Source of the DNA: Rubrobacter taiwanensis
Lineage (GTDB): Bacteria; Actinomycetota; Rubrobacteria; Rubrobacterales; Rubrobacteraceae
DNA: 64,000 bases
Direction of reading: 5' to 3'
Assembly: GCF_004337705.1 (NCBI RefSeq)
Contig: NZ_SKBU01000015.1
Location: 300,686 to 364,685 of the forward strand
Shown here: one piece after another, positions 1 through 64,000 of the stretch
How the letters are laid out: every line of letters begins with the position of its first letter
Position numbering within the stretch: the first letter of the stretch is position 1
Notes under the pieces: model-generated
What the model was told of the DNA's origin: nothing
What the model saw: only the letters and a program-made list of their open reading frames with translations
The model's database searches: none
Translations under genes and position numbers: made by a program

Positions 1-650
1 AGGGCCGTGATCAGGACCCCGAGCAGGTCCGACCCGATCGCCACCGGTATGGGGACGAGCATCCACATCGTGACCAGCGGCACCATGAGAAACCCGCCCC
101 CGACCCCGAAGAGCCCCGAGGCGAAACCGACTATGAGCCCGATCACCACCCCCTTGCGCACATCTACATAGTAGGTGTAGCTCCGCCCGTGCAGCTCCCG
201 CACGCGCCTGAAAGAGAGCCAGCGCCCCCACCGCCCAGAGATCTTCGGCTCCTTCACTTCCCGGTCCTCTACCCGCGGCCCGAAGAGAAACCACAGCGCA
301 ACCCCGACTATCAGGAGGCCGAACGCTATCGTCAGAACGGCCCCCTCGAGCGCCGCGGCCACCTCGGCCCCGGCCTGAGCCGAGACCGCCGCAGCCAGCA
401 CGATCGAAGCCGCCAGAACCACATCCACCGTTCCCTGCCGCAGGTGCCTCAGGGCTCCCGAAGCCGCCGTAACCGCTATGTAAGCCAGGCTCGTCCCTAT
501 CGCTACCTTGATGTCCAGCCCCACCAGCGTCAGCAGCGGTACCAGAACGAACCCACCCCCCACCCCCAAAAGCCCCGAGAGAAGCCCCGTAACCGCCCCT
601 ATGGCCAGAAGCTCCAGAATGTGAGCCCAGGAAAACGGATCCCTCAGCAC
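1..650 (-). CDS. TauE/SafE-family anion exporter (partial, runs off left edge)
   Basis: Membrane protein of the TauE/SafE (UPF0721) family, which exports sulfite or other small sulfur and carboxylic anions. The C-terminal part lies outside the window. I translated the frame directly: a GTG at 650 follows an AAGGGGG ribosome site by eight bases. The glycine motif GLLSGLLGVGGGFVLVPLL lies near residues 20-40 and returns in similar form (GLFGVGGGFLMVPL) near residue 185, the two-repeat signature of the family, with hydrophobic segments between. It is the last visible gene of a minus-strand run holding a molybdopterin oxidoreductase and a sulfate-permease relic, so a sulfur-oxyanion export role fits. 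The substrate is inferred, not shown. Confidence 0.85.
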   Translation of the reverse strand, partial: MLRDPFSWAHILELLAIGAVTGLLSGLLGVGGGFVLVPLLTLVGLDIKVAIGTSLAYIAVTAASGALRHLRQGTVDVVLAASIVLAAAVSAQAGAEVAAALEGAVLTIAFGLLIVGVALWFLFGPRVEDREVKEPKISGRWGRWLSFRRVRELHGRSYTYYVDVRKGVVIGLIVGFASGLFGVGGGFLMVPLVTMWMLVPIPVAIGSDLLGVLITA

Positions 651-758
651 GGCCGGTCCCCCTTGTAATGTAACTCAAAAGTCACCGTTTGATACATTGG
701 AAAGAATATCACCGAAGAGGCATATAGTGTGCCGGCGGGTTATAGGAGATACCTTTAA

Positions 759-1565
759 CTATGAATCCGTTCTCTTTGACGGGGGGTGGCGCATCTCCTT
801 CAGGAGCGCGAGGGACTCCAGGGCCTCGCGGGTAGTGGCGAAGCGGGCCATGTCTCCCAGGCGGGTGGGCCAGCCGGCTCGCTCTATCTTCTCTCGCACG
901 GAGGGATTCATACCGGAGAAGAGGATCTCCATCCCCCGTTCGCGGCAGGCGAAGACCATCGATTCGAGCGTCCCGATGGCCGTCGCATCTATATCGCTTA
1001 CGGCGCGGCAGCTAACGACCACATACCGGGTCTCCGGCCGTTCCTTGATCCGGGCGGAGATCCACTGCGAGAGGTAGTTGGCGTTGGCGAAGTACAGCGG
1101 GGCCTCGAAGCGGGCGATCAGGACCCGGGGGTGCGTCACGACGCCCCTGCGCCGGACGTCCAGAAAGGCGTCGTTCTCGCGCGAGTAGCCCAGTTCGGTT
1201 ATCTGCGGCCGGGCCGAGCGGTGGACGAAGGCCAGCAGGGCGAACAAGACCCCCAGCATCAGGCCCTCCTCCACGCCGATGAGCAGCGTTGCGCCGCGCA
1301 GGAGGCCGAGCCCCAGCTGCATGGCCCCGGCCATCAGCGCGAGCAGCAGGGCCAGCCCCAGATATTCGCCGCTCTCGGGTTCGGCAATCGCCGAGAGTCC
1401 GGTGAAGGTCAGAAGCGAGACGATCGCTGCCGGCCCCACGGAGAGGTGGCGGGAGGAGCCGAAGAAGGCGTAGACGACCATCGGCACCGTGGAGGCGTAG
1501 AGTCCCGCTATCGGGGGCAGCCCGGCCAGAAGGGCGTAGGCCATGCCCTGGGGCACCAGCATCAC
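759..1565 (-). pseudogene. SulP sulfate permease relic with internal deletion (STAS domain intact)
   Basis: The N-terminal SulP motif ([20 protein letters not shown]) and a complete C-terminal STAS domain ([16 protein letters not shown] onward) are joined in one frame, but about 250 residues of the transport core are missing. The helix-3 sequence LGLGLLR runs straight into [18 protein letters not shown], which normally precedes the STAS domain. SulP proteins usually have about 550 residues; this frame has 268 from the ATG at 1565. The frame stays open upstream to about 1690 and encodes the conserved [19 protein letters not shown] start region, yet I find no ATG, GTG or TTG there. Lost start plus lost membrane core suggests a dead gene, although the STAS part could still be translated. 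It follows the molybdopterin oxidoreductase gene directly. Confidence 0.75.
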
Positions 1566-1696
1566 GGCCAGCGTGACACCGGATACGAGATCCCGTACCA
1601 GATCCCGGCGCTCGTAGCGGGGCAGCCAGCCTGCTATGGGGAGCAGGTCCCCCGCACGCCGCAGCGCTTCACGTCTCCCCGTCCGGGGCGCGCCCT

Positions 1697-4594
1697 CTAT
1701 TTCTTGTCAACCAGGTAGACCTCCCGGGCCGGCCGGTAGGGCCTGTCGAAGACCTCCGGGCGCCGGAGGCCGTTCTTCAAGGGGCCGGGGCGGGTCATCG
1801 CAAGCCACCGGCGGTAGACCTCCAGGCTCCTGGCCGTATCCACGTAGATATCGCCGTAGCGGTCTCCCTCGCGGGCCTTCTCCACGTAGACGGCCTGATG
1901 CCAGCAGTGCATCCCGCTTATCGGATCGGGGTGGACGGGGAAGGTGAGGTTTTGGTGCACTCCGCCGTCACTCCAGAAGATACGCCGGGTGTCGGGATCG
2001 GAGCTCTCGTAGGGGGCCGGCCCTTCCAGCTGCCGGAGTCTCCAGCCGCCCTCCTCCCGCGTGATGTCCACCAGTGAGTTGCTCCAGCGGTCCGCCCGGT
2101 CCTGCTTCCTGCGCCACCGGCCGAGGTGGTGCGAGCAAGCCACGACCCCGGGGGCGATGCCTTCGGTCACCCAGGCGTGGTTTACCGAGTAGCCGATCTC
2201 GGTCACAACGCGCACCAGATCCCCGGTCTCTATCCCGCGCTCTCCGGCGTCTTTGGGGTGTATCCAGAGCGGGTTCTTGTTGGAGATCTCGTTCAACCAC
2301 TTGGAGTTGCCGCTGCGCGTGTGGATGAGGGTCGGCAGGCGGAAGGTGGCGTTGAGGACGAGCTGTCCTTCCTCCAGGTTCTCCGGGTGCACGTGGCTCT
2401 TGATGTAGCCGGGGGTGGCGTGCTCCGGCCATCCCCAGGCCGCCATGGTCGGCGACCATATCTCCAGCTTGCCCGAGAGCGTGGGGAATCCCTCGCGCGG
2501 CCTGCCCGCAACCTGCACCCCCACGTGCGGGACGAGGCGGTTGGCCCGGATCACCCCCTGCGTGCGGCTCTCCTCGGTGGTGAGGGTGCCGTCCTCCTCG
2601 AGGCGCGCTCCCCTGACCTCCTCCTCGGAGAGCTCGCGCATGTTGCGCTCGTAGACTTCGTGCTGGATCTCGAACGCGCCGTAGCGGCGCATGTACTCCA
2701 GCGGCGAGAGCCCCTCCTCGGCGGCCCGTTCCGGAAGCCCGGGCACGGCGTTTTCGAAGATCCAGCGGTAGTACTCCTCCACCGTGAGCTTCTCTCCGGG
2801 CCGGTAGGGGCTCTCGAAGTGCTCGCGGATGCCCATCGAGCCGTCGGGGTCTATCCTCCAGGAGAGCTCGATCCAGAACTCATCGTCTTCCCACACCTCG
2901 CCGGGGTTGACCTCGTAGGTGTAGGTAAACTCCTCTCCCCGCCGGCGCGCCGCCTCTCTCAGTACGGGCTGCCTGAAGGAGAGCCACTTGCCCGAGTGCG
3001 TCTCCTGACTCATCAGGTCGTGCCGCTCCGGACCGTGCCCGAGGGGCAGCACGTAGTCCGCGAAGTAGGCGGTCTCGTTCCAGGTGGGGGTTAGGGCCGC
3101 GTGGCAGCCGATGTACTCCTCGTTCGTGAGCGCCTCGATCCATGCGAAGCCGTCCGGGTAGGTCCACACCGGGTTCAGCACGCGGGAGAAGTACACCTCC
3201 AGGCGGCCCCTGCCCTCCATCAAGAAGTAGGGCAAGAGGAAGCTCATCTCGTACTGGGCCAGCGGATATTCGTCCGGGTAGGTGAGCCTGTTCCACGCCT
3301 TCTGCGGCGGGGCCTCCTTCCAGAAATGCGGCAGCCACTTGTTCCAGCCGTTGGGGTTGGTGCCGCCGCGCCGGCCCCAGCTCCCGGTCAGTACGTTCAG
3401 GAAGACCAGACAGCGCGAGACCTGCCAGCCGCCCAGATTGGCCGCGGCCGCCGCCCGCCAGTTGTGGGCGGCCACGGCCGGCCGGGCGTGGCCGATCACG
3501 CGGGCGACCTCTACGATCTTCGCCGCCGGGATGCCGCACTCCTGCTCGGCGTACTGCGGCGTGAAGCGCGCGTAGTCCGCTCTGAGCGCCTCGATGAAGT
3601 TCTCGAACGTCCGCTCCCGGTCCGGATGCAGCTCCCGCATGTACTGGGGCCAGTTGGTCCAGTCCCTTATAAAATCCGCATCATAGAGCTCCTCGCGCAG
3701 GATCACGTACGCCATCGCCAGCAGCAGCGCCGGCTCGGTGCCGGGCCGGGCAGGCAGCCAGTAGTCGGCCATCGCAGCCGAGTTGGAGAGGCGGGGATCG
3801 ATGACGATGAGCTTCGCACCCTTCATCTTGCCCTCGATGATCCTCTGAGCGTGCGGGTTGAAGTAGTGGCCGCTCTCCAGATGAGAGCTGACGAGGATGG
3901 TCGCCCGGGCATTGGCGTAGTCGGGCGAGGGCCGGTCGAAGCCGCCCCACAGTTGGTAGCCGAAGCGCCCGGAGCTGGAGCAGACGTTGGTGTGCGAGTT
4001 GTGGGCGTCCACGCCCCACGCCCTGAAGACGCGCTCCATATGCTGGTGCTCGAAGCCGGGCCGTCCGACGTGGTACATCACCTCGTCGCGCCGGTCCTCC
4101 CGGATGGCCTTCCGGATACGCGCGGCGAGGTCTTCGAGCACCTCCTCCCAGGAGACGCGCTCCCACTCGCCGCCGCCGCGGGGCCCCTTGCGCTTCATGG
4201 GGTAGAGCACCCGCTCGGGGTCTTTGACCTGGTTTATGGTCGCCGGACCCTTGGCGCAGTTGCGCCCGCGGCTTCCCGGGTGCAGCGGGTGCCCCTCGAA
4301 CTTCCTTATCTCGCCGCTCTCTCTGTCTATGTAGGCCAGAAGCCCGCAGGCAGCCTCGCAGTTGAAGCAGACGGTGGGCACGATCTGGTAGCGCCGCTTC
4401 TGCCGCCGCGTCCAGCCGCGGGCCTCGTACTCCTCCCAGTCGTCCCACTTCCGGGGCGGCGGGTAGTCGACGAGGGCCGAACCGGGGACCAGACGCTCTG
4501 GCTCCTCCCCGGGCTGGTCGACGTTCGGGATCACCCCGAGCTTCGTGGCTATCCGCTCGATCAGGGACCTCTCGGGCTCTTTTCTGAGTGCCAT
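1697..4594 (-). CDS. Molybdopterin oxidoreductase, catalytic subunit (DMSO reductase superfamily, sulfur-oxyanion type)
   Basis: A 965-residue Mo-bisMGD enzyme. The N-terminal [4Fe-4S] ligands are Cys76, Cys79, Cys83 and Cys113 (CFNCEAAC, then RNCAKGP). The segment [11 protein letters not shown] puts Cys205 where the molybdenum ligand is expected in polysulfide/thiosulfate-type enzymes (inferred). A molydopterin-dinucleotide-binding C-terminal domain begins near [20 protein letters not shown]. There is no twin-arginine signal peptide: the N-terminus is [11 protein letters not shown]. The subunit should therefore stay in the cytoplasm, unlike PsrA or PhsA and like the sulfite dehydrogenase SoeA. 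The gene lies 21 bases after the fused electron-transfer/membrane subunit and before SulP and TauE/SafE genes. A cytoplasm-facing quinone-linked sulfite or sulfur-compound oxidoreductase is my best reading; tetrathionate or other substrates remain possible. Confidence 0.85.
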
Positions 4595-4615
4595 TCTCTC
4601 TCCCTCCAGACTCTC

Positions 4616-6223
4616 TCAGGCGAGCGGGATGAGCTGCGGAGCCTCAACCCAGATATGCTCGGTTATGAGTATCCCCGCCAGGGCCAGAACGCCGGCCAGC
4701 GCGACGAGCCCCGGTACAGAGAGGAGGCTCCCGGCCAGAGCGAGCGCGATCGGCACGAGCGTCCCCAGCACCACCGAACCACCCCAGAAGAGAGCCCTGT
4801 AACGGCCTCTGTAGATCATCTCCGCCGCCCGCTCGGCGTCGCGGTCCGGATGCCTCACGCCCAGCTCGGCCCAGAACACGAAGAGCCCGACCAAGAGCCC
4901 CAGAACCAGAGTCGGCTCCAGCGCCACCCGCAGCGGCTGCAGACCCGGTACGAAGAACGAAGCGAGATAGAGCGCCGCCGCGCCGGCCACCGCCGCATGA
5001 GCGGCCATGTGCACCGGCAGCGCCGGGCTCTGCCAGAAGCTGCGCCCCCTGGCCTGCGCGAACAGGAACGCCGTGTACACCGCCGTCGCGGCCGCCAGGA
5101 TTACGAGCGGCCAGCTCAGAACCGCCGTCGCAACGCCGCCGGCTCCGAGAAGCTCCAGCACCGCCCACAGCGCTATAACCCCGCCGAACCCGGTGATTAT
5201 GTACGCCCCCTTCACCAGCCAGCTCCTCCACTGCGGCCGCAGGAGCACGTAGTGGAAGCGGTCGGGGCGGTCGAGGTCCAGGATGAGCAGGATGCCCGTC
5301 AGCGCCATGAACACGAGCCCCAGAACGGCCCCGGCCCACAGCGCGGAGCCGGCCACCCCAAACCCGAGTCCGGCCGCCAGGAACGGTATCGCGACCGCCC
5401 CGGAGGCTACGGCCTTGGTGAAGACGTACCCGGGCACCTCCTTGCCCCACATGACACCCTTGTTGGGCTCGTCGTAGGTGCGCCGGGCCCGCTCCGGCTG
5501 CGGCGCGGGCGGCGGATCCACCGAGTCCCTGCCGGGCTTCGTGCCCAGAGGGATGACGCCCTGAACCACCGAAGCGCTCCCGCCGCGCCCGTTCGGGGCG
5601 TGGTGTCCCACCCCGCGACGCTGATTGGACCACATGTAGTCCGATTGCACGGGCGCGTCCTCGGGCGTGAGCGCCGCCTCGTCGCCGTTGATGTAGAAGA
5701 GCTTCGGCTTCGTGCCCTTCTCCGGACGCCGGGCCGTCACCTTCTCACGGGCCAACAGCTGGCTGATCTCGCTCGCGGGATCGTCCATGTCGCCGCTGAT
5801 GATCGCGTGCTCCGGACAGACGTTGACACATGCCGGCTCGAGGCCCATGTCTACCCGGTGGGCACAGTAGTTGCACTTGGCCGCCGTGTGGCTCTCGGGA
5901 TCTATGTACAGCGCGTCGTAGGGACACGCCTGAGTGCACGCCTTGCAGCCGATACACCTCTCCCAGTTGAAGTCCACGATCCCATCTTCGCGCGTGTACA
6001 GCGCGGTCACCGGGCACGCCTCCACGCACGGAGCATCCGCGCAGTGGTTGCAGCGCATCACGTGAAAAGCCCGCTGGGAGTCCGGGAACTCCCCCTTCTC
6101 GATGTATTTCACCCAGGTGCGGTTCACCCCAACGGGAACCTCATGCTCGGCCTTGCACGCCACCGTGCAGGCGTGACAGCCGATGCATTTGCGGTTGTCT
6201 ATGATGAACCCGTAATTGGTCAC
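4616..6223 (-). CDS. Fused four-cluster ferredoxin / NrfD-type membrane subunit
   Basis: One chain combines two subunits that are usually separate (PsrB/SoeB-like and PsrC/NrfD/SoeC-like). Residues 1-200 carry four cysteine groups for [4Fe-4S] clusters: CIGCHACTVAC, CNHCADAPCVEAC, CIGCKACTQAC and CNYCAHRV...CVNVC. After a proline-rich linker, residues from about 260 form an NrfD-like domain with about eight hydrophobic helices, including DLDRPDRFHYVLLRPQWRSW. I chose the GTG at 6223 because AAGGAG lies nine bases upstream; an ATG at 6280 would add 19 residues without resemblance to the family. The protein should pass electrons between the molybdopterin subunit encoded just downstream and the membrane quinone pool. 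Confidence 0.88.
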   Translation of the reverse strand: MTNYGFIIDNRKCIGCHACTVACKAEHEVPVGVNRTWVKYIEKGEFPDSQRAFHVMRCNHCADAPCVEACPVTALYTREDGIVDFNWERCIGCKACTQACPYDALYIDPESHTAAKCNYCAHRVDMGLEPACVNVCPEHAIISGDMDDPASEISQLLAREKVTARRPEKGTKPKLFYINGDEAALTPEDAPVQSDYMWSNQRRGVGHHAPNGRGGSASVVQGVIPLGTKPGRDSVDPPPAPQPERARRTYDEPNKGVMWGKEVPGYVFTKAVASGAVAIPFLAAGLGFGVAGSALWAGAVLGLVFMALTGILLILDLDRPDRFHYVLLRPQWRSWLVKGAYIITGFGGVIALWAVLELLGAGGVATAVLSWPLVILAAATAVYTAFLFAQARGRSFWQSPALPVHMAAHAAVAGAAALYLASFFVPGLQPLRVALEPTLVLGLLVGLFVFWAELGVRHPDRDAERAAEMIYRGRYRALFWGGSVVLGTLVPIALALAGSLLSVPGLVALAGVLALAGILITEHIWVEAPQLIPLA

Positions 6224-6344
6224 ATCCAGACGCTCCTTCCCGGCAAACGGTCTCTGTGAGATGATGCTAGCAGCTCGCAAAAAGGAATTTAATAAGCAAA
6301 GTCCAAGGACACCATCGGTTCAGGCTATGGAACCGGGGCACATA

Positions 6345-6402
6345 CGTGCATCCCCTTTGGTTATAATCCCGTCTGACAGGACGGCCGTGGTTCGGGAGGA
6401 GA
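6345..6402 (+). promoter_or_regulatory. Promoter and strong ribosome site of the tandem USP gene
   Basis: A perfect -10 box TATAAT lies at 6362-6367, with no good -35 hexamer at the usual distance. GGGAGGAG stands just before the ATG at 6403. The stretch divides this gene from the oppositely transcribed molybdoenzyme operon. Confidence 0.6.
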
Positions 6403-7296
6403 ATGTTCGGCAGGATTCTGGTGGCGGTCGACGGCTCCGAGGCTTCCGACAAGGCGTTGAGGCGCTCGATTCAGGGGGCCAGGATACTCGGCAAGGAGCT
6501 GCACCTGATCAGCGTCTCGGAGCGCTCGGCGTTCTTCGGGGCTTTCGGCGGGGGCGGCGAGGAGGAGAATCTCTTCCGGCGGGGGATCGAGCGCGTCCTG
6601 GAGCGGGAGCGGGCCATAGCCGAGGCGGCCGGGGTGGAGATCGCCGGGGTGCACATCTTCGAGGGGAATGCGGCCGAGGAGATCGTGCGCCACGCCGAAG
6701 AGACCGGCTACGACTACATCGTGCTCGGGCGGCGCGGCGAAGGGTTGGCGATGCGCTTCCGGCTCGGCTCCACGACGCACAAGGTGGTAACCTACGCGCC
6801 CTGCCCGGTGGTGGTCGTACCCCGCCGGGAGGACCCGGAATCCGATCTGGGCCGGATCCTGGTAGCGGTAGACGGCTCCGAGTCCTCCGACAAGGCGCTC
6901 GCCCGGGCGATCGAGCTGGCCGCGGCCTGGGGGCGGTCGCTGCACGTCGTGGCCGTGGCCGAACGGCTGCCCGCCTACGTGACGACCTCCGGAGAGGCCG
7001 ACGTAGCTACCGAGCACCAGCGGCGCAACCTCTCGCGCGTGCTGGAGAAGGCCGGAGACAGAGCCCGGGCAAGCGGGGTCGAGGTGGAGGCCACACACCT
7101 GCTGGACGGCAACCCGGCCGATGCCATCGTCGGTCTGGCCGAGAAGATGGGCTACGACTTCATCGTGCTGGGCCGCCGCGGGCAGGGGCTCTCGCGGCGC
7201 TTCCGGCTGGGCTCGACCACCCACAAGGTCATCTCCTACGCCCCTTGCATGGTCGTGGTCGTCCCGCGCAGAGACCCGCCGCGGCCGGACTCCTAG
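6403..7296 (+). CDS. Tandem universal stress protein (two USP domains)
   Basis: Two UspA domains in one chain: residues 1-145 start GRILVAVDGSEASDKAL, and residues 150-297 start GRILVAVDGSESSDKAL. Each ends with the ATP-binding glycine/serine motif GRRGxGLxxRFRLGSTTHKV followed by PCxVVVVPRR, so both halves should bind ATP. The function is a general one in stress survival; no specific partner is evident. The ATG at 6403 has a strong GGGAGGAG site and a TATAAT -10 box about 40 bases upstream. The gene converges on the flavoprotein gene behind it, their stop codons overlapping by four bases. Confidence 0.92.
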   Translation: MFGRILVAVDGSEASDKALRRSIQGARILGKELHLISVSERSAFFGAFGGGGEEENLFRRGIERVLERERAIAEAAGVEIAGVHIFEGNAAEEIVRHAEETGYDYIVLGRRGEGLAMRFRLGSTTHKVVTYAPCPVVVVPRREDPESDLGRILVAVDGSESSDKALARAIELAAAWGRSLHVVAVAERLPAYVTTSGEADVATEHQRRNLSRVLEKAGDRARASGVEVEATHLLDGNPADAIVGLAEKMGYDFIVLGRRGQGLSRRFRLGSTTHKVISYAPCMVVVVPRRDPPRPDS

Positions 7297-8411
7297 CTCC
7301 GGAGCGCCCGCCAGCGCTCGAAGGCGGCCCCGAACTCCCGCCCGTACTCTTCGGAAGGCCCGCCGATAGAGACCGCGGCCCGCCCCTCCGGAGGCAGCCC
7401 CCCGGGATAGGAGAGCGAGATCTTGCTGTACCTGCCGCCCCCATGCCCGATATAACACTCGGGGCGCGGCAGATGCTCCTCCGGGGTCAGCCCCAACCGC
7501 TCCAGCACGGCGTCGGCCGCCGTGCGCCCGGCCGCCGACGCCGCGTCGGCAGCGCGCGGCAGCGGAGTCGCCGCCGCATCCCCGACGACGAAGAGCCCTC
7601 GCTCGGAGGTCTCGAAGACCGGAGAGACCTCGACGACCGGAGCCCCTCCGGGCAGCTCTCTTAACAGCGGAGAGCGGCCGTGCGGCGGCACCGCAAGCGC
7701 GAGATCGTAGGCCAGACTCTCACCGCCGGCCGAGCGCAGCTCCCGGCCATCCGCCGCTTCCAGATCCAGCTCAAACCCCGTCGCCAGCTCCACGCCGGCA
7801 TCGAGCAGCGCCCCCCGGATAAACCCGGAGACCCGCTCGCCGAGAGCGGCCAGCGGCTCCTCCTCCGGCGTGACCATAACCACCCGGATCCCTCCCCGCC
7901 CAAGCGAACGGTAGAGGTGAGAGAGCTGCATGGCAAGACCGTAGGGCGCCGGCGGACAGCGGTACGGCAGCGAGGATATGACCACCGCAACCACACCCTC
8001 CCGCAGCTCCCGCACGGCGCCGGCAGCCCGGGCAGCCCCGGCAGGATCCCAGAAAGCGTGCAGGCCGGGCCGCCGGGACAACGCCCCAGTCTCCAGATGC
8101 AGCCCCGGAGCGGCGATCACCGCATCAGCCTCCACTCGCCCCCCGCCGGAGAGCTCAACCCCGCCCCCGCAAAACCCCACGGCCTCGCCCACAACGAAGC
8201 GAACGCCCTCGATCCTAACCCCGGCACTCCAGTCATCTGCCCGCGAATCCCCGAGAGCCACCGGCACCGTGCCCGGTAGATACCAGACCCTCTCCTCCCG
8301 CTCGATAAGCACCAACTCCAGCCGGCCCCCGGCGCGCTCCCTGAGACGCCGGACCGCAGCCACGCCTCCAGGCCCCGCACCCGCTACCACAACCCGCCCC
8401 TCAAGACTCAT
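7293..8411 (-). CDS. FAD-dependent oxidoreductase, sulfide:quinone reductase / flavocytochrome c sulfide dehydrogenase-like
   Basis: A 372-residue flavoprotein. The FAD-binding Rossmann motif VVVAGAGPGGVAAVRRLRER is at the N-terminus, and a second nucleotide motif (FVVGDAAATPLPRAADAASA) near residue 290 binds the flavin end. The sequence YRCPPAPYGLAMQL matches the CPPxPYE site of flavocytochrome c sulfide dehydrogenase and SQR-like enzymes, and ECYIGHGGGRYSK near the C-terminus supplies another cysteine in the usual place. Sulfide or persulfide oxidation to the quinone pool is therefore likely. I chose the ATG at 8411 (GGAGG upstream) over one at 8552 that would add 47 unrelated residues. The divergent ArsR gene probably controls it. 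Confidence 0.8.
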   Translation of the reverse strand: MSLEGRVVVAGAGPGGVAAVRRLRERAGGRLELVLIEREERVWYLPGTVPVALGDSRADDWSAGVRIEGVRFVVGEAVGFCGGGVELSGGGRVEADAVIAAPGLHLETGALSRRPGLHAFWDPAGAARAAGAVRELREGVVAVVISSLPYRCPPAPYGLAMQLSHLYRSLGRGGIRVVMVTPEEEPLAALGERVSGFIRGALLDAGVELATGFELDLEAADGRELRSAGGESLAYDLALAVPPHGRSPLLRELPGGAPVVEVSPVFETSERGLFVVGDAAATPLPRAADAASAAGRTAADAVLERLGLTPEEHLPRPECYIGHGGGRYSKISLSYPGGLPPEGRAAVSIGGPSEEYGREFGAAFERWRALRS

Positions 8412-8552
8412 CCCCGCATACACCTCCCGGCTCGTCCGGTCATAGCGCTGGAGATACTTCAGGATACTATATGCCGTTATGACCGCGCAGCGATGCAGTG
8501 GTACAATGATAAAGTACACAAAGCAGGTAGGATTTGAGAGGCAGAGCAGCAC
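8412..8552. promoter_or_regulatory. Divergent promoter region, SQR-like gene / ArsR regulator
   Basis: On the minus strand TATAGT can serve as -10 for the flavoprotein gene. On the plus strand TACAAT (about 8502) can serve the ArsR gene. GATACTTCAG and GATACTATAT lie in tandem near 8453-8472 and could be half-sites for the regulator, but I see no strong palindrome. Confidence 0.35.
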
Positions 8553-8900
8553 ATGGTGATGAAGCAGAAAGAACAGCTCTCCGAGGCTGCGCTGGAGATG
8601 ATCGCGGCCCGTTTCAAGATACTCTCGGAGCCCATGCGCCTAAAGCTCGTCTACGCCCTGATGGACGGGGAGAAGACGGTCTCGGAGCTCATACGGGAGA
8701 CCGGCGGCCTGCAGGCCAATGTCTCGAAGCATCTCGGGATCCTGCTGGACGCCGGGATCGTCCGCCGCCGCAAGCAGGGCCTGCACGCCTACTACCGGGT
8801 TGCGGATGAGTCCATCTACGCCCTCTGCGATCTCGTTTGCAACTCCCTCCAGCACAGGCTCAGGACGAGTCTCAGGTCCCTCAACCCCGACCGGCGCTGA
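8553..8900 (+). CDS. ArsR-family winged-helix repressor
   Basis: A 115-residue ArsR/SmtB-type regulator. The recognition region LQANVSKHLGILLDAGIVRRRKQG (residues about 53-76) and the wing YYRVADESIYAL fit the family. It lacks the metal-binding CxC of the classic arsenic sensor but has Cys92 and Cys96 in the last helix, which could respond to sulfide, persulfide or oxidants. It diverges from the SQR-like gene, an arrangement known for sulfide-responsive ArsR proteins such as SqrR and BigR. The inducer is inferred from that context only. ATG at 8553 is the annotated start; ATG at 8559 is equally possible. Confidence 0.85.
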   Translation: MVMKQKEQLSEAALEMIAARFKILSEPMRLKLVYALMDGEKTVSELIRETGGLQANVSKHLGILLDAGIVRRRKQGLHAYYRVADESIYALCDLVCNSLQHRLRTSLRSLNPDRR

Positions 8901-9114
8901 TCCCGAACCATCCGGGCGGCTGCGGCAGATCCTCAACGCGGCTTCGTCCTGATCTCTGCTGCGACCTCCATGGGCATCCTCCGGTCCATCTCTCGGCAGA
9001 GATGCTCGGGGCGAGTAAGGCGCCAAGAGGAGTTGGGGGGTCTGATACTTCGAAGATTCCGCAGAGCCGTCTTGAGTCTCCGCGGCAGATGATATAACTT
9101 CCGTTCGCCCGGCT

Positions 9115-9789
9115 ATGGAACAGCTCATACAGCAGATAGTGGCCATCATCCGGTCCATACCGGACTCTCCGCGGGGGCTGCTGGAGTTCATAACCTACCT
9201 GTTTCTGGAGCACGGGTACCTGGTCGTTTTCGTCGGGACCTCGCTGGACAACTTCGGTCTGCCGGCCTCGGGGGACATCGTGATGCTGGCCGGGGGCTGG
9301 CTGGCGAACACCGAGCGGGCCGAGCTCTGGCTGGTGATGCTCGTCGGAGGGCTCGGCGGCGCGTTCTCGGACAGCGCGATGTACTGGATCGGGCGCATCG
9401 GCGGCCGGACGCTCATAGAGCGGCTCTCGAAGACCCGCATCCTCTCCCGCATCTTCGACCTCCGGCACCTGGGCCGGGTGGAGCGGTACTTCGCCGAACA
9501 CGGCGGGAAGACCCTGCTTCTGGCCCGGTTCGGCGCGGGGCTGCGCAGCGCCACCCCCCTCTTCGCCGGGGTGAGCGGGATGAGATACACCTACTTCCTC
9601 CCCTTCAACCTTCTGGCGGTCACGGTCTGGGCCCTCACCATCCCGACCGCCGGGTACTTCTTCGGGCAGTACTGGAGCGATCTGGTCGAGGCCGCACGTT
9701 CGGCCGGATTCGTGTTCGTCGCCCTGGTGCTGCTGCTCGCCGGTCTGTACGTCTACCGCCGTTACCGGGTCAAGCGCAGCCGCAGGTAG
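9115..9789 (+). CDS. DedA-family inner membrane protein
   Basis: A 224-residue membrane protein of the DedA/SNARE-associated family. Key segments are FVGTSLDNFGLPASGDIVMLAGGWL (residues about 38-62), the loop GGRTLIERLSKTRI, and the membrane-reentrant FARFGAGLRSATPLFAGVSGM-like stretch around residue 140 with the family's R-x3-R-type arginines. DedA proteins act in lipid-carrier translocation and membrane homeostasis; the substrate here is unknown. A TATAAC -10 box lies at about 9093 and there is no clear Shine-Dalgarno sequence, so the leader is very short. The 214 bases upstream hold no gene I can support. Confidence 0.88.
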   Translation: MEQLIQQIVAIIRSIPDSPRGLLEFITYLFLEHGYLVVFVGTSLDNFGLPASGDIVMLAGGWLANTERAELWLVMLVGGLGGAFSDSAMYWIGRIGGRTLIERLSKTRILSRIFDLRHLGRVERYFAEHGGKTLLLARFGAGLRSATPLFAGVSGMRYTYFLPFNLLAVTVWALTIPTAGYFFGQYWSDLVEAARSAGFVFVALVLLLAGLYVYRRYRVKRSRR

Positions 9790-9790
9790 C

Positions 9791-10252
9791 TCAACCGGCC
9801 GCGAGCCTCAGGGCCGCTTCCACGGCCTCCTCCGGAGTCCCTGCTACCGCCACGTGCCCGCCGAGATCCCAGCTCCTGAGCACCACCACCGGCCGGCCGG
9901 CCTTCCTGGCCAGCCCGATCTCCGAGAGCGTGCCGTACTCGCCGCCGACCGCGATCACGGCGTCCCCCGAGCAGACCACGGCCAGATTGCGGGCCTGGCC
10001 GGTCCCGGTGGGGACGGAGTAGGAGAGGTACGGGTTGGCCCGGCGGCGGTCCTCGTCGGGCAGGATGCCGATGGAGGGGCCGCCGGCCTCGGCCGCGCCG
10101 CGGGCAGCGGCCTCCATAACGCCGCCCAGCCCTCCGCACACCACGATCCCGCCCGCACCGGCCACGAGCCGCCCGACCTCCCGCGCGAGCCCGTACAGCT
10201 CTCCCGAAGCGGTGCCGGAGCCCACGACCGAGATGTACGGCCCGGCGCTCAA
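9791..10252 (-). CDS. LOG-like Rossmann protein (TIGR00725 type)
   Basis: A 153-residue single-domain Rossmann protein related to the LOG/lysine-decarboxylase-like family. ISVVGSGTASGELYGLAREVGRL begins the fold, GGLGGVMEAAARGA forms the phosphate-binding turn, and AVGGEYGTLSEIGLA corresponds to the PGGxGTxxE motif of the LOG enzymes. Glutamate and glycines are present but the arginine-rich element of true cytokinin-activating LOG proteins is only partly visible, so the reaction is uncertain (perhaps a nucleotide N-glycosidase). Its ATG overlaps the stop of the helicase gene by four bases, so translation is probably coupled. Confidence 0.75.
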   Translation of the reverse strand: MSAGPYISVVGSGTASGELYGLAREVGRLVAGAGGIVVCGGLGGVMEAAARGAAEAGGPSIGILPDEDRRRANPYLSYSVPTGTGQARNLAVVCSGDAVIAVGGEYGTLSEIGLARKAGRPVVVLRSWDLGGHVAVAGTPEEAVEAALRLAAG

Positions 10253-12498
10253 GAGACCGGGTAACGCTCCGTCCGGCCGAGCAGGTACTCAAGGAGCCGG
10301 ATCGCCCCGCCCTTGCTCAGCGGCTCGTTCCAGTTGCCGCACTTGGGGGACTGGATGCACGACGGGCAGCCGCTCTCGCAGGGGCAACCGGAGATGGTCC
10401 TCAGCGTCTCCCCGGCCAGCTCCTCGAAGACCTCGTACCCGCGCTGCGTGATCCCGGCCCCGCCGGGGTAGCCGTCGTAGACGAAGATGGTGGGCAGCCC
10501 CGTCTGCCGGTGCAGCGGCGTGGAGAGCCCCCCGATGTCCGCCCGGTCGCACATGGCGTAGAGCGGCAGGAGCCCGATGGCACCGTGTTCGGCGGCGTGC
10601 AGCGCCCCGCCGAAGCTCTGGAAGCTGGGCCGCCCGGGCGGCGGGGGGAGCGTGATCCACAACGCCTGCGTGTCGAAGGTCACGTCCGGCAGGTCCAGCG
10701 GGAAGATGCCCGCGACGCGGCCGTCGGAGACCCGGATCTTCTTGTAGAAGGTGACGGCGTCCGTGACCCGCACCCTGCCCCAGTGCAGCTCCGCCCCTCC
10801 GGCGAGCTTCCGGCTCATAAGCCCCCGCAGAACCTCCACGTCCGTCTCGACACGGGGCTGGGTGTAGAAGCGGTTAGCCACGCGCCGGGCGAGCGCCCGC
10901 CGCAGGGGGAGGTCCAGCTCCTCTACCTCGTACGCCCGGCCCCGGTGCAGGTAGGTAGCCCCAGGATGCAGCTCCTTCAGCGCCCGAGCCTTCTCGGAGG
11001 TCCCGATCACCTCCCCCTCCTCGTCCGCGACCAGCACGGTCTCCGAAGAGGCCGACCGCAGGGAGATGTTCTGCGCCGGAGAGGAGCTTCCCGCGTAGTG
11101 TGCCCGGCCCCCGCTCTCGACCAGAGCCCCGCCCCCGACGAGCTCTTCCTTAAACCGCCCGTACTCCGGGCCGAAGTACCGCCCGTCTTCCTCCTCCAAC
11201 GGGGCCTCGTGCGCCGCCGCCAGCAGGTGCGGCGCGAGGATGTAAGGGTTCTGCAGCGTAACCCTGGCGGCCTCCACCCGCCGCCCCAGCACCCTCTGCG
11301 GGTTCTCGTAGAGGTACTGGTCCAGGGCGTCCTCCCCGGCGATGTATACGGCGAGCGCCGGGTTCCGGCCCCGCCCGGCCCGGCCCCACTGCTGCCAGAT
11401 GGAGGCCACGCTCCCCGGGTACCCGCAGCAGACCACCGCGTCCAGAGAGCCCACATCCACCCCCAGCTCCAGCGCGTTCGTGGAGACGACGCCGAGCAGC
11501 TCGCCCCTGAAGAGCCGCCCCTCTATCTCCCGCCGCTCCCGGACGGTGTACCCGGCCCGGTAGGGCGAGATGCGCCGCGCCAGCTCCGGCCCCAGCCGGT
11601 CGGCGGCGTAGCGGTAGATCAGTTCCGCGCCCTTGCGGCTCTTGGCGAAGGCCAGCGTGCGCACTCCCTGGCTCACCAGCGCGGCGAAGACGTGCGCCCC
11701 TTCGGTGAGCAGGCTGCGGCGCTTGCCAGACTCCCTGTCCAGCAGCGGCGGGTTGCGAAAGACCACCCGCCGCTCGCCGGCAGACGCCCCGTCCCGGTCC
11801 ACCAGCGCGAACGGCTCCCCCACCAGGCCCTCGGCCAGCTCGGCGGGGTTCGCTATGGTGGCGCTGGTCAGGACGAAGGTGGGGTCCGAGCCGTGGATGT
11901 TCGCCACGCGCCGCAGCCGCCGCAGCACGGCCGCCACGTGGGAACCGAAGATCCCGCGCAGCACGTGCGCCTCGTCCACGGCGACCAGTTTCAGATTCCG
12001 CAGGAAGTCCGCCCAGCCCTCGTGATTGGGCAGGATGCCGACGTTCAGCATGTCCGGGTTGGTGAGCACGATGTTGGCCCGCCGGCGCACATCGGCCCGG
12101 AGCGCCTGCGGGGTGTCGCCGTCATAGGTGGCGGCGCGGACACCGCGCAGCCCGAGCCGCTCTATCTTCCCGAGCTGATCCTGCGCGAGCGCCTTGGTCG
12201 GGTAGAGGAAGACGGCGCGGTCTGCCGGCCGCCTTAGGGCGTTCTCGAAGGCGGGGATCTTGTAGCAGAGGGATTTGCCGCTCGCCGTCGCCGTAGCGAC
12301 CATGACGTTCTGCCCGCCCCGCACGAGCTCGATAGCCTCCCGCTGGTGCGCGTAGAGCCGCCGGACGCCGAGGTTCTCCAGGGCCTCCTTCAGCTGCGGG
12401 TGCAGCGGCGGCAGATCCGCAAGCTCGGGATCGCGCGGCGGCATCTTGGCCACGGTGCGCCCCAGTCCCTCTATCTGATGCAAGGCGGGGACGCTCAA
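10249..12498 (-). CDS. DEAD/DEAH-box DNA helicase with C-terminal zinc site (MrfA/YprA-like)
   Basis: A 749-residue superfamily 2 helicase. Motif I ATATASGKSLCYKIP is near residue 75, motif II DEAH near 175, motif III TSATIANP near 210, and motif VI QQWGRAGRGRNPAL near 375. The C-terminal DUF1998-type domain ends in the four-cysteine group CPCESGCPSCIQSPKCGNW. The layout matches Bacillus MrfA (YprA), which repairs mitomycin-type DNA lesions; DNA repair is inferred by family. The start is a TTG at 12498 with GGGGGAA upstream; an ATG 54 bases downstream is the alternative. It follows recR closely. Confidence 0.87.
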   Translation of the reverse strand: MSVPALHQIEGLGRTVAKMPPRDPELADLPPLHPQLKEALENLGVRRLYAHQREAIELVRGGQNVMVATATASGKSLCYKIPAFENALRRPADRAVFLYPTKALAQDQLGKIERLGLRGVRAATYDGDTPQALRADVRRRANIVLTNPDMLNVGILPNHEGWADFLRNLKLVAVDEAHVLRGIFGSHVAAVLRRLRRVANIHGSDPTFVLTSATIANPAELAEGLVGEPFALVDRDGASAGERRVVFRNPPLLDRESGKRRSLLTEGAHVFAALVSQGVRTLAFAKSRKGAELIYRYAADRLGPELARRISPYRAGYTVRERREIEGRLFRGELLGVVSTNALELGVDVGSLDAVVCCGYPGSVASIWQQWGRAGRGRNPALAVYIAGEDALDQYLYENPQRVLGRRVEAARVTLQNPYILAPHLLAAAHEAPLEEEDGRYFGPEYGRFKEELVGGGALVESGGRAHYAGSSSPAQNISLRSASSETVLVADEEGEVIGTSEKARALKELHPGATYLHRGRAYEVEELDLPLRRALARRVANRFYTQPRVETDVEVLRGLMSRKLAGGAELHWGRVRVTDAVTFYKKIRVSDGRVAGIFPLDLPDVTFDTQALWITLPPPPGRPSFQSFGGALHAAEHGAIGLLPLYAMCDRADIGGLSTPLHRQTGLPTIFVYDGYPGGAGITQRGYEVFEELAGETLRTISGCPCESGCPSCIQSPKCGNWNEPLSKGGAIRLLEYLLGRTERYPVS

Positions 12499-12510
12499 CG
12501 GCGTTCCCCC

Positions 12511-13110
12511 TCAGATGGCGCGCCGGCCCGCGAAGGCTCGCCCCAGCGTAACCTCGTCGGCGTACTCCAGGTCGCCGCCTACGGGCAAACCGCTCGCCAG
12601 CGCCGTCACCTTCACCGGCAGGTCCCGCAGCTCCTCGGCTATGAACATGGCGGTCGCCTCCCCGGTGGTGTTGGGGTTGGTGGCGAGGATTATCTCCTGC
12701 GTCCCCTCCCGCCTGACGCGCTCGAGCAGCTCGGCTATGCGCAGGTCCTCGGGCTCCATGCCGTCCAGCGGCGAGAGCGCACCGCCCAGGACGTGGTAGA
12801 GCCCCCAGTACTCGGCCGTGCGCTCGATCGGACCGATATCGTAAGGGTCCTCGACGACGCAGATGATCGAGGCATCCCGCCGGGGGTCGGTGCAGATCTC
12901 GCACTCCTCGCTCTCGGTCAGGTTGAAGCACCTCCGGCAGGGCTTTATGCGCTCCTTGACCTCCCTCAGCGCCTCGGCGAGCGCGTAGGCGTCCTCCGGC
13001 CGGCCACGGACGATGTGAAACGCTATGCGCTGGGCGCTCCGGGGCCCGATGGAGGGCAGCCTGGAGAGCTCGTTTATGAGCCGTTCTACCGGTCTGGCGT
13101 ACCTGGCCAA
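12511..13110 (-). CDS. recR: Recombination mediator RecR
   Basis: RecR loads RecA on gapped DNA together with RecF/RecO. The 199-residue protein has all the parts: an N-terminal helix-hairpin-helix (LSRLPSIGPRSAQRIAFH), a four-cysteine zinc finger (CRRCFNLTESEECEIC, residues about 58-73), and a Toprim domain (ICVVEDPYDIGPIERT ... GTQEIILATNPNTTGEATAMF). It has the usual family length. Translation starts at a TTG at 13110, two bases after AAGGGG, an unusually short spacing. It lies seven bases after ybaB, in the common dnaX-ybaB-recR order. Confidence 0.97.
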   Translation of the reverse strand: MARYARPVERLINELSRLPSIGPRSAQRIAFHIVRGRPEDAYALAEALREVKERIKPCRRCFNLTESEECEICTDPRRDASIICVVEDPYDIGPIERTAEYWGLYHVLGGALSPLDGMEPEDLRIAELLERVRREGTQEIILATNPNTTGEATAMFIAEELRDLPVKVTALASGLPVGGDLEYADEVTLGRAFAGRRAI

Positions 13111-13116
13111 AGCCCC

Positions 13117-13440
13117 TTAGAGCCCCGGTATCCCCAGATCGCCCAGACCGCCGGTGATGCCCCCGAGCTTCTGCTGGGCCAGCTCCTGCGCGCTGTTCAG
13201 CGCCTCGTTGACGGCCGCCAGGATCATGTCCTGCAGCATCTCCACGTCCTCCGGGTCCACCACGTCGGGATCTATCTCGATGGAGACCAGCTCCATGCCA
13301 CCGGTCATGGTGGCCTTGACCGCGCCGCCACCGGCCGAGGCGGTCACGGTCTCGTTCTTCAGCTCTTCCTGAGCCTTCTGCATCTCGGCCTGCATCTTCT
13401 GGACCTGCTGCATCATCTTCTGCATGTTCCTGCGACCCAT
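13117..13440 (-). CDS. YbaB/EbfC nucleoid-associated protein
   Basis: A 107-residue DNA-binding protein of the YbaB/EbfC family. The N-terminal helix is methionine- and glutamine-rich ([20 protein letters not shown]), followed by the domain with [20 protein letters not shown] and a C-terminal glycine-rich tail. It binds DNA as a dimer and influences nucleoid structure and, in some bacteria, gene expression. The ATG at 13440 lies eight bases after the dnaX stop; dnaX, ybaB and recR form one transcription unit. Confidence 0.95.
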
Positions 13441-13447
13441 CGGGGTA

Positions 13448-15166
13448 TCACCTGCCTCCGTTCCGTTCGCTTCCCAGCGCGTCCCGCAGCATCTCGACGG
13501 CCTCCTGCGGGCTCTGGATTATATCATCGCCCTCTCGCCGCCCCTCGGGCTCCGCCCGGGACGGCTCCGGGCCGGGCGGCGGGGTCTGCGGCGGCTCCCG
13601 CCGGGGCTCAACCCGGACCCGCTCCGGCCCCTCTTCCGCAGGAGGGCGCGGCCCGCTCCTCCGGCCATCCTCCGCAACACTGCACCGGACCCTGACCTTC
13701 TCCCCGAACCGATCCTCTAGCACGCTCCCCAGAGCCTCCGCGTGCCGCCCGCTCTCCCCCAGCCTGACGTAGAAGGCCTGCTCCTTCGGGAAGGCCACCT
13801 CCAGCGTGCCGGCCTCGTACCTCACGGGACGGCCCTCCTGAAACACGGCCGCCGTCGGCACCTGCCGCCGGTCCCTGAGATCCTGCAGTACCGCCTGCCA
13901 CCCGGAGACGAACCGCTCCAGCCCGCCCTCAGCCGCTCCGGAACCTGGAGAGCCGGATTCCGGAGCGGCCTCAGCCCGCTCTTCCGGGGGGCGCTCGCGC
14001 GGAGCGGCCGGCGCTGCACCGCTCTCCACCGCCTTCTCCAGCCGCTCCAGACGCAGCAGCAGGCCCTCGACCGAGGGCTCCACATAATCCCGCGCGAGCT
14101 TCAGGAAGGCCAGCTCCAGTTCCAGCCGCGGGCCGCCGCCGCGCCTGATGCGCCCGGCGGTCTCCCCGAGCGTCTCGATAATCCGGACCACCTCCGAGGC
14201 CGGCACGCGCCGCGCCTGCTCCTCCAGCGTCGCCCTCTCCTCACCCCCGACCTCGGCCAGCGCTACTTCCGGCGCGTGCGGCAGCAGCATCAGCCGCTTG
14301 CAGTGCGCGAGCAGGTCCTGCAGGAACTGCCCGGGGTCCCGGCCCTCGCGCGAGATCCGGTCTACCACGCGCAGGGCGTCCCCGGCCCGGCGCTCGTTCA
14401 GCGCATCCACCGTCTCCAGCAGCACCTCCGGGCCGACGCTGCCCAGAAGCTCCCGCACCTGCGCCGCCGTCACCGGCCCCTCGGCGAAAGATGCCAGCTG
14501 GTCCAGCAGCCCTTCGGCGTCCCGGAACGAGCCGTTCCCGGCGCGCGCGATCGCGGCCAGCGCCTCCGGCTCGGCCTCGATGCCTTCGGCAGCGGCGATC
14601 TCCTCAAGCTTCTCAACCAGCGTGTCCACCCCCGGCCGCCGGAAGTCGAAGCTCTGGCACCGGCTCACGATGGTGGGCAGGACTTTGTGCTTCTCGGTGG
14701 TGGCGAGAACGAAGACCACGTGCTCCGGAGGCTCCTCCAGCATCTTGAGCAGCGCGTTGAACGCCTCGGTGGTGAGCATGTGGACCTCATCGATTATGTA
14801 GACCTTCTTCCGCCCCTGCGCGGGCGCCAGGTTCACCCGATCCCGCAGCTCCCGGATCTCGTCTATCCCCCGGTTGGAGGCGGCGTCCATCTCCAGCACA
14901 TCCACCGAAGAGTTGTTGACGACGGCCCGGCAACTCGCGCATTCACCGCACGGCTCGGGCGTCGGCCCCCGCTCGCAGTTGAGCCCCATCGCGAGCACCT
15001 TGGCCGTGCTCGTCTTGCCCGTCCCGCGCGGTCCCGCGAACAGGTAGGCGTGCGCCACTTTGCCGGTCTCGATCGCCCGCCGCAGCGTGCGCACGACGGG
15101 CTCCTGGCCCACGATCTGGCCGAACCTCCGGGGGCGCCATCTGCGGTAGAGAGAGACGTGGTCCAT
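13448..15166 (-). CDS. dnaX: DNA polymerase III subunits gamma/tau
   Basis: A 572-residue clamp-loader ATPase. It has the Walker A motif [16 protein letters not shown] (near residue 45), a zinc-binding cysteine group ([16 protein letters not shown]), the DEVH Walker B and an SRC arginine finger ([10 protein letters not shown]). A long variable region rich in Pro, Glu and Arg follows, before the C-terminal tau-like part. No obvious frameshift slippery site for a separate gamma form stood out by eye. The start ATG at 15166 lies about 80 bases downstream of the SRP RNA gene, a gene order known from Bacillus. Confidence 0.96.
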
Positions 15167-15244
15167 CTACAGAGGGCTCCTGTGCTCCCGCATATCCACG
15201 CTCACAGTATAAAAGAGCACCCCCGCCTTTAAGAGACCGAAAAA

Positions 15245-15516
15245 GTGCCGCGCACCCCGCCGTCGACGAACCCGGACCCGGCGAACTTCCGGCTGCCGGC
15301 TCCGGCCGGGCCGCCCCGGTGCACATGAGGTTACCCGCTTAGTGCTGCTACCTCCCGGTCCTGACACGGTTCACGGGGCCTCATTGCCCGGGACCCAACC
15401 ATCAACGCCGGCGACACCGGCTTCTACCGAACCCGGACCGCCTCGGGCGGGGATCTAGGCCCTGCTGAGGCGATCGCAGGTACAGGGCATCGCCAGCTCC
15501 CCGCTTAGCGCGGCAC
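15245..15516 (-). ncRNA. ffs: Signal recognition particle RNA, large bacterial type with Alu domain
   Basis: The conserved SRP54-binding core reads GTGAACCGTGTCAGG then ACCGGGAGGTAGCAGCACTAAG (minus strand, about 15330-15375). Upstream, at about 15460-15505, the Alu-domain block GAGCTGGCGATGCCCTGTAC followed by CAGGGCCTAGATCCCC closely matches the 5' domain of the Bacillus subtilis 271-nt scRNA. The 5' end GTGCCGCGC (15516-15508) pairs perfectly with GCGCGGCAC (15253-15245), closing the molecule at about 272 nt, and TTTTT follows as a likely terminator. A TAGAAT -10 box lies five bases upstream. Many actinobacteria have a short 4.5S-type RNA, so a full-length form is notable. Ends are inferred from the closing helix. 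Confidence 0.9.
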
Positions 15517-15521
15517 CCCCG

Positions 15522-15527
15522 ATTCTA
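15522..15527 (-). promoter_or_regulatory. -10 box of the SRP RNA gene
   Basis: TAGAAT on the minus strand, five bases ahead of the predicted 5' end of the RNA. The -35 region is weak. The remaining stretch up to 15718 contains no gene or tRNA that I can support. Confidence 0.5.
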
Positions 15528-15718
15528 CCAGCGAACAGGCAAAATGAAAGCCGGAAGACAGATATTCCCCCTCCTTCCGCCCCCACCTGCCTCTCGTCCG
15601 CTAACCGGCGGCTCCCGCCGTTGGACTCCAACAGCTCCACCACACCTCAATCCCATCACAACACCCGGTAGACGCCAGCTCCCCGACTCCAATCTCCCGC
15701 CCATACAGTTGCTAATGT

Positions 15719-15750
15719 CTATTATTTATTTGCCTCTGTCAATTAAATAG
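15719..15750. promoter_or_regulatory. AT-rich imperfect dyad before the MarR-GNAT gene
   Basis: CTATTATTTATT on one side and AATTAAATAG on the other form an imperfect inverted repeat about 30-60 bases before the start codon. It is the only strongly AT-rich piece nearby and could be promoter and autoregulatory site in one. Confidence 0.35.
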
Positions 15751-15781
15751 AGTAAACTTTGCGTAAAGGAGGAGGTAGAAG

Positions 15782-16717
15782 ATGCAGCAGGAAGAGTTTG
15801 GGGCGAGGGTTGAGGCCGTCCGGCGCTTCAACCGTTTCTTCACCCGCCACATCGGGGTCTTGCGCGAGGGACTCCTGCACAGCCCCTACTCTCTCACCGA
15901 GGTCCGCATCCTGTTCGAGATCGCCAACCGCGACGAGGTCACCGCGACCGATCTCTCGCGCGAGCTGGGGTTGGATCCGGGCTACCTCAGCCGCACCCTG
16001 GCACGTCTGCGGCAGCAAGGTCTCATCGAGAAGACCCCTTCGGAGAGTGACGCCCGCCGCCGGCTCCTCTCTCTCACTCCTGAAGGCAGAGAGGAATTCT
16101 CCCTGCTAGATAAGCTCGCCAGCGAGGAGGTGGCCGAGATGCTCAGGGATCTCTCCGAGGGGGATCAGAGACGCCTCCTCGAAGCCATGCGGACCATCGA
16201 GGAGATCCTCGCCGGGAGCAAGGCCTTCAAGTTCTCGGAGCCCTTCTACCTGCGCCCGCCCGAACCCGGAGACATGGGCTGGGTGGTTCACCGGCACGGC
16301 GTTCTCTACGCCCAGGAGTACGGTTGGGACGAGCGCTTCGAGGCTTTGGTGGCCCGGATCGTCGCCGACTTCATCAACAACTTCGATCCGCAGAAAGAAC
16401 GCTGCTGGATCGCGGAGATGGAAGGCGAGGTCGCCGGCTGCGTCTTTCTGGTTAAAGAGAGCGAGACGATCGCCAAGCTAAGATTGCTCCTGGTCGAACC
16501 CGGGGCGCGGGGTCTGGGCCTGGGAAGCCGCCTCGTCCAGGAGTGCATCCGTTTCGCCAAAAGCCGCAGCTACAAAAAGCTCACACTCTGGACCAACAGC
16601 GTGCTGGAGGCAGCTCGACACATCTACGAGAAACACGGGTTCGAGCTCGCCAAAGAAGAAGAGCACCACAGCTTCGGGCACAGGCTCACCGGAGAGTACT
16701 GGGAACTTGAGCTCTGA
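15782..16717 (+). CDS. MarR-type regulator fused to GNAT N-acetyltransferase
   Basis: A 311-residue two-domain protein. Residues 1-145 are a MarR winged helix (LTEVRILFEIANRDEVTATDLSREL, recognition DPGYLSRTLARLRQQGLI, wing SDARRRLLSLTPEG). Residues 155-311 are a GNAT acetyltransferase with the acetyl-CoA loop VEPGARGLGLGSRLVQECI and the late motif WTNSVLEAARHIYEKHGFEL. This fusion is widespread in bacteria; the DNA target and acetyl acceptor are generally unknown. AAAGGAGGAGG precedes the ATG at 15782, one of the best ribosome sites in the window. It stands alone between the SRP RNA and the tRNA-Ser genes. Confidence 0.9.
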   Translation: MQQEEFGARVEAVRRFNRFFTRHIGVLREGLLHSPYSLTEVRILFEIANRDEVTATDLSRELGLDPGYLSRTLARLRQQGLIEKTPSESDARRRLLSLTPEGREEFSLLDKLASEEVAEMLRDLSEGDQRRLLEAMRTIEEILAGSKAFKFSEPFYLRPPEPGDMGWVVHRHGVLYAQEYGWDERFEALVARIVADFINNFDPQKERCWIAEMEGEVAGCVFLVKESETIAKLRLLLVEPGARGLGLGSRLVQECIRFAKSRSYKKLTLWTNSVLEAARHIYEKHGFELAKEEEHHSFGHRLTGEYWELEL

Positions 16718-16728
16718 AGCAGTAAGAG

Positions 16729-16819
16729 CGGAGAGGGTGGGATTCGAACCCACGAGGCGGCTACAAACCGCCTACGCGATTTCCAGTCGCGCTCCTTAGG
16801 CCAGCTCGGACACCTCTCC
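16729..16819 (-). tRNA. tRNA-Ser (anticodon GGA)
   Basis: Acceptor stem GGAGAGG pairs with CCTCTCC. The anticodon arm is GCGCGACTGGAAATCGCG with GGA in the loop, followed by the long variable arm of a class II tRNA (GGCGGTTTGTAGCCGCC) and the T-arm GGGTTCGAATCCC. No CCA is encoded. Confidence 0.96.
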
Positions 16820-16861
16820 GCGCGAGTACAGAGTTTACCAGAGATCAAACCCCGGCGAGAG

Positions 16862-16951
16862 CGGAGAGGGAGGGATTCGAACCCTCGGTGCCGGGGTAAC
16901 CGACACAACGGTTTTCGAGACCGCCGCATTCGTCCGCTCTGCCACCTCTCC
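16862..16951 (-). tRNA. tRNA-Ser (anticodon CGA)
   Basis: Acceptor GGAGAGG/CCTCTCC, anticodon loop CTCGAAA giving CGA, long variable arm (GTCGGTTACCCCGGCAC), T-arm GGGTTCGAATCCC. No CCA is encoded. It is about 40 bases upstream of the GGA isoacceptor and probably co-transcribed with it. The 180 bases beyond, up to the nrdJ terminator, contain nothing else that I recognise. Confidence 0.96.
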
Positions 16952-17075
16952 GGCCGAGAGTGTAACCGCTGCCCCCGGTCCCTTCAAGCACGCCCTCCCG
17001 ACCCGAACACTTTGGGTTCAGGGTGCTCCGAAACCGGAGAGGCAAACACGCCTCCCCGCAAGCACTCCCACCCAA

Positions 17076-17111
17076 AAAGACGGGCGGCGGGCTACACGTG
17101 TAGCCCGCCGC
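17076..17111 (-). terminator. Intrinsic terminator of nrdJ
   Basis: A perfect 28-base palindrome at 17084-17111 (half-site GCGGCGGGCTACAC) is followed on the minus strand by TCTTTTT. It lies 24 bases after the nrdJ stop codon. Confidence 0.85.
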
Positions 17112-17134
17112 ATCTCCAACCCTGTAAATAAGGG

Positions 17135-19423
17135 TTAGCTACACTTGGAGTAGCCGCAGGAGTGACAGACCACGCAGCCCTCCTGGCGCGTCAAGCCGCT
17201 GCCGCATTCGGGGCAGGCCCCGATGACCGGCAGCTTGCTCTCCTCTGCGACCGCGTTCTCTTCGATGAGGTAGTGCTCGGCCATGGCCTTTGCGACGCCG
17301 TCGGGCACCGAGAGCACGGCATTGGGGCCGACTCCGGCCGGGTGACCGTCCTGGATACCCCGCAGCTGGTGTACGATCTCTGCGGGTGTGGCTCCATGGG
17401 TCATGGCGAGCGAGATCATGCGCCCCAGGGCGTCGGAGAAGGCGGCGGCGGTGCCGCCCGGCTTGCCCAGGACCACGAAGCACTCGCGCGGGCCAAACTC
17501 ATCGTCGTTCATCGTGACGTAGAGCGGGCCGTGACCGGTCCTGACCTTCTTAGTCACTCCGGAGAGGGTGCGCGGCCGGCCGTTGCGGGCCTCGGCCAGG
17601 GAGACGTGCTTGACCTGTGGCTCGTGGGAGCTCTTCTCGGTCTTGCCCGTGCTGAGAACCTGGGCCTCTCTTGATCCGTCACGGTAGACGGCGATGCCCT
17701 TGCAGCCGGTCTTGTAGGCCAGCATGTAGGCCTCGCCCACGTCCTCCGGCGTGGCTTCGTTGGGCAGGTTGATCGTCTTCGAGATACCCATCGAGGTGTA
17801 CTTCTGGAAGGCCGCCTGCATCCTGACGTGCCACTCGGGCGTGATGTCGTGGGAGGTGACCCACACCCGGCGCACGTCTTCAGGCACCTCGGGGATCTCG
17901 CGCACGCTGCCGTGCTCGGCCACCTTCTGCATCAGTTCCTCGGAGTAGAAGCCCCGCTCCTTTGCGAGCCTCACGAACTCGGGGTTTACGTCCGGCAGCT
18001 CCATGTCCGCCTGCCGCCGCATGAACGCCACGGCGAACAGGGGTTCTATGCCGCCCGAGCAGCCCGCGATGATCGAGATCGTGCCCGTAGGGGCTATGGT
18101 GGTAACGGTGGCGTTGCGCACCCTGTCGCCTCTGGCCTCGTGCAGCGAGCCCTCGTAGTTGGCGAACACTCCGCGCTCCTCGGCCAGCTTGCGGGAGGCC
18201 TCCCACGCCTCGTCATCGATGAACTTCATCACCCTCTCGGCGAAGGCGAGGCCCTCCTCCGAGTCGTAGGTGATGCCGAGCTTGATCAGGGCGTCGGCAA
18301 AGCCCATAACCCCGAGCCCGATGCGGCGGTTGCCCTTGCTCATCTGCTCGATCTCGGGCAGCGGGTAGTTGTTCATCTCGATCACGTTGTCCAGGAAGCG
18401 GACCGCCGTGTGCACCGCCTCGCGCAGATCCTCCCAGTCGACATGGGTGGAGCCGGCCGTGTTGCCGTCCGCCAGAGAGGCCCGCTCCCCACTGGAGGTC
18501 CTGACGAACCGCTCCAGGTTGATCGACCCCAGATTGCACGAGTCGTAGGGAGGCAGGTGCGCCTCCGAACAGGGGTTCGTGGACTCTATGGGAAACTGCG
18601 GCGTGGGGTTTGTGGCGTTGATCCGGTCTATGAAGATCACACCCGGCTCGCCGTTCAACCACGCCCCCTCAACGATCTTCCGGAAGAGGTCGCGGGCCCG
18701 CACGGTTCTCACGACCTCGCCGTTCCTGGGGTTCACCAGACCGAAGTCATCGTCCCCGTCCACAGCCTCCATGAACTCGTCGGTGATCGCGACCGAGATG
18801 TTGAAGTTGTTTATCTTCTCGTTGTCGCGCTTGCACTCTATGAACTCCTCGATGTCCGGGTGGTCCACCCGGAGGATGCCCATGTTCGCCCCCCTCCGAG
18901 TGCCTCCCTGCTTGATCTTGTCGGTCGAAGCGTCGTAGATGCTCATGAATGAAACCGGCCCGCTGGAGACGCCCATCGTGCTCTTCACGATGTCGTTCTT
19001 GGGCCTCAGACGCGAGAAGGCAAACCCCGTCCCGCCCCCGCTCTTGTGGATGATGGCCTGGTGCTTGAGCGTGTCGTAGATGCCGTCGATCGAATCCTCA
19101 ACCGGCAGGACGAAGCACGCCGAGAGCTGCTGCAGCTCCCTGCCGGCGTTCATGAGCGTGGGCGAATTGGGCATGAAGCGCCTATCAAGCATCAGCTGGA
19201 GAAACTTCTCGCTCCACTCCTCGTAGAGCCTCCGGCCCTCCTCACCCTCCTTGAAGCACAACTCCCCCTCGGCGATGTTGGACGCCACCCGGCGGAACAT
19301 GTCTATCGGTTCCTCGATGGCCTCGCCCCGCTCGTTCTTCTTCAGATAGCGCTTCTTCAAAATCGCCAGCGCGTTGTCCGTGAGCTCAATGTCCGTAAGC
19401 CGCTCTCTCCGCTTCTGCTCCAT
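17135..19423 (-). CDS. nrdJ: Adenosylcobalamin-dependent (class II) ribonucleotide reductase
   Basis: A 762-residue NrdJ that reduces ribonucleotides with a cobalamin-derived radical and needs neither oxygen nor a second subunit. Visible motifs: FMPNSPTLMNAG and SACFVLPVEDS (first redox cysteine), SGGGTGFAFSRLRP, the active-site STNPCSEAHLPPYDSCNLGSINL-type segment (residues about 285-307), GIGVMGFADAL-like LGVMGFADALIKLG, and a C-terminal zinc-ribbon CPECG...CVVCHSCGYSKCS that acts as thioredoxin-like redox tail. GGGGAGAAG precedes the ATG. The gene follows nrdR by 11 bases. No cobalamin riboswitch was seen upstream; control is probably by NrdR. Confidence 0.96.
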   Translation of the reverse strand: MEQKRRERLTDIELTDNALAILKKRYLKKNERGEAIEEPIDMFRRVASNIAEGELCFKEGEEGRRLYEEWSEKFLQLMLDRRFMPNSPTLMNAGRELQQLSACFVLPVEDSIDGIYDTLKHQAIIHKSGGGTGFAFSRLRPKNDIVKSTMGVSSGPVSFMSIYDASTDKIKQGGTRRGANMGILRVDHPDIEEFIECKRDNEKINNFNISVAITDEFMEAVDGDDDFGLVNPRNGEVVRTVRARDLFRKIVEGAWLNGEPGVIFIDRINATNPTPQFPIESTNPCSEAHLPPYDSCNLGSINLERFVRTSSGERASLADGNTAGSTHVDWEDLREAVHTAVRFLDNVIEMNNYPLPEIEQMSKGNRRIGLGVMGFADALIKLGITYDSEEGLAFAERVMKFIDDEAWEASRKLAEERGVFANYEGSLHEARGDRVRNATVTTIAPTGTISIIAGCSGGIEPLFAVAFMRRQADMELPDVNPEFVRLAKERGFYSEELMQKVAEHGSVREIPEVPEDVRRVWVTSHDITPEWHVRMQAAFQKYTSMGISKTINLPNEATPEDVGEAYMLAYKTGCKGIAVYRDGSREAQVLSTGKTEKSSHEPQVKHVSLAEARNGRPRTLSGVTKKVRTGHGPLYVTMNDDEFGPRECFVVLGKPGGTAAAFSDALGRMISLAMTHGATPAEIVHQLRGIQDGHPAGVGPNAVLSVPDGVAKAMAEHYLIEENAVAEESKLPVIGACPECGSGLTRQEGCVVCHSCGYSKCS

Positions 19424-19434
19424 TCGCTTCTCCC

Positions 19435-19905
19435 CTACCTCCCGTTTGTCGCGTTCGAGCCCGCAAGCTTGACCAGCTCCGAGCGAAACTGATCCACATC
19501 CGTGTACTGCCGGTAGACCGAGGCGAACCGCATGTACGCCACCATGTCCAACTTCCTGAGCCGCAACAGAGCCATCTCCCCTATGCGCCGCGAAGTGACC
19601 TCATGACGCCGCCGCTCCCGCAACCCCGCCTCTATCTCATCAACGATCTCCTCAATCTCTTCCTCCCCTATCCCCCGCTTGGTACAGGCCTTCATCAAAC
19701 CCGCCCGGAGCTTCTCCCGCCGGAACGGCTCCCGCCCACCATCGCGCTTCACAACCGTAAGCCGTAACGGCTCCCGGCGCTCGTACGTGGTGAAACGCTC
19801 GCCACAACTCAGACACTCCCGCCGCCTCCGTACAGCGTCCTTGGACTCGGAAAGACGCGAGTCTATTACTTTGGTATCCTCAAAGTCACAGTAAGGACAG
19901 CGCAT
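19435..19905 (-). CDS. nrdR: Transcriptional repressor NrdR
   Basis: NrdR is the zinc-ribbon/ATP-cone repressor of ribonucleotide reductase genes. The chosen start gives the standard N-terminus [17 protein letters not shown]; a GTG/ATG further upstream (19938) would add 11 unrelated residues. The zinc ribbon is CPYC...CLSCGERF (residues 3-37), and the ATP-cone follows at [20 protein letters not shown]. The length of 156 residues is typical. The gene leads the nrdR-nrdJ operon and two candidate NrdR boxes lie immediately upstream, so it should regulate itself and nrdJ. Confidence 0.96.
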
Positions 19906-19930
19906 CTCAAGAACTCCAGGCCCTCTCCTC

Positions 19931-19975
19931 AACACCACATCTGGTACGGGAAAAACCTAACACACCACATTTTGG
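19931..19975 (-). promoter_or_regulatory. Pair of candidate NrdR boxes
   Basis: AACACCACATCTGGT (19931-19945) and CACACCACATTTTGG (19961-19975) share ACACCACAT and lie exactly 30 bases apart, about three helical turns. NrdR operators are known as two such boxes about 31 bases apart, so this fits cooperative NrdR binding over the nrdR-nrdJ promoter. Confidence 0.7.
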
Positions 19976-20233
19976 AATCCAATAGCCAGTATTTAACCCT
20001 TTTGTTCAACTTAACGTACCGCCAGCGCTCCACATCCCCATTTCTTAGCCGACTTCAGCCCTGCGGAACCCGGCGAAAATTTTTTCGCGAATTTTTTTCA
20101 CCTGTACCAGATCTCGAGAAATCTCCAGCAAAACGAATACCTTTATCTGAAGGAGAGACGAATACCTGAAGCCGTGGTTTATGAATGCCGAACACCACGC
20201 CTATACATTGTACTATAACTTCAGGTTTAGTAT
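19976..20233. other. AT-rich intergenic stretch between nrdR and tadA
   Basis: No gene is supported here. It holds long A/T tracts (AATTTTTTTC near 20091) and a short direct repeat ACGAATACCT near 20135 and 20159. It probably contains the nrdR promoter and the downstream region of tadA, whose terminator I could not identify. Confidence 0.4.
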
Positions 20234-20707
20234 CTATCTGTTTCTATGTGTTTTGCGGCGGGTACGGAAGAAGCTCTGCAGGAGGTCGGCGGCTTCTTTC
20301 TGGAGTACGCCGGGGGTTACGGGGAAGGTGTGGTTGAGACGGGAGTCTCCCGGGAGGTTGTGGAGGGTTCCGGCGAAGCCGGCTTTGGGGTCTGGGGCTC
20401 CGTAGACCAGGCGTGAGATGCGGGCGGCGTGGGCGGCTCCGGCGCACATGGGGCAGGGTTCGAGGGTGGAGTAGAGGGTGCAGCCGGCCAGCCGCCATCC
20501 GCCGAGCTTCTCCGCGGCGCGCCGGATGGCGAGCAGTTCGGCGTGGGCTGTGGGGTCTCCGGTGGTCTCCCGTTCGTTGGAGGCGACCGCGAGTATCTCT
20601 CTGCCGCGCACCACGACGGCGCCGACGGGGACTTCGCCCCGTTCGGCGGCCCGGCGGGCGGCCTCCAGGGCGAGCTGCATCATCTCCGTGTCGAGGGGCT
20701 CGCTCAC
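20234..20707 (-). CDS. tadA: tRNA-specific adenosine deaminase
   Basis: TadA converts adenosine 34 to inosine in tRNA-Arg(ACG). The zinc and catalytic motif HAE (DPTAHAELLAIRRAA) and the second motif PCPMCAGAAHAARI are both present in a chain of about 157 residues. I start it at the GTG at 20707, whose GTGA overlaps the stop of the arsR gene; GGAAGAAAG lies upstream. A longer frame reaches 20833 but only adds residues antisense-like to arsR. Its place at the end of an arsenic operon is odd for a housekeeping enzyme and implies translational coupling to arsR. Confidence 0.93.
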   Translation of the reverse strand: MSEPLDTEMMQLALEAARRAAERGEVPVGAVVVRGREILAVASNERETTGDPTAHAELLAIRRAAEKLGGWRLAGCTLYSTLEPCPMCAGAAHAARISRLVYGAPDPKAGFAGTLHNLPGDSRLNHTFPVTPGVLQKEAADLLQSFFRTRRKTHRNR

Positions 20708-21111
20708 GGGGCTTTCTTCCGGACTTCGCCGCCGGGGGAGGAACCGTTTCGGGGTGCCGGCACCTGCAGCAACCCGGCGGTCTCGCGGACGAGCTCCTGC
20801 GCCACGGGCCGGTTCAGAGAGTAGAAGGACCACCGGCCGCGCTTCTCCTCCCTTACCAGGCCGGCCTCCTTCAGCCTGCCGAGGTGGTAGGAGACCTTCG
20901 ACTGGGCCATTCCGAAGTAGGTCACGAACTCGCAGACGCAGATGCCGTCGCCCTCACCCCGGGCCGGGACCCCACCGCCGGCGAAGCCGCAGCAGCCCCG
21001 GCCGGCGGCCATCATAGCGAGCATCCGCACCCGGATGGGGTCCGAGATCGCGCGCCCGAGCGCGACGAGCTTTTCGACCCGCTCCTCGGGCATGATCGGC
21101 GCTTCCGCCAC
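20704..21111 (-). CDS. ArsR-type metalloregulator with cysteine-rich loop
   Basis: A winged-helix repressor of about 135 residues. SDPIRVRMLAMMAAG is the entry helix, CVCEFVTYFGMAQSKVSYHLGRLKEAG contains the CxC and recognition helix, and REEKRGRWSFYSLN is the wing. Extra cysteines (GRGCCGFAGGG before ICVCEF) give a likely trivalent-arsenic site. I chose the GTG at 21111, five bases after GGAG and overlapping the arsM stop region; an ATG at 21093 is the alternative. It presumably binds the palindrome upstream of arsM and represses the arsM-arsR-tadA unit. Confidence 0.87.
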   Translation of the reverse strand: MAEAPIMPEERVEKLVALGRAISDPIRVRMLAMMAAGRGCCGFAGGGVPARGEGDGICVCEFVTYFGMAQSKVSYHLGRLKEAGLVREEKRGRWSFYSLNRPVAQELVRETAGLLQVPAPRNGSSPGGEVRKKAP

Positions 21112-21113
21112 GG

Positions 21114-21884
21114 CTACTCCGGCTTCCGGGCCCGGACGAACGCGCTGGCGATGGAGACTCCGCCGTCCCCGCAGCAAGCGCCCCCGGCAGAGTACGTCCG
21201 GGTCTTCTCGATGGAGACGTCCAAGAACCCCGCAGCCTCCAGCTTCTCCCGGTATTCACCCTCCGAAAGGGCCCCGGAGATGCAACCGGCCCAGAGCTCG
21301 GCCCGCCACCGGGCCTCCCCGGGGAAGGCGCTCTTCTCGCCGGGGAACACCATGTCATAGACCGCGAACCGTCCCCCGGGCCTGAGCACCCTGTAAGCTT
21401 CGGCGAGCGCCCGGTCCTTGTCGGTGGAGAGGTTGATAACGCAGTTGCTGATCACGACATCCACGCTCCCGCCGGGCAGGGGTATGTCCTCTATCTCTCC
21501 CTTTAGGAACTCCGCGTTCTCCACCCCGGCCTCCAGCTGATGCCGGCGGGCGAGCTTCAGCATCTCCTCGGTCATGTCCAGCCCGTAAGCCTTCCCGCCG
21601 GGAGCGACCCGCCGGGCCGAGAGCAGCACGTCCAGCCCTCCCCCGCTGCCCAGATCCAGGACCACCTCCCCCGGCGCAAGCTCCGCCAGAGCCACCGGGT
21701 TCCCGCACCCCAGCGAAGCCCCGGCGGCCTCCGGCATCCCAGACACCTCTTCCGGCGAGTAGGCGCCGGCCGTGAGGTCTGCACCACAAGCCCCCTCGCC
21801 AGAGCCGCAGCAACCACCGCTCCTCACCCCCTGAGCCGCACCCGAATACTTCTTCCGGACGAGATCCCTCAACTCATCACCCAT
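21114..21884 (-). CDS. arsM: Arsenite S-adenosylmethionine methyltransferase
   Basis: ArsM methylates As(III) to volatile or less harmful forms. The SAM-binding motif VLDLGSGGGLDVLLSARRV is near residue 75. The conserved cysteines appear in SGGCCGSG, SLGCGNP, VISNCVINLS and WAGCISGAL, the last two corresponding to the catalytic As(III)-binding pair of the family. I start at the ATG at 21884 (MGDELRDLVRKKYSGAA); an ATG at 21929 would lie inside the operator. A clear ArsR-type palindrome sits about 50 bases upstream. Confidence 0.92.
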   Translation of the reverse strand: MGDELRDLVRKKYSGAAQGVRSGGCCGSGEGACGADLTAGAYSPEEVSGMPEAAGASLGCGNPVALAELAPGEVVLDLGSGGGLDVLLSARRVAPGGKAYGLDMTEEMLKLARRHQLEAGVENAEFLKGEIEDIPLPGGSVDVVISNCVINLSTDKDRALAEAYRVLRPGGRFAVYDMVFPGEKSAFPGEARWRAELWAGCISGALSEGEYREKLEAAGFLDVSIEKTRTYSAGGACCGDGGVSIASAFVRARKPE

Positions 21885-21932
21885 GAGCAATGCACCGCCC
21901 CTCGGCAACCGCATATATGACCTGGCCAACTT

Positions 21933-21952
21933 ATATCAACTTATCTTGATAT
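21933..21952. promoter_or_regulatory. ArsR operator
   Basis: ATATCAA, six bases, then TTGATAT: a perfect 7-base inverted repeat that matches the known ArsR site ATCAA-N6-TTGAT. It lies upstream of arsM and is the probable binding site of the ArsR encoded in the operon. Confidence 0.8.
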
Positions 21953-21960
21953 GTCAAGAC

Positions 21961-21991
21961 AAAGGCTCCCGGGGGGCTCCCGGGAGCCTTT
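21961..21991 (-). terminator. Hairpin downstream of argG
   Basis: AAAGGCTCCCGGG and CCCGGGAGCCTTT form a 13-base-pair stem with a five-base loop 17 bases after the argG stop. The T-run on the minus strand is short, so termination may also serve to separate argG from the ars promoter. Confidence 0.75.
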
Positions 21992-22007
21992 GGAGAGGTG
22001 GGACTGG

Positions 22008-23219
22008 CTAATGAGGGACGGTCTGTCCGCCGTTGACGGCGGCCCACTGGCGGGCGGGGAGGCCCCAGAGGGTGATAAAGCCTGCTGCGGCGGATTCGTC
22101 GAAGGTGCTATTAGGGTCGTAGGTTGCGAGCTCTTTGTTGTAGAGGGCCCGGGGAGCGGAGCGGCCGGCGACGGTGCTGGAGCCCTTGTAGAGCTTGAGG
22201 CGCACGGTTCCGGTGACGGTCTTCTGGGTCTCCTCGACGAAGGCGTCGAGGGCGGACTTGAGCGGGGTGAACCAGAGGCCGTCGTAGGTGAGTTCGGCGT
22301 AGCGCTGCTCCACTTGCGCTTTGAAGCGCAGCACGTCTTTGGTGAGGGTGAGGGATTCCAGTTCTCTATGGGCTTGGATGATGGTGAGGGCTGCGGGGGC
22401 TTCGTAGATCTCGCGGCTCTTGATACCGACCAGCCGGTCCTCGATCATGTCTATGCGGCCCACGCCGTGTGCTCCGGCCTGTGCATTGAGCGCCCCGATA
22501 AGCTCGGCGAGCTCCAGTTCCTCGCCGTTCAGCGCGGTAGGAAGCCCTTCCTCGAAGGAGATCTCGACGTACTCCGGCTCGTCCGGGGCCGCTTCGGGGG
22601 CGGTGGTCAGCTCGAAGACGTCCTCGGCCGGTTCGTGGTCCGGGTCTTCGAGCGGCCCGGCCTCGATGGAGCGTCCCCAGAGGTTGGCGTCAACGCTGTA
22701 GGGCGACTCTTTGGTCACCGGGACCGGGATGCCGTGTCTCTTCGCGTACTCGATCTCCTCCGGACGGCTCATGTTCCAGTCCCGTACCGGAGCGACGACC
22801 TTCAGGTCCGGTGCGATGGAGGCCGTGGTCACGTCGAAGCGGACCTGGTCGTTGCCCTTGCCCGTCGAGCCGTGGGCGATGTGCGTCGCCCCCACCTCGC
22901 GTGCCGCCTCCACCAGCTTCTTAGCGATGAGCGGGCGGCCCAGGGCGGTGAAGAGCGGGTACTTCCCGCCGTAGAGGGCGTTGGCTTTGATAGCGGGGGC
23001 TATATACTCGGCGGCGAACTCCTCCCTCGCGTCGCGCACGAAAGCTCCGGCCGCGCCGATCCGCAGCGCCTTCGCCTCCACGTCCTGCGCGCTCTCGCCC
23101 TGTCCCAGATCCAGGTACAGCGCATACGGTTCCGCCCCCTGCTCCCGGAACCACTTCAGGCAGACCGAGGTATCCAGCCCGCCCGAGTAGGAGAGCACCA
23201 CCTTTACTCCGTCCAGCAT
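22008..23219 (-). CDS. argG: Argininosuccinate synthase
   Basis: ArgG joins citrulline and aspartate with ATP. The pyrophosphatase-type ATP motif LSYSGGLDTSVCLKWF is at the N-terminus, and KGNDQVRFD and SRGIYEAP-like KSREIYEAPAALTI segments follow; the length of 403 residues is normal. The start is the ATG at 23219, preceded by GGAGGGGG. An ATG five codons earlier overlaps the argR stop but would place the ribosome site inside the gene. It ends an argC-argR-argG transcription unit and is followed by a hairpin. Confidence 0.97.
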   Translation of the reverse strand: MLDGVKVVLSYSGGLDTSVCLKWFREQGAEPYALYLDLGQGESAQDVEAKALRIGAAGAFVRDAREEFAAEYIAPAIKANALYGGKYPLFTALGRPLIAKKLVEAAREVGATHIAHGSTGKGNDQVRFDVTTASIAPDLKVVAPVRDWNMSRPEEIEYAKRHGIPVPVTKESPYSVDANLWGRSIEAGPLEDPDHEPAEDVFELTTAPEAAPDEPEYVEISFEEGLPTALNGEELELAELIGALNAQAGAHGVGRIDMIEDRLVGIKSREIYEAPAALTIIQAHRELESLTLTKDVLRFKAQVEQRYAELTYDGLWFTPLKSALDAFVEETQKTVTGTVRLKLYKGSSTVAGRSAPRALYNKELATYDPNSTFDESAAAGFITLWGLPARQWAAVNGGQTVPH

Positions 23220-23230
23220 CACCCCCTCCG

Positions 23231-23710
23231 TCACTCGATGCTCCCCGCCGGGCGGGTCCTGGCCCGGCAGACGTCGGCGATGAGGTTCGCCACCTCTTCT
23301 GCGGCCCCGCTGTCCGGGGCCACGCCCATCACGGTGTCCTGCCCGGCAATGGTGCCGACAAGCCTGAGCCCCCGCACGCGGTCCAGCACGTTGGAGACGG
23401 CGCCGGCGGTCCCGTCGCGGGTGTGGATGACGACGATGTTCTGCGCCGGGGTCACGCCGAGCACGAAGCTGGGCAAAACCTCTATGCCCGCGGAGCCCGG
23501 CTCGTGCGGCAGCGCAAGATACCGGCTGCCCACCTTCAGCACCCCGAGCTCGGCCAGATCCCGGCTGACGGTCGCCTGCGCGACCTCCACCCCCACGTCC
23601 TTCAGGGCCTCGATCAGCTCTTGCTGGGTACCCACCTCCCGCTCGGAGATGACCCCGAGTATGAGATCCTGCCTGGTCTGTTTGTCCACGGAAGATAGCG
23701 TCACTCCCAC
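23231..23710 (-). CDS. argR: Arginine repressor ArgR
   Basis: A 159-residue hexameric regulator. The N-terminal winged helix is DKQTRQDLILGVISEREVGTQ through VAQATVSRDLAELGVLKV, and the C-terminal arginine-binding domain includes NIVVIHTRDGTAGAVSNVLD and GTIAGQDTVMGVA. It would sense arginine and bind ARG boxes, for which candidates lie between argC and argJ. It sits between argC and argG and is therefore probably under its own control. Confidence 0.96.
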   Translation of the reverse strand: MGVTLSSVDKQTRQDLILGVISEREVGTQQELIEALKDVGVEVAQATVSRDLAELGVLKVGSRYLALPHEPGSAGIEVLPSFVLGVTPAQNIVVIHTRDGTAGAVSNVLDRVRGLRLVGTIAGQDTVMGVAPDSGAAEEVANLIADVCRARTRPAGSIE

Positions 23711-23719
23711 TCTGCCTCC

Positions 23720-24730
23720 TTACACCAGATGTTCGAGCCCGAGCTCCTCCGAATACCCGAGCGCCAGGTTCATGTTCTGCACCGCAGCCCCCGCCGCACC
23801 CTTGAGCAGGTTGTCCACCGCGGCGAAGAGCAGCAGCTTCCCGGCCCGCCGGTCTGCCGCTGCCGAGAGCCGGACGCGGTTAGTGTTGGCGACGTGCGAG
23901 ATCTCGGGGTACCGCTCCGCCGCGCTCACGAACTTCCAGCCCGCATAGTCCTCCCCATACCAGCCCAGAACCTCGGCCGCGTCCGGAAGCTCCGGCGCGT
24001 CTACGACGATCGTCTCCAGAATGCCCCGCGTCACCGGGATGAGGTGCGGCACGAATGTAACGGCGGCCGGGATCTCCCCCACCGCCCCGAGCGCCGACTC
24101 TATCTCCGGCGTGTGCCGGTGCCGCGGCGTACCGTACGCCGCCGCACTCTCGTTGACGCTCACGAAGTGCGTCTTCGCGCTCGGCTTCGCCCCGGCCCCA
24201 CTCACGCCCGAGAGCGCGCTCACGACCACCGAACCGGCCCGCAACCGCCTCACCACCGGCGCTAGCGCCAAGATCGCCGCCGTGGGGTAGCAGCCGGGGT
24301 TGGCTACCAGCCGCCCCTCCGCAACCCCGAACACCTCCGGCAGACCGTAGTGCGCCTCCGCCAGCAGCTCCGGCGCAGGATGCTCTGTACCGTACCACTC
24401 CCCGTACATCCCGGCGTCCGGCAGCCGGAAGTCGGCCGAGAGATCCACGACCAGCCGAATCCCCCGCTCCAGCAACCCCGGCACAACCGCCGCACTCTCC
24501 CCGTGCGGGTAGGCGACGAACGCAACGTCCAGCTCCGCCGCATCGAGAGCTTCCGGCCCTACGAACTCCCCGTCCCATCCCAGCTGCGGATAAACCTCCC
24601 CGGCCCGGCACCCGGCATACCCCCGCGACCCGACCAGCAGGCTCCCCACCTCCGGGTGCCCGGAGAGCAACCGTACCAGCTCCACTCCCGCATACCCGCT
24701 GCCACCGTATATCCCAACGCTAAGTCCCAT
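23720..24730 (-). CDS. argC: N-acetyl-gamma-glutamyl-phosphate reductase
   Basis: ArgC makes N-acetylglutamate semialdehyde with NADPH. The Rossmann motif SVGIYGGSGYAGVELVRLL is at the start and the catalytic cysteine is in LVANPGCYPTAAILALAP; HRHTPEIE provides the second active-site part. The start is ATG at 24730 (336 residues). An ATG at 24766 lies inside the ARG-box region and adds unrelated residues. The gene diverges from argJ. Confidence 0.96.
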   Translation of the reverse strand: MGLSVGIYGGSGYAGVELVRLLSGHPEVGSLLVGSRGYAGCRAGEVYPQLGWDGEFVGPEALDAAELDVAFVAYPHGESAAVVPGLLERGIRLVVDLSADFRLPDAGMYGEWYGTEHPAPELLAEAHYGLPEVFGVAEGRLVANPGCYPTAAILALAPVVRRLRAGSVVVSALSGVSGAGAKPSAKTHFVSVNESAAAYGTPRHRHTPEIESALGAVGEIPAAVTFVPHLIPVTRGILETIVVDAPELPDAAEVLGWYGEDYAGWKFVSAAERYPEISHVANTNRVRLSAAADRRAGKLLLFAAVDNLLKGAAGAAVQNMNLALGYSEELGLEHLV

Positions 24731-24759
24731 GCCCGGTATTAGACCATCTCCCCGATAAA

Positions 24760-24880
24760 TATTCAAATATTTGAATAAAAAGGTTGATCATCCGGTCTGC
24801 GCATGCGAGAATACGGCACCTGAAGACCGGACATGTGGCTATACAAAGAGAGTTTTGGAGATCACCGATAAAAATTCAGT
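24760..24880. promoter_or_regulatory. ARG-box region between argC and argJ
   Basis: A perfect 18-base palindrome with half-site TATTCAAAT lies at 24760-24777 and fits the ArgR operator pattern TGAAT-W4-ATTCA in its AT-rich dyad form. A second half-like site, GATAAAAATTCAGT, lies at 24867-24880. Between them CCGGTCT (24790-24796) and AGACCGG (about 24824-24830) can pair in the argJ leader RNA. Together these suggest ArgR control of both divergent units; the RNA stem is only a suggestion. Confidence 0.65.
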
Positions 24881-24905
24881 ACATGGAATAGAAGCTCGCG
24901 GCGGG

Positions 24906-26087
24906 GTGACTGCGCCGGAGGGTTTTCTAGCCGCCGGGGTGAGCTGTGGCGTCCGGCGGAAGGGGCTCCGGGACGTGGGGCTGCTGTATACGCCGAGCGA
25001 GCGGACCGCGGCGGCGGCCGTCTACACGACGAACGTGGTAAAGGCCGCTCCTGTGCGGGTAGCGCGGGAGGCCGTGGAGGCCGCAGAGGTGCGGGCGCTG
25101 GTCGTGAACAGCGGCAACGCCAACGCGGCCACCGGCGAGCGGGGGCTGCGGGATGCCTATGAGATGCAGCGGCTGGCGGCTGAGGAGCTCGGGCTCGCGC
25201 CCCGGCAGGTAGTCGTGGCGTCTACGGGTGTGATCGGGGAGTATCTGCCGGTAGATCGGGTCGGGTCCGGCATCCGGGAGGCGGCGGCGAGCCTGAGCCG
25301 GGATGGGAGATCTTTCGCAGAGGCCATCCTGACCACCGACACCTGCACCAAGGAGGCCGTGGCGCGGGTGGAGATCGGGGGAGCGACCGTCACCGTCGGG
25401 GGCACCGCCAAGGGGAGCGGCATGATCCACCCCGACATGGCGACCATGCTGGCGTTTATCACCACTGACGCCGCGGTGGAGCGGGAGTGTCTGGAGGCGA
25501 CCGTCCGGCGGGCTGCGGACCGGACCTTCAACCGGATCACGGTCGACGGCGACACCTCCACCAACGACATGGTGCTGCTGCTCGCCAATGGCGTGGCGGC
25601 GAACGAGCCCGTGACCCTGGGCGCTCCGGAGTATCCGGTGTTCTACGCGGCAGTCGAGGATGTCATGCGGGAGCTGGCCAGGCAGATAGCACGCGACGGC
25701 GAGGGCGCCACCCGGCTGCTGGAGGTGGTGGTGGAAGGCGCGCCGGACGAGGGTGCGGCGGCGGCGCTCGCGCGGTCCGTTGCGGGAAGCAGCCTCGTCA
25801 AGGCGGCGGTCTTCGGGGAGGACGCCAACTGGGGCCGGGTGCTCTGCGCGATGGGATATGCGGGGGTGGGCTTCGATCCGGAGAGCACCCGCATCTCCTT
25901 CGGGCCGGTGGAGGTCTTCGCGGCCGGAGCCCCCGTTCCTCACGACGTGGAGGCGGCGAACGCGGCGCTCGCGGGCGACGAGGTGTACATAACCGCCAGC
26001 GTGGGCGAGGGGCCCGGAGCGGCGACGGCCTGGGGCTGCGACCTCACCTACGAGTACGTCAGGATCAACGGGGATTACCGGACGTGA
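24906..26087 (+). CDS. argJ: Bifunctional glutamate N-acetyltransferase / ornithine acetyltransferase
   Basis: ArgJ recycles the acetyl group from acetylornithine to glutamate. GVTAPEGFLAAGVSCGVRR opens the domain, and the autocleavage site is KGSGMIHPDMATMLAFITTDA, cut before the threonine of ATMLAF. The chain has the family length. The start is uncertain: I prefer the GTG at 24906 because an ARG-like half-site then lies upstream; a TTG at 24855 would give 17 more residues, close to the length of other ArgJ N-termini. Its last bases overlap argB by four (GTGA). Confidence 0.93.
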   Translation: MTAPEGFLAAGVSCGVRRKGLRDVGLLYTPSERTAAAAVYTTNVVKAAPVRVAREAVEAAEVRALVVNSGNANAATGERGLRDAYEMQRLAAEELGLAPRQVVVASTGVIGEYLPVDRVGSGIREAAASLSRDGRSFAEAILTTDTCTKEAVARVEIGGATVTVGGTAKGSGMIHPDMATMLAFITTDAAVERECLEATVRRAADRTFNRITVDGDTSTNDMVLLLANGVAANEPVTLGAPEYPVFYAAVEDVMRELARQIARDGEGATRLLEVVVEGAPDEGAAAALARSVAGSSLVKAAVFGEDANWGRVLCAMGYAGVGFDPESTRISFGPVEVFAAGAPVPHDVEAANAALAGDEVYITASVGEGPGAATAWGCDLTYEYVRINGDYRT

Positions 26088-26842
26088 AGCCGGTCGTGGT
26101 CAAGGTCGGGGGCGGAGCCATCTCCGGCAGCGCGCTGGAAGATCTGAGGGACGTGACCTCCGGGGGTTGGCCGGTGGCGCTGGTGCACGGCGGCGGCGCG
26201 CAGCTCACGCAGATGCTCGCCGCGCTGGAGATCCCGACCCGCTTCCGCGAGGGAATGCGGGTAACCGACGAGCGGACGGTCGAGGTTGCGGAGATGGTCT
26301 TCGCCGGGCGGGTCAACAAGGAGCTGGCGCGCGGGCTGCAGGAGCTCGGGATACCTGCGGTCGGGATCTCCGGCACCGATGGACCGACGCTGCTGGTGCG
26401 GCCCGTCGAGGCACTCGGCCGGGTCGGGGAGGTGGAGCGGGTAGAGCCACAGCTGGTGCGGACGCTCTGGAGCGGAGGCTTCGTGCCGGTCGTGGCTCCG
26501 CTGGGACTCGGGCCGGAGGGCGCGTACAACGTAAACGGCGACGCGGCCGCCGCAGCGCTCGCCACCGGGCTGGAGGCCGGGCACCTGTTCCTGCTCACGG
26601 ACGTAGACGGACTCCTCAGAGACGGCGAGGTGGTACCCGGGATCACCCCGGAAGACTGCGAGCACTACGTGCGCAACGGGCTCGCCGTGAAGGGCATGAT
26701 CCCCAAGCTGCGAGCCGCTCGTGCAGCGGCGCAGAGGGGGGTTCAGGTCAGGATACTGAACGGCAACAGGCCCGGCGCGCTGAAGAGGGCGCTCGCCGGG
26801 GAGCAGGTAGGGACGCTGGTATCTGAAAGGGTGGTCGCATGA
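26084..26842 (+). CDS. argB: Acetylglutamate kinase
   Basis: A 252-residue amino-acid kinase that phosphorylates N-acetylglutamate. VVVKVGGGAISGS and ALVHGGGAQLTQML are the nucleotide and substrate glycine loops, NVNGDAAAAALA the mid motif, and KGMIPKLRAA the C-terminal lysine motif. The N-terminal helix of hexameric, arginine-inhibited forms is absent, which suggests a dimer less sensitive to feedback (inferred). The GTG start overlaps the argJ stop; the TGA overlaps the argD ATG. Confidence 0.95.
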   Translation: MKPVVVKVGGGAISGSALEDLRDVTSGGWPVALVHGGGAQLTQMLAALEIPTRFREGMRVTDERTVEVAEMVFAGRVNKELARGLQELGIPAVGISGTDGPTLLVRPVEALGRVGEVERVEPQLVRTLWSGGFVPVVAPLGLGPEGAYNVNGDAAAAALATGLEAGHLFLLTDVDGLLRDGEVVPGITPEDCEHYVRNGLAVKGMIPKLRAARAAAQRGVQVRILNGNRPGALKRALAGEQVGTLVSERVVA

Positions 26843-28011
26843 AGTCCGTGATGGAGACATACAAACGGCTCAACATAGCTCCGGAGCGGGGCCGGGGCAG
26901 CTGGCTCTTCGACGCTGAGGGCCGCGGATACCTGGACTTCATCTCGGGCCTCGCCACCAACACCCTGGGGCACGCGCACCCCGGGCTGGTCGAGGCCGTC
27001 CAGCAGCAGGCGGCGGCCCTGATCCACTGCTCCAACCTGTACGAGATCCCGCTCCAGGCCGAGGTGGCGGATTTGCTGACCGGTCTGACGGACTTCGACC
27101 GGGTCTTCTTCTGCAACTCCGGGACCGAGGCCAACGAGGCGGCCATCAAGCTCGCCCGCAAGCACGCCGCCACCCGCCACGGCCCGGAGAAGCACGAGAT
27201 CCTGACCTTCACCTCCTCCTTCCACGGGCGCACCTACGGCGGGCTTACCGCTACCGCTCAGACCAAGTTCCACGCGGGCTTCGGCCCCATGCTCCCCGGG
27301 TTTAAGTACGCGCCGTTCGGCGACCTGGAGGCCGCGAAAGAAGCGATGGGCGGCAGGACCGCCGCGGTGCTGGTCGAGCCGGTGCAGGGTGAGGGCGGCG
27401 TCAACGTCCCGTCGGAGGGCTTCCTGCAGGGCCTGAGGGAGCTGTGCGACGCGCACGGTGCGCTGCTCATCTTCGACGAGGTGCAGACCGGCGTCGGCCG
27501 GACGGGCCACCTCTTCGCCTATCAGGGGGCGGGCGTCGTGCCGGATGCCATAACCAGCGCCAAGGGCCTGGGCGGCGGCGTCCCGGTCGGGGCGCTGCTG
27601 GTCAAAGAGGAGTGCGCAGCTCTCGGTCCCGGCGATCACGGCTGCACCTTCGGCGGCAACCCGCTCGCGATGGCTGCGGCGAAGGTCGTGCTGGAGACCG
27701 TCTCCGAGCCCGCCTTCCTAGAGGAGGTCAGGTTCAAGGGCAAGGTGCTCCGGAGCGCGCTCGAGACGCTGGCGGCGCGCTTCCCGGACGCGGAGGTGCG
27801 CGGGGCCGGACTGCTCCTGGGACTGGATCTCGGCCCGGAGGCCGCGCCGGAGGTCTTCCAGAAGTGTCTGGAGCAGGGCGTGCTGGTGAACCTCGTCGGC
27901 GGCAGAACCATCAGGATCGCGCCCCCGCTCACCGTGACCCGTTCCGAGATAAGACAGGGTCTGGACGCCCTGCGGCGGGCCGCGGGCGTCCCCGCCCGGG
28001 CCGTCGCCTAG
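26839..28011 (+). CDS. argD: Acetylornithine aminotransferase
   Basis: A 390-residue class III PLP transaminase. CNSGTEANEAAIKLARKH binds the cofactor phosphate, FDEVQTGVGRTG is the aspartate region and ITSAKGLGGGVPVGALL contains the Schiff-base lysine. HGRTYGGLTATAQ and GCTFGGNPLAMAAA also match ArgD. It may also act on succinyl-diaminopimelate, as in other bacteria. It overlaps argB by four bases and precedes argF by 12. Confidence 0.95.
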   Translation: MKSVMETYKRLNIAPERGRGSWLFDAEGRGYLDFISGLATNTLGHAHPGLVEAVQQQAAALIHCSNLYEIPLQAEVADLLTGLTDFDRVFFCNSGTEANEAAIKLARKHAATRHGPEKHEILTFTSSFHGRTYGGLTATAQTKFHAGFGPMLPGFKYAPFGDLEAAKEAMGGRTAAVLVEPVQGEGGVNVPSEGFLQGLRELCDAHGALLIFDEVQTGVGRTGHLFAYQGAGVVPDAITSAKGLGGGVPVGALLVKEECAALGPGDHGCTFGGNPLAMAAAKVVLETVSEPAFLEEVRFKGKVLRSALETLAARFPDAEVRGAGLLLGLDLGPEAAPEVFQKCLEQGVLVNLVGGRTIRIAPPLTVTRSEIRQGLDALRRAAGVPARAVA

Positions 28012-28023
28012 AGGGAGGAAGCA

Positions 28024-28980
28024 ATGATCTCACCGCTTAAATACGAGCCACAGCCGGCCACCTCTCCCCTCTTCGGCCGCGACTGCCTGACGCTGGCTGA
28101 GTACACGCCGGAGGAGGTGTCGCTCATCCTGGACGAGGCCGCCCGGCTGAAGTCCCTGCGCAGGGCCGGGGCCCCGTTCCAGCCGCTGCGGGGCAAGACA
28201 CTGGCCATGATCTTCCAAAAGCCCTCCAACCGCACCCGGGTCTCGTTCGAGACCGGGATGTACCAGCTCGGCGGGCACGCCATCTTTCTAGGGCCGCAGG
28301 AGCTCCAGATGGGAGTAAGGGAGACGATCTCCGACACCGGCAGAACTCTCGCCCGGTACACCGACGCCATAATGGCCCGGGTCTTCGGTCACGAGGAGGT
28401 CGAGGAGCTGGCCGCAGCCGCCGAAGTCCCGGTCATCAACGGGCTCTCCGACACGCACCACCCCTGTCAGGCGCTCGCCGACCTGCTCACCATCCGGGAA
28501 GAATTCGGCTCGCCGGAGGGCGTGCGCGTGGCGTTCATCGGAGACGGCAACAACGTCGCCCACTCGCTAATGCTCGGCTGCGCCCTCACCGGCGCGGAGT
28601 TCGCTATCGCGCACCCGCCCGGCCACGCCCCGAGCCCGGAGGTAGTAGATCTGGCACACAGGCTCGGCGGCTCGCCTCACCTCACCGAAGACCCGTACGA
28701 AGCGGCCGCCGGAGCGCGTGCCGTCTACACCGACGTGTGGGCCAGCATGGGCCAGGAAGACGAGGCCGGGGAGCGCCGCAAGAAGTTCCTGCCCTACCAA
28801 GTCGACGAGGAGCTCATGAGCCGCGCCGCACCCGAGGCCATCTTCCTGCACTGCCTCCCCGCCCACCGCGAGGAAGAGGTGACCGCCGGAGTCATAGACG
28901 GCCCGCAGAGCCGCGTCTTCGACCAGGCCGAGAACAGGCTGCACGCCCAGAAGGCGCTGCTCTACCTGCTCCTGAGCTAA
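28024..28980 (+). CDS. argF: Ornithine carbamoyltransferase
   Basis: A 318-residue transcarbamylase. The carbamoyl-phosphate loop is PSNRTRVSFETGMYQLGG, then HPCQALADLLT, DVWASMGQEDE and the ornithine motif FLHCLPAHREEEV. It has AGGGAGGAAG before the ATG. The last 23 bases (28956-28978, coding LLYLLLS) recur exactly at 36301-36323, where they are followed by TGA instead of TAA. The present 3' end may have been supplied by an inserted element. Confidence 0.96.
   Translation: MISPLKYEPQPATSPLFGRDCLTLAEYTPEEVSLILDEAARLKSLRRAGAPFQPLRGKTLAMIFQKPSNRTRVSFETGMYQLGGHAIFLGPQELQMGVRETISDTGRTLARYTDAIMARVFGHEEVEELAAAAEVPVINGLSDTHHPCQALADLLTIREEFGSPEGVRVAFIGDGNNVAHSLMLGCALTGAEFAIAHPPGHAPSPEVVDLAHRLGGSPHLTEDPYEAAAGARAVYTDVWASMGQEDEAGERRKKFLPYQVDEELMSRAAPEAIFLHCLPAHREEEVTAGVIDGPQSRVFDQAENRLHAQKALLYLLLS
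28956..28978 (+). repeat. 23-bp direct repeat, left copy (3' end of argF)
   Basis: Begins GCTGCTCTACCTGCTCCTGA and ends GCT. It codes for the end of ArgF and is followed by AA, completing TAA. An exact second copy lies at 36301-36323. Flanking bases differ (GAAGGC before this copy; TTCAAT before the other), so identity stops exactly at the repeat. This is a candidate attachment site. Confidence 0.9.
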
Positions 28981-29008
28981 AGCGGGAACCTACCGCAGAC
29001 TCTTTACT

Positions 29009-31264
29009 CTACATCACCCTATCCCCCGGCTCGGTCTCGGCCAGCAGGTGGAGCATTCGACCATCTGCCAGAGCCCGTTGCTCCGCCCCTAGCCACAAAG
29101 CTCGCGGTGGGCTGTTGCCCCAGGGTGGGCGATTCAGCCCCTCGTAACGGTCGAACACTACCGGCTGCCGGGCTCGCTGGCGCGCCGTGGTGCTCAACTC
29201 GGCAATTCCTAACCGGTCTCCCATCTCCAGAAGGAACTCGAAGACGTGCTCACCCTGATCCGTGTACCAGTCGCGCCCAGCATAGACTTCCGGGTCCGCG
29301 CCTCCCCAGGCCATCTTTGGGCTGCGCAACAGAGTCCACTGCCAGCTCTCTCCGTCCAGGCTCAGGCTGTAGGCGTCGTGGGTCACCACGGCCAGCTGTT
29401 TGCCCCCTGCATCTACAAGGGACCAGCCTTGCACCGGCCACTCCACCGGGCCCGGCATACGCTTCACATACCCGCTGCCAGAGCCATCAATCCAAGCTGC
29501 CGGGGCCGCCGCCAGCCGCACTGGCATTTGAAGTATCTTGAACCTCTCATTGAAGTTGACCTCTAACTGTACCAGCAGCCGGGGTTCGCTTCTGTACAGG
29601 GTCAGCGTCCAGCGGAACGGCGAATCTCCAAGCCGGCTCTCCAGGCGGACACGGGCTCTCAGGGGACCTTGTTCTTCGACCACCCATTCCCCGCCCGAGA
29701 AGGTCTTGGCGATCGGCTCGACAAAACGATCCGTGTGGAAGGTCCAGGTATCCGTGTGGTCGTGGCGCAGGTGTAGGCTGACACCTCCATCACCCAGCAA
29801 TTCCTTCCCGTCGAACACGATGCTGGCGATACCGTAGTCGGATAGTCTTACTTCAAGGTGCCGGTTGGAGAGCCTCCGCGGCGACACCTCCAGGTCTGTG
29901 GTGACCGGATGCTCGGGTCGGGGATCGTCGCGCACTAGGACCAGATGATGTCCTCTGGCTTGCACGCAAGCAGGAAAAACAATCCGATTCACCATCTGCG
30001 GAGCCTCAGGCTGGACGAGTTGGAAATCTACTGGGTTGCCGTCCAGATCGCTCAACCAGCGGCCACCCCAGGCATCGAAGTCGAGAAACGGCTCCGTCTC
30101 GATAAAGCCCTCCCACGGCACCGGATCGGGATTCAGGATTGCTATCTGTTGCTGGTTAACTTGGGGCAGGTTCCGGCGCGCCCAGCGCCGGGTGGCCTCC
30201 AGAACAATCTCCTCGCCTGTTATCCTGGCCCGACCCTGGATCGCCCTTACCGACTCCCAAGCTGAAGGAATGGAGGTTCCCGCCAGGATATCGTGAAACT
30301 GGGTAAACAGCAGGTCGTTCCAGGCGGCATCGAGCCGTTCGTGGTACTCTCGCCTCTCCGGTCCGTCTTCGACCAGGGTCTCTATCACCTGCTCGCATTG
30401 GGCAAGGAGGTGCTCGCTGTATACCTGGCGCTGCTTTATATCATGCATGACGCTGTAGCAGCCGGGGAAGCAGTGTTGCAGCTCCCCTACCACCACCGGC
30501 AGTTTTTCACGCTGCTCCGCGACGGCTTCGAAGAAAGCCAGGGGAGTGCTGAATCTAAGCTCGATCCCTGGCAGAGCGTTCTTGTGTTCGAGAATGTACT
30601 CGACGTTGCCCTTTGTCGGACCTCCACCGTGGTTCCCTACCCCGTAGAAGCACATCGTATGGCCGAGGTTCGGGTCGGCTGCCTCTACGGAGAGCATGAT
30701 CTGGCCATAGAGATCGTCCGTGTGGGTGACGTAGTTGGGTACTATCCGGCACGCCAGCACCTCCCCCCCACCAGCGCCCCTCCAGCGGAAAGTCTGGGCC
30801 GGCAGTTCCATCTGGTGCGCTCCCGGGCGGTGGAAGACGTAGCCGATGTATCCGAAACCCTCCAGGATGTCGGGCAGGGCAGCTGGATGGCCGAAGGTAT
30901 CCACGTTGTAGCCAACGTTCGGTGTGATGCCGAATCGTTCTTGAAAGTAGCGCTGGCCGTGCAGGATCTGTCGCTGCCAGCCGGTCACCGTGGGCAGGTT
31001 GGCATCCGGCTGGATGTACTGTCCGCCTGTGATATGCCACTGACCGCGCTCTATCAGCTGCCGCACTCGCTCGAAGAGCTCGGGGTCGATCTTCTCGACC
31101 TGCCGGTAGAGCCAAGCTTCTCCGCGAGTAAAGATGAACTCCGGGTACTCATCGCAGCGATCCACTGCCGAACGGAATGTCGCCAGCGCTTCGTCCACAC
31201 CCTGCTGCCAGCGCCAGAGCCATACGGGATCTATATGCGCGTTACCTATCATGTGCACGATCAC
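29009..31264 (-). CDS. Glycoside hydrolase family 38 alpha-mannosidase
   Basis: A 751-residue cytoplasmic enzyme without signal peptide. The zinc-binding HxD pair is H10/D12 in NAHIDPVWLWRWQQG, the catalytic nucleophile is D122 in GYNVDTFGHPAAL, and the zinc-binding histidine near HDILAGTSIPSAW completes the site. Middle and C-terminal beta domains follow (FDGKELLGDGGVSLHLRHD ... NRPPWGNSPPRALWLG). It probably hydrolyses alpha-mannosides imported by the neighbouring ABC transporter. The start is a GTG at 31264, six bases after GGGAGGG. The upstream regulator reads the other way. Confidence 0.92.
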   Translation of the reverse strand: MIVHMIGNAHIDPVWLWRWQQGVDEALATFRSAVDRCDEYPEFIFTRGEAWLYRQVEKIDPELFERVRQLIERGQWHITGGQYIQPDANLPTVTGWQRQILHGQRYFQERFGITPNVGYNVDTFGHPAALPDILEGFGYIGYVFHRPGAHQMELPAQTFRWRGAGGGEVLACRIVPNYVTHTDDLYGQIMLSVEAADPNLGHTMCFYGVGNHGGGPTKGNVEYILEHKNALPGIELRFSTPLAFFEAVAEQREKLPVVVGELQHCFPGCYSVMHDIKQRQVYSEHLLAQCEQVIETLVEDGPERREYHERLDAAWNDLLFTQFHDILAGTSIPSAWESVRAIQGRARITGEEIVLEATRRWARRNLPQVNQQQIAILNPDPVPWEGFIETEPFLDFDAWGGRWLSDLDGNPVDFQLVQPEAPQMVNRIVFPACVQARGHHLVLVRDDPRPEHPVTTDLEVSPRRLSNRHLEVRLSDYGIASIVFDGKELLGDGGVSLHLRHDHTDTWTFHTDRFVEPIAKTFSGGEWVVEEQGPLRARVRLESRLGDSPFRWTLTLYRSEPRLLVQLEVNFNERFKILQMPVRLAAAPAAWIDGSGSGYVKRMPGPVEWPVQGWSLVDAGGKQLAVVTHDAYSLSLDGESWQWTLLRSPKMAWGGADPEVYAGRDWYTDQGEHVFEFLLEMGDRLGIAELSTTARQRARQPVVFDRYEGLNRPPWGNSPPRALWLGAEQRALADGRMLHLLAETEPGDRVM

Positions 31265-31319
31265 AAAAATCCCTCCCGACTAGAATTTGCCCATCCCTCT
31301 TGTGCAGAGACCCCTGCCG

Positions 31320-32216
31320 TTACTTCACGCTCCCCAGAGAGATGCCTTCGATGAAGAACCTCTGGAAGGCCAGGAAGATCACCACCACGGGCAGGACCAC
31401 TAGGGTTGATGCTGCCATAAGCAAGTTGAACTCCACGTCATAAAGCGAGCGGAAGAACTGCAGCCCGATCGCTAGCGTGTACATGCTCTCGTCCTGCAGA
31501 TAGATCAGCGGTCCCAGAAAATCGTTCCAGGCAGTCACCGCAGCAAAGATCGCCACCACCGCGATGGCGGGCTTGCAGAGCGGTAGAATGATCCAGACGA
31601 AGATCTGGAATTCGTTCGCTCCGTCCACCCTTGCTGCATCTGAGATCTCGTGCGGTATCTGCATCATGAACTGGCGCATCAGGAAGATCCAGAACGCATT
31701 ACCGAAGAACATCGGCACGATTAGTGGCAGGAACGTGTTCACCCACCCCAGCCGGGCAAAGATGTCGAACAAGGCGACCATAAGCACCGGAAACGGAATG
31801 AAGATGGTTGCGATAACGAAGTAGAAGACGGTGTCGCGCCCCGGCCACTCGATGCGGGAGAACCCGTAGGCGATGATTGGGTTAGAGATCACCGCACCCA
31901 GCACGGTAAAGAAGGTGATTATCGAGGTGTTCGCCAGATACCTCCAGAACGGAATAAAGTTGACGGCCTCCGAGAAGTTGGACCACCGGAACTGCTCGGG
32001 CCACAGGGTCGGCGGGAATGTGGTGAGCTCAGCAGTCGGCTTCAGGGCGGTTACCACCATCCAGTACAGCGGGGTTACAAAGAGCAGGCACATGAAGATC
32101 AGGACGAGCCTGGGCAAGACTTTCTCTCTGAACCAGCGGTAGTGTCGCTGGCGCCGGGCTTGCCGGTGCCGAACATCATCGGGTCTTTTGAAGGCGCTAA
32201 CGGCTTTAGCGGCCAT
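31320..32216 (-). CDS. Sugar ABC transporter permease, MalG type
   Basis: A 298-residue inner-membrane permease of the carbohydrate uptake-1 family, with six predicted helices starting LPRLVLIFMCLLFVTPLYWMVV. The cytoplasmic EAA loop reads EISDAARVDGANEFQIFVWI, and it contacts the ATPase. No ATPase gene lies in the cluster, so a shared multi-sugar ATPase elsewhere is presumed. AGGAGGAG precedes the ATG. The gene lies 12 bases after its MalF-like partner. Confidence 0.92.
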   Translation of the reverse strand: MAAKAVSAFKRPDDVRHRQARRQRHYRWFREKVLPRLVLIFMCLLFVTPLYWMVVTALKPTAELTTFPPTLWPEQFRWSNFSEAVNFIPFWRYLANTSIITFFTVLGAVISNPIIAYGFSRIEWPGRDTVFYFVIATIFIPFPVLMVALFDIFARLGWVNTFLPLIVPMFFGNAFWIFLMRQFMMQIPHEISDAARVDGANEFQIFVWIILPLCKPAIAVVAIFAAVTAWNDFLGPLIYLQDESMYTLAIGLQFFRSLYDVEFNLLMAASTLVVLPVVVIFLAFQRFFIEGISLGSVK

Positions 32217-32228
32217 CTCGAGCTCCTC

Positions 32229-33170
32229 CTAACTCAACTCGTAATGAACCCAGCGCCTGGACCACCGGAACACGAGCATGGCGAGAATCAGGCTTATAAC
32301 GAACAGAACCCAGGCCATCGCCGACGCGTAGCCCATCTGGCTGTACTGGAAGCCGTTCTGGTAGAGGTAGTACACGTAGAACAGCGTGGAGTTGTTGGGC
32401 CCGCCCTCGGTCATTATGTAGGCCTGAACGAACACCTGCAGGCCCAGCGTCAGTCCCAGTATTACGGAGTACAGGATCACCGGCGTCATCAGCGGTAGGG
32501 TTATGTGCCAGAACTGACGCCAGACTCCTGCGCCGTCGAGCTTCGCGGCGTCGTAGAGATCCCGGGGGATCGCCCGGAGCCCGGCGAGGTAGATCAGGGC
32601 GACCTGCCCCGCTCCCAACTGGGCCAGCAATACGATGGAGAACTTGGCCCAAGCGGGATCGCCCAGCCAGTTGATGGACGGGAGCCCCAACTGTACGAGG
32701 ATGAAGTTCAGGAGCCCGTACCGGGGGTTCATCAGCCAGACGAAGATGAACGCCAGGGCGAATATGGGGAGCACCGACGGCAGATAGAGGATGGTCCGGT
32801 AGATCGAGACCTCCCGCACCGGCTGGTTCATCGCCAGCGCGATTATCATGGAGGCCACAACCCCCATCGGCACCGCCAGAGCCGTGTAGTACAGAGTGTT
32901 GTACAGCGACTGCCAGAACAGACCGTCGCCGAGCAGGGTCCTGTAGTTCTCCAGACCAATCCAGATAGGCTCACCAAAGCCGCTGTACCGGCTAAAACTC
33001 AGCCGCAGGGAGACGTAGATGGGATAGACCATGAAGGCCAGAAAGCCGAAGATCCACGGGCTTATAAACGCCAGCCCCAGCAAGAGGTTGCGCCGCTCCT
33101 TCCGGCTCAGGTTGAGCCTGAACCGTTTCGCCAGCCCACTTCTGGCAGGAACGTACTCCGACGCGCTCAT
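32229..33170 (-). CDS. Sugar ABC transporter permease, MalF type
   Basis: A 313-residue permease with six helices (LLLGLAFISPWIFGFLAFMVY at the N-terminus) and the EAA loop DLYDAAKLDGAGVWRQFWHI. It pairs with the MalG-type permease encoded next and the lipoprotein upstream to import an oligosaccharide or glycoside, by cluster context an alpha-mannoside. GGAAGG precedes the ATG. Confidence 0.92.
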   Translation of the reverse strand: MSASEYVPARSGLAKRFRLNLSRKERRNLLLGLAFISPWIFGFLAFMVYPIYVSLRLSFSRYSGFGEPIWIGLENYRTLLGDGLFWQSLYNTLYYTALAVPMGVVASMIIALAMNQPVREVSIYRTILYLPSVLPIFALAFIFVWLMNPRYGLLNFILVQLGLPSINWLGDPAWAKFSIVLLAQLGAGQVALIYLAGLRAIPRDLYDAAKLDGAGVWRQFWHITLPLMTPVILYSVILGLTLGLQVFVQAYIMTEGGPNNSTLFYVYYLYQNGFQYSQMGYASAMAWVLFVISLILAMLVFRWSRRWVHYELS

Positions 33171-33224
33171 AACACTCTACCTTCCACACATGCTCCCCTC
33201 ATGCCCTTTCTCGCCTCTGTTACA

Positions 33225-34616
33225 TCATCCCACCTCCAGGGGGCAGAATTGTTCCAGCCTAGGCTGCACCCGGTTGGCGACGCTCTCCAGAGCAGCCTCT
33301 GGGTGCTGGCGGTTCAACGTAACCGCCTCCTGGGCTGCGGTCAGCTCGTCCCAATACTGGGCTCCCACGGGAAGCGGCGGCCGGTTATTTGATATGGGCA
33401 GCAGCTCCTTGAGAAAGATGTGGCTCTCGGCGTAGATCTCGTCCTCGTCCAGCAACCGCTCCAGCGTCGGCAGGTGCTGGGTCTCTCGGACGTAGACTCG
33501 CTGGCCTTCTTCTCCAGCCATGTACTCCATGAAGCGGTAGGCTGCTTCAGGCTGTTCTGCGCCTTCCGGAATGACAAGCGCCCATCCTCCGGACCAGGTG
33601 GCTGGCTCCTGGCCTTCCTCCGGCACCGGGATGTAGGTGATCCCGTAATCAAGATCCGGCGCGTACCGATCTATGAGGGAAATAAACGCGTCGACACCGA
33701 CCATCATCGCGACCCGGCCAGTTATGAGCGGGTGTTGGGAGGGCGGGTTGTCCGGTGGTACGTAGGTGTCTACGAACGCCTGGACCCTGGCGGGATCCTT
33801 CTCCTCGGCCCAGTCGTACATGAACCGGAATCCCTCGACCACTCCCGGATGCGTCGGCGTTACCTCGCAGCTTTGCGGGTCGAAGAACTCGCCGCCATAG
33901 ACGAACCCCCAGGTATAGTGCCAGCCCTGATCTATCCAGGGCACCATTCCCATCCGGGTGTACGCACCGCTGTTATCGGTCTCGTCGACCCGAGCGGCTA
34001 TCTCATTGAGACGCTCGATGGTTATGAGTCCGTTACCGGGATCCAGCTCCGCCGGGTCCACGCCCGCCTCCTCCAGGAGATCCTTCCGGTAGAACAGAGC
34101 GCGCACGTCGGTATCGAACGGCAGAGCATACGGCCTGCCATCGAACATCACCTCGCTCCAGGCGAACTCCAGATACTGGTCCGCAAGACCCTCCTCCATA
34201 AACCCGCCGAGGTCCTGCAGAACACCGTCAGCCGCCCGCTGGGCCACAGTGAAGCGGTCGAGGAGATACACGTCGGGACCGACGCCGCCGCGCACGGCCG
34301 TCATGAGCTTGGCCGTATCGGTCTCATCCCCCGGCACCCGAACCATCGTAACCCGGATGTCTGGGTTCTCTTCATTAAAGCTCTCGACTATGCCAGTTAT
34401 GGATTCGGTATCCACTTCATTGAAGATCGACGGTATCCAGAAGACTACCTCCTCGGCATCAGGGTCTCCTTCACCCCCGGTGAGAACCTCGCCTCCCTCC
34501 GGGACCGCTTCCTCTCCCCTGTCCCCGCCACCACCGCAGGCAACCAGAAGCAAGGTCATCGCCAACATCGCCGGCAGGACTATCCACAGAATGTTTCCTC
34601 TTACCTCACGCATCAT
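33225..34616 (-). CDS. Sugar ABC transporter substrate-binding lipoprotein
   Basis: A 463-residue extracellular solute-binding protein (family 1). The signal peptide ILWIVLPAMLAMTLLLVACGGGG ends in the lipobox LVAC with Cys27, the lipid anchor. A glycine/glutamate-rich linker follows, then the two-lobed binding domain (VVFWIPSIFNEVDTES, RGGVGPDVYLLDRF, PDLDYGITYIPVPEE). It is the first gene of the minus-strand transport-mannosidase unit and so likely the most strongly expressed. GGGAGGAGGAAAT lies before the ATG. Confidence 0.92.
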   Translation of the reverse strand: MMREVRGNILWIVLPAMLAMTLLLVACGGGGDRGEEAVPEGGEVLTGGEGDPDAEEVVFWIPSIFNEVDTESITGIVESFNEENPDIRVTMVRVPGDETDTAKLMTAVRGGVGPDVYLLDRFTVAQRAADGVLQDLGGFMEEGLADQYLEFAWSEVMFDGRPYALPFDTDVRALFYRKDLLEEAGVDPAELDPGNGLITIERLNEIAARVDETDNSGAYTRMGMVPWIDQGWHYTWGFVYGGEFFDPQSCEVTPTHPGVVEGFRFMYDWAEEKDPARVQAFVDTYVPPDNPPSQHPLITGRVAMMVGVDAFISLIDRYAPDLDYGITYIPVPEEGQEPATWSGGWALVIPEGAEQPEAAYRFMEYMAGEEGQRVYVRETQHLPTLERLLDEDEIYAESHIFLKELLPISNNRPPLPVGAQYWDELTAAQEAVTLNRQHPEAALESVANRVQPRLEQFCPLEVG

Positions 34617-35122
34617 GATTTCCTCCCTCCCCGTCAGGCAGATCTATACTTGCAAATGTGATACATACATCTGGTGGCTTGGCGCTCTGTTCGACCCGGC
34701 CCCTCCTCTCCACTACTTGTCCTTCTGGCAGGTGGCGGTGCATCTCTCTGACCACTCCCCTGCGCTTGAGAGACGCAATGCAGTGCAGATGCGGATAAAC
34801 CCGCACCCTCCGGTAGATGAGAAGGTGTGTCGCCAAAAGTTCCCGGGCGAACCAGGGCAGCCTGCTGCAACCGGCCTGCTCCTGCGAGCGCGGCCATGGC
34901 CCTGTCCATCGTAGAAAAGTGCAGTGGTCGATCCTGCCCACTCTCCTCACCCCTGCGCGTGCCGCTTCCCCCCGATTGCCGCCTATTCTACGTCTGACTA
35001 GTTTAATGTGTCAATACATTAAATATTCAAGATCTGTACCGTATAAATAAAAGGATATTGATGTGCTATTTTCCGCCAGTTAAACTTAGGGTGGAGAAGA
35101 AACCGACCGCATAGAGGGGAAC
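34617..35122. promoter_or_regulatory. Divergent regulatory region of the mannoside cluster
   Basis: About 500 bases without a convincing gene. At 35002-35023 TTTAATGT and ACATTAAA form a perfect 8-base inverted repeat spaced by six, a strong operator candidate for the adjacent regulator. A looser similar site, AAATGTGATACAT, lies near 34654-34666 just before the binding-protein gene. TATAAA at about 35041 may be the -10 of the regulator gene. One minus-strand frame spans 34606-34950 but has no family resemblance and overlaps the lipoprotein start, so I do not call it. Confidence 0.6.
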
Positions 35123-36268
35123 GTGTCCGAGGTTCCGGTTCCACAGTACCATAGAGTCAAGCAAGCGCTGCTCCGGGAGATAGAGAGTTCCGATTACGCT
35201 CCGGATGAGCCGTTCATCACCACGCGCGAGGTCTGCAGCCGTTTTGGAGTGAGCACCACCACCGCCGTGCGCGCTCTTGATGATCTCGTACGGGAAGGCG
35301 TACTGGTTCGGAAACGGGGGCGCGGTACGTTCGTCACTGACAAACGGCAAGTGCGAGAGAGCATCCCGAGCCGCAACACCAGAACGTTGGGCTGTATCTT
35401 CAGTGGGCTCCAGGGCCGGCATATGTCGGAGATGCTCAGTGGAATCGAATCCGTTTGCAGGGAAGCTGGGTATCGCGTACTGCTCTTCGACTCGGCCGAG
35501 TCGGCTGAGAAGGAAGCACACAACCTGCAGCGGGCACTCGACGCCGAAGTCAGCGGCCTGATCGTGTGTCCAGTTGATGGCTACTCCAATTCCACTCACT
35601 TCAACAAACTGCTCGAGCGGGGGCTGCCGCTAGTCATGGTCGACCGCTATTACCCCGGTCTGGTAACCGACGTGGTGGTGCCGGACAACTTCGCGATCGG
35701 CTATCAGCTAACAGACTACCTGATCGGCAAGGGACACCGCTACATCGCCACTCTTTGGGGAGATACCCAGTGTACAAGTGTGCAGGATCGCCTGTCCGGA
35801 TACCGGCGGGCCCTACAAGAGCACGGACTTCCTATCATTCCCGAGCTGGCGGCTCTAATCTCATACGAGAAGCTGCCGGAGAGAAAGCGCAGCGAACTTC
35901 TGCAATCGTGGCTGGAAGCGCCCCACCGTCCATCCGCTTTCCTCTGTGTGAACGGCTACGTGATGGCGCTCCTGGTTAAAGACTTGATCCACCTCGGAGT
36001 AAACTTGTCTGAGGAAGAAGCGGTTCTCGCCGGGATGGACGATGTAGGTCCCCACGATCTCCTGCCGTTTGCCACGATTGCCGCTGTTTTGCCCTCGTAT
36101 GAGATGGGCAGCAAGGCCATGCATTTGCTGCTCGATCATATCGAGCGTGGAGAAGAAACCCGGCATATCCTTCGCCACATTGTGCTGCCAATCGATGTAT
36201 CTATAAAGGATTTGAAGCCTGTTCACCTGCAGGCCAGAGCAGCGAAGGGTGCCCGAGCGGATCATTGA
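35123..36268 (+). CDS. GntR/LacI-type transcriptional regulator of the mannoside cluster
   Basis: A 381-residue AraR-like protein: an N-terminal GntR winged helix (YHRVKQALLREIES, FITTREVCSRFGVSTTTAVRALDDLVREGVL) joined to a periplasmic-binding-type effector domain (TLGCIFSGLQGRHMSEMLSGIES ... AGMDDVGPHDLLPFATIAAVLPSYEMG). It should sense the imported sugar or a product and act at the palindrome 100 bases upstream. The GTG start at 35123 follows AGAGGGGA. It is the last gene inside the putative argF island. Confidence 0.9.
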   Translation: MSEVPVPQYHRVKQALLREIESSDYAPDEPFITTREVCSRFGVSTTTAVRALDDLVREGVLVRKRGRGTFVTDKRQVRESIPSRNTRTLGCIFSGLQGRHMSEMLSGIESVCREAGYRVLLFDSAESAEKEAHNLQRALDAEVSGLIVCPVDGYSNSTHFNKLLERGLPLVMVDRYYPGLVTDVVVPDNFAIGYQLTDYLIGKGHRYIATLWGDTQCTSVQDRLSGYRRALQEHGLPIIPELAALISYEKLPERKRSELLQSWLEAPHRPSAFLCVNGYVMALLVKDLIHLGVNLSEEEAVLAGMDDVGPHDLLPFATIAAVLPSYEMGSKAMHLLLDHIERGEETRHILRHIVLPIDVSIKDLKPVHLQARAAKGARADH

Positions 36269-36300
36269 TCCAGGACGGCCGGGCTCTCGTCAGGTTCAAT

Positions 36301-36323
36301 GCTGCTCTACCTGCTCCTGAGCT
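36301..36323 (+). repeat. 23-bp direct repeat, right copy (displaced end of argF)
   Basis: Exact copy of 28956-28978. It is followed by GA, so an ArgF reading frame would end LLYLLLS with TGA. A hairpin shared with the opposite gene lies directly after it. Nothing upstream of this copy continues the argF frame. Confidence 0.9.
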
Positions 36324-36360
36324 GAAAAAAGAGAGGCCCGGCGGATGGGGGACCGGGCCT
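36324..36360 (-). terminator. Terminator of the small gene at 36384 (possibly bidirectional)
   Basis: AGGCCCGG (36334-36341) and CCGGGCCT (36353-36360) form a stem. On the minus strand it is followed by TCTCTTTTTT. Before the island was inserted it would also have stood directly behind argF. Confidence 0.8.
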
Positions 36361-36383
36361 CCCAGGGTGTGGGACAGGCGAAA

Positions 36384-36581
36384 CTAAGCGGTGTCGCCCG
36401 GAGAGCCTATCCGCCGGGCGAAGACGTCGCAGGACTCCGGCCTGAGCTCCCAGTAGTAGAGGATGAGGCAATCGCCGGCACCGTCCAGCGAAACCCTCTC
36501 CCCCAACCGGGGCGGAACCTCCTCAAACCTGCGCCCGAGCTGCTCCCCAGTCTCAGCGTCTCTGTAATGCACCGCAACCAT
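36384..36581 (-). CDS. Small protein of unknown function (65 aa)
   Basis: I do not recognise this protein. AAGGAGG lies eight bases before the ATG, one of the clearest ribosome sites in the window, and an intrinsic terminator follows, so it is very likely expressed. The sequence begins MVAVHYRDAETGEQLGRRFEE and contains a central hydrophobic-aromatic strand CLILYYWELRP; it looks like a small beta-rich soluble protein. The intergenic DNA upstream carries ATAGAT-AAC-ATCTAT (36670-36684), a possible regulatory dyad. Confidence 0.65.
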   Translation of the reverse strand: MVAVHYRDAETGEQLGRRFEEVPPRLGERVSLDGAGDCLILYYWELRPESCDVFARRIGSPGDTA

Positions 36582-36816
36582 CGCACGCCTCCTTCTCGCT
36601 CCCGGCCCTGCACCGACAATCTACACCCAGATCGCGGCATAAGTCTAATTTTTTGTTTTGATCGTTTTTATAGATAACATCTATGTTGGGGAGAGTAGCG
36701 GCCCGGCGGCCGGGAGGGCGAAGGCCGCCGGGCTGCGTCCGGCGATGGAAGTGTAGTCTGGTCTGCGCGGACCGGGCATGTGCCGGGCGGCCTATATCGG
36801 GCTGCGGGGGGGGTGG

Positions 36817-37326
36817 TTACTCGCCCTGTTCCCCTTCCTCTTGTCCCTGAGGCTCGCTCTTTGCGGCGAGGTAGACGGTGATGGCTATAATCAAGAGGCC
36901 CGCGAGGGCTATCCAGCGCGGCAGCCGGATGCCCAGCGCCCGGTCCAGAGAGTATTTACCCGGGCCGGCCAGCATGAGGGCCGTGGCGATGGAGATATTG
37001 GTGACCGGCAGCTCCGGCCCGCCCTCGGTCACCCAGATGGGCTTGCCCCAGTGAGCCTTTCTCGTGGCCATGGTCATAGCGCCTATGACTCCGAGGGGGC
37101 CGAGCGGGTTGAGCAGTCCCAGCAGCGAGAGCACTCCGCCGCCGAACTCGGAGCCTCCGGCCAGGATGGCCCAGGGACGTCCGGGGCGAAGCCCCATCGA
37201 CTCCAGCCAGCCGCTGGTACCCTCCAGCCCGTACCCTCCCCACCAGCCGAACAGTTTCTGGGCTCCGTGCCCCAGCATCAGGGAGCCCATGACGGTGCGC
37301 AAGACCAGCAGTGCCAGATCCGTCAC
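36817..37326 (-). CDS. DoxX-family membrane protein
   Basis: A protein of about 169 residues with four membrane helices. LLVLRTVMGSLMLGHGAQKLFGWWGGYG near the N-terminus and GAMTMATRKAHWGK are DoxX signatures; the C-terminus is charged (KSEPQGQEEGEQ). DoxX-like proteins are linked to quinone, thiosulfate or redox functions, but the role here is unknown. GAGGAGG precedes the GTG at 37326; the longer frame to 37443 lacks family resemblance. A GC-rich hairpin without T-run lies behind it at 36699-36735. Confidence 0.87.
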   Translation of the reverse strand: MTDLALLVLRTVMGSLMLGHGAQKLFGWWGGYGLEGTSGWLESMGLRPGRPWAILAGGSEFGGGVLSLLGLLNPLGPLGVIGAMTMATRKAHWGKPIWVTEGGPELPVTNISIATALMLAGPGKYSLDRALGIRLPRWIALAGLLIIAITVYLAAKSEPQGQEEGEQGE

Positions 37327-37528
37327 GGTCCGATAACCTCCTCTCTTACCCCGCTCTTCTGCCAACAAGATAGCATCCGGCGGCCGGTTGCGTGAAGCCG
37401 CTTCCGTCTCAAAAGGAGCGGCGGGGAAGCCGGAGCCCCTCACGCTATAACGGGCAGTGAGAAACCGCGAACGGACCGGTGCGCCCAGTCACACGGAGAT
37501 AGGACTCCGGGCCGCAGCGCGGTGGTGT

Positions 37529-37568
37529 CAAAAGGAGAGCCCCCGGGTCACCGCCCGAGGGCTTTTCC
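37529..37568. terminator. Terminator between DoxX promoter region and tRNA-Phe
   Basis: AGCCCCCGGG (37538-37547) pairs with CCCGAGGGCT (37554-37563). TTTT follows on the plus strand, and CTCTCCTTTTG on the minus strand, so it probably ends the tRNA-Phe transcript. Confidence 0.7.
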
Positions 37569-37592
37569 TGCCACTTGCAGGGATTTTATAAG

Positions 37593-37665
37593 TGGCGGGA
37601 CCCGGATTCGAACCGGGGACACCATGATTTTCAGTCATGTGCTCTACCAACTGAGCTATCCCGCC
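37593..37665 (-). tRNA. tRNA-Phe (anticodon GAA)
   Basis: Acceptor GGCGGGA/TCCCGCC with discriminator A, D-arm AGCTCAGTTGGTAGAGC, anticodon arm CATGACTGAAAATCATG with GAA, T-arm CCGGTTCGAATCCGG. No CCA is encoded. Confidence 0.97.
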
Positions 37666-37717
37666 CGGTGGCCGCGTGCAGATTCTAGTTTACGGAGAGA
37701 GCCGTATCAAGGGCTGT

Positions 37718-38059
37718 CTAGTCTCCGGAGCGCCTGAAACGCTCCAGCCTGAACGCTTCCTCCAGCATCTCACGCGGCATGGCCCCGACGACGGCCTTCG
37801 GCCGCTCGTCCGGTTCAAAGAAGGCTACGGTCGGGATGCTGGAAATCCCGAAGTGTCCGGCGAGCTCGTTCTCGGCGTCGACGTCCACCTTCGCCACCTT
37901 GACCGCCCCTTCGTAGTCCCGGGCGATCTCCTCCATCACCGGCGCCACCGCCCGGCAGGGCTGACACCACTCGGCCCAGAAATCCACGAGCACCGGGATA
38001 TCCGAGTTCAGGACCTCTTCCTCGAAATTCGCCGACGTCACTTCCACCGGCTTGGCCAT
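37718..38059 (-). CDS. trxA: Thioredoxin with WCQPC active site
   Basis: A 113-residue thioredoxin: VLVDFWAEWCQPCRAVAPVMEEIA contains the redox cysteines at residues 32 and 35, VAKVDVDAENELAGHFGISSIPTVAFF the cis-proline. The usual WCGPC is WCQPC here, which should alter the redox potential. GGGAGGCGG precedes the ATG at 38059; an ATG at 38089 would add ten residues. It may feed electrons to the class II ribonucleotide reductase, but I see no direct link. Confidence 0.93.
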   Translation of the reverse strand: MAKPVEVTSANFEEEVLNSDIPVLVDFWAEWCQPCRAVAPVMEEIARDYEGAVKVAKVDVDAENELAGHFGISSIPTVAFFEPDERPKAVVGAMPREMLEEAFRLERFRRSGD

Positions 38060-38131
38060 GATCCGCCTCCCGCAGGTTGCCGACTCCAACGAGTATACCC
38101 GGGCGTCAAGGGGTCTGAACGGCGGAGAGAG

Positions 38132-38205
<74 letters not shown>

Positions 38206-38248
38206 GCGTCAGGCCAGAGCAGAGTGTAACAAATCCGCCCGGGAATTT

Positions 38249-38527
38249 CTATTCCCGGAGCGGCGGGAGCCGGATCTCCTCACAGGCCAGATCTTCCAGC
38301 CGGTCGGCTCTCTCCCGCAGGCGCCGGGCCCTCTCCAGAAGCCTCTCCCGGAGCTCCTCCTCGCCGGACGAGGCGCACCCCGAACACACCCGGCCCACGA
38401 GCTCGCCGCGGCCGCTGCGGGCCACGAGCAGCGGGTCGCCGTCGGCGAGCTCGAAGGGGGTATCGCACAGCGCGCACGGCGAGAGTACGCACACAAGCTC
38501 CACGCGGCCTTCGGCCCTGATCTCCAT
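38249..38527 (-). CDS. Small zinc-ribbon-like protein (92 aa)
   Basis: Two CxxC pairs, CALC (residues 18-21) and CSGC (48-51), with beta-rich sequence between, suggest a zinc ribbon. The C-terminal third (EEELRERLLERARRLRERADRL) is a charged helix or coiled coil. I do not recognise a named family. It lies 24 bases after the USP gene and probably shares its transcript. The ATG at 38527 has only a weak ribosome site. Confidence 0.6.
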   Translation of the reverse strand: MEIRAEGRVELVCVLSPCALCDTPFELADGDPLLVARSGRGELVGRVCSGCASSGEEELRERLLERARRLRERADRLEDLACEEIRLPPLRE

Positions 38528-38551
38528 CAGGCTCTCTTGGAGGTCAGCGCC

Positions 38552-39004
38552 TCACCGCGGACCGGGGCCGGATTCTCCGCCGCGCACTACCAGAACGGGA
38601 CAGTGAGCGTGCCGGACCACCGAGTCCGAGATGCTGCCCAGGAGCACCCGTCTCATGCCGCCCAGCCCCCGGCTGCCCATGACTATCAGGCCGGCGCCTA
38701 TCTCTTCGGCCAGCCGGACGATCCGTTCGTCCGGGCGGCCCAGATCGAGGTGCGCCCGGGCGACGGTCCCTCCGGCCGCCTCTATCCGCCGCACCTGCTC
38801 GTCGAGCAGGCGCCGTGACTCGGGACCGATCCGCTCCTCATCCGCCTCTGCAAAGCCGGCGATCATGGGCAGAGCCGGTTCGACGTATGCCACGTGCAGC
38901 TCCGATCCGGTGGCGTTAGCCAGCTCCACCGCCGTATGCGCCGCCAGCTCCGCGTCCGCCGAACCGTCGGTCGCCAAGAGTATCTTCGTCGGAAAGATGC
39001 TCAC
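38552..39004 (-). CDS. Universal stress protein (single domain)
   Basis: A 150-residue UspA protein: KILLATDGSADAELAAHTAVEL at the N-terminus and the ATP-binding motif MGSRGLGGMRRVLLGSISDSVVRHAHCPVLVV at the C-terminus. Its start overlaps the end of the DIPP synthase fusion gene by 89 bases, an unusually long overlap that implies coupled expression. It may connect thermolyte synthesis with general stress survival, which is inference from position. Confidence 0.92.
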   Translation of the reverse strand: MSIFPTKILLATDGSADAELAAHTAVELANATGSELHVAYVEPALPMIAGFAEADEERIGPESRRLLDEQVRRIEAAGGTVARAHLDLGRPDERIVRLAEEIGAGLIVMGSRGLGGMRRVLLGSISDSVVRHAHCPVLVVRGGESGPGPR

Positions 39005-40325
39005 CGCCTGACTCCTCCCGGCCGTCTCGCTCTCCGAGCCTCCTGCCTCGCAGGGCCAGCAGGCGTCTTACAACCTCGGCGGCGGCGCCGGCTCCGACCG
39101 CTAACAGCGCCGATGCGGGTACCCCCGTCAGCGCTCCGAGCGCCAGCACCCCCAGCCGGACGTCCCGGGTGGCGGCGAAGCCCGTGAACTCCTCCGGCAC
39201 CTCGCCGAACGCCGCCTCCCACCGCGCCCGCGTGTAGGGTACCATTAGAGCTCCTGCCAGCGCCAGAAACCCGGCCTGCACACCCCAGCGCGAACGGGAC
39301 CCGAGCGCCATCCCCGCGATGATCAGGGCGTCGGCCCCGCGGTCCAGAACGGCGTCCAGAACCTGCCCCTCGGCCGAACTCTCCAGCCGGGCGCGGGCCA
39401 GCTCCCCGTCGCAGCCGTCCAGCACCGAGGAGAGCTGCACCAGCACCCCACCCGCCGCCAGCGAGCCCCGGGCGAGGAGCCCGGCGCTCGCGGCGGCGAG
39501 AGCGAAGCTCATCAGGCTTACCTGGTCGGGGGTCACGGAGGTGTCGAGCAGCCTGCGGGTTATGCCGCGTCCGAGCCGCCGGTTGAGATGCCGGGAGATG
39601 AACCCGTCCCGGCTCCCCCGGGTTGCGGCCAGCACCGCGTCTACGGCGCGCTCGATGTCCTCCGGCGTATCCACGTCGGCCCACGGAGCCCCGGCGAGGT
39701 CGCAGGCTGCCAGCTCGCCGCCGGAGGCCAGCCACTTCCTCTTGATCGCGTTCCAGGAGAGCGGTCCCGGCTCCCCCCCGAGCGGCTCGAGAGCCGCCCG
39801 CGAGCAGACGAACAACCCCGCATCGAGGGCGTCGTAGGGCTCAAGCCCTTTCCCCAGAGCGACCACGCGCCCGGATTCCAGCCGCACCCGGGTGGCCTCC
39901 CCGGGATCGGCGAACGACGGCCGGCTGTCCACGGCCGCCACGAAGTCTCCGGGTGTCGCGATCAGCCGCCGCACGGAATCGGGCGTGTGCACGTGGTCGA
40001 CCATGGCGACAACGAACCGTTCCGGAAGGTGTGGTACGGCGCCCAGCACGGAGGTGCCGTTCCCCCGCGCATAGTCCGGGTTCTCCAGCACCTCCACGTC
40101 CGGAAACCGGGAGCGGACGAACTCGGCGACCTCCTCCCCCCGGTGCCCAACGACGACCATCGTCTTCCCCCGTACGCCCCCGGCACGCAGGGTCCGCACA
40201 GCGCGCTCTACGAGAGGGAGGCCGGCGACCCGCACCAGCGGCTTCGGACATCCGCAGGCCCGCAGCCGCTCGCCCAGGCCAGCGGCCAGGACGGCCGCAC
40301 CGAGCTCACTACCGGCGGATCTCAT
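38916..40325 (-). CDS. Bifunctional inositol-1-phosphate cytidylyltransferase / di-myo-inositol-1,3'-phosphate-1'-phosphate synthase (IPCT/DIPPS)
   Basis: A 469-residue fusion. Residues 1-235 are a nucleotidyltransferase (AAVLAAGLGERLRACGCPKPL, VVAMVDHVHTPDSV, PWADVDTPEDIERA) that makes CDP-inositol from CTP and inositol-1-phosphate. Residues 240-425 are a membrane CDP-alcohol phosphotransferase with the full catalytic signature DG-x2-AR-x8-G-x3-D-x3-D at residues 306-328, joining CDP-inositol to a second inositol-1-phosphate. Hydrophobic helices follow. This is the key enzyme for the compatible solute di-myo-inositol phosphate; the fused form is known in Rubrobacter and hyperthermophilic archaea. 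A phosphatase for the last step is not encoded nearby. Confidence 0.93.
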   Translation of the reverse strand: MRSAGSELGAAVLAAGLGERLRACGCPKPLVRVAGLPLVERAVRTLRAGGVRGKTMVVVGHRGEEVAEFVRSRFPDVEVLENPDYARGNGTSVLGAVPHLPERFVVAMVDHVHTPDSVRRLIATPGDFVAAVDSRPSFADPGEATRVRLESGRVVALGKGLEPYDALDAGLFVCSRAALEPLGGEPGPLSWNAIKRKWLASGGELAACDLAGAPWADVDTPEDIERAVDAVLAATRGSRDGFISRHLNRRLGRGITRRLLDTSVTPDQVSLMSFALAAASAGLLARGSLAAGGVLVQLSSVLDGCDGELARARLESSAEGQVLDAVLDRGADALIIAGMALGSRSRWGVQAGFLALAGALMVPYTRARWEAAFGEVPEEFTGFAATRDVRLGVLALGALTGVPASALLAVGAGAAAEVVRRLLALRGRRLGERDGREESGGEHLSDEDTLGDRRFGGRGAGGAYGGGAG

Positions 40326-41613
40326 GCCGCCGCACCTCTTCCCCGCGCAGCTCCCTGAGGGTGTTCTTGAGCTTCATCAGCTGTATGAAGAGATCGTGCT
40401 CAGGATAGAGCCCAGGAGCAGTCATGGGGCTCTTGAAGTAGAACGAAAGCCACTCCTGTATGCCCCCCATCCCCGCCCGCCCGGCAAGATCCACAAACAG
40501 CGCCAGATCCAAAACCACAGGCGCCGCCAAAATCGAGTCGCGGGCCAGAAAGTTGATCTTTATCTGCATCGGATAGCCAAGCCACCCAAAGATGTCTATG
40601 TTGTCCCACCCTTCCTTAGAGTCCCCCCTCGGCCGATAGTAGTCTATCTTCACCACATGCGATATATCCCCATAGAGCTCCGGGTAGAGCTCAGGCTGCA
40701 GTATCCACTCCAGAACCGAGAGCTTGCTTAGCTCCTTGCTCTTTAAGGAATCCGGATCGTCTAAAACCTCCCCGTCCCGGTTGCCCAAGATGTTGGTCGA
40801 GTACCACCCCTCAATCCCAAGCATCCGGGCCTTCAACCCAGGCGCCATTATCGTCTTTATCAGCGTCTGACCCGTCTTGAAGTCCTTGCCCGCTACCGGT
40901 ACCCCACTCTCCCTAGCAAGCTCCACCAGAGCCGGTATATCCGCCGCTATAGAAGGCGCCCCGTTGGCATACCCAACCCCCTCCTTAATCGCCGCATAGG
41001 CGTAGAGCATCGCCGGAGAGATGGCCTCATCCGAAACATCCAGTGCCCGCTCAAATGCCTCCAAAGAGGAGTAAGCCTCCTTGTCAGGCTGAAGGTAGGC
41101 CTCCGTTGAGGCGCAGTTGATCATCACCGCCCGCTCCAAAGCGTGCTGGCGCTTGAAGCGCCTTATGTCCTCCCTTATTAGCTCCGCCGCCTCCCTTAAA
41201 GACCCAAACCTCTTGGTGTTCGTCCCCTCTATCCTGTGCACGTAGCGCCGCTCAAAGACCGCAGGCCACGGTACTACCCGCTGCAGCTCCTCCTTGACCG
41301 CCTCAAGATGCCCCTTCTCAAGCACCCCAGCCGTAACAGCCGCCTCGTAGGCGTCGTCGGGCAGCACATCCCACCCTCCAAATACCAGATCCTCAAGTCT
41401 ATAGAGAGGAAGAAGCTCCTTTACCCTCCGCAGAGCCCCATCCTCACCGCCAGGCTCCATGAGCGCCATCTGGGTCAGGGAACCGACCGGCCGGCCGAGC
41501 CCTCTCTTGATCAGCTCCACCCCCGCGATGAAGGTGGTGGAGACCGCCCCCATGCCCACCAGAAGCACCCCCAGCTTCCCGGAAGGCTCCCGTATCCTCC
41601 GTGCCTCTCCCAT
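40309..41613 (-). CDS. ino1: myo-Inositol-1-phosphate synthase
   Basis: A 434-residue NAD-dependent enzyme converting glucose 6-phosphate to inositol-1-phosphate. The N-terminal NAD motif VLLVGMGAVSTTFIAGVEL, the mid stretch VPVAGKDFKTGQTLIKTIMAP and the substrate motif LGNRDGEVLDDPDSLKSKE with KIDYYRPRGDSKEGWDNID are all typical. The ATG at 41613 has GAAGGAGGAGAG directly upstream; a longer frame to 41664 adds 17 unrelated residues. It overlaps the IPCT/DIPPS gene by 17 bases, so product and user enzyme are made together. Confidence 0.95.
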   Translation of the reverse strand: MGEARRIREPSGKLGVLLVGMGAVSTTFIAGVELIKRGLGRPVGSLTQMALMEPGGEDGALRRVKELLPLYRLEDLVFGGWDVLPDDAYEAAVTAGVLEKGHLEAVKEELQRVVPWPAVFERRYVHRIEGTNTKRFGSLREAAELIREDIRRFKRQHALERAVMINCASTEAYLQPDKEAYSSLEAFERALDVSDEAISPAMLYAYAAIKEGVGYANGAPSIAADIPALVELARESGVPVAGKDFKTGQTLIKTIMAPGLKARMLGIEGWYSTNILGNRDGEVLDDPDSLKSKELSKLSVLEWILQPELYPELYGDISHVVKIDYYRPRGDSKEGWDNIDIFGWLGYPMQIKINFLARDSILAAPVVLDLALFVDLAGRAGMGGIQEWLSFYFKSPMTAPGLYPEHDLFIQLMKLKNTLRELRGEEVRRHEIRR

Positions 41614-41706
41614 CCTCTCCTCCTTCACTCTCGTATCCCCGCCGAACCGGACGAATCTCACCACCCCACCCCGGGCACCCGGCCGCCACGGAGAATCATC
41701 CTCAAA

Positions 41707-41744
41707 TTTACCGTATTTTACCGTACATTAGCGCTTTTTATAAT
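41707..41744. promoter_or_regulatory. Tandem TTTACCGTA repeat and -10 box between ino1 and the HTH gene
   Basis: TTTACCGTA occurs at 41707-41715 and again at 41717-41725, exactly one helical turn (10 bases) apart. A consensus TATAAT lies at 41739-41744. The same DNA can serve the minus-strand ino1 promoter. A regulator binding in tandem on one face of the helix is the simplest explanation. Confidence 0.6.
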
Positions 41745-41873
41745 ATAAAGGAACGGAGAGCGGCGGGGTGTCCCCGGCCGCCGTCTCTGTGGCGGTTTAG
41801 GGAGGTGGAGTACGCTATAGTACGATGATTGTGAGGCGGGGGTGGCCGGTTCGGTCGAGCAGAGGGGGAAGAT

Positions 41874-42593
41874 TTGGAAGAGGAGCTGCTCAGCACTGAG
41901 GAAGTCGCCGGGTATCTGGGGGTAGAGCCGGTAACGGTCTGGCGCTGGTGTCGGGAGGGGGTGTTACCCTGTGCTAAGATTGGGCGCTCCTGGCGCATCC
42001 GGCGCTCGGCGGTTGAGGAGTTCGTGCGGAGGAACGAGCGTTCCGGCACGCTGGCGGACAGGCTGCGCGCTTTTCTGGAGATACCGGACAACGTATTCGC
42101 CGTCACTCAGACCCCCGATCTCATGCTCCGGCTGAACGCGGCGTTCTTCCGGGTGGGAGAGGCGCGGGGCGGAACGCTCGTCAAGTACCGTGGCGAGGGT
42201 CGGGAGCAGTCCGCGGAGAGGCTGCGCGCCGAGCTGGAGAGCGAGGGGCTGGACGCGGCGCTGCATCTCGCTGCCGAGAGCGAGGTTCCGGGGAGGCGCG
42301 CCGATGAGCTGAGGCGGCTGGTAGAGGACCGGCCGGACGACGGGCGCCCCATGTGGGTCAACTACGACTGGGAGCGCCGCCTCCCTCCGGAGGCGGCGCT
42401 CGAGCAGCAGCGCGGTATTACGGAGCTGGCCAGAGACAGCGAGCTCGTGATCATGACCACTGTGCTCGATTCGGAGCTGGACAGGTGGCCGGGTGTGCTG
42501 CAGCGGCGGGCGCAGCTCATGCACTCGGGGGCCATCTGGATGTCGGAGACGGGGCTGGCTCTGAGCCGCGTCACGCCGCTGCCCTCTCTCTGA
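41874..42593 (+). CDS. Excisionase-type HTH regulator with MEDS/DcmR-like sensor domain
   Basis: A 239-residue protein. Residues 1-55 are a MerR/excisionase-type winged helix (LLSTEEVAGYLGVEPVTVWRWC ... KIGRSWRIRRSAVEEFVRR). The rest (VFAVTQTPDLMLRLNAAFFRV ... HSGAIWMSETGLALSRV) resembles the MEDS sensory domain of DcmR-type regulators, a tentative call made from architecture. The TTG start at 41874 follows AGAGGGGGAAG. It diverges from ino1 across the tandem TTTACCGTA repeat, so it may control thermolyte synthesis. Its 3' end overlaps the tail of a broken PIN toxin gene on the other strand. Confidence 0.72.
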   Translation: MEEELLSTEEVAGYLGVEPVTVWRWCREGVLPCAKIGRSWRIRRSAVEEFVRRNERSGTLADRLRAFLEIPDNVFAVTQTPDLMLRLNAAFFRVGEARGGTLVKYRGEGREQSAERLRAELESEGLDAALHLAAESEVPGRRADELRRLVEDRPDDGRPMWVNYDWERRLPPEAALEQQRGITELARDSELVIMTTVLDSELDRWPGVLQRRAQLMHSGAIWMSETGLALSRVTPLPSL

Positions 42594-42852
42594 TGGGGGC
42601 TATCCGCACGCCGGCGTCGCCTACGGGCGCGCCCAACCGCTCCAGCTCGCCCGTATCCCTCCATAGCGCCTGGCAGCGGCAGCATCGAAGGGTAAGACGG
42701 TCAGGTTGGGGAGCAGTGTGTCTTCGATGGTGGCGGTATGCTCCCTGAGCCTGTACGCCCCGTAGATGAGCTCTCCGACACCCTCGAAACCAGCCCGCCG
42801 GGCGGGGAGCGCTCCATCAAGTTGCTCAGGATATCCGTGTCGAGAAGTTGCA
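42571..42852 (-). pseudogene. Broken VapC PIN-domain toxin, with a VapB scrap upstream
   Basis: Pieces of one PIN domain lie in different frames: MQLLDTDILSNLMERSPPGG from the ATG at 42852, then GELIYGAYRLREHT...LLPNLTVLPFDAAAARRYGGIRA, then ELERLGAPVGDAGVRIAPIRER ending at TGA 42571. At least two frameshifts separate them and the last helices are missing. Upstream, to about 42920, the tail MLDESYAERGCDTGRPVDLGS ends just before the toxin start and reads like the end of a VapB antitoxin. I see no gene in the rest of 42921-43117. Confidence 0.7.
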
Positions 42853-43117
42853 TCAGCTGCCGAGATCCACGGGACGCCCGGTGTCGCATCCGCGCTCCGC
42901 ATAGCTCTCATCGAGCATCGCATCGAGGTCACCATTCCCGGCCCCGCGCAAGACTACCGCCGTCCGCAGCCTACTCCCTTCCCCTATCTCTTGCGAACCC
43001 CCTCCTCACCATAACCACAAGGTCTGATTTAATTATACGATACGCTACTTGCCTTATTAGCTTCTGGCCTGCGGGAGTCCGAGTTCCCCCTCCACGCTCT
43101 GGTAAAATGTCTTGGGA

Positions 43118-43330
43118 ATGGATCTCCACAAGAAACTCATTGAGGAGCGCAAGAGAGCGATCAGGGAGGAAGGATACCCCCCTTATATCCCTCCTGCACT
43201 TCGGGATCTGGTGGAGAAAGGGCACCAGTCTCAGGGCAGTGCTTATATGCTGCACTCTCTCAAGAGTCGCTATCCCGGAGCGTACCGTTACCTGACCGAA
43301 CAGAAGGTCCAGAGGCGCTTCTCTCTCTGA
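43118..43330 (+). CDS. Small protein of unknown function (70 aa), possibly leaderless
   Basis: I do not recognise it. The sequence begins MDLHKKLIEERKRAIREEG and is highly charged with a proline-containing turn (YPPYIPPALRDLVEKG), so it is probably helical. TAAAAT ends nine bases before the ATG, which would put the transcription start almost at the start codon; no Shine-Dalgarno is visible. An in-frame TTG lies two codons earlier. Confidence 0.5.
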   Translation: MDLHKKLIEERKRAIREEGYPPYIPPALRDLVEKGHQSQGSAYMLHSLKSRYPGAYRYLTEQKVQRRFSL

Positions 43331-43447
43331 GGGAGGCTCTTTCCTCCTCCGTTTGTTTCCGAGGGGCTCCGGAGAAGCGTCTCCGGGGCCCGTCCGGCCG
43401 CGCTGTATAATCTCCTCCCCGATCTCTTCGGGAAGGGGGACAGGAAG

Positions 43448-43756
43448 GTGAGGCAGGTGGCCGAGTCGGAGATCACGGTCTGTCAGGGAGAGCACTCGGC
43501 CAGCGTCCGGAACATGCTGAAGTTCATGGGAGCTTTTGAGACTCCCCTGCTCGCAGGAGAGCGGGTTACCGTGCGGGCTGAGGGCGAGGACGCCCAGAGG
43601 GCCGTAGGGTTCATGGCCGGGGTGATCTCGGGCGAGATCCCTCGCGAACGATGGAAGTCTCCTGAAGCCATAGAGCACTACCGGGCCTGCGCCCCAAAGA
43701 AGCAGAAAAAGCACGAGGAGAAGAGGAGCAGAGTGGATGAGGGTGTGGCTCGATGA
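43448..43756 (+). CDS. Small protein, weakly HPr-like C-terminal half, coupled to the cREC gene
   Basis: A 102-residue protein of unknown role. The middle, LAGERVTVRAEGEDAQRAVGFMAGVI, recalls the last strand and helix of the phosphocarrier HPr (GxxVTVxAxGxDAxxAL), but the phosphorylated histidine site and central strands are absent, so I do not call it HPr. The C-terminus is lysine-rich (APKKQKKHEEKR). TATAAT lies at 43406-43411, and the GTG start at 43448 follows GGGGGACAGGAA. It overlaps the next gene by 20 bases, so the two are probably translated together. Confidence 0.5.
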   Translation: MRQVAESEITVCQGEHSASVRNMLKFMGAFETPLLAGERVTVRAEGEDAQRAVGFMAGVISGEIPRERWKSPEAIEHYRACAPKKQKKHEEKRSRVDEGVAR

Positions 43757-44045
43757 CCTGCGCCCGGCCCCCGGGGGCTGGGAGTGGGCCAGGACGGTCG
43801 AGGAGGCTATTATCTCCCTGCTATCTGAGAACGAGGTGAAGGAGATGTCGCTCGACCATGACCTCGGAGAGGGGATAGAAGAGGGCTACGCCCTGTGCCT
43901 GTGGATGGCCGAGCATGGGGTATGGCCCACCCGCAGAATAGCCGTACACTCGGCCAACCCTCCCGGAGCGGAGAGGATGTGCGGCGTCATAGAGCGGTAT
44001 GGCACCTACCGCCGGGCACCGGGGACGAAGCGCTTCGAGCGCTAG
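43737..44045 (+). CDS. cREC-type (cyclic-phosphate processing receiver) protein
   Basis: A 102-residue single-domain protein. WLDDLRPAPGGWEWARTVEEAI, MSLDHDLGEGIEEGYALCLWM and RIAVHSANPPGAERMCGVIERY match the small receiver-like cREC family predicted from genome surveys to act on cyclic nucleotide-phosphate signals; the acid pair DD and the DHD motif could bind metal. No reaction has been established to my knowledge, so function is open. It overlaps the small HPr-like gene. The 270 bases that follow, up to the XRE gene, hold only a doubtful short frame. Confidence 0.7.
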   Translation: MRVWLDDLRPAPGGWEWARTVEEAIISLLSENEVKEMSLDHDLGEGIEEGYALCLWMAEHGVWPTRRIAVHSANPPGAERMCGVIERYGTYRRAPGTKRFER

Positions 44046-44156
44046 AGCGTGGCTCTCGGAGAGCCGTAGCCTACGCCTTCCTGCAAGCTGGAATCGAGAC
44101 CAGGTGCAATTGGGTGCGATCAAGAGCCCGAGTCTGGATACATAAACCCTATCACT

Positions 44157-44354
44157 ATGCTGGATCTGGTAGATTTCAGGTGCGATGGGTTGACAAGCGC
44201 TGACTTTCTCTCGGACCCGAAGGAATTCATGTTCGCCCTGCACCGGAACGCAGCGTACTGGAAGCGGAGCCGGGAGATGATCCGGCAAGAAGAAGGTGTA
44301 GACTTTCAGCTTCTATGGCAGGGGAGAAGCTGGCGAGGGAATTTGGAGCGTTAG
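44157..44354 (+). CDS. Doubtful short open frame (65 aa)
   Basis: Begins MLDLVDFRCDGLTSADFL. It has an ATG, no clear ribosome site, and its end overlaps the XRE gene by 40 bases. I recognise no family. It may be noise or a fragment left by earlier rearrangement. Confidence 0.2.
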   Translation: MLDLVDFRCDGLTSADFLSDPKEFMFALHRNAAYWKRSREMIRQEEGVDFQLLWQGRSWRGNLER

Positions 44355-44545
44355 TCCGGCGAATGAGATTGGAGCAAGGTCTATCTCAGGAGCGGCCGGG
44401 CGGGATCTGCGGCCTGCACCGCAACTGCATCGGGACGATTGAGCGGGCAGAGAGAATCCCCAGCATCGTCGTAGCAAACAAGATCGTCCAGGCCTTCGGA
44501 CTGTCATTATCCGATCTCTTCCTGAAGAAACGGGAGGGTGGTTGA
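44315..44545 (+). CDS. XRE-family helix-turn-helix protein
   Basis: A 76-residue Cro/CI-type DNA-binding protein: FGALVRRMRLEQGLSQERPGG is the entry, GLHRNCIGTIERAERIPSI the recognition part, and VQAFGLSLSDLFLKKREGG the end. No partner is evident. Its stop codon lies where the 3' fragment of an IS1182-like transposase begins on the other strand, so it marks a rearrangement boundary and may have lost a downstream partner gene. Confidence 0.7.
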   Translation: MAGEKLAREFGALVRRMRLEQGLSQERPGGICGLHRNCIGTIERAERIPSIVVANKIVQAFGLSLSDLFLKKREGG

Positions 44546-45221
44546 GCTGTTTTCGCTACCGGATACGATCTCCTTCAGGTGGGCGGCGCGCTCCTCCGGG
44601 TCGGACCAATCGATCTCGGGCTTCTCGGGAGCTTGGGGATCGATGTACCACCGAAGCCTCTCCGAGAAAGCCCGGCTCAGCTCGCCGGTGCGTATCCGAG
44701 CGAGCGCAACAGCTTGCGAGTAGCACCCCGGATGAGGGTGTACGTATCCCTCGCTCCCGCGGCCCCGAGGATATGAGAGCTGTCCAAAAGCTGGGTGGCG
44801 TCCTTCGCGATCAGCCCGACCTTTCGGGCGGAGTTCACCAGTCGCTCAAACAACGAGCGCTCCAGGCCACACTCGAGCAGTTTGCGCCTGAAGCGGCACA
44901 ACACGGTCGCGTCAAAGCCCCCGTCTTCGAGTCCGATTCCGAGGGCGTACTTCCATCTCAGATCGAAGCGCATCCGCTGCTCGGCCTCGGCGTCGGAGCA
45001 GTCGTCATGGTACTCAAGGAGCATCGCGAGGACGACCAAAGACGGAGGTATGGACGGCCTCCTGCCCCTCGGTGAATTCTTGTATAGCGGAGCGTAGTCC
45101 TCGTCGTCAACAAGGACATCCCTCCATATTTGGCCAGGCGGGCGTAAAACGAGTCGGTGGGGATCATCTCCGACCACGGCTGATGAGGAACGGGAGGCAA
45201 ATCGCTGCGACGGCGCATCAT
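44535..45221 (-). pseudogene. IS1182-like transposase relic
   Basis: The start MMRRRSDLPPVPHQPWSEM is at 45221. After a frameshift near 45130 the frame continues RDVLVDDEDYAPLYKNSPRG...LVVLAMLLEYHDDCSDAEAEQRMRFDLRWKYALG, the N-terminal part typical of IS1182/DUF772 transposases. A second frameshift near 44677 leads to ELSRAFSERLRWYIDPQAPEK. The whole catalytic C-terminal half is missing, cut off where the XRE gene ends. Confidence 0.8.
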
Positions 45222-45307
45222 CGGAAAAGCTCCTTCGCTAAGGGTGCTCCGATCCTACATCCGCGAGCCGAAAACGGCCAATAAATCAGCGGCTTCCTAG
45301 TGCTCTG

Positions 45308-45567
45308 TTACTCTTGCAGTGAAGGGTAGAGTCGCTTGAGCTTGATGCGCGCATCCTCCGTAGTGAAGCGCCAGTCGATCTTATTGCCGGCGGCATCTCG
45401 CCGTTCCTGCCAGGCTAGCGCCTCGGCCTGCAGGGTCTCGAAATCTGGCACTCGTCGATCCAGACACTGCCTACCGAGCACGCTCAGTTCGATCTCGGCC
45501 ATGTTGAGCCATGAGCCATGCACCGGCGTGTAGCAAAACTCTATCTTCTTGGAGAGGCGCCTCGGTA
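45308..45567 (-). pseudogene. IS630-like transposase, C-terminal fragment
   Basis: KIEFCYTPVHGSWLNMAEIELSVLGRQCL through KIDWRFTTEDARIKLKRLYPSLQE is the last third of an IS630 DDE transposase, including the region of the final catalytic glutamate. The upstream part is cut off at about 45567, where the IS256-like relic begins. Confidence 0.8.
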
Positions 45568-46406
45568 GTGTCCCAGGGAGTGTGTAGAAAAGGTCGTTGA
45601 CGAAGAGAAGGCCACCGTGTGGTTCCTGAAAGAGAGCCAATCGAACAGGAAGGACACACGCGATGGCCGACGAACTGAGGATAGGCTTAGAGCAGTTGTT
45701 GCGCAAGGCCCACATCGAGCACGACGCAGATTTCCTTAGGGAGGGCGTCAGAGCCCTCAGCCAGGTGCTGATGGAGCTGGAGGTCGAGGAGCACCTACCG
45801 AAGCTTCTCGCCACGAGCGTAGCGCAGAGCGCACCGGCTACCGGGATAGGAGCTGGGAGACCAGGGTAGGCACGGTGAAGCTGAAGGTCCCAAGAGTCCG
45901 CGACGGAAGCTTTTTCCCTTCGCTGTTGGATCCGAGAAGGAAAGCCGAGAGGGCGCTCCTGTGCGGTGGTACAGGAAGCTTACCTACACACGGGGTATCG
46001 ACCCGCAAGGTCGACGAGCTGGTGCAGGCTCTAGGGATGAGCGGCATCTCCAAAAAGCCAGGTCAGTAGGCTCTGCGAAGAGCTGGACGAAGAGGTGGGT
46101 CGCTTCCGCAACAGAGAGCTCACAGAACAATCCCTTGGAGAGGTTAAACAAGGAGGTCAAGCGTAGGACGGAGGTGGTAGGCATATTTCCTAACGAGGCT
46201 GCTGTGATCCGCCTTGTCGGGGCGATCTTGAATGAGCAGCATGACGAGTGGCAGGTAGGCAAGCGTTACTTCGATGCCGGCTCGCTGGCGAAGCTGGAGA
46301 ATCGAAGCGAAGAGCAGGCCGGTGCGCATCAGCCTCCTCTAATAGGAGGCTAGAGAAGAGGTGGAAGTAGGGCCACACGGTGTTAATTACACACTTGACG
46401 GGACAC
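45568..46406 (+). mobile_element. IS256-like insertion sequence relic with internal deletion
   Basis: The ends are inverted repeats: GTGTCCC...AGTGTGTA reading in from 45568, and GTGTCCCGTCAAGTGTGTAA on the opposite strand from 46406. Inside are pieces of an IS256-type transposase: RIGLEQLLRKAHIEHDADFLREGVRAL (45663 on), [22 protein letters not shown] (45875 on), [16 protein letters not shown], then directly [24 protein letters not shown]. Most of the DDE core is missing, and there are frameshifts. The flanking bases show no target duplication by eye. Confidence 0.8.
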
Positions 46407-46429
46407 GTACCATAGACAGCCTGATGGCG

Positions 46430-46574
46430 ACCCAGGCAAAGTCTCCAGGGGTATGATGCGCTCGTCACCGCCAACACCCGTAACTTCAAGCGCACCGGCA
46501 TCGAGGTGCTCAACCCCTTCTCACCCGCTGAAATTCACCTCGCTGAGCCGGTGTTATTTGTTATTACTTATTAG
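46430..46574 (+). pseudogene. PIN-domain (VapC-type) C-terminal fragment
   Basis: The frame GYDALVTANTRNFKRTGIEVLNP resembles the last strand and helix of VapC toxins (xxLVTxNxxxFxxxGxxVxNP) and runs to a TAG at 46574. There is no start and no upstream half; the IS256-like relic lies just before it, so that insertion or a later deletion probably removed the rest. Confidence 0.5.
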
Positions 46575-46653
46575 AACAAGTATGTGGAATATCATACGGC
46601 CATCGAATATACTGCATAGTGTTACACATCTGGATAATCGATTGGAGAAAGCG

Positions 46654-46863
46654 ATGGAAACTGTCAAACTATCACCCAAGTATCAGATAGTGGTCCCGAA
46701 GCGGATCCGCAAGGACCTTGATCTCCATCCTGGGCAGGAAATTGCGATTATGCGCTACCGAGGGCGTATCGAGCTGGTGCCGGTGAGGCCGGTGCGCCAG
46801 ATGCGAGGATTTCTTCGTGGTGTTGAGCCAACTATAGAGCGTGAGCCGGATCGAGAGCTGTGA
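46654..46863 (+). CDS. AbrB/SpoVT-family antitoxin
   Basis: A 69-residue swapped-hairpin DNA-binding protein: METVKLSPKYQIVVPKRIRKDLDLHPGQEIAI is the AbrB domain, and the C-terminal tail (RGFLRGVEPTIEREPDREL) would neutralise the toxin. The ATG at 46654 follows GGAGAAAGC. Its stop overlaps the toxin start (GTGA). The AT-rich DNA at 46545-46650 probably contains the autoregulated promoter. Confidence 0.88.
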   Translation: METVKLSPKYQIVVPKRIRKDLDLHPGQEIAIMRYRGRIELVPVRPVRQMRGFLRGVEPTIEREPDREL

Positions 46864-47258
46864 GTGCTCCCGAAAAGCGTGTGGTCGACTCCTCGGGCTG
46901 GATCGAGTATTTCGCCGATGGCCCGAACGCGGACTTCTTCTCTGAGGCGATCGAGGATACTTCAGCGCTGGTGGTACCGACCATAAGCCTCTATGAGGTG
47001 TTCAAGAGGCTGTTGAGGGAGCCGGGTGGTGAGGACGATGCGCTGCAGGTAGTCGCGGTGATGCAGCGCGGGCTGGTGGTGGACCTGGATGCGGAGCTCT
47101 CGTTGGAGGCGGCGAGGACGGCATACGATCTCGGTCTTCCGATGGCCGACAGCGTGATCCTGGCCACCGCTCGCCGCCACAGGGCTATCCTTCTTACCCA
47201 AGACTCCGACTTCAAAGACATCCCCGGGGTGCGCTATGTAGAGAAGAAGAGAGGCTAA
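46860..47258 (+). CDS. PIN-domain ribonuclease toxin (VapC type)
   Basis: A 132-residue toxin with all PIN acidic residues in place: Asp10 (RVVDSSGWIEYF), Glu46 (ISLYEVFK), Asp97 (LPMADSVILATA) and Asp115/Asp117 (LLTQDSDFKDIPG). It should cut RNA, probably a specific tRNA. It pairs with the AbrB-type antitoxin four bases upstream. Unlike almost everything around it, this pair is fully intact. Its 3' end overlaps that of the IS630-like relic on the other strand by four bases. Confidence 0.9.
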   Translation: MSAPEKRVVDSSGWIEYFADGPNADFFSEAIEDTSALVVPTISLYEVFKRLLREPGGEDDALQVVAVMQRGLVVDLDAELSLEAARTAYDLGLPMADSVILATARRHRAILLTQDSDFKDIPGVRYVEKKRG

Positions 47259-47875
47259 GTATCTCCAAGTGAATATTGAACCTCCACGGCTCCCAGTAGG
47301 CGCAAAGCGTGCATCACAGCCTGCTTCAACTCAGCCACCGAATCATAGAACCGCCGTGGCATCAGGAAACCCTTGAGCCTGCGCCACACTCCCTCGATGA
47401 GATTCAGGTGCAGACAGTAGGCCGGTAGCCGGTAGAGAGTGAGCCCCCGCCCCTCCCATTCCGCCTCACGCTCCCGGAGGACTCCGGCGGTGTGAAACGG
47501 GGCGTTGTCCAAGACCACCACGCAAGGTTTGCCCCCCTGCTCGGCCTCGTGAGCCCGGGCGTCCAGGTAGAGAAGCACCTTCCCGCTGTCGCACGAACCT
47601 TCTAGCATCCTGTATTCCAGACGCTCATGGCCTTCGCCTTCCACCCGGAGCAGCGTGCCCATGAGGTTGACGCGTCCCTCAGAACCTCATCTCCTCTTCA
47701 CTCGGTGCTGGTAAGCCTGGCCCTTCTTCGTCCAGGTGTGTGTCGAGGGCAAGCACAGGTAGAAGACGCTCTCATCGAGATACCTCAGTATGATCTCTCC
47801 CTCCCGATGGTAACGCCTCACCTGCTCCAGCGCCTCGCCCATGCCGCCTCTTCTCGTAGCGGCCTTCGCTTCCAC
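47255..47875 (-). pseudogene. IS630-like transposase relic (second copy type)
   Basis: The frame from about 47805 (IILRYLDESVFYLCLPSTHTWTKKGQAYQH) stops after a frameshift at 47687. It continues as GSEGRVNLMGTLLRVEGEG...VVVLDNAPFHTAGVLREREAEW...YRLPAYCLHLNLIEGVWRRL, which holds the DDE motifs. The N-terminal helix-turn-helix half is missing; in its place the frame continues upstream into an HsdR-like segment. Confidence 0.8.
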
Positions 47876-47908
47876 GAGGATTGCCGGGATGCCGTTTCTC
47901 AGGCGTTG
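47806..47908 (-). pseudogene. HsdR-like restriction endonuclease scrap joined to the transposase relic
   Basis: RNGIPAILVEAKAATRRGG then GEALEQVRRYHREG resembles the nuclease core of type I restriction subunits (NGIPLVxIExK...EALxQxxRY), with the ExK catalytic pattern in VEAK. Only about 34 residues remain, without a start codon, and the frame runs directly into the transposase sequence. It belongs with the hsdM relic 600 bases away. Confidence 0.5.
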
Positions 47909-48217
47909 TCATCTCCCTCCTCCATCTCCTTCAGGATAACCTCCAGCCGGCCCGCCAGGTTCGGAAGGTCGTCCCGGACGATGGCCTCGATGATCTCCAT
48001 GTCCACGTCGAAATACTCGTGGATGACGCGGTTGCGGGTATCCGCTATCTCCCTCCACGGCACTTCGGGATGCCTCTCCCGAAGCTCAGGGGTAACCCGC
48101 CCGGCTGCCTCTCCCAGTATTTCCAGTAGCCTTGCGAGAGCGAGCGCGGTCTCCTCATCCGGGTCTAGGCTCCTAATCCTATGGCGCGGCGGGAGGCGTC
48201 TAGCATGTGCCTGAGCC
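47899..48217 (-). pseudogene. HepT-type HEPN toxin with frameshift
   Basis: [15 protein letters not shown] (near 48205-48160) is in one frame and [28 protein letters not shown]...[24 protein letters not shown] in another. The HEPN RNase motif R-x4-H is intact (RNRVIH), but the N-terminal helix is cut off by a one-base shift and a short deletion. No internal start codon restores it. The partner antitoxin gene just upstream is intact. Confidence 0.72.
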
Positions 48218-48234
48218 GGGCCTCATCCCCCGGC

Positions 48235-48546
48235 CTACGAGACCCGCGAGGCCGGCTCATAAAGCGGCTGGCTCTGCCTCACAACATCGTCCCGGAAGTA
48301 GCGGCTGAGGCTCCGGTATGTATGCAGGTCCACCGGATGCCCCATGAGTTCAGAGAGTTCCCGCTGCAGCTCTACGAAACCGAAGCCGGGAGTCCTTCCC
48401 GGCTCAAACTCGACCAGCACGTCCAGGTCGCTCTCCGGCCCGAAGTCCTCGCGCAGCACGGAGCCAAAGAGAGAGAGCTGCTTAACGTGGTAGCGTCGGC
48501 AAATCTCTTCCAGAGCCTCCCGGGGCACCTCGCTTCGCAAGTTCAT
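48235..48546 (-). CDS. MntA-type minimal nucleotidyltransferase antitoxin
   Basis: A 103-residue nucleotidyltransferase. The catalytic signature is GS (residues 28-29) with D40 and D42 (SDLDVLVEF), preceded by QLSLFGSVLREDFG. In MntA-HepT modules this enzyme adds AMP to a tyrosine of HepT and so disarms the toxin. The reading frame is complete here although the toxin gene behind it is broken, so the protein may be an orphan. The promoter is not evident. Confidence 0.82.
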   Translation of the reverse strand: MNLRSEVPREALEEICRRYHVKQLSLFGSVLREDFGPESDLDVLVEFEPGRTPGFGFVELQRELSELMGHPVDLHTYRSLSRYFRDDVVRQSQPLYEPASRVS

Positions 48547-48551
48547 AACCT

Positions 48552-49947
48552 CTATTGTACAGCCCGCCGCGATCCCAGCCCCAAACCGCGCAGTACCTCA
48601 TCGAGCCTCCTGTCGGCCTCCTCCCACTCCTCCTCTGCCTCCTGCAGGAGCACCACAGAGCCTCTTCAAGGGGTACGGCCTCCTCCTGCTCTGTCCCGGC
48701 TACATACCTGCTGGGAGAGAGGTTGCAGCCGTTCTTTGCGATCTCCTCGCGGGAGACGATGGCAGAGATGCCCTCCTCTTCCCTCCACTCGTGGTAGATC
48801 CTGGCTATCCGGTCGGCGTGCTCTTCGGTGAGGTGGTTCTTCGGCCTGCTCTTCTCAAAGAGCTTGGAGGCATTGATCAGGAGTATCTCCCCTGGATGGG
48901 ACTTCTTCCTGTTGATATCAGGATGATTCCGGGGGCAGTGGTGTTGCAGAAGAGGTTCCCGGGCAGGAGGATAACGGCCTCTATGAGATCCCCCTCGGAG
49001 ATGGCGCTGCCCTCGACGAACGCCTTGCGGATGTCCCGCTCTTTGTTCGAGCCGGTGTTCCCGCTGCCCCGGCTCACGGCCCCGGTATCGAGGACGACGG
49101 CCATCCTACCGCCCTCGTTGAGGGAAGAGAGCATGTGCTGTACCCATCCCCAGTCCGCGCTTGAGGAGGGAGGAAGGCCATAGGAGAACCTCTCGTAGGG
49201 ATCGTGCTCGTAGACCTCGGAGGAGAATTTCTGGTTCCACATCGGGTTTGCGGCGACGAGATCGCAGCACCGCTTCAGTCTCCCGTCTTCCACAAACCTC
49301 GGGTGGTTCATCGTATCCCCGAGAGCCACCTCCCCCTGCATCTCGTGGATAAAGGCGTTCATCTTCGCCATAGCGAAAGTGGAGGGGTTGATCTCCTGCC
49401 CATCCAGCATCAGAGGATGAATTTCAGAAGGGAGTTTTCGCCCATTTTCCTTCTTCCCATACTTCTCAAGCAGCCGCAGGTGGCACTTAATGAGGAGGCC
49501 GAGCGACCCGGCGCATGGATCGTAGGCGCTCATTCCCGGGGCGGGGTCCAGGATGCGGGACATAAGAACCCCCACCTCACGCGGAGTGTAAAATTCCCCC
49601 GCGCTCTGTCCCTGCCCTTCCGCGAACTTCCTCAACAGGTACTCGTAAGTCCTGCCCCCAGGATATCCGGCTCCACATCATCGAGCCTCCGGGGGGATAT
49701 AGAAGCGGACCATCCTCCGGTCGCCCCCGGCTGCCTCGGCGGCCAGAGCCTCGCCGCCCAGCTCCTCGGCGTACCGGCGAATCTCGTCCTCGAAGACATA
49801 AGAGACGCTCTTCAAGAAGATGAGGGAGAGAATGTAGTCTCTAAACTTCGGAGCGTCCACAGGACCCCGAATAACGCAGGCCGCCTCCCACAGCCAGCCT
49901 TTAAGCGCCGGGATATCCAGCTTACTCCGCGAGTCCCTCGCCACCAA
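48552..49947 (-). pseudogene. Type I restriction-modification methyltransferase hsdM, frameshifted
   Basis: Three or more frame fragments. MVARDSRSKLDIPALKGWLW...SVSYVFEDEIRRYAEEL (N-terminal domain) ends at 49678. TYEYLLRKFAEGQGQSAGEF...MSAYDPCAGSLGLL (SAM site) with DLVAANPMWNQKF (catalytic NPxW form) covers 49660-48890. Then KSHPGEILLINASKLFEKSRPK...ISAIVSREEIAKNGCNLSPSRY follows, and a final piece to TAG at 48552. Each break is a one-base shift. No hsdS gene is visible and hsdR survives only as a scrap. Confidence 0.82.
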
Positions 49948-50099
49948 TGTCTCTACTCAACCCGGCACGATTCCAGTCCCTGACCGGTCTGCAATGGCAT
50001 CTGGCACCTGAACCGGAAGCCTCCCTCCAGCACGAGACACGCTTCCCCGCAAAACATCCTCCGGGGCCGCTTCGCATCTTAATCCCGCTACAACTGTCA

Positions 50100-50105
50100 T
50101 ATAAT
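50100..50105 (+). promoter_or_regulatory. -10 box of the XRE-integrase pair
   Basis: TATAAT 36 bases before the XRE start codon. The rest of 49948-50140 holds no gene I can support. Confidence 0.5.
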
Positions 50106-50140
50106 TTCGTTTGATATATGGATGATTTTTACAGCTTCGG

Positions 50141-50356
50141 ATGGCTTGGAACATGGAGGTAGATGCCGAGAAGCCCAAGCGGCTGAGGCAGGAGAAGGTG
50201 CTCTCCCAGAGGGAGCTTGCCCGGCTCTCGGGGCTGACCCAAGCTACCGTATGGCGGCTAGAGAACGGCTTCCACAGAGTACATCCCAAGACCATCCGCA
50301 AGCTGGCTAAAGCCCTTGAGGTGGAGCCCTTAGAACTCGTGAAAAAGGAGGAATAA
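50141..50356 (+). CDS. XRE-family regulator next to the integrase
   Basis: A 71-residue helix-turn-helix protein: KRLRQEKVLSQRELARLSGLTQATVWRLEN is the DNA-binding core, and KALEVEPLELVKKEE ends it. An ATG four codons later (50153) is also possible and has a GG-rich stretch before it. It precedes the integrase by three bases, so it may act as repressor or directionality factor of the element. Confidence 0.85.
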   Translation: MAWNMEVDAEKPKRLRQEKVLSQRELARLSGLTQATVWRLENGFHRVHPKTIRKLAKALEVEPLELVKKEE

Positions 50357-50359
50357 GGA

Positions 50360-51508
50360 ATGGCGAGAAAACGCGGCAACGGGGAGGGCTCGATCTACAA
50401 ACACCGCCGCAATGGGAAGGTTGTGGGCTACCGGGGAGCCTATTTCGTCTACACGGCGGACGGCCCGAAGCGCCGCTATGTTAATGGCAAGGATCGTGAG
50501 GAAGTACGCCAGAAGCTAACGAAGGCCATGGCTGACCGCGACAGCGGTATCGTGGTAGATGACAAAAATCTCAGCGTTGGAGAGTACTTAGACCGCTGGC
50601 TCTTTGACTGCGTACGCGGCACAGTAAGAGAGTCCACGTTCTCAAGAGATGGGTACTTGATTCGAAACCACATCAAGCCCGCGCTCGGAAGAATCCGGTT
50701 GAAGAACCTGAACGCCCTCCACCTCCAGGGCTTCTACCGGGGCCGCTTGGACTCCGGGCTTTCCGGCTCGACGGTACAGAAGATACACCACGTTTTACAC
50801 AAGGGCCTCGCCCAGGCCGTGAAGTGGGATCTAATACCCCGTAACCCGGCGGATGCCGTTAAGGCTCCCAGCCCCTCGAAGAAGGAGATGCACCCTCTCT
50901 CCGCAGACGAGGCCCGGCGACTGCTTGAAGCTGCCCGGGGAGATAGGTTTGAAGCTCTCTATGTCCTGGCTGTCTATACAGGCATGAGGTGCGGGGAGTT
51001 GCTGGGTCTGAAGTGGGAGGATATAGATCTCGATAACCACACGATCAGGGTTCGCCGCACGCTCACCCGGACGGAGAATGGCAAGAAGCTCAGCCTCGGA
51101 GAGCCGAAGACGAAGAAGAGCCGCCGCACGGTGAAGCTCTATGCAAGAGTCGTAGAAGTTCTCAAGCGACACCGGGCACGCCAGGCAGAAGAAAAGCTGA
51201 AGTCCGGCAGCCTCTACCGGGACCAGAACCTAGTCTTCGCCGGAGAGAATGGCGGGCTCATCAACCCCTCCAACCTCCGCCAGCGGTCCTTCCTTCCCTT
51301 GCTCAGGCGTGCCGGGCTGCCTCAGATACGCTTCCACGACCTCCGGCATACCTGTGCGTCCCTGCTCTTCCAGAGGAACGTCCACCCCAAGTTCGTTCAG
51401 GAGTTGCTTGGTCACGCCTCTGTCGCCATCACGCTCGACACCTACAGCCACATGCTGCCCGGCATGGGCGGCGAGGTCGCTGACACGATGGGAGAAGCCC
51501 TCGGTTAG
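50360..51508 (+). CDS. Tyrosine recombinase (phage/ICE-type integrase)
   Basis: A 382-residue integrase: an N-terminal arm-binding domain (GNGEGSIYKHRRNGKVVGYRG), a core-binding domain (LSVGEYLDRWL...HHVLHKGLAQAVKWDLI) and a catalytic domain with Arg210 (TGMRCGELLGL), Lys near 253, His326 and Arg329 (HDLRH), His352 (LLGHAS) and the nucleophile Tyr362 (TYSHML). All catalytic residues are present, so it may be active. AAGGAGGAATAAGG precedes the ATG. It lies 100 bases from tRNA-Val, the usual place for an integrase beside its attachment site. Confidence 0.95.
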   Translation: MARKRGNGEGSIYKHRRNGKVVGYRGAYFVYTADGPKRRYVNGKDREEVRQKLTKAMADRDSGIVVDDKNLSVGEYLDRWLFDCVRGTVRESTFSRDGYLIRNHIKPALGRIRLKNLNALHLQGFYRGRLDSGLSGSTVQKIHHVLHKGLAQAVKWDLIPRNPADAVKAPSPSKKEMHPLSADEARRLLEAARGDRFEALYVLAVYTGMRCGELLGLKWEDIDLDNHTIRVRRTLTRTENGKKLSLGEPKTKKSRRTVKLYARVVEVLKRHRARQAEEKLKSGSLYRDQNLVFAGENGGLINPSNLRQRSFLPLLRRAGLPQIRFHDLRHTCASLLFQRNVHPKFVQELLGHASVAITLDTYSHMLPGMGGEVADTMGEALG

Positions 51509-51536
51509 CCCGCGTTGCTGCACGGTTGCTGCACAA

Positions 51537-51560
51537 AGCCCCCGGCACGTGCCGGGGGCT
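51537..51560. terminator. 24-bp perfect palindrome behind the integrase
   Basis: Half-site AGCCCCCGGCAC, reading AGCCCCCGGCACGTGCCGGG onward, 28 bases after the integrase stop. It can form a stable hairpin in RNA of either strand; the T-run is poor (CTCTCT). Confidence 0.6.
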
Positions 51561-51571
51561 CTCTACGCGCA

Positions 51572-51602
51572 CCACGTTTTACCTGCAAAACGTGGATTTT
51601 TT
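51572..51602 (+). terminator. Intrinsic terminator at the integrase / tRNA-Val boundary
   Basis: CCACGTTTT and AAAACGTGG form a nine-base-pair stem with a short loop, followed by ATTTTTT. On the minus strand it is just beyond the tRNA-Val 3' end, preceded by an A-run. Confidence 0.8.
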
Positions 51603-51606
51603 AAAG

Positions 51607-51678
51607 TGGGCGATGCTGGACTCGAACCAGCGACCCCCTCCTTGTAAGGGAGGTGCTCTCCCGCTGAGCTAATCGCCC
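51607..51678 (-). tRNA. tRNA-Val (anticodon TAC)
   Basis: Acceptor GGGCGAT/ATCGCCC, discriminator A, anticodon arm CCTCCCTTACAAGGAGG with TAC, T-arm GCTGGTTCGAGTCCAGC. No CCA encoded. It is the first gene next to the integrase and so the likely attachment target. Confidence 0.97.
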
Positions 51679-51681
51679 GCG

Positions 51682-51754
51682 TGCCCCCAACGGGATTCGA
51701 ACCCGTGCCGCCGCCTTGAAAGGGCGGTGTCCTAGGCCTCTAGACGATGGGGGC
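51682..51754 (-). tRNA. tRNA-Glu (anticodon TTC)
   Basis: Acceptor GCCCCCA/TGGGGGC, discriminator A, anticodon arm CGCCCTTTCAAGGCG with TTC, T-arm ACGGGTTCGAATCCCGT. Separated from tRNA-Val by three bases; both were surely cut from one transcript. Confidence 0.97.
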
Positions 51755-51794
51755 CTGTCGCCGGAGACCCCGATGTCATCCCGAGATCTCCCAG

Positions 51795-51866
51795 TGAGCC
51801 GGGTAGGGATCGAACCTACGACACGAGGATTAAAAGTCCCCTGCTCTACCACTGAGCTACCGGCCC
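51795..51866 (-). tRNA. tRNA-Lys (anticodon TTT)
   Basis: Acceptor GGGCCGG/CCGGCTC (one G-U), discriminator A, anticodon arm GGGGACTTTTAATCCTC with TTT, T-arm GTAGGTTCGATCCCTAC. First gene of the Lys-Glu-Val tRNA cluster. Confidence 0.97.
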
Positions 51867-52041
51867 AGCCGGACTTAGAGTTTACCAACTATTCCTGCAT
51901 ATTTCCGCGCGGATCCGGCCGTTCGCCGCGGCCTCGCGGTGTCGGGCAGGCTGAAGGGTTGCCCCGCAGCCCGCTGATTCTCCCGGCTGTGCTAGGATGC
52001 CTGCCGTAGTCTGGCAAGAGGGAAGCTGGAGGTAGAACAGG

Positions 52042-53007
52042 ATGGCCGTGAAGTTCGGAGTCTTCGTCCCGCAGGGGTGGCGTTTGGATCTGGTCGAGAT
52101 AGAGGATCCTGCAGAGCAGTACGAGGCGATGACCCGGGTAGCCCGGGTGGCAGAGGAGACGGGGGCGTACGATTCGATCTGGGTCTACGACCACTTCCAC
52201 ACCGTGCCCACGCCGGAGAAGGAGACGACCTTCGAGTGCTGGACGATAACCGCCGGTCTCGTCCGCGACACCGAACGGGTGAAGGTCGGCCAGATGGTGA
52301 CCTGCAACGGTTACCGCAACCCGGCGCTGCTGGCGAAGATGGCCTCGACCGCAGACGTGATGAGCCACGGGCGGCTCCTGTTCGGGCTCGGGGCCGGCTG
52401 GTACGAGCACGAGTGGCGAGCCTACGGCTACGGTTTCCCGCCGGTCCCCGAGCGGATGCGGGCCTTCAGGGAGGCGTGCGAGATCATCCACCGCATGTGG
52501 ACCGAGGACGACGTGGTCTTCGACGGCGAGTTCTACAAGATAGACCGCCCCATCAACGAGCCGAAGGGTGTCCAGAAACCGCACCCGCCGTTCTGGATCG
52601 GGGGCAGCGGGGAGAGGGTGACGCTGAAGCTGGTGGCGCAGTGGGGCGACGCCTGCAACGTCTTCGGCGACCCGGACACGCTGCGTCACAAGTTCGGCGT
52701 GCTCAGGCGCCACTGCGAGAGCGTTGGCCGGGATTACGGCGAGATCACGCGCTCGACCAGCGTGAACGTCCACCTCATCGATCCCGGCGAAGACCCCGAA
52801 CGGGCCACCAGAGAGGCTCGCGGGAAGCGCAGCTTCGAGGAGTACGCGGATATGTTCATGATCGGCACGCCGGAGCAGATCTGCGAGCGGCTGCAGCCCA
52901 GGGTGGAGGCCGGGGTTCAGTACTTCATCGTCTACCTGCCGCGCGTGGCCTACGACCAGGAGATGGTGCGCCGTTTCGCCAAAGAAGTCGTGCCGAACTT
53001 CGCCTGA
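52042..53007 (+). CDS. LLM-class F420-dependent oxidoreductase
   Basis: A 321-residue luciferase-like TIM-barrel protein. YDSIWVYDHFHTVPTPEKETTFECW, VGQMVTCNGYRNPALLAKMASTAD, GRLLFGLGAGWYEHEWRAYG and HPPFWIGGSGERVTLKLVAQWGD are the usual cofactor-binding segments of the F420-using branch common in actinobacteria. The substrate cannot be told from the sequence. CTGGAGGTAG precedes the ATG. The gene converges on purH, with ten bases between stop codons and no visible terminator. Confidence 0.9.
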   Translation: MAVKFGVFVPQGWRLDLVEIEDPAEQYEAMTRVARVAEETGAYDSIWVYDHFHTVPTPEKETTFECWTITAGLVRDTERVKVGQMVTCNGYRNPALLAKMASTADVMSHGRLLFGLGAGWYEHEWRAYGYGFPPVPERMRAFREACEIIHRMWTEDDVVFDGEFYKIDRPINEPKGVQKPHPPFWIGGSGERVTLKLVAQWGDACNVFGDPDTLRHKFGVLRRHCESVGRDYGEITRSTSVNVHLIDPGEDPERATREARGKRSFEEYADMFMIGTPEQICERLQPRVEAGVQYFIVYLPRVAYDQEMVRRFAKEVVPNFA

Positions 53008-53017
53008 AAATTCCCTA

Positions 53018-54535
53018 CTAGTGCAGGAAGTGCCGGTGGCCGGTGAAGACCATCGGTACTTCGAGGCGGTCGGCGGCGGTTACGACCTCGTCGTCGCGCT
53101 TGGAGCCGCCGGGCTGGATGATGGCCGCGACCCCGGCCCCGGCCAGCGTCTCCACGCCATCCGGGAAGGGAAAGAAGGCGTCGCTGGCGGCGACCGCCCC
53201 GCGCGCCCGCCCTCCGGCCTTCCTCACCGCGATCTCCGCCGCATCCACACGGCTCATCTGACCGGCCCCGATGCCGACCGTCGCCCCGTTCCTCGCCAGC
53301 ACGACGGCGTTGCTCTTGACCTGCTTCGCTACCCGCCAGGCGAAGAGCAGGTCCGCGCTCTGCTCCGGCGTGGGTTCGACCCGCGTAACGGTGCGGTGCC
53401 CGGAGGCATCCTCCACCCGGTCTGTGGTCTGCAGGAGCATCCCGCCGGTGACGTGCTTCGCGGAGAGTGCGGGCGGCTCCAGCCGGCCGGCCCGCAGGAG
53501 GATCATGTTCTCTTTGCGGGCGAAGACCTCCCGCGCCTCCTGCGCGAACTCCGGCGCGACGAGCACTTCGGTGAAGACCTCCGAGATCTCCTCCGCCAGC
53601 TCCCTGCTCACCGCGCCGTTGAGCGCCACGATGCCGCCGAAGGCCGACACCCGGTCGGAGTCCAGCGCCTTCCGGTAGGCATCCTCCACGCTCGTTCCGA
53701 CCGCCGCCCCGCACGGGTTGGCATGCTTGACGATAACTGCTGCCGGCTCGTTCCCGAGCCCGGCCAGCAGCGTGCGGGCGGCGTCCACGTCGTAGAGGTT
53801 GTTGAACGATAGCTCCCGGCCCTGCAGCTGCTCCACATCCGAGAGCAGGTGCCTCCCGCCGGGCCCGGCGTAGTAGGCTGCCCGCTGGTGCGGGTTCTCC
53901 CCGTAGCGCAGCTTAGCGACCCGCTCGTAGCGGTCGAGACGCACCTCCGGGAACTCCTCTTCCCCCGCCAGCCACCCGGCTATCCGGGCGTCGTAGGCCG
54001 CAGTCCGGCGGAAGGCCGCAAGCGCGAGCCGCTTCCTGAGCCCTGAAGACACCTCGCCCAGCTCCCGCAGCTCGCCCAGAACCTCCGCGTAGAACTCCGG
54101 CGACGGGACGACCGCCACGGAGCGGAAGTTCTTGGCCGCCGCCCGCAGCATCGCCGGCCCCCCGATGTCTATCTGCTCGACGGCCTCGGACTCCTCCGCC
54201 CCGCCCTCCACCGCCTTCTCGAATGGGTAGAGGTTTATACACACCAGCTCCACCGGCCGTATCCCCAGCTCCTCGAGCTGCCGCAGGTGTCCGGGGTCGC
54301 TCCGGTCGGCCAGGATCCCGCCGTGGATCTTCGGGTGCAGCGTTTTGACCCGCCCGCCCAGGATCTCCGGCGCGCCGGTGACCTCGGAGACGGGCGTCAC
54401 CGGGACGCCGCTCTCTTTGAGGGTCCGCGCCGTGCCGCCGGTGGAGACGATCTCGAACCCCAGCTCGCAGAGCCCGCGGGCGAACTCTGCCACCCCGGCC
54501 TTGTCCGAAACGGAGACCAGCGCCCGGCGCTTCAC
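53018..54535 (-). CDS. purH: Bifunctional AICAR transformylase / IMP cyclohydrolase
   Basis: PurH catalyses the last two steps to IMP. The N-terminal cyclohydrolase ([48 protein letters not shown]) and the C-terminal transformylase ([59 protein letters not shown]) are complete in 505 residues. The ATG overlaps the stop of the gamma-lyase gene (ATGA). It is the last gene of the purine operon seen here. Confidence 0.97.
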
Positions 54536-55677
54536 GATGCTCTCCCTATCGCACGATCCAGGTCGGCTATGAGGTCTTCTGCGTCCTCGACCCCGACCGA
54601 GAGCCGCAGCAGGCCCTCCGTGACGCCCCGGGCCTCCCGCTCCTCCTCCGGCATCGCCGCGTGGGTCATGCTCGCCGGGTGCGTCAGGAGCGACTCGACG
54701 CCTCCCAGAGACTCGGCGAACGAGAACACCCTCACGGAGCCTATCACCCGGCGGGCGGCCTCGGCCCCGCCCCTCAGGGTGAACGAGACCATCCCGGAGA
54801 AGCCGCGCATCTGCCGCCGGGCCAGCTCGTACTGCGGGTGGGTGGGCAAACCCGGGTAGTTGACCGACTCCACCTCCGGATGCTCGCGCAGGAACTCCGC
54901 CACGGCGAGCGCGTTCGCTTCGTGCTGGCGCATCCGCACCGCCAGCGTCTTCAGGCCGCGCAGCACCAGCCAGGAGTCGAACGGGCCCGGCACACCCCCC
55001 GCTGCGTTCTGGTAGAACTTCATCGCCTCGTAGTGGCCGGCGTCGTTGGTCGCCACCGCGCCGCCGACCACGTCCGAGTGTCCGCCCATGTACTTGGTCG
55101 TGGAGTGGACCGTTATGTCCGCTCCGAGGTCGGTGGGAGTCTGGAAGTACGGCGAGGCGAAGGTGTTGTCCACAGCGACGATGGCCCCGCGCTCGCGGGC
55201 GAGCTCGGAAAGAGCCCGGATGTCGCAGAGGGTGAGCATCGGGTTCGTGGGCGTCTCCAGCCAGAGCAGCCTCGTCTGCGGGCGGAAGGCGGCCTCGATC
55301 TTAGAGATGTCGCGCGGATCCGTGAAGGTGAACGAGATCCCCTGCCGCGTCAGCACCTTCTCGAAGAGGCGGTAGGTCCCGCCGTAGAGGTCGTCCCCAG
55401 CGACTACGTGATCCCCGGCCTCCAGCAGGCTCAGGACGGCGGTGGTGGCGGCGAGCCCGGAGGCGAAGGCCAGTCCGTAGCGGCAGTTCTCCAGCGAGGC
55501 CACGCACTCCTCCAGGGCCGTCCGGGTGGGGTTGCCGGTGCGGCTGTACTCGTATCCCTTGTGCCGCCCCAGCCCTTCCTGCGTGTAGGTCGAGGTCTGG
55601 TAGATGGGCACTATGGTCGCGCCGGTCGCAGGGTCAGGCTCCTGCCCCACGTGTATGGCGCGGGTGGCGAACTTCAT
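54532..55677 (-). CDS. PLP-dependent cystathionine gamma-lyase / gamma-synthase
   Basis: A 381-residue Cys/Met-metabolism enzyme. FATRAIHVGQEPDPATGA starts it; YEYSRTGNPTRTALEE, FASGLAATTAVLSLL and VHSTTKYMGGHSDVVGGAV (Schiff-base lysine in TKY) are typical. The family includes both lyase and synthase; pairing with a cystathionine beta-synthase argues for the lyase (cystathionine to cysteine). The start ATG at 55677 overlaps the stop of that gene; a frame to 55749 adds unrelated residues. It lies between purN and purH. Confidence 0.9.
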   Translation of the reverse strand: MKFATRAIHVGQEPDPATGATIVPIYQTSTYTQEGLGRHKGYEYSRTGNPTRTALEECVASLENCRYGLAFASGLAATTAVLSLLEAGDHVVAGDDLYGGTYRLFEKVLTRQGISFTFTDPRDISKIEAAFRPQTRLLWLETPTNPMLTLCDIRALSELARERGAIVAVDNTFASPYFQTPTDLGADITVHSTTKYMGGHSDVVGGAVATNDAGHYEAMKFYQNAAGGVPGPFDSWLVLRGLKTLAVRMRQHEANALAVAEFLREHPEVESVNYPGLPTHPQYELARRQMRGFSGMVSFTLRGGAEAARRVIGSVRVFSFAESLGGVESLLTHPASMTHAAMPEEEREARGVTEGLLRLSVGVEDAEDLIADLDRAIGRAS

Positions 55678-56681
55678 GCTCCCTCCTCGAAAACGCGGTA
55701 CGGTCTCTTTAGCTCCTCCCGGCTTATGCCGGCCTCCCGCTCCAGCCACTCGTCGTTGAAGACCTTGGTGACGTAGCCGCGGCCGGAGTCCGGGAAGAGC
55801 GTGACGACCACGGCCTCCGCCGGCAGGTCCTTCGCCACCCGGATGGCGGCCACGGCCGCCATCCCGCCCGAACCGCCGACGAAGATTCCCTCCTCGTTCA
55901 TCAGGCGGCGGGTCATCAGGAAGCTCTCCCGGTCGGTGACCTGTACGACGTCGTCCACCACGCTCATGTCCAGCGTCTGCGGGTAGAAGTCCTCGCCCAC
56001 GCCCTCGACCAGGTAGGGGTGGACGTTCTCCGGATCGGAGAAGATGGAGCCCTCCGGGTCGGCCCCGATCACCCGCACCTCCGGGTTGCGCTCCTTGAGG
56101 TAGCGCCCGACGCCGACTATGGTCCCGCAGGTGCCCATCCCGCAGACAAAATGCGTGATGCGGCCCGCGGTCTGCTCCCAGATCTCAGGCCCGGTCGTCT
56201 CGTAGTGCGAGAGCGGATTGGCGGGGTTGGAGTACTGGTCCGGCTTGTAGCCGCCCGGGATCTCCTCCGCCAGCCGGTCGGAGACGGAGTAGTAGCTCTC
56301 CGGGTCGTCCGGCGGCACGGCGGTCGGGGCGACGACGACCTCGGCCCCCAGCGCTCTCAGGAGATCCCGCTTCTCCGGGCTCACCTTGTCCGGCATGGTG
56401 AAGACGCAGCGGTAGCCCTTGATGGCCGCGGCGATGGCGAGCCCGACCCCGGTGTTCCCGCTGGTGGGCTCCACGATGGTGCCTCCGGGCCTGAGGAGCC
56501 CGCGCTTCTCGGCGTCCTCGATCATCTTCACCGCCGGGCGATCCTTGACCGACCCGCCGGGGTTCATGAACTCGGCCTTCGCCAGCAGGAGGGCCTCTAT
56601 GCCCTCGCCCTCCGAGATGCGGCCCAGCCGCACCAGCGGCGTCTTGCCAACGGCCGCCAGTATGTTCTCGTGGTAGTCCAA
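55674..56681 (-). CDS. cbs: Cystathionine beta-synthase (short form without CBS domains)
   Basis: A 335-residue PLP enzyme: KTPLVRLGRI, FMNPGGSVKDRPAVKMIEDAEKRG (PLP lysine), EPTSGNTGVGLAIAAAIKGYRC and DPEGSIFSDPENVHPY. The DPEGS stretch and the 'ASNPLAHYxTT'-like NPANPLSHYETTGPEIW agree better with cystathionine beta-synthase than with CysK. The phosphate loop reads GMGTCGTI in place of GTGGT. It would condense homocysteine and serine, and the neighbouring lyase would release cysteine. Cysteine synthase activity cannot be excluded. Confidence 0.88.
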   Translation of the reverse strand: MDYHENILAAVGKTPLVRLGRISEGEGIEALLLAKAEFMNPGGSVKDRPAVKMIEDAEKRGLLRPGGTIVEPTSGNTGVGLAIAAAIKGYRCVFTMPDKVSPEKRDLLRALGAEVVVAPTAVPPDDPESYYSVSDRLAEEIPGGYKPDQYSNPANPLSHYETTGPEIWEQTAGRITHFVCGMGTCGTIVGVGRYLKERNPEVRVIGADPEGSIFSDPENVHPYLVEGVGEDFYPQTLDMSVVDDVVQVTDRESFLMTRRLMNEEGIFVGGSGGMAAVAAIRVAKDLPAEAVVVTLFPDSGRGYVTKVFNDEWLEREAGISREELKRPYRVFEEGA

Positions 56682-56694
56682 TCCTCTCCTCTCC

Positions 56695-57291
56695 CTAGCC
56701 TCTCCGGGGCGGCGTGAGCTTGCCGGCGAAGTACTCTCCGACGGCCCGCACGAGCAGCCGGTGCTCGACCGGGTGCAGCCGCTCCAGCAGCGACTCCACG
56801 GTGTCCCCGGGCAGGATCTCCACCTCCTCCTGAGCGATCACCGGTCCGGCATCGACCTCCTCGACCATGAAGTGGACGGTCACCCCCGTCACCCGCTCGC
56901 CGGCTTCGAGAGCGCGCCCCACGGCGTTCAGCCCCCGGTACTTCGGCAGCAGCGAGGGATGAACATTGATAACGGCCGGGAAGCGGTCTAAAAAGACCGG
57001 GGTGAGTATCCGCATGTAGCCGGCCCCGACGACGAGCGCGACGCCGTAGGCGGCTATGCGGTCGGCGAGCTCCGCGTCGTATTCCTCCCGGTCCGAGAAC
57101 TCCGCCGGATCGAGGTACTCGACCGGGACGCCCGCCCTGCGGGCCCGCTCGAGGGCGAAGGCGTCTTCTCTATCTCCCCCCACTACGGCCAGGTTCGCGG
57201 GGTATGCGTCCAGCAGCGCCTGGAGGTTGGTCCCCGAGCCGGAGGCGAGCACCGCGAAGCGCGCCTCCGGCGGCAGGCACCGCTCAGGCAA
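56695..57291 (-). CDS. purN: Phosphoribosylglycinamide formyltransferase (folate-dependent)
   Basis: A 198-residue PurN: AVLASGSGTNLQALLDAY at the start, GYMRILTPVFLDRFPAVINVHPSLLPKYRG with the catalytic Asn-His, and HFMVEEVDAGPVIAQEEV with the aspartate. The start is a TTG at 57291 overlapping the purM stop (GGTGGAG upstream); there is no ATG in a suitable place. Confidence 0.95.
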   Translation of the reverse strand: MPERCLPPEARFAVLASGSGTNLQALLDAYPANLAVVGGDREDAFALERARRAGVPVEYLDPAEFSDREEYDAELADRIAAYGVALVVGAGYMRILTPVFLDRFPAVINVHPSLLPKYRGLNAVGRALEAGERVTGVTVHFMVEEVDAGPVIAQEEVEILPGDTVESLLERLHPVEHRLLVRAVGEYFAGKLTPPRRG

Positions 57292-58294
57292 ACTCCACCG
57301 TCCCGCCGTTCTCCACGACCTCCCCGATGTGCCACGCCTTACATCCCGTGCCGTGCAGGATCTTAAGCGCGCGCCCCGCCTCCGCCGCTCCCACCACCAC
57401 GCAGAACCCCACGCCCAGGTTGAAGACCCGGCGCATCTCGTCCTCCGGGATGCCTCCGAGCTCGCGGATCATGGCGAAGACTGGGGGCTCCTCCCAGGAA
57501 CCGGCCCGCAGCCGCGCTCCCAGTCCTCCGAGCGCCCGCGGCAGATTCTCCACCAGTCCCCCGCCGGTCACGTGCGCCATCCCGCGCACCTCGACCTCCC
57601 GGCGCAGCGCCTCTATCTGGCGCACGTACGCCCGGTGCGGCTCCAGGTACTCCTCGCCCACGGTGCGCCCGAGGCCGCGCCAGGTATCGCCGTATCCGAC
57701 GCCGGCGTCCGCGAGCACCCGGCGCGCGAGCGTATAACCGTTGGTGTGCAGCCCGCTGGAGGCCAGCCCGAGCACGGCGTCCCCGGCCCGTACCAGCTCG
57801 CCCGTGACCAGCTCACCGCGCTCGCAGACCCCCAGGCACGCCCCGACGACGTCGAGGGCCGAGCCATAGAGGTCGGGCATCTCCGCCGTCTCGCCGCCGA
57901 CGAGAGCCACGCCCAGCTCCCGGCACGCCTCTGCGGCCCCGGAGACGATCCCGGCCACAACCTCCGGGATGAGCCTTCCGCTCGCCACGTAGTCCAGGAA
58001 GATCAGGGGCCTCGCCCCGGTCGCGAGCACGTCGTTGGCGCAGTGATTCACGATGTCCGCCCCAAGGGATGTGTAGCGCCCCAGCTCATCGGCCACGAGC
58101 ACCTTCGTACCGACGCCGTCCACGGTGGAGGCGAGAACGGGCTCGCGGTAACCGGAGAGCCGGTACAGGCCGGCGAACCCTCCGGGGAGAGGGACGACCC
58201 CGGGTCCGTGCGTGGACTCCACCGCCGCGCGCATCAGCGCCGCGGCGCGGTTGCCCGCGTCTATGGAGACCCCCGCCTCCTCGTAACTCCCCAC
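57284..58294 (-). CDS. purM: Phosphoribosylformylglycinamidine cyclo-ligase
   Basis: A 336-residue PurM: VGSYEEAGVSIDAGNRAAALM, then ASTVDGVGTKVLVADELGRY, NHCANDVLATGARPLIFLDY, GGETAEMPDLYG and HVTGGGLVENLPRAL. The start is GTG at 58294 with GGGGGAGAAG upstream; the open frame extends antisense through purF to 58981 but only the part from 58294 is PurM. It lies two bases behind purF. Confidence 0.96.
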   Translation of the reverse strand: MGSYEEAGVSIDAGNRAAALMRAAVESTHGPGVVPLPGGFAGLYRLSGYREPVLASTVDGVGTKVLVADELGRYTSLGADIVNHCANDVLATGARPLIFLDYVASGRLIPEVVAGIVSGAAEACRELGVALVGGETAEMPDLYGSALDVVGACLGVCERGELVTGELVRAGDAVLGLASSGLHTNGYTLARRVLADAGVGYGDTWRGLGRTVGEEYLEPHRAYVRQIEALRREVEVRGMAHVTGGGLVENLPRALGGLGARLRAGSWEEPPVFAMIRELGGIPEDEMRRVFNLGVGFCVVVGAAEAGRALKILHGTGCKAWHIGEVVENGGTVEFA

Positions 58295-58296
58295 GG

Positions 58297-59730
58297 CTAC
58301 TTCTCCCCCAGCGAAGCGCACTGCCGCTCCAGCGCAAACTTGCCGGCGGTCCCGGCGAGAGGGTACTCCCCGTCGAAGCAGGCCCGGCAGAGGCTTTCCT
58401 TCCTCCGCCCGGTAGCCGCGACCATGCCCTCCAGCGAGAGGTAGGCTAGCGAGGTGGCCCCGATCTGGTCCCGGATCTCCTCCACCCCGTGGTTCGCCCC
58501 GACGAGGTGCTCCGGTGTGTCCATGTCTATCCCATAGTAGCAGGGACCGGTGACCGGCGGCGAGGAGACCCGGAAGTGCACCTCGCGCGCGCCGGCCTGA
58601 AAGAGCAGCTCCACGATCTTGCGGCTCGTATTCCCCCGCACGATGGAGTCGTCTATGACGACCACCCGCCGGCCCGAGATCACGGACGGCAGCGGGTTCA
58701 GCTTGAGCCGGATGCCGAGCTGGCGCATCTTCTGTGTCGGCTCGATGAAGGTGCGCCCCACGTAACGGTTCTTGATCAGGCCCTCCGCGAACGGGATGCC
58801 GCTGGCGCGCGAGTAGCCCACCGCTGCCGGTATCCCGGAGTCCGGGACCGGGATGACCACGTCGGCCTCCGCCGGAGCCTCTCCGGCCAGTATCTCGCCC
58901 ATCCGCTGCCGGACCCCGGCGACCTCCCGGCCCTCCAGATTCGAATCGGGCCGGGCGAAGTACACGTACTCGAAGACGCACATCGCCCGCCTCTTCGAGA
59001 GGCCCCGGAGGCTGTGCAGGCCCTCGTCGTCTATCACCACGACCTCGCCGGGCTCCACGTCTCGCAGGTACTCCGCCCCCACGATGTCCAGTCCGCAGGT
59101 CTCGCTGGAGACGGCATATCCTCCCTCGACACCCCCGATAGCGAGCGGCCGGAAGCCGTACGGGTCGCGGAAGGCAACGAGCGCGTCCCCCGCGATCATG
59201 GCCACCGAATAGGCTCCTGAGAGGCGCTCCATGGCCGAGAGGACGGCCTCCCCCACGTCCATCCCGTCCTCCAGACCCTTCACGACGCTGGCGGCGACGA
59301 GGGCCGTGTCCGATGTGGAGTTGAACTCGAACCCCTCTCCTACCAGGGCATCCCGCAGCGCGGCAGCGCCCAGCAGATTCCCGTTGTGCGCCACGGCGAC
59401 ATTGGTCTCGCCGCGCCCGGCGAACTCCGGCTGGGCGTTCTCCCAGGAGGCAGAGCCGGTTGTGGAATACCGGACGTGCCCGAGGGCTATGTGGCCCGGC
59501 TCCAACGCGGCCAGCCTGCCCTCGTCGAAGATCTGAGAGACCAGCCCCACGTCGCGCACGGCGAGCGTCCGGGAACCGTCGGAGACGGCGATCCCGGCCG
59601 ACTCCTGCCCCCGGTGCTGGAGCGCATAAAGCCCGAAGTACGTCCGCTGGGCCAGCTCGCCGGAGAGCTCGCGGGACCGGATGCCGAAGACCCCGCAGTA
59701 CTCCCTGAGCCCTCCTGTCGCGAGGCTCAT
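58297..59730 (-). CDS. purF: Amidophosphoribosyltransferase
   Basis: PurF starts purine synthesis from PRPP and glutamine. [11 protein letters not shown] is an 11-residue propeptide; its removal would free Cys12 ([10 protein letters not shown]) as the glutaminase nucleophile, as in the Bacillus enzyme. [27 protein letters not shown] and the PRPP loop [17 protein letters not shown] follow. Four cysteines late in the chain may bind an Fe-S cluster in the Bacillus manner (for example [24 protein letters not shown]). 477 residues. The ATG overlaps the purL stop. Confidence 0.96.
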
Positions 59731-61913
59731 CCGGTCTCCTCCGCGAAGAGATCCCGCCCGTAAGCCCCCCTCAGCTCCTCCAGCTTTAGATCCACAAAGC
59801 CCCCTATCTTCAGTCCCCCTCCACCCGTCCGGCCGATGATCTGCCAGGGCACGCCCGCGAGAGCCTCCCGCACCTCGTCCCACCGCTCCCCGGGAACCGC
59901 GATGAGAATCTGCCCGCCGGCCTCTCCGAAGAGCTCCACATCCGGCCGCCGCCCGGACCCGACCTCCACCTCCACCCCCACTCCCCCGGCGATCGCCATC
60001 TCGGCGAGGGCCACGGCGAGCCCGCCGGAGGAGATGTCGTGCGCCGTGTCCACCAGCCCCTCCGCTATGAGGCGGCGCACCCGGTCGGCACACTCCTTCT
60101 CGAGCGCGAGATCGGGCTCCGGCGGCCTCCCGGCGACCCGCCCGTGCACTATCTCTAGATACTCGGAGCCCGCGAGCGAGGCCCGCCCGGACGCCCCGAC
60201 GACCGCCACCACATCCCCCTCCCGCCCGAAGCCGGGCGTGGCGTGGCAACTCACGTCCTCCAGCACGCCGACCATCCCGACCACGGGGGTGGGGTAGACC
60301 GCACCGCCGGAGGTCTCGTTGTACAGGCTGACGTTCCCGCTCACCACGGGCGTTCCCAGCGCCTCGCACGCCCGCGACATGCCCTCGATGCTCCTGGCGA
60401 GCTGGTAGTAGACGGCCGGTTTCTCCGGACTGCCGAAGTTCAGGCAGTTTGTGAGCGCGACCGGCTCCGCCCCCACGCAGGAGAGGTTGCGGTACGCCTC
60501 GGCGACCGTAGCGGCCCCGCCCCCCTCCGGGTCCAGATAGCACCACTTCCCCCGCCCGTCGGTCACGACGGCGTATCCGAGCTTCGTGCCCTTGATCCTC
60601 ATCACCGCCGCGTCCGCACCGGGCCCCACGACGGTGTTGGTCCGCACCTGGTAGTCGTACTGCTCCCACACCGACCGCCGGGAGCACAGGTTGGGGTGCG
60701 AGAGCATCCGCAACAGCACGGCGTTGAAATCCCCAGGGACCGGGATCTCCTCCACGTCCAGCCGCTGCGCTTCTTTCAGATACTCCGGCTCCACAACCTC
60801 CCGCTCGTAGGCAGGGGCGTCGGCCAGATACTCCGCCGGAACACTGCCGGCAACCTCGCCGCCGCACAGCACGCGCAGCTCGCCGTGGTCCGCGACCCGC
60901 CCCACGACGGCCGCCCCGAGCCCGTAGCGGGCGGCGACCTTAAGCACCTCCTCCACCCTCTCCGGCTCCACGACCGCGAGCATCCGCTCCTGAGACTCGG
61001 AGATCATGACCTCCCACGGCTCCATCCCGCCCTCGCGCAGCGGCACCCTGTCCGTCTCTATCTCGATGCCGACCCCGCCCTTGGCCGCCATCTCGGAGGC
61101 CGAGGAGGTGATCCCGGCTGCTCCGAGATCCTGCAGCGCCACCAGAAGATCCCGCCGCCGCAGCTCCAGGCAGGCCTCGATCAGTACCTTCCCGGCGAAC
61201 GGATCTCCGACCTGCACGTTCGGCCGCCGCGCCTCGGACTCCCCGGAGAGCTCGTCGGAGGCGAAGGTGGCCCCGTGGATGCCGTCCCGGCCCGTTCTGG
61301 CCCCGAGCAAGATAACCCGGTTCCCTACACCCACGGCCCGTGAACGCATCAGGTCTTCAACGCGGAGAAGGCCCACGCACATCGCGTTCACCAGAGGATT
61401 GCCGGTGTAGGCGGGAGCGAACTCCACCTCGCCGCCGACCGTCGGCACGCCGACCGGATTCCCGTAGCCCCCGATGCCGCGCACCACCTCCCGGAAGAGA
61501 TAGCGAACCCGCCCGTCCGCCGGATCGCCGAAGCGCAGGGAGTCCAGCACGGCCACCGGCCGCGCCCCCATCGCCAGTATGTCCCGGATGATCCCTCCCA
61601 CCCCGGTGGCCGCCCCCTGATAGGGCTCTACCGCCGAAGGATGATTGTGACTCTCCACCTTGAACGCCAGCGCCCAGCCCTCGCCGACCTCGACCACGCC
61701 CGCGTTCTCCCCCGGCCCCTGCAAGACCCGCCCCCCCTCACTCGGGAAACGCCCCAGCAGCGGGCGGGAGTTCTTGTACCCGCAGTGCTCGCTCCACATC
61801 ACCGAAAACAACGAGAGCTCCAGGAAGTTGGGCGTCCGCCCGAGCAGCTCCCGCACGCGAGCGTACTCCGCATCCGAAAGGCCGAGAGATCTGTACGTCT
61901 CCTCGAGGTTCAA
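59727..61913 (-). CDS. purL: FGAM synthase, large (PurL) subunit of the PurSQL complex
   Basis: A 728-residue small-type Pur[68 protein letters not shown] and [11 protein letters not shown]-like [20 protein letters not shown]. It binds ATP and FGAR; glutamine is split by PurQ. The ATG overlaps the stop of purQ by four bases. The antisense frames inside it are not genes. Confidence 0.97.
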
Positions 61914-62581
61914 TGCACCTTCGCCCCCGCGAACTCCAGTACCGAACGCAGCACCTTCAGCCCCTCCTCCGAGCCGAGGAGGGGATCCGAGACCCGCTCA
62001 GGATGCGGCATCATACCGACCACGTTGCGCTCCGCGTTGCAGATGCCGGCTATGTCGTTGCGCGAACCGTTCGGGTTCTCCAGATAGCGGAAGATCACCC
62101 GCCCCTCATCCTCAAGCTGAGCTATAGTTTCTTCGGCGGCGAAGTAGTTGCCCTCGTTGTGGGCGACGGGGAGGTGCAAGATCTCGCCCGGGACGCACGC
62201 ACCGCTCCAGGGGGTATCTGGGTGTTCGACGCGCACGGGCACGGTACGGCACACGAAGCGCAGGCTCATGTTCTGAAGGAGCGCTCCGGGCAGCAGGCGG
62301 GCTTCGGTGAGCACCTGGAATCCGTTGCAGACGCCCAGAGTGGGGCCGCCGCCGCGGGCGAACTCCTCCAGCGGACGCATAACCTTCGAGAAGCGGGCTA
62401 TCGCGCCGGGGCGCAGGTAATCCCCGTAGGAGAAGCCGCCGGGGAGGATGACGGCGTCCACACCCTTGAGATCGGGCTCCGCGTGCCAGAGCTCGACCGG
62501 CTCCGCCCCGATACGCTCCACGGCGTAGAGAGCGTCCGCGTCGCAGTTGGCGCCGGGGAAGATCACGACCCCGATCTTCAC
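61910..62581 (-). CDS. purQ: FGAM synthase, glutaminase (PurQ) subunit
   Basis: A 223-residue class I glutamine amidotransferase: [58 protein letters not shown] with the nucleophile Cys, and the His-Glu end [15 protein letters not shown]. The GTG start at 62581 overlaps the purS stop. A frame reaching 62638 is antisense-like and excluded. Confidence 0.97.
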
Positions 62582-62817
62582 CCGATCACCTCCCACTCGT
62601 ACTCCTCGATCGTGGGGTTGGCGAGCAGCCGCCGGCACATATCCTCCACCTGCGACTCATCCTCTACTTCAAGCTCGATCAAGCGGCCCACGTGCACGCT
62701 CCCCACCCCGCCGAAGCCCAGCGCCGGAAGCGCCCGCCGCACGGCCTCACCCTGCGGGTCCAGGATGCCCTCCTTGGGCCGGACGAGAACGCGGACCCTC
62801 CTCAAGGTCTCAGACAT
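62578..62817 (-). CDS. purS: FGAM synthase, PurS subunit
   Basis: A 79-residue small subunit that bridges PurL and PurQ: RVRVLVRPKEGILDPQGEAVRRAL, GVGSVHVGRLIELEVED and CRRLLANPTIEEYEWEV. I start at the ATG 62817 (MSETLRRV); the ATG at 62835 overlaps purC and adds six residues. The stop overlaps the purQ GTG. Confidence 0.95.
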   Translation of the reverse strand: MSETLRRVRVLVRPKEGILDPQGEAVRRALPALGFGGVGSVHVGRLIELEVEDESQVEDMCRRLLANPTIEEYEWEVIG

Positions 62818-62824
62818 AGCACCC

Positions 62825-63532
62825 TCACCCTTCACCCGTTACCCGCCGCAGCACCTCGGCGTAGGCCTCCTCTACACCGCCCATGTCGCGCCGGAAGCGG
62901 TCCTTATCCAGCCTCTCACCGGTCTCCCGATCCCAGAAGCGGCAGGTGTCGGGAGATATCTCATCTGCCAGCAGCAAGTTCCCCTCGGTATCCCGGCCGA
63001 TCTCGATCTTGAAGTCCACGAGCGTTATACCCCGTTCCTCGAAGAACGGCCTCAACGTATCGTTCACCTTTAGACCCATCTCCTCACAGGCGGCGAGCGT
63101 GCCGTCGTCCACCCCCAGCTCCCGGAGGTGGTACCGGTTCACCAGCGGATCGCCGAGCTCGTCGTTCTTAAGGTACAGCTCGACCACCGGCTGCCTGAGA
63201 GGCGTGCCCTCCTCGTAGCCGAGGCGCTTTGCGAGCGAGCCCGCGGCCACGTTACGCACCACCACCTCGACCGGCAGCATCTCCAGCCGTTTCGTCTTGA
63301 GGGTCGTGTCGTCCACCTGCTCGATAAAGTGCGTGGGGACACCGTGCTCCTCCAGATACCTGAACATGGCAGCGCTCATGGTCGCGTTCGTGCGGCCCTT
63401 GCCCCTCCAGGAACCGCGCTTGCGGCCGTCGAACGCCGTCGCCTCGTCCTTGTAGCGGTGCAGAAGGACGTCGGGATCGCCGGTGGCCAGGACCCGCTTG
63501 GCCTTGCCCTCGTACAACAGGCGCTCACCCAT
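62825..63532 (-). CDS. purC: SAICAR synthetase
   Basis: A 235-residue PurC: LLYEGKAKRVLATGD, FDGRKRGSWRGKGRTNATMSA, LPVEVVVRNVAAGSLAKRLG and LVDFKIEIGRDTEGNLLLADEISPDT-type ATP and aspartate sites. The ATG at 63532 overlaps the end of purB by eight bases. Confidence 0.97.
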   Translation of the reverse strand: MGERLLYEGKAKRVLATGDPDVLLHRYKDEATAFDGRKRGSWRGKGRTNATMSAAMFRYLEEHGVPTHFIEQVDDTTLKTKRLEMLPVEVVVRNVAAGSLAKRLGYEEGTPLRQPVVELYLKNDELGDPLVNRYHLRELGVDDGTLAACEEMGLKVNDTLRPFFEERGITLVDFKIEIGRDTEGNLLLADEISPDTCRFWDRETGERLDKDRFRRDMGGVEEAYAEVLRRVTGEG

Positions 63533-64000
63533 CCTTCAACCTCTCCTTCAGCCCCAGCACACGGTCGAAGACTACCCTTTGATGGCGCAGGTGGTAAGCG
63601 GGATCGAAGAGTCCGTCCAGGTTGCAGCCCAGCAGCTCTCGCACCCGCTCCTCCCGTTCCAGCAGCTTCCGGAAGCTCTCCCCGCTCTCCCAGGCGCGCA
63701 TCGCGGCCCTCTGGACGAGGCGGTAGGCTTCGTCGCGGTTCATCCCGGCTTCGACCAGCGCGAGCAGGGCGCGTCCGGAGTAGACGATCCCGCCGCTTCG
63801 GTTCAGGTTTTTTCGCATCCTGTCGCGGTCTATCTCCAACCCTTGCAGGATGCGCAGGGTGGTGTGCAGCATGTAGTAGGCGACGATGGCGGAGTCCGGG
63901 AGCACAACGCGCTCGGCGGAGGAGTGCGAGATGTCCCGCTCCTGCCAGAGGGCGTTGTTCTCGAAGCCCACGGCGGCGTTGCCGCGCAGCAGGCGGGCTA
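63525..64000 (-). CDS. purB: Adenylosuccinate lyase, C-terminal part (runs off right edge)
   Basis: Only the C-terminal 155 or so residues are inside the window. LLRGNAAVGFENNALWQERDISHSSAERVVLPDS holds the conserved WxERDxSxSSxER stretch of the fumarase/lyase superfamily, and the helical tail LNRSGGIVYSGRALLALVEAG...YRLVQRAAMRAWESG follows, as in PurB. It acts twice in purine synthesis and would be the first visible gene of the operon; the promoter lies outside. Confidence 0.93.
   Translation of the reverse strand, partial: ARLLRGNAAVGFENNALWQERDISHSSAERVVLPDSAIVAYYMLHTTLRILQGLEIDRDRMRKNLNRSGGIVYSGRALLALVEAGMNRDEAYRLVQRAAMRAWESGESFRKLLEREERVRELLGCNLDGLFDPAYHLRHQRVVFDRVLGLKERLKDG

Follow-up and report, generated by a model that had tools for sequence, protein, structure and literature searches.

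The window analyzed here, a 64,000-nucleotide stretch of the Rubrobacter taiwanensis genome, contains on its minus strand an SRP RNA gene and, downstream of it, dnaX, ebfC and recR (Table 1). The initial annotation had placed the RNA upstream of dnaX as in Bacillus, and this arrangement held, with all three downstream genes on the strand of the RNA. In 28 of 30 loci from the host family and in 23 of 30 high-scoring loci from other families, the RNA is followed by dnaX in the same orientation, and records from Bacillus, Paenibacillus, Staphylococcus and Thermoleophilia show this succession too. Positions 17135-20833, upstream of the RNA gene, hold the gene for a large ribonucleotide reductase that has a TSCPD domain, together with an nrdR-like gene and a deaminase gene resembling tadA (20234-20833); the position of the last recalls that of tadA in the Bacillus order. 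In B. subtilis, tRNA-Ser, tadA, scr, dnaX, yaaK (ebfC) and recR lie close together; the host region has the same elements, but with insertions.

Table 1. Features of the SRP RNA locus and its neighbors, in window coordinates.
Feature	Position	Strand	Basis or remark
recR	12511..13110	-	Pfam PF13662, PF21176, PF02132
ebfC/ybaB	13117..13440	-	Pfam PF02575
dnaX (DNA polymerase III gamma/tau), first gene after the SRP RNA	13448..15166	-	PF13177, PF12169, PF22608, PF20964
T5 run adjoining the closing helix	15240..15244	-	possible transcript end; putative function
Large SRP RNA gene (scr/ffs-type, Alu and S domains)	15245..15516	-	272 nt; RF01854, closing helix, family alignment
3' arm of closing helix H1, GCGCGGCAC	15245..15253	-	read directly
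S domain (Ffh-binding-type hairpin, GUCAGG...AGCAGC core, GGGA tetraloop)	15301..15400	-	RF00169, 69.3 bits
Helix 4 loop, UCGCC, 3' pseudoknot half	15469..15473	-	pairs with 15490-15494; covariation
UGUA motif between helices 3 and 4	15481..15484	-	RF01854 and family alignments
Helix 3 loop, GGCGA, 5' pseudoknot half	15490..15494	-	pairs 5/5 with 15469-15473; covariation
5' arm of closing helix H1, GUGCCGCGC	15508..15516	-	perfect 9-bp complement of 15245-15253
Putative -10 element TAGAAT, preceded by GG	15522..15527	-	TANAMT in 30/30 family loci
MarR-type helix-turn-helix fused to GNAT acetyltransferase	15782..16717	+	Pfam; between tRNA-Ser and SRP gene
Two tRNA-Ser genes (GGA, CGA), upstream	16728..16951	-	ARAGORN

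The RNA had initially been described as a full-length, Bacillus-type SRP RNA. When the minus strand was searched with cmscan, the Bacteria_large_SRP model RF01854 matched end to end (15513-15248, model positions 1-256 of 256) with 162.2 bits and an E value of 2.5e-26, compared to a gathering score of 60 bits, and it scored above the overlapping match to the small-SRP model, which belongs to its clan; support was thus not confined to the small model. Read directly, 15516-15245 of the minus strand is 5'-GUGCCGCGCUAAGCGGGGAGCUGGCGAUGCCCUGUACCUGCGAUCGCCUCAGCAGGGCC...GGGGUGCGCGGCAC-3'. All nine bases of 15516-15508 pair with 15253-15245, as had been noted from the sequence, and a T5 run follows at 15244-15240; the coordinates given initially are therefore exact. 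A search of the genome (3.04 Mb, 99.7% complete) returned a single match for each model, that of RF00169 nested within that of RF01854, and neither model revealed a second SRP RNA elsewhere in these 3.04 Mb. The minimum-energy fold of the RNA is -153.3 kcal/mol (z -2.7 relative to shuffled sequences). Furthermore, 32 of the 40 host-family genomes carried the large SRP RNA, the remaining ones being fragmented assemblies of 240-640 contigs. RF01854 scores here were 140-170 bits versus 235-252 bits in Bacillus relatives, probably because of high G+C content and a diverged helix 5. Together, these covariance-model data confirmed the host RNA as a bacterial large SRP RNA of the long form, including the Alu domain. 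A small SRP RNA as the sole form would lack the Alu helices, which by alignment are present and conserved. As RF01854 recognizes the RNA easily, it belongs to an already known kind.

The SRP54-binding core recognized at the outset was recovered as the RF00169 match inside the large RNA, and the S domain is by this model of the Ffh-binding type. The genome encodes one Ffh and one HU protein, the latter with a plain HU-type domain. HBsu is the Alu-binding partner in B. subtilis (PMC8230904), making the host HU a candidate HBsu-like partner, and Ffh is likewise a possible partner.

We next considered the Alu domain. The Alu domains of bacteria and archaea, as seen in crystal structures, contain a five-base-pair pseudoknot and helix H1, five pairs being the number given for bacteria; a UGU motif has also been described (PMC8137916). 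In agreement with the Bacillus-like pattern originally proposed for this block, H1, H3/H4, UGUA and a five-pair pseudoknot were all found, with the UGU motif in the context CCCUGUACC (15487-15479, minus strand). We aligned 60 large SRP RNAs, 30 from the host family and 30 from other families of Actinomycetota; UGUA or UGAA occupied the motif site in nearly all of them, and across the 30 host-family loci the Alu block was among the best conserved parts. The H3 and H4 loops were complementary over five bases, as AGCGG:CCGCU in 30/30 RNAs from other families and as GGCGA:UCGCC (26/30) or GGCGU:ACGCC (3/30) in the host family, where the remaining RNA pairs at four of five positions. The register within the loop was here chosen for best pairing, which favors the pseudoknot, but loops swapped between RNAs of different loop type never reached five pairs; the match between loops is therefore type-specific. 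Sampling more families and Bacillota added GGCGG:CCGCC, AGGGG:CCUCU, CGGGG:CCUCG and CGUGG:CCACU.

Among 44 distinct sequences, both sides changed at three of the five pseudoknot pairs (A-U/G-C/C-G, C-G/G-U/U-A and G-C/A-U/U-A), and the first pair was non-standard in two rows. The structure of H3 plus pseudoknot was paired in 99.5% of cells, none of 500 shuffles reached the covariation score, and slid registers were paired in 50-69%; these results lean to the pseudoknot, since the segments were excised by patterns naming the partner letters. The inner helix-3 pairs drawn by Rfam, considered in place of the pseudoknot, covaried weakly and were paired in just 85.5% of cells, and were therefore rejected. 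The minimum-energy fold draws other pairs in the Alu region than the H3/H4 pseudoknot structure, as expected because pseudoknots lie outside the folding model. In the 5' part of one SRP RNA (L222; G245:C9, family f63), the Alu domain seems to include an additional hairpin, CCCTACTTTAAAGTGGGG (about 20 nt), which lies at the three-way junction and separates helix 3 from helix 4.

A generic sigma-70 promoter scan at the locus returned nothing, and a -10-like box, 6 nt upstream of the Alu 5' end, emerged only when relatives were compared. TANAMT stands just 5' of the RNA in all 30 host-family loci, mostly after G, with flanks that are otherwise unlike. Several short-form loci, read by eye, have a similar box directly before the short hairpin. 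The conserved position of the box before the Alu 5' end suggests that the Alu block is very probably transcribed as part of the RNA. T-runs after the closing helix are also found in most host-family loci, and given that the helix and T5 adjoin, the long-range helix H1 might also act as the stem of a terminator.

To what extent the long form is shared within the phylum was examined in 397 genomes of Actinomycetota. RF01854 exceeded its cut-off in 269 of them, a count that includes short RNAs passing 60 bits. Counted by hand, about 213 genomes had a strong match (E at or below about 1e-15, or a large RNA cut by a contig end), about 107 had a weak, short-type match and 77 had none; single absences are weak evidence, since the genome search reported neither RF01854 nor RF00169 in the B. 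subtilis control, owner of the founding large SRP RNA. The long form is therefore present in about half of the sampled genomes; it is not peculiar to the host lineage and is common among deep actinobacteria. All 30 genomes taken from the weak and no-match groups carried a small SRP RNA with a weak or no RF01854 match, and a motif scan found the Alu loop pattern absent from those short-form loci whose core could be located (7-8 loci were not parsed by the motif). In a DnaX scan, the best 80 matches listed were mostly from Bacillota and Chloroflexi, and three actinobacterial-titled records among them (L095, L096 and L126) had an SRP match.

Both forms also occur within one family (f43), in which genome G321 has the short form and G112 and G176 the long form. 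The G321 RNA (L206/L081; C33:96179-96277) is about 97 nt long, has a perfect 9-bp closing helix and lies directly before dnaX. A split Alu RNA encoded elsewhere in G321 was rejected: an Alu query from a relative matched G112 and G176, but nothing in G321. In many short-form loci dnaX is directly downstream and tRNA-Ser nearby, and these retained neighbors make a single ancestral locus the most likely origin of the long and short forms.

We used the dnaX, ebfC and recR genes, whose tree follows the locus because they adjoin the RNA, to reconstruct its history. On this DnaX-EbfC-RecR tree (76 rows, quick search), short forms were nested among long ones and seven changes between long and short form are needed, five of them, by our reading, inside Actinomycetota; the well-supported branches alone force three. 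A single shared Alu loss in Actinomycetota was rejected: forcing the 20 short-form rows of the phylum, a group chosen after the tree was seen, into one clade was 407 log-likelihood units worse (p-AU 5.8e-5). With the polarity of change set by Bacillota as outgroup, the Alu domain is likely ancestral to Actinomycetota and was probably deleted several times independently at one conserved locus, by our reading of the best tree five times within the phylum, with one case inside a single family. The short RNA of G321, where the other sampled family members are long, reads as a recent Alu loss.

The reverse polarity, in which Actinomycetota began with the short form and several lineages regained the Alu domain, draws on the uncertainty of the true outgroup of the phylum and on the short form that stands beside dnaX in Thermodesulfovibrionales and Deltaproteobacteria records. 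We consider it very unlikely: the same 5' and 3' parts of the Alu domain, with homologous sequence, would have to be gained repeatedly at one locus, the Alu letters of Bacillota can be aligned with those of Actinomycetota, and the case within a single family reads as a deletion. Horizontal transfer of the gene from Bacillota would account for an architecture and gene order that match Bacillus relatives. However, in the SRP RNA tree Bacillota fall on one side of a branch (84/89) and the host family lies inside a set of 31 Actinomycetota rows (95/92); the flanking-gene tree likewise unites the host family with other Actinomycetota, the host pseudoknot letters are unlike those of sampled Bacillota, and the gene order is common to short-form Actinomycetota too, so that such a transfer is exceedingly improbable. 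That the small hairpin alone functions, the Alu-like block being untranscribed or decaying DNA, fits the fact that RF00169 by itself passes its cut-off within the locus and that some other Actinomycetota have just the small form, but is hardly credible given the conservation of the block in 30 family loci, the compensatory changes that maintain its pseudoknot and the -10-like box, which precedes the Alu 5' end here and the short hairpin in several short-form loci.

Taken together, the trees of the RNA and of its neighboring genes favor an ancestor with the Alu domain, vertical transmission from it and repeated loss among its descendants. Between the two readings offered initially, an ancestral feature kept or a deviant lineage, the RNA tree and the nested short forms speak for retention; the host lineage is not exceptional, as many families of the phylum have the long form at the same locus.

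We show, at the level of sequence, the identity, fold and locus of the host SRP RNA, and its function can be proposed from B. subtilis, where an Alu domain docked at the factor-binding site is known to block elongation ('dock and block'; PMC8137916) and where cryo-EM has been performed with 6S RNA (PMC8881573). By homology the host Alu domain would act as a brake. The S domain would hold Ffh (SRP54), which would bind signal sequences of membrane and secreted proteins leaving the ribosome, while the Alu domain, closed by H1 and the H3-H4 pseudoknot, would reach the factor-binding site of the ribosome and slow elongation until the ribosome reaches the membrane. The long form most likely came down by vertical inheritance from an ancestor of the sampled Actinomycetota that had the Alu domain, and elsewhere in the phylum it was shortened several times to the small form. 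As a whole, this explanation, a sole SRP RNA gene of the long form with a proposed Alu brake, inherited vertically and shortened several times elsewhere in the phylum, is in our judgment almost certainly correct.

The host RNA itself is expected biology, an unremarkable representative of a known family; we regard repeated Alu loss within Actinomycetota as the more interesting by-product. A 2006 review stated that Actinobacteria all lack the Alu domain (PMC1586193), a statement that the long form in Actinomycetota, as identified by sequence models, contradicts; Gram-positive bacteria typically have an Alu domain according to a 2014 paper, which also gives the proposal that E. coli compensates for the missing domain via Shine-Dalgarno pauses and reports for B. 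subtilis pauses that fall 45-65 codons beyond the first membrane segment (PMC4359368). If repeated loss is true, close relatives with and without an elongation brake exist, which bears on why some bacteria retain the SRP Alu domain and others manage without it. Families of Actinomycetota with both forms would provide matched pairs in which the effect of brake loss could be read from ribosome profiling and from codon or Shine-Dalgarno-like patterns.

Compared to known systems, the host RNA is closest to the Bacteria_large_SRP family and B. subtilis scRNA (6S), with which it shares the 1-256 model alignment, H1, H3/H4, the UGU motif, the five-base-pair loop-loop pseudoknot, the S domain and the place before dnaX-ebfC-recR. 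It differs from them in a G+C-rich helix 5, a GGGA rather than GGAA tetraloop and the pseudoknot GGCGA:UCGCC, the commonest being AGCGG:CCGCU. In contrast to the Bacillus order, a plus-strand MarR-GNAT gene separates tRNA-Ser from the SRP gene. With the small, 4.5S-type RNA of other Actinomycetota (Bacteria_small_SRP, RF00169) it has in common the S-domain hairpin and, often, dnaX downstream and tRNA-Ser nearby, whereas that form is without H1-H4 (Alu) and much of helix 5.

Follow-up and report, generated by a model that had tools for sequence, protein, structure and literature searches.

Overall organization of the argF locus

The window, the whole 64,000-nucleotide stretch of Rubrobacter taiwanensis DNA analysed here, contains an arginine operon that ends in argF, a 7.3-kb island of sugar-utilisation genes, and a small gene that faces the operon (Table 1).

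Table 1. Features of the argF 3' end and the adjoining island, in window coordinates.
Feature	Position	Strand	Basis or remark
argF, ornithine carbamoyltransferase, intact, last gene of argJ-argB-argD-argF	28024..28980	+	ORF; 70-77% identical to Rubrobacteraceae argF
Left 23-bp repeat copy, now the argF-attached end (stop TAA)	28956..28978	+	sequence; genome search
GH38 alpha-mannosidase	29009..31264	-	PF01074, PF09261, PF07748; 67-68% family homologs at other loci
ABC sugar permease 2	31320..32216	-	PF00528
ABC sugar permease 1	32229..33170	-	PF00528
Extracellular sugar-binding lipoprotein	33225..34616	-	PF01547; best family match 32% or less
Probable promoter of the operon, TTGACA-18-TAGAAT; palindrome TTTAATGTGTCAATACATTAAA (35002-35023) overlaps it as a candidate operator	34985..35023	-	sequence; predicted function
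Regulator with GntR N-terminal domain and LacI-type sensor, divergent from operon	35123..36268	+	PF00392, PF00532, PF13377
Right 23-bp repeat copy, probable displaced original argF end (then GA, giving TGA)	36301..36323	+	sequence; alignment to relatives
Hairpin, A-run to its left; ancestral terminator from behind argF, in the orientation of the convergent minus-strand gene	36333..36361	.	sequence; G003 alignment
Small conserved gene MVAVHY..., ancestral argF neighbour, no Pfam match	36384..36581	-	directly behind argF in six relatives

The ends of the island are marked by a direct repeat. The 23-mer GCTGCTCTACCTGCTCCTGAGCT is present in two copies, which are exact, as a sequence-only reading of this DNA had claimed. 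The left copy is followed by AA, which gives the argF stop codon TAA, and the right copy by GA, which gives TGA; both copies encode LLYLLLS. The 23-mer is the longest exact direct repeat found in a scan of the 64-kb window. In the 3.04-Mb genome there are no copies besides these two, rather than many in unrelated places, and none was found in the viral contig collection searched. Matches with two or three mismatches in relatives are mostly argF ends themselves. Outside the 23 bp, no similarity is found on either side of the two copies, where alignment scores equal those of shuffled controls.

Other short repeats lie near the joints. AGAGCAGC (36236-36243) and GCTGCTCT (36301-36308) form a perfect 8-bp inverted repeat that spans the right joint, and the tRNA-like words GGTGCCCGAGCGG and GGTTCAAT are located between these arms. 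ARAGORN calls no tRNA in this stretch. An imperfect 16-bp inverted repeat (29035-29050 and 36223-36238) is located ~60 bp inside both island ends, within coding sequence; its shuffle fraction is 0.018, and it is possibly due to chance.

Empty sites in relatives

The minus-strand MVAVHY gene is positioned directly 3' of argF in G001, G003, G008, G013, G019, and G022 (relatives are denoted by G numbers). When the flanks of the island are rejoined (28896-28978 to 36324 onward), the resulting sequence aligns over its full length with the loci of G001, G003, G008, and G019. Orthologous empty sites are thus present in other genera of Rubrobacteraceae. Because the rejoined flanks match these sites, the 7.3 kb between the two copies is an insertion at the argF 3' end, and we regard its reality as nearly certain. 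By synteny, we infer that the right copy is the original gene end and that, in the window, it was displaced to the far side of the island. The sequence-only reading had proposed both the insertion and this displacement; the empty sites, together with other insertions at the same position in relatives (see below), bear it out.

The hairpin behind the right copy had been taken as the sequence that originally stood behind argF. The same A-run and hairpin are located directly behind argF of G003, so the hairpin is indeed ancestral argF-downstream sequence. Its orientation has to be amended. The A-run is on the argF side and corresponds to a T-run on the minus strand; therefore, the hairpin is in the orientation of a terminator for the convergent gene.

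Mannoside cargo of the island

Pfam identifies GH38 domains, the genes of a sugar ABC importer, and a regulator within the island, which agrees with the earlier assignment of the cargo to mannoside import, hydrolysis, and regulation, and together they make up a GH38 mannoside utilisation operon with mannoside as the predicted substrate. An ABC ATPase gene is absent from the importer gene set. The module would import mannose-containing oligosaccharides via the ABC importer, whose ATPase would be encoded at another locus, and the GH38 enzyme would cleave them. The operon promoter is near-consensus, and TTTAATGTGTCAATACATTAAA has perfect 8-bp arms and overlaps the -35 hexamer. The palindrome is a plausible operator for the GntR/LacI-type regulator, which would repress the module by binding over the promoter.

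The family homologs of the mannosidase sit at unrelated loci in four genomes, and a search of the family found no close homolog of the sugar-binding protein. The island genes have a GC content of 0.56-0.61, compared with 0.67-0.71 across the arg operon and 0.65-0.73 at 37-40 kb, consistent with the lower island GC noted before. The stretch at 43-52 kb is as low in GC as the island but belongs to a different element.

Search for mobility genes

Pfam identifies no integrase, transposase, replication, or mobilisation gene in the island, which had been described as lacking an integrase, and its 0.5-kb non-coding gap contains no recognisable ORF. No tyrosine recombinase was found in the island or near argF in the nine genomes checked, and no integrase beside argF is among the matches listed for 40 genomes. 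A search of the R. taiwanensis genome found no large serine recombinase. The cargo genes are intact and lie 30 and 32 bp away from the two repeat copies, which leaves no room for an end-located integrase that was later lost.

PF00589 genes exist elsewhere in the genome. The nearest (50360-51508) encodes a tyrosine integrase and ends ~100 bp from a tRNA-Val gene, with tRNAs at 51606-51866. The integrase probably serves another element. The low-GC stretch around it (~43-51.6 kb) contains methylase and transposase-like remnants and has the appearance of an independent tRNA-associated element; the scan of the 64-kb window found no direct repeat of at least 20 bp at its far end.

Recurrent insertion at the argF 3' end

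Across Rubrobacteraceae, inserts have landed repeatedly behind argF. At this position, other genomes of the family have type III restriction-modification islands that include HigBA or VapBC, and in several of them the far end of the insert bears a decayed argF tail. The restriction-modification island is directly behind argF in G027, G018, G005, and G007 (Res and Mod were called by Pfam and PADLOC in G027, and by homology in the other three). In G009, argF is followed by VapBC and then a Res gene; in G023, by VapBC and one further gene; in other genomes, by still other genes. Further relatives have no insert, and argF is directly beside the usual neighbour of the clade, which is a desaturase, a small gene before the desaturase, a cold-shock gene, or the MVAVHY gene. 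The occupation of the site is therefore patchy.

Remnants of the resident gene vary in length across the family. The argF-tail relic is 23 nt in R. taiwanensis, 63 nt in G007, ~75 nt in G009, and ~111 nt in G027 and G018, and the G009 relic has a deletion relative to that of G018. Many insertions at the argF 3' end leave no relic. In light of the differing lengths and the missing relics, we rejected a single att core at argF across the family.

The relics of G027, G018, and G009 were considered as independent tail duplications. This was rejected, since G018 and G009 share one homologous VapBC-argF-tail unit (L032 8790-9760 and L041 2600-3480). The unit is positioned on opposite sides of the restriction-modification island in the two genomes, indicating stacking or shuffling. 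The G027 and G018 relics begin at the same point, which suggests a common origin. Because of the shared unit and the like starts, the independent relic events are few. A search for argF tails in ~300 genomes of the phylum returned mainly paralogous carbamoyltransferases, with no clear short relics outside the family, among the matches listed.

Origin of the relic tails

Identity between G027 and G033 is 89-95% for argD, argF, csd, and mdh. The G027 desaturase beside the relic tail is 92% identical to that of G002 and only 84% identical to that of G033, and the best matches to the relic tail are in G005 and G002. The tail and the desaturase, both G002-like amid G033-like genes, thus form a foreign chromosome block, and the restriction-modification genes most likely came with it. 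The possibility that the G027 relic is the displaced end of the host's own argF was rejected on this comparison of neighbours.

Extra desaturase copies preceded by decayed argF tails are also present away from argF (L033, G002:C62; L173 and L174, G063:C258 and C297). These argF-tail and desaturase pieces look as if they had been inserted at other loci with arbitrary ends. The relic patterns are better explained by chromosomal recombination that makes both homologous and illegitimate joints than by the action of a single site-specific recombinase.

Possible mechanisms of insertion

We favour homology-anchored illegitimate recombination over an integrase that acted in trans or was lost. For the statement as a whole, horizontal acquisition of the module at the junction of argF and its neighbour by this mechanism, together with the proposed import, cleavage, and repression, we estimate a probability of about 0.5. 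The 7.3-kb mannoside module would have been acquired between argF and the convergent small gene. On one side, incoming chromosomal DNA would pair within the conserved argF; on the other side, a non-homologous joint would happen to fall 23 nt before the resident argF end. The incoming DNA would supply the argF end that is now attached (the last 23 nt, with TAA), and the resident end (23 nt, with TGA) would move to the far side as a relic.

This mechanism is supported by the uniqueness of the repeat with nothing similar beyond it, the empty site, the foreign composition, and the absence of mobility genes from an island whose cargo is flush with its ends. It is also supported by the variable or absent relics in relatives, the chromosomal exchange in G027, and the tails moved in G002 and G063; import of a chromosomal block is seen in G027 only. 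Joining by one homologous and one illegitimate end is an established process in competent bacteria (PMC3240628). The same process has been put forward to explain stacks of displaced gene ends at Vibrio T6SS loci (PMC5361080). ComEC homologs are also present, a finding that is permissive only.

Homology-facilitated illegitimate recombination is rare, which counts against the favoured mechanism. So does the exact 23-bp identity with nothing beyond it, which has the look of an att core too. Illegitimate joints have been reported with 3-10 bp of microhomology (PMC3240628), which is judged against a donor sequence, and a donor with the order argF-TAA-GH38 was not found. No boundary of a foreign tract is visible inside argF in a comparison with relatives that are only 70-77% identical at the protein level.

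Site-specific integration, as the sequence-only reading had it, is a possible but doubtful explanation. The repeats would be attL and attR, the tyrosine recombinase would have acted in trans or been lost from the interior, and an attP mimicking the argF end would have restored the gene. Such an event is consistent with an exact 23-bp repeat at a gene end, a reading frame restored with a stop codon, an empty site in relatives, PF00589 genes elsewhere in the genome, and several unrelated cargos at the same gene end across the family. It is at odds with the results for tyrosine and large serine recombinases given above, with cargo genes flush with both ends, and with relics in relatives that are without the 23-bp core; moreover, viral contigs, phages, and plasmids were searched for an argF-end mimic and none was found. 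Of the earlier proposal, the insertion and the displaced gene end are supported. Site-specific integration as such is not: an integrase is absent from the island, a lost end-located one has no room, and the core is not common to the site's other insertions.

It is unlikely, in our estimate, that the modules stacking at argF (restriction-modification, VapBC, and mannoside) form an integrase-less, cassette-like family, in which each would carry its own argF tail as a joining site and be moved by a recombinase in trans or by homologous recombination from tail to tail. Still less probable is a small circle that carried a short argF-end sequence and entered the chromosome by one homologous crossover within it. 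The same footprint would be expected, and the VapBC-argF-tail unit, found on one side of the restriction-modification island in G018 and on the other in G009, would fit a cassette with its own homology arm; however, RecA-dependent recombination would have only a very short homology of 23 bp to act on, genes for replication or mobilisation are missing from the island, and a plasmid with such an argF tail was not found. Transposition with a 23-bp target-site duplication is very improbable: an exact repeat does flank the insert directly, and a stop codon would follow the left copy by chance in about one case in five, but there is no transposase, the tips have no terminal inverted repeats (only the imperfect 16-bp one further inside), and 23 bp exceeds the usual target duplications.

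Significance and comparison with known systems

At this locus, the end of a housekeeping gene repeatedly takes up small modules for sugar use, restriction-modification, or toxin-antitoxin functions, with its protein intact and with no visible integrase. We regard it as a clean local case of horizontal acquisition at a family-wide insertion hotspot, not as a demonstrated new mechanism. A literature search found no report of argF serving as an attachment site. Given sister strains, the entry of integrase-free islands into these actinobacterial chromosomes could be followed at this locus.

The closest likeness is to the effector-immunity arrays of Vibrio T6SS and to Rhs loci (PMC5361080, PMC3240628), where a conserved gene serves as the anchor for an incoming module, the resident 3' end stays behind downstream, and stacks build up through repeated events. 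In contrast, the anchor here is a housekeeping arginine gene that still encodes the same protein, and the cargo has no relation to this anchor; the joints and the donor are putative.

Islands placed by tyrosine recombinases in the 3' ends of protein genes (TIGER/Islander, PMC12424338) likewise have a direct repeat of the target at both ends, a restored gene and reading frame, and empty sites, all of which are found at argF. Unlike them, the argF island has no integrase, shares no core with the other insertions at its site, and carries only metabolic cargo.

Defence hotspots between core genes of Pseudomonas aeruginosa resemble the argF site in that a fixed core-gene junction holds defence or toxin-antitoxin cargo that varies by genome (PMC10250203). 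Compared with the hotspots covered there, the R. taiwanensis site holds a sugar-use operon, positioned at the end of the Rubrobacteraceae arg operon.
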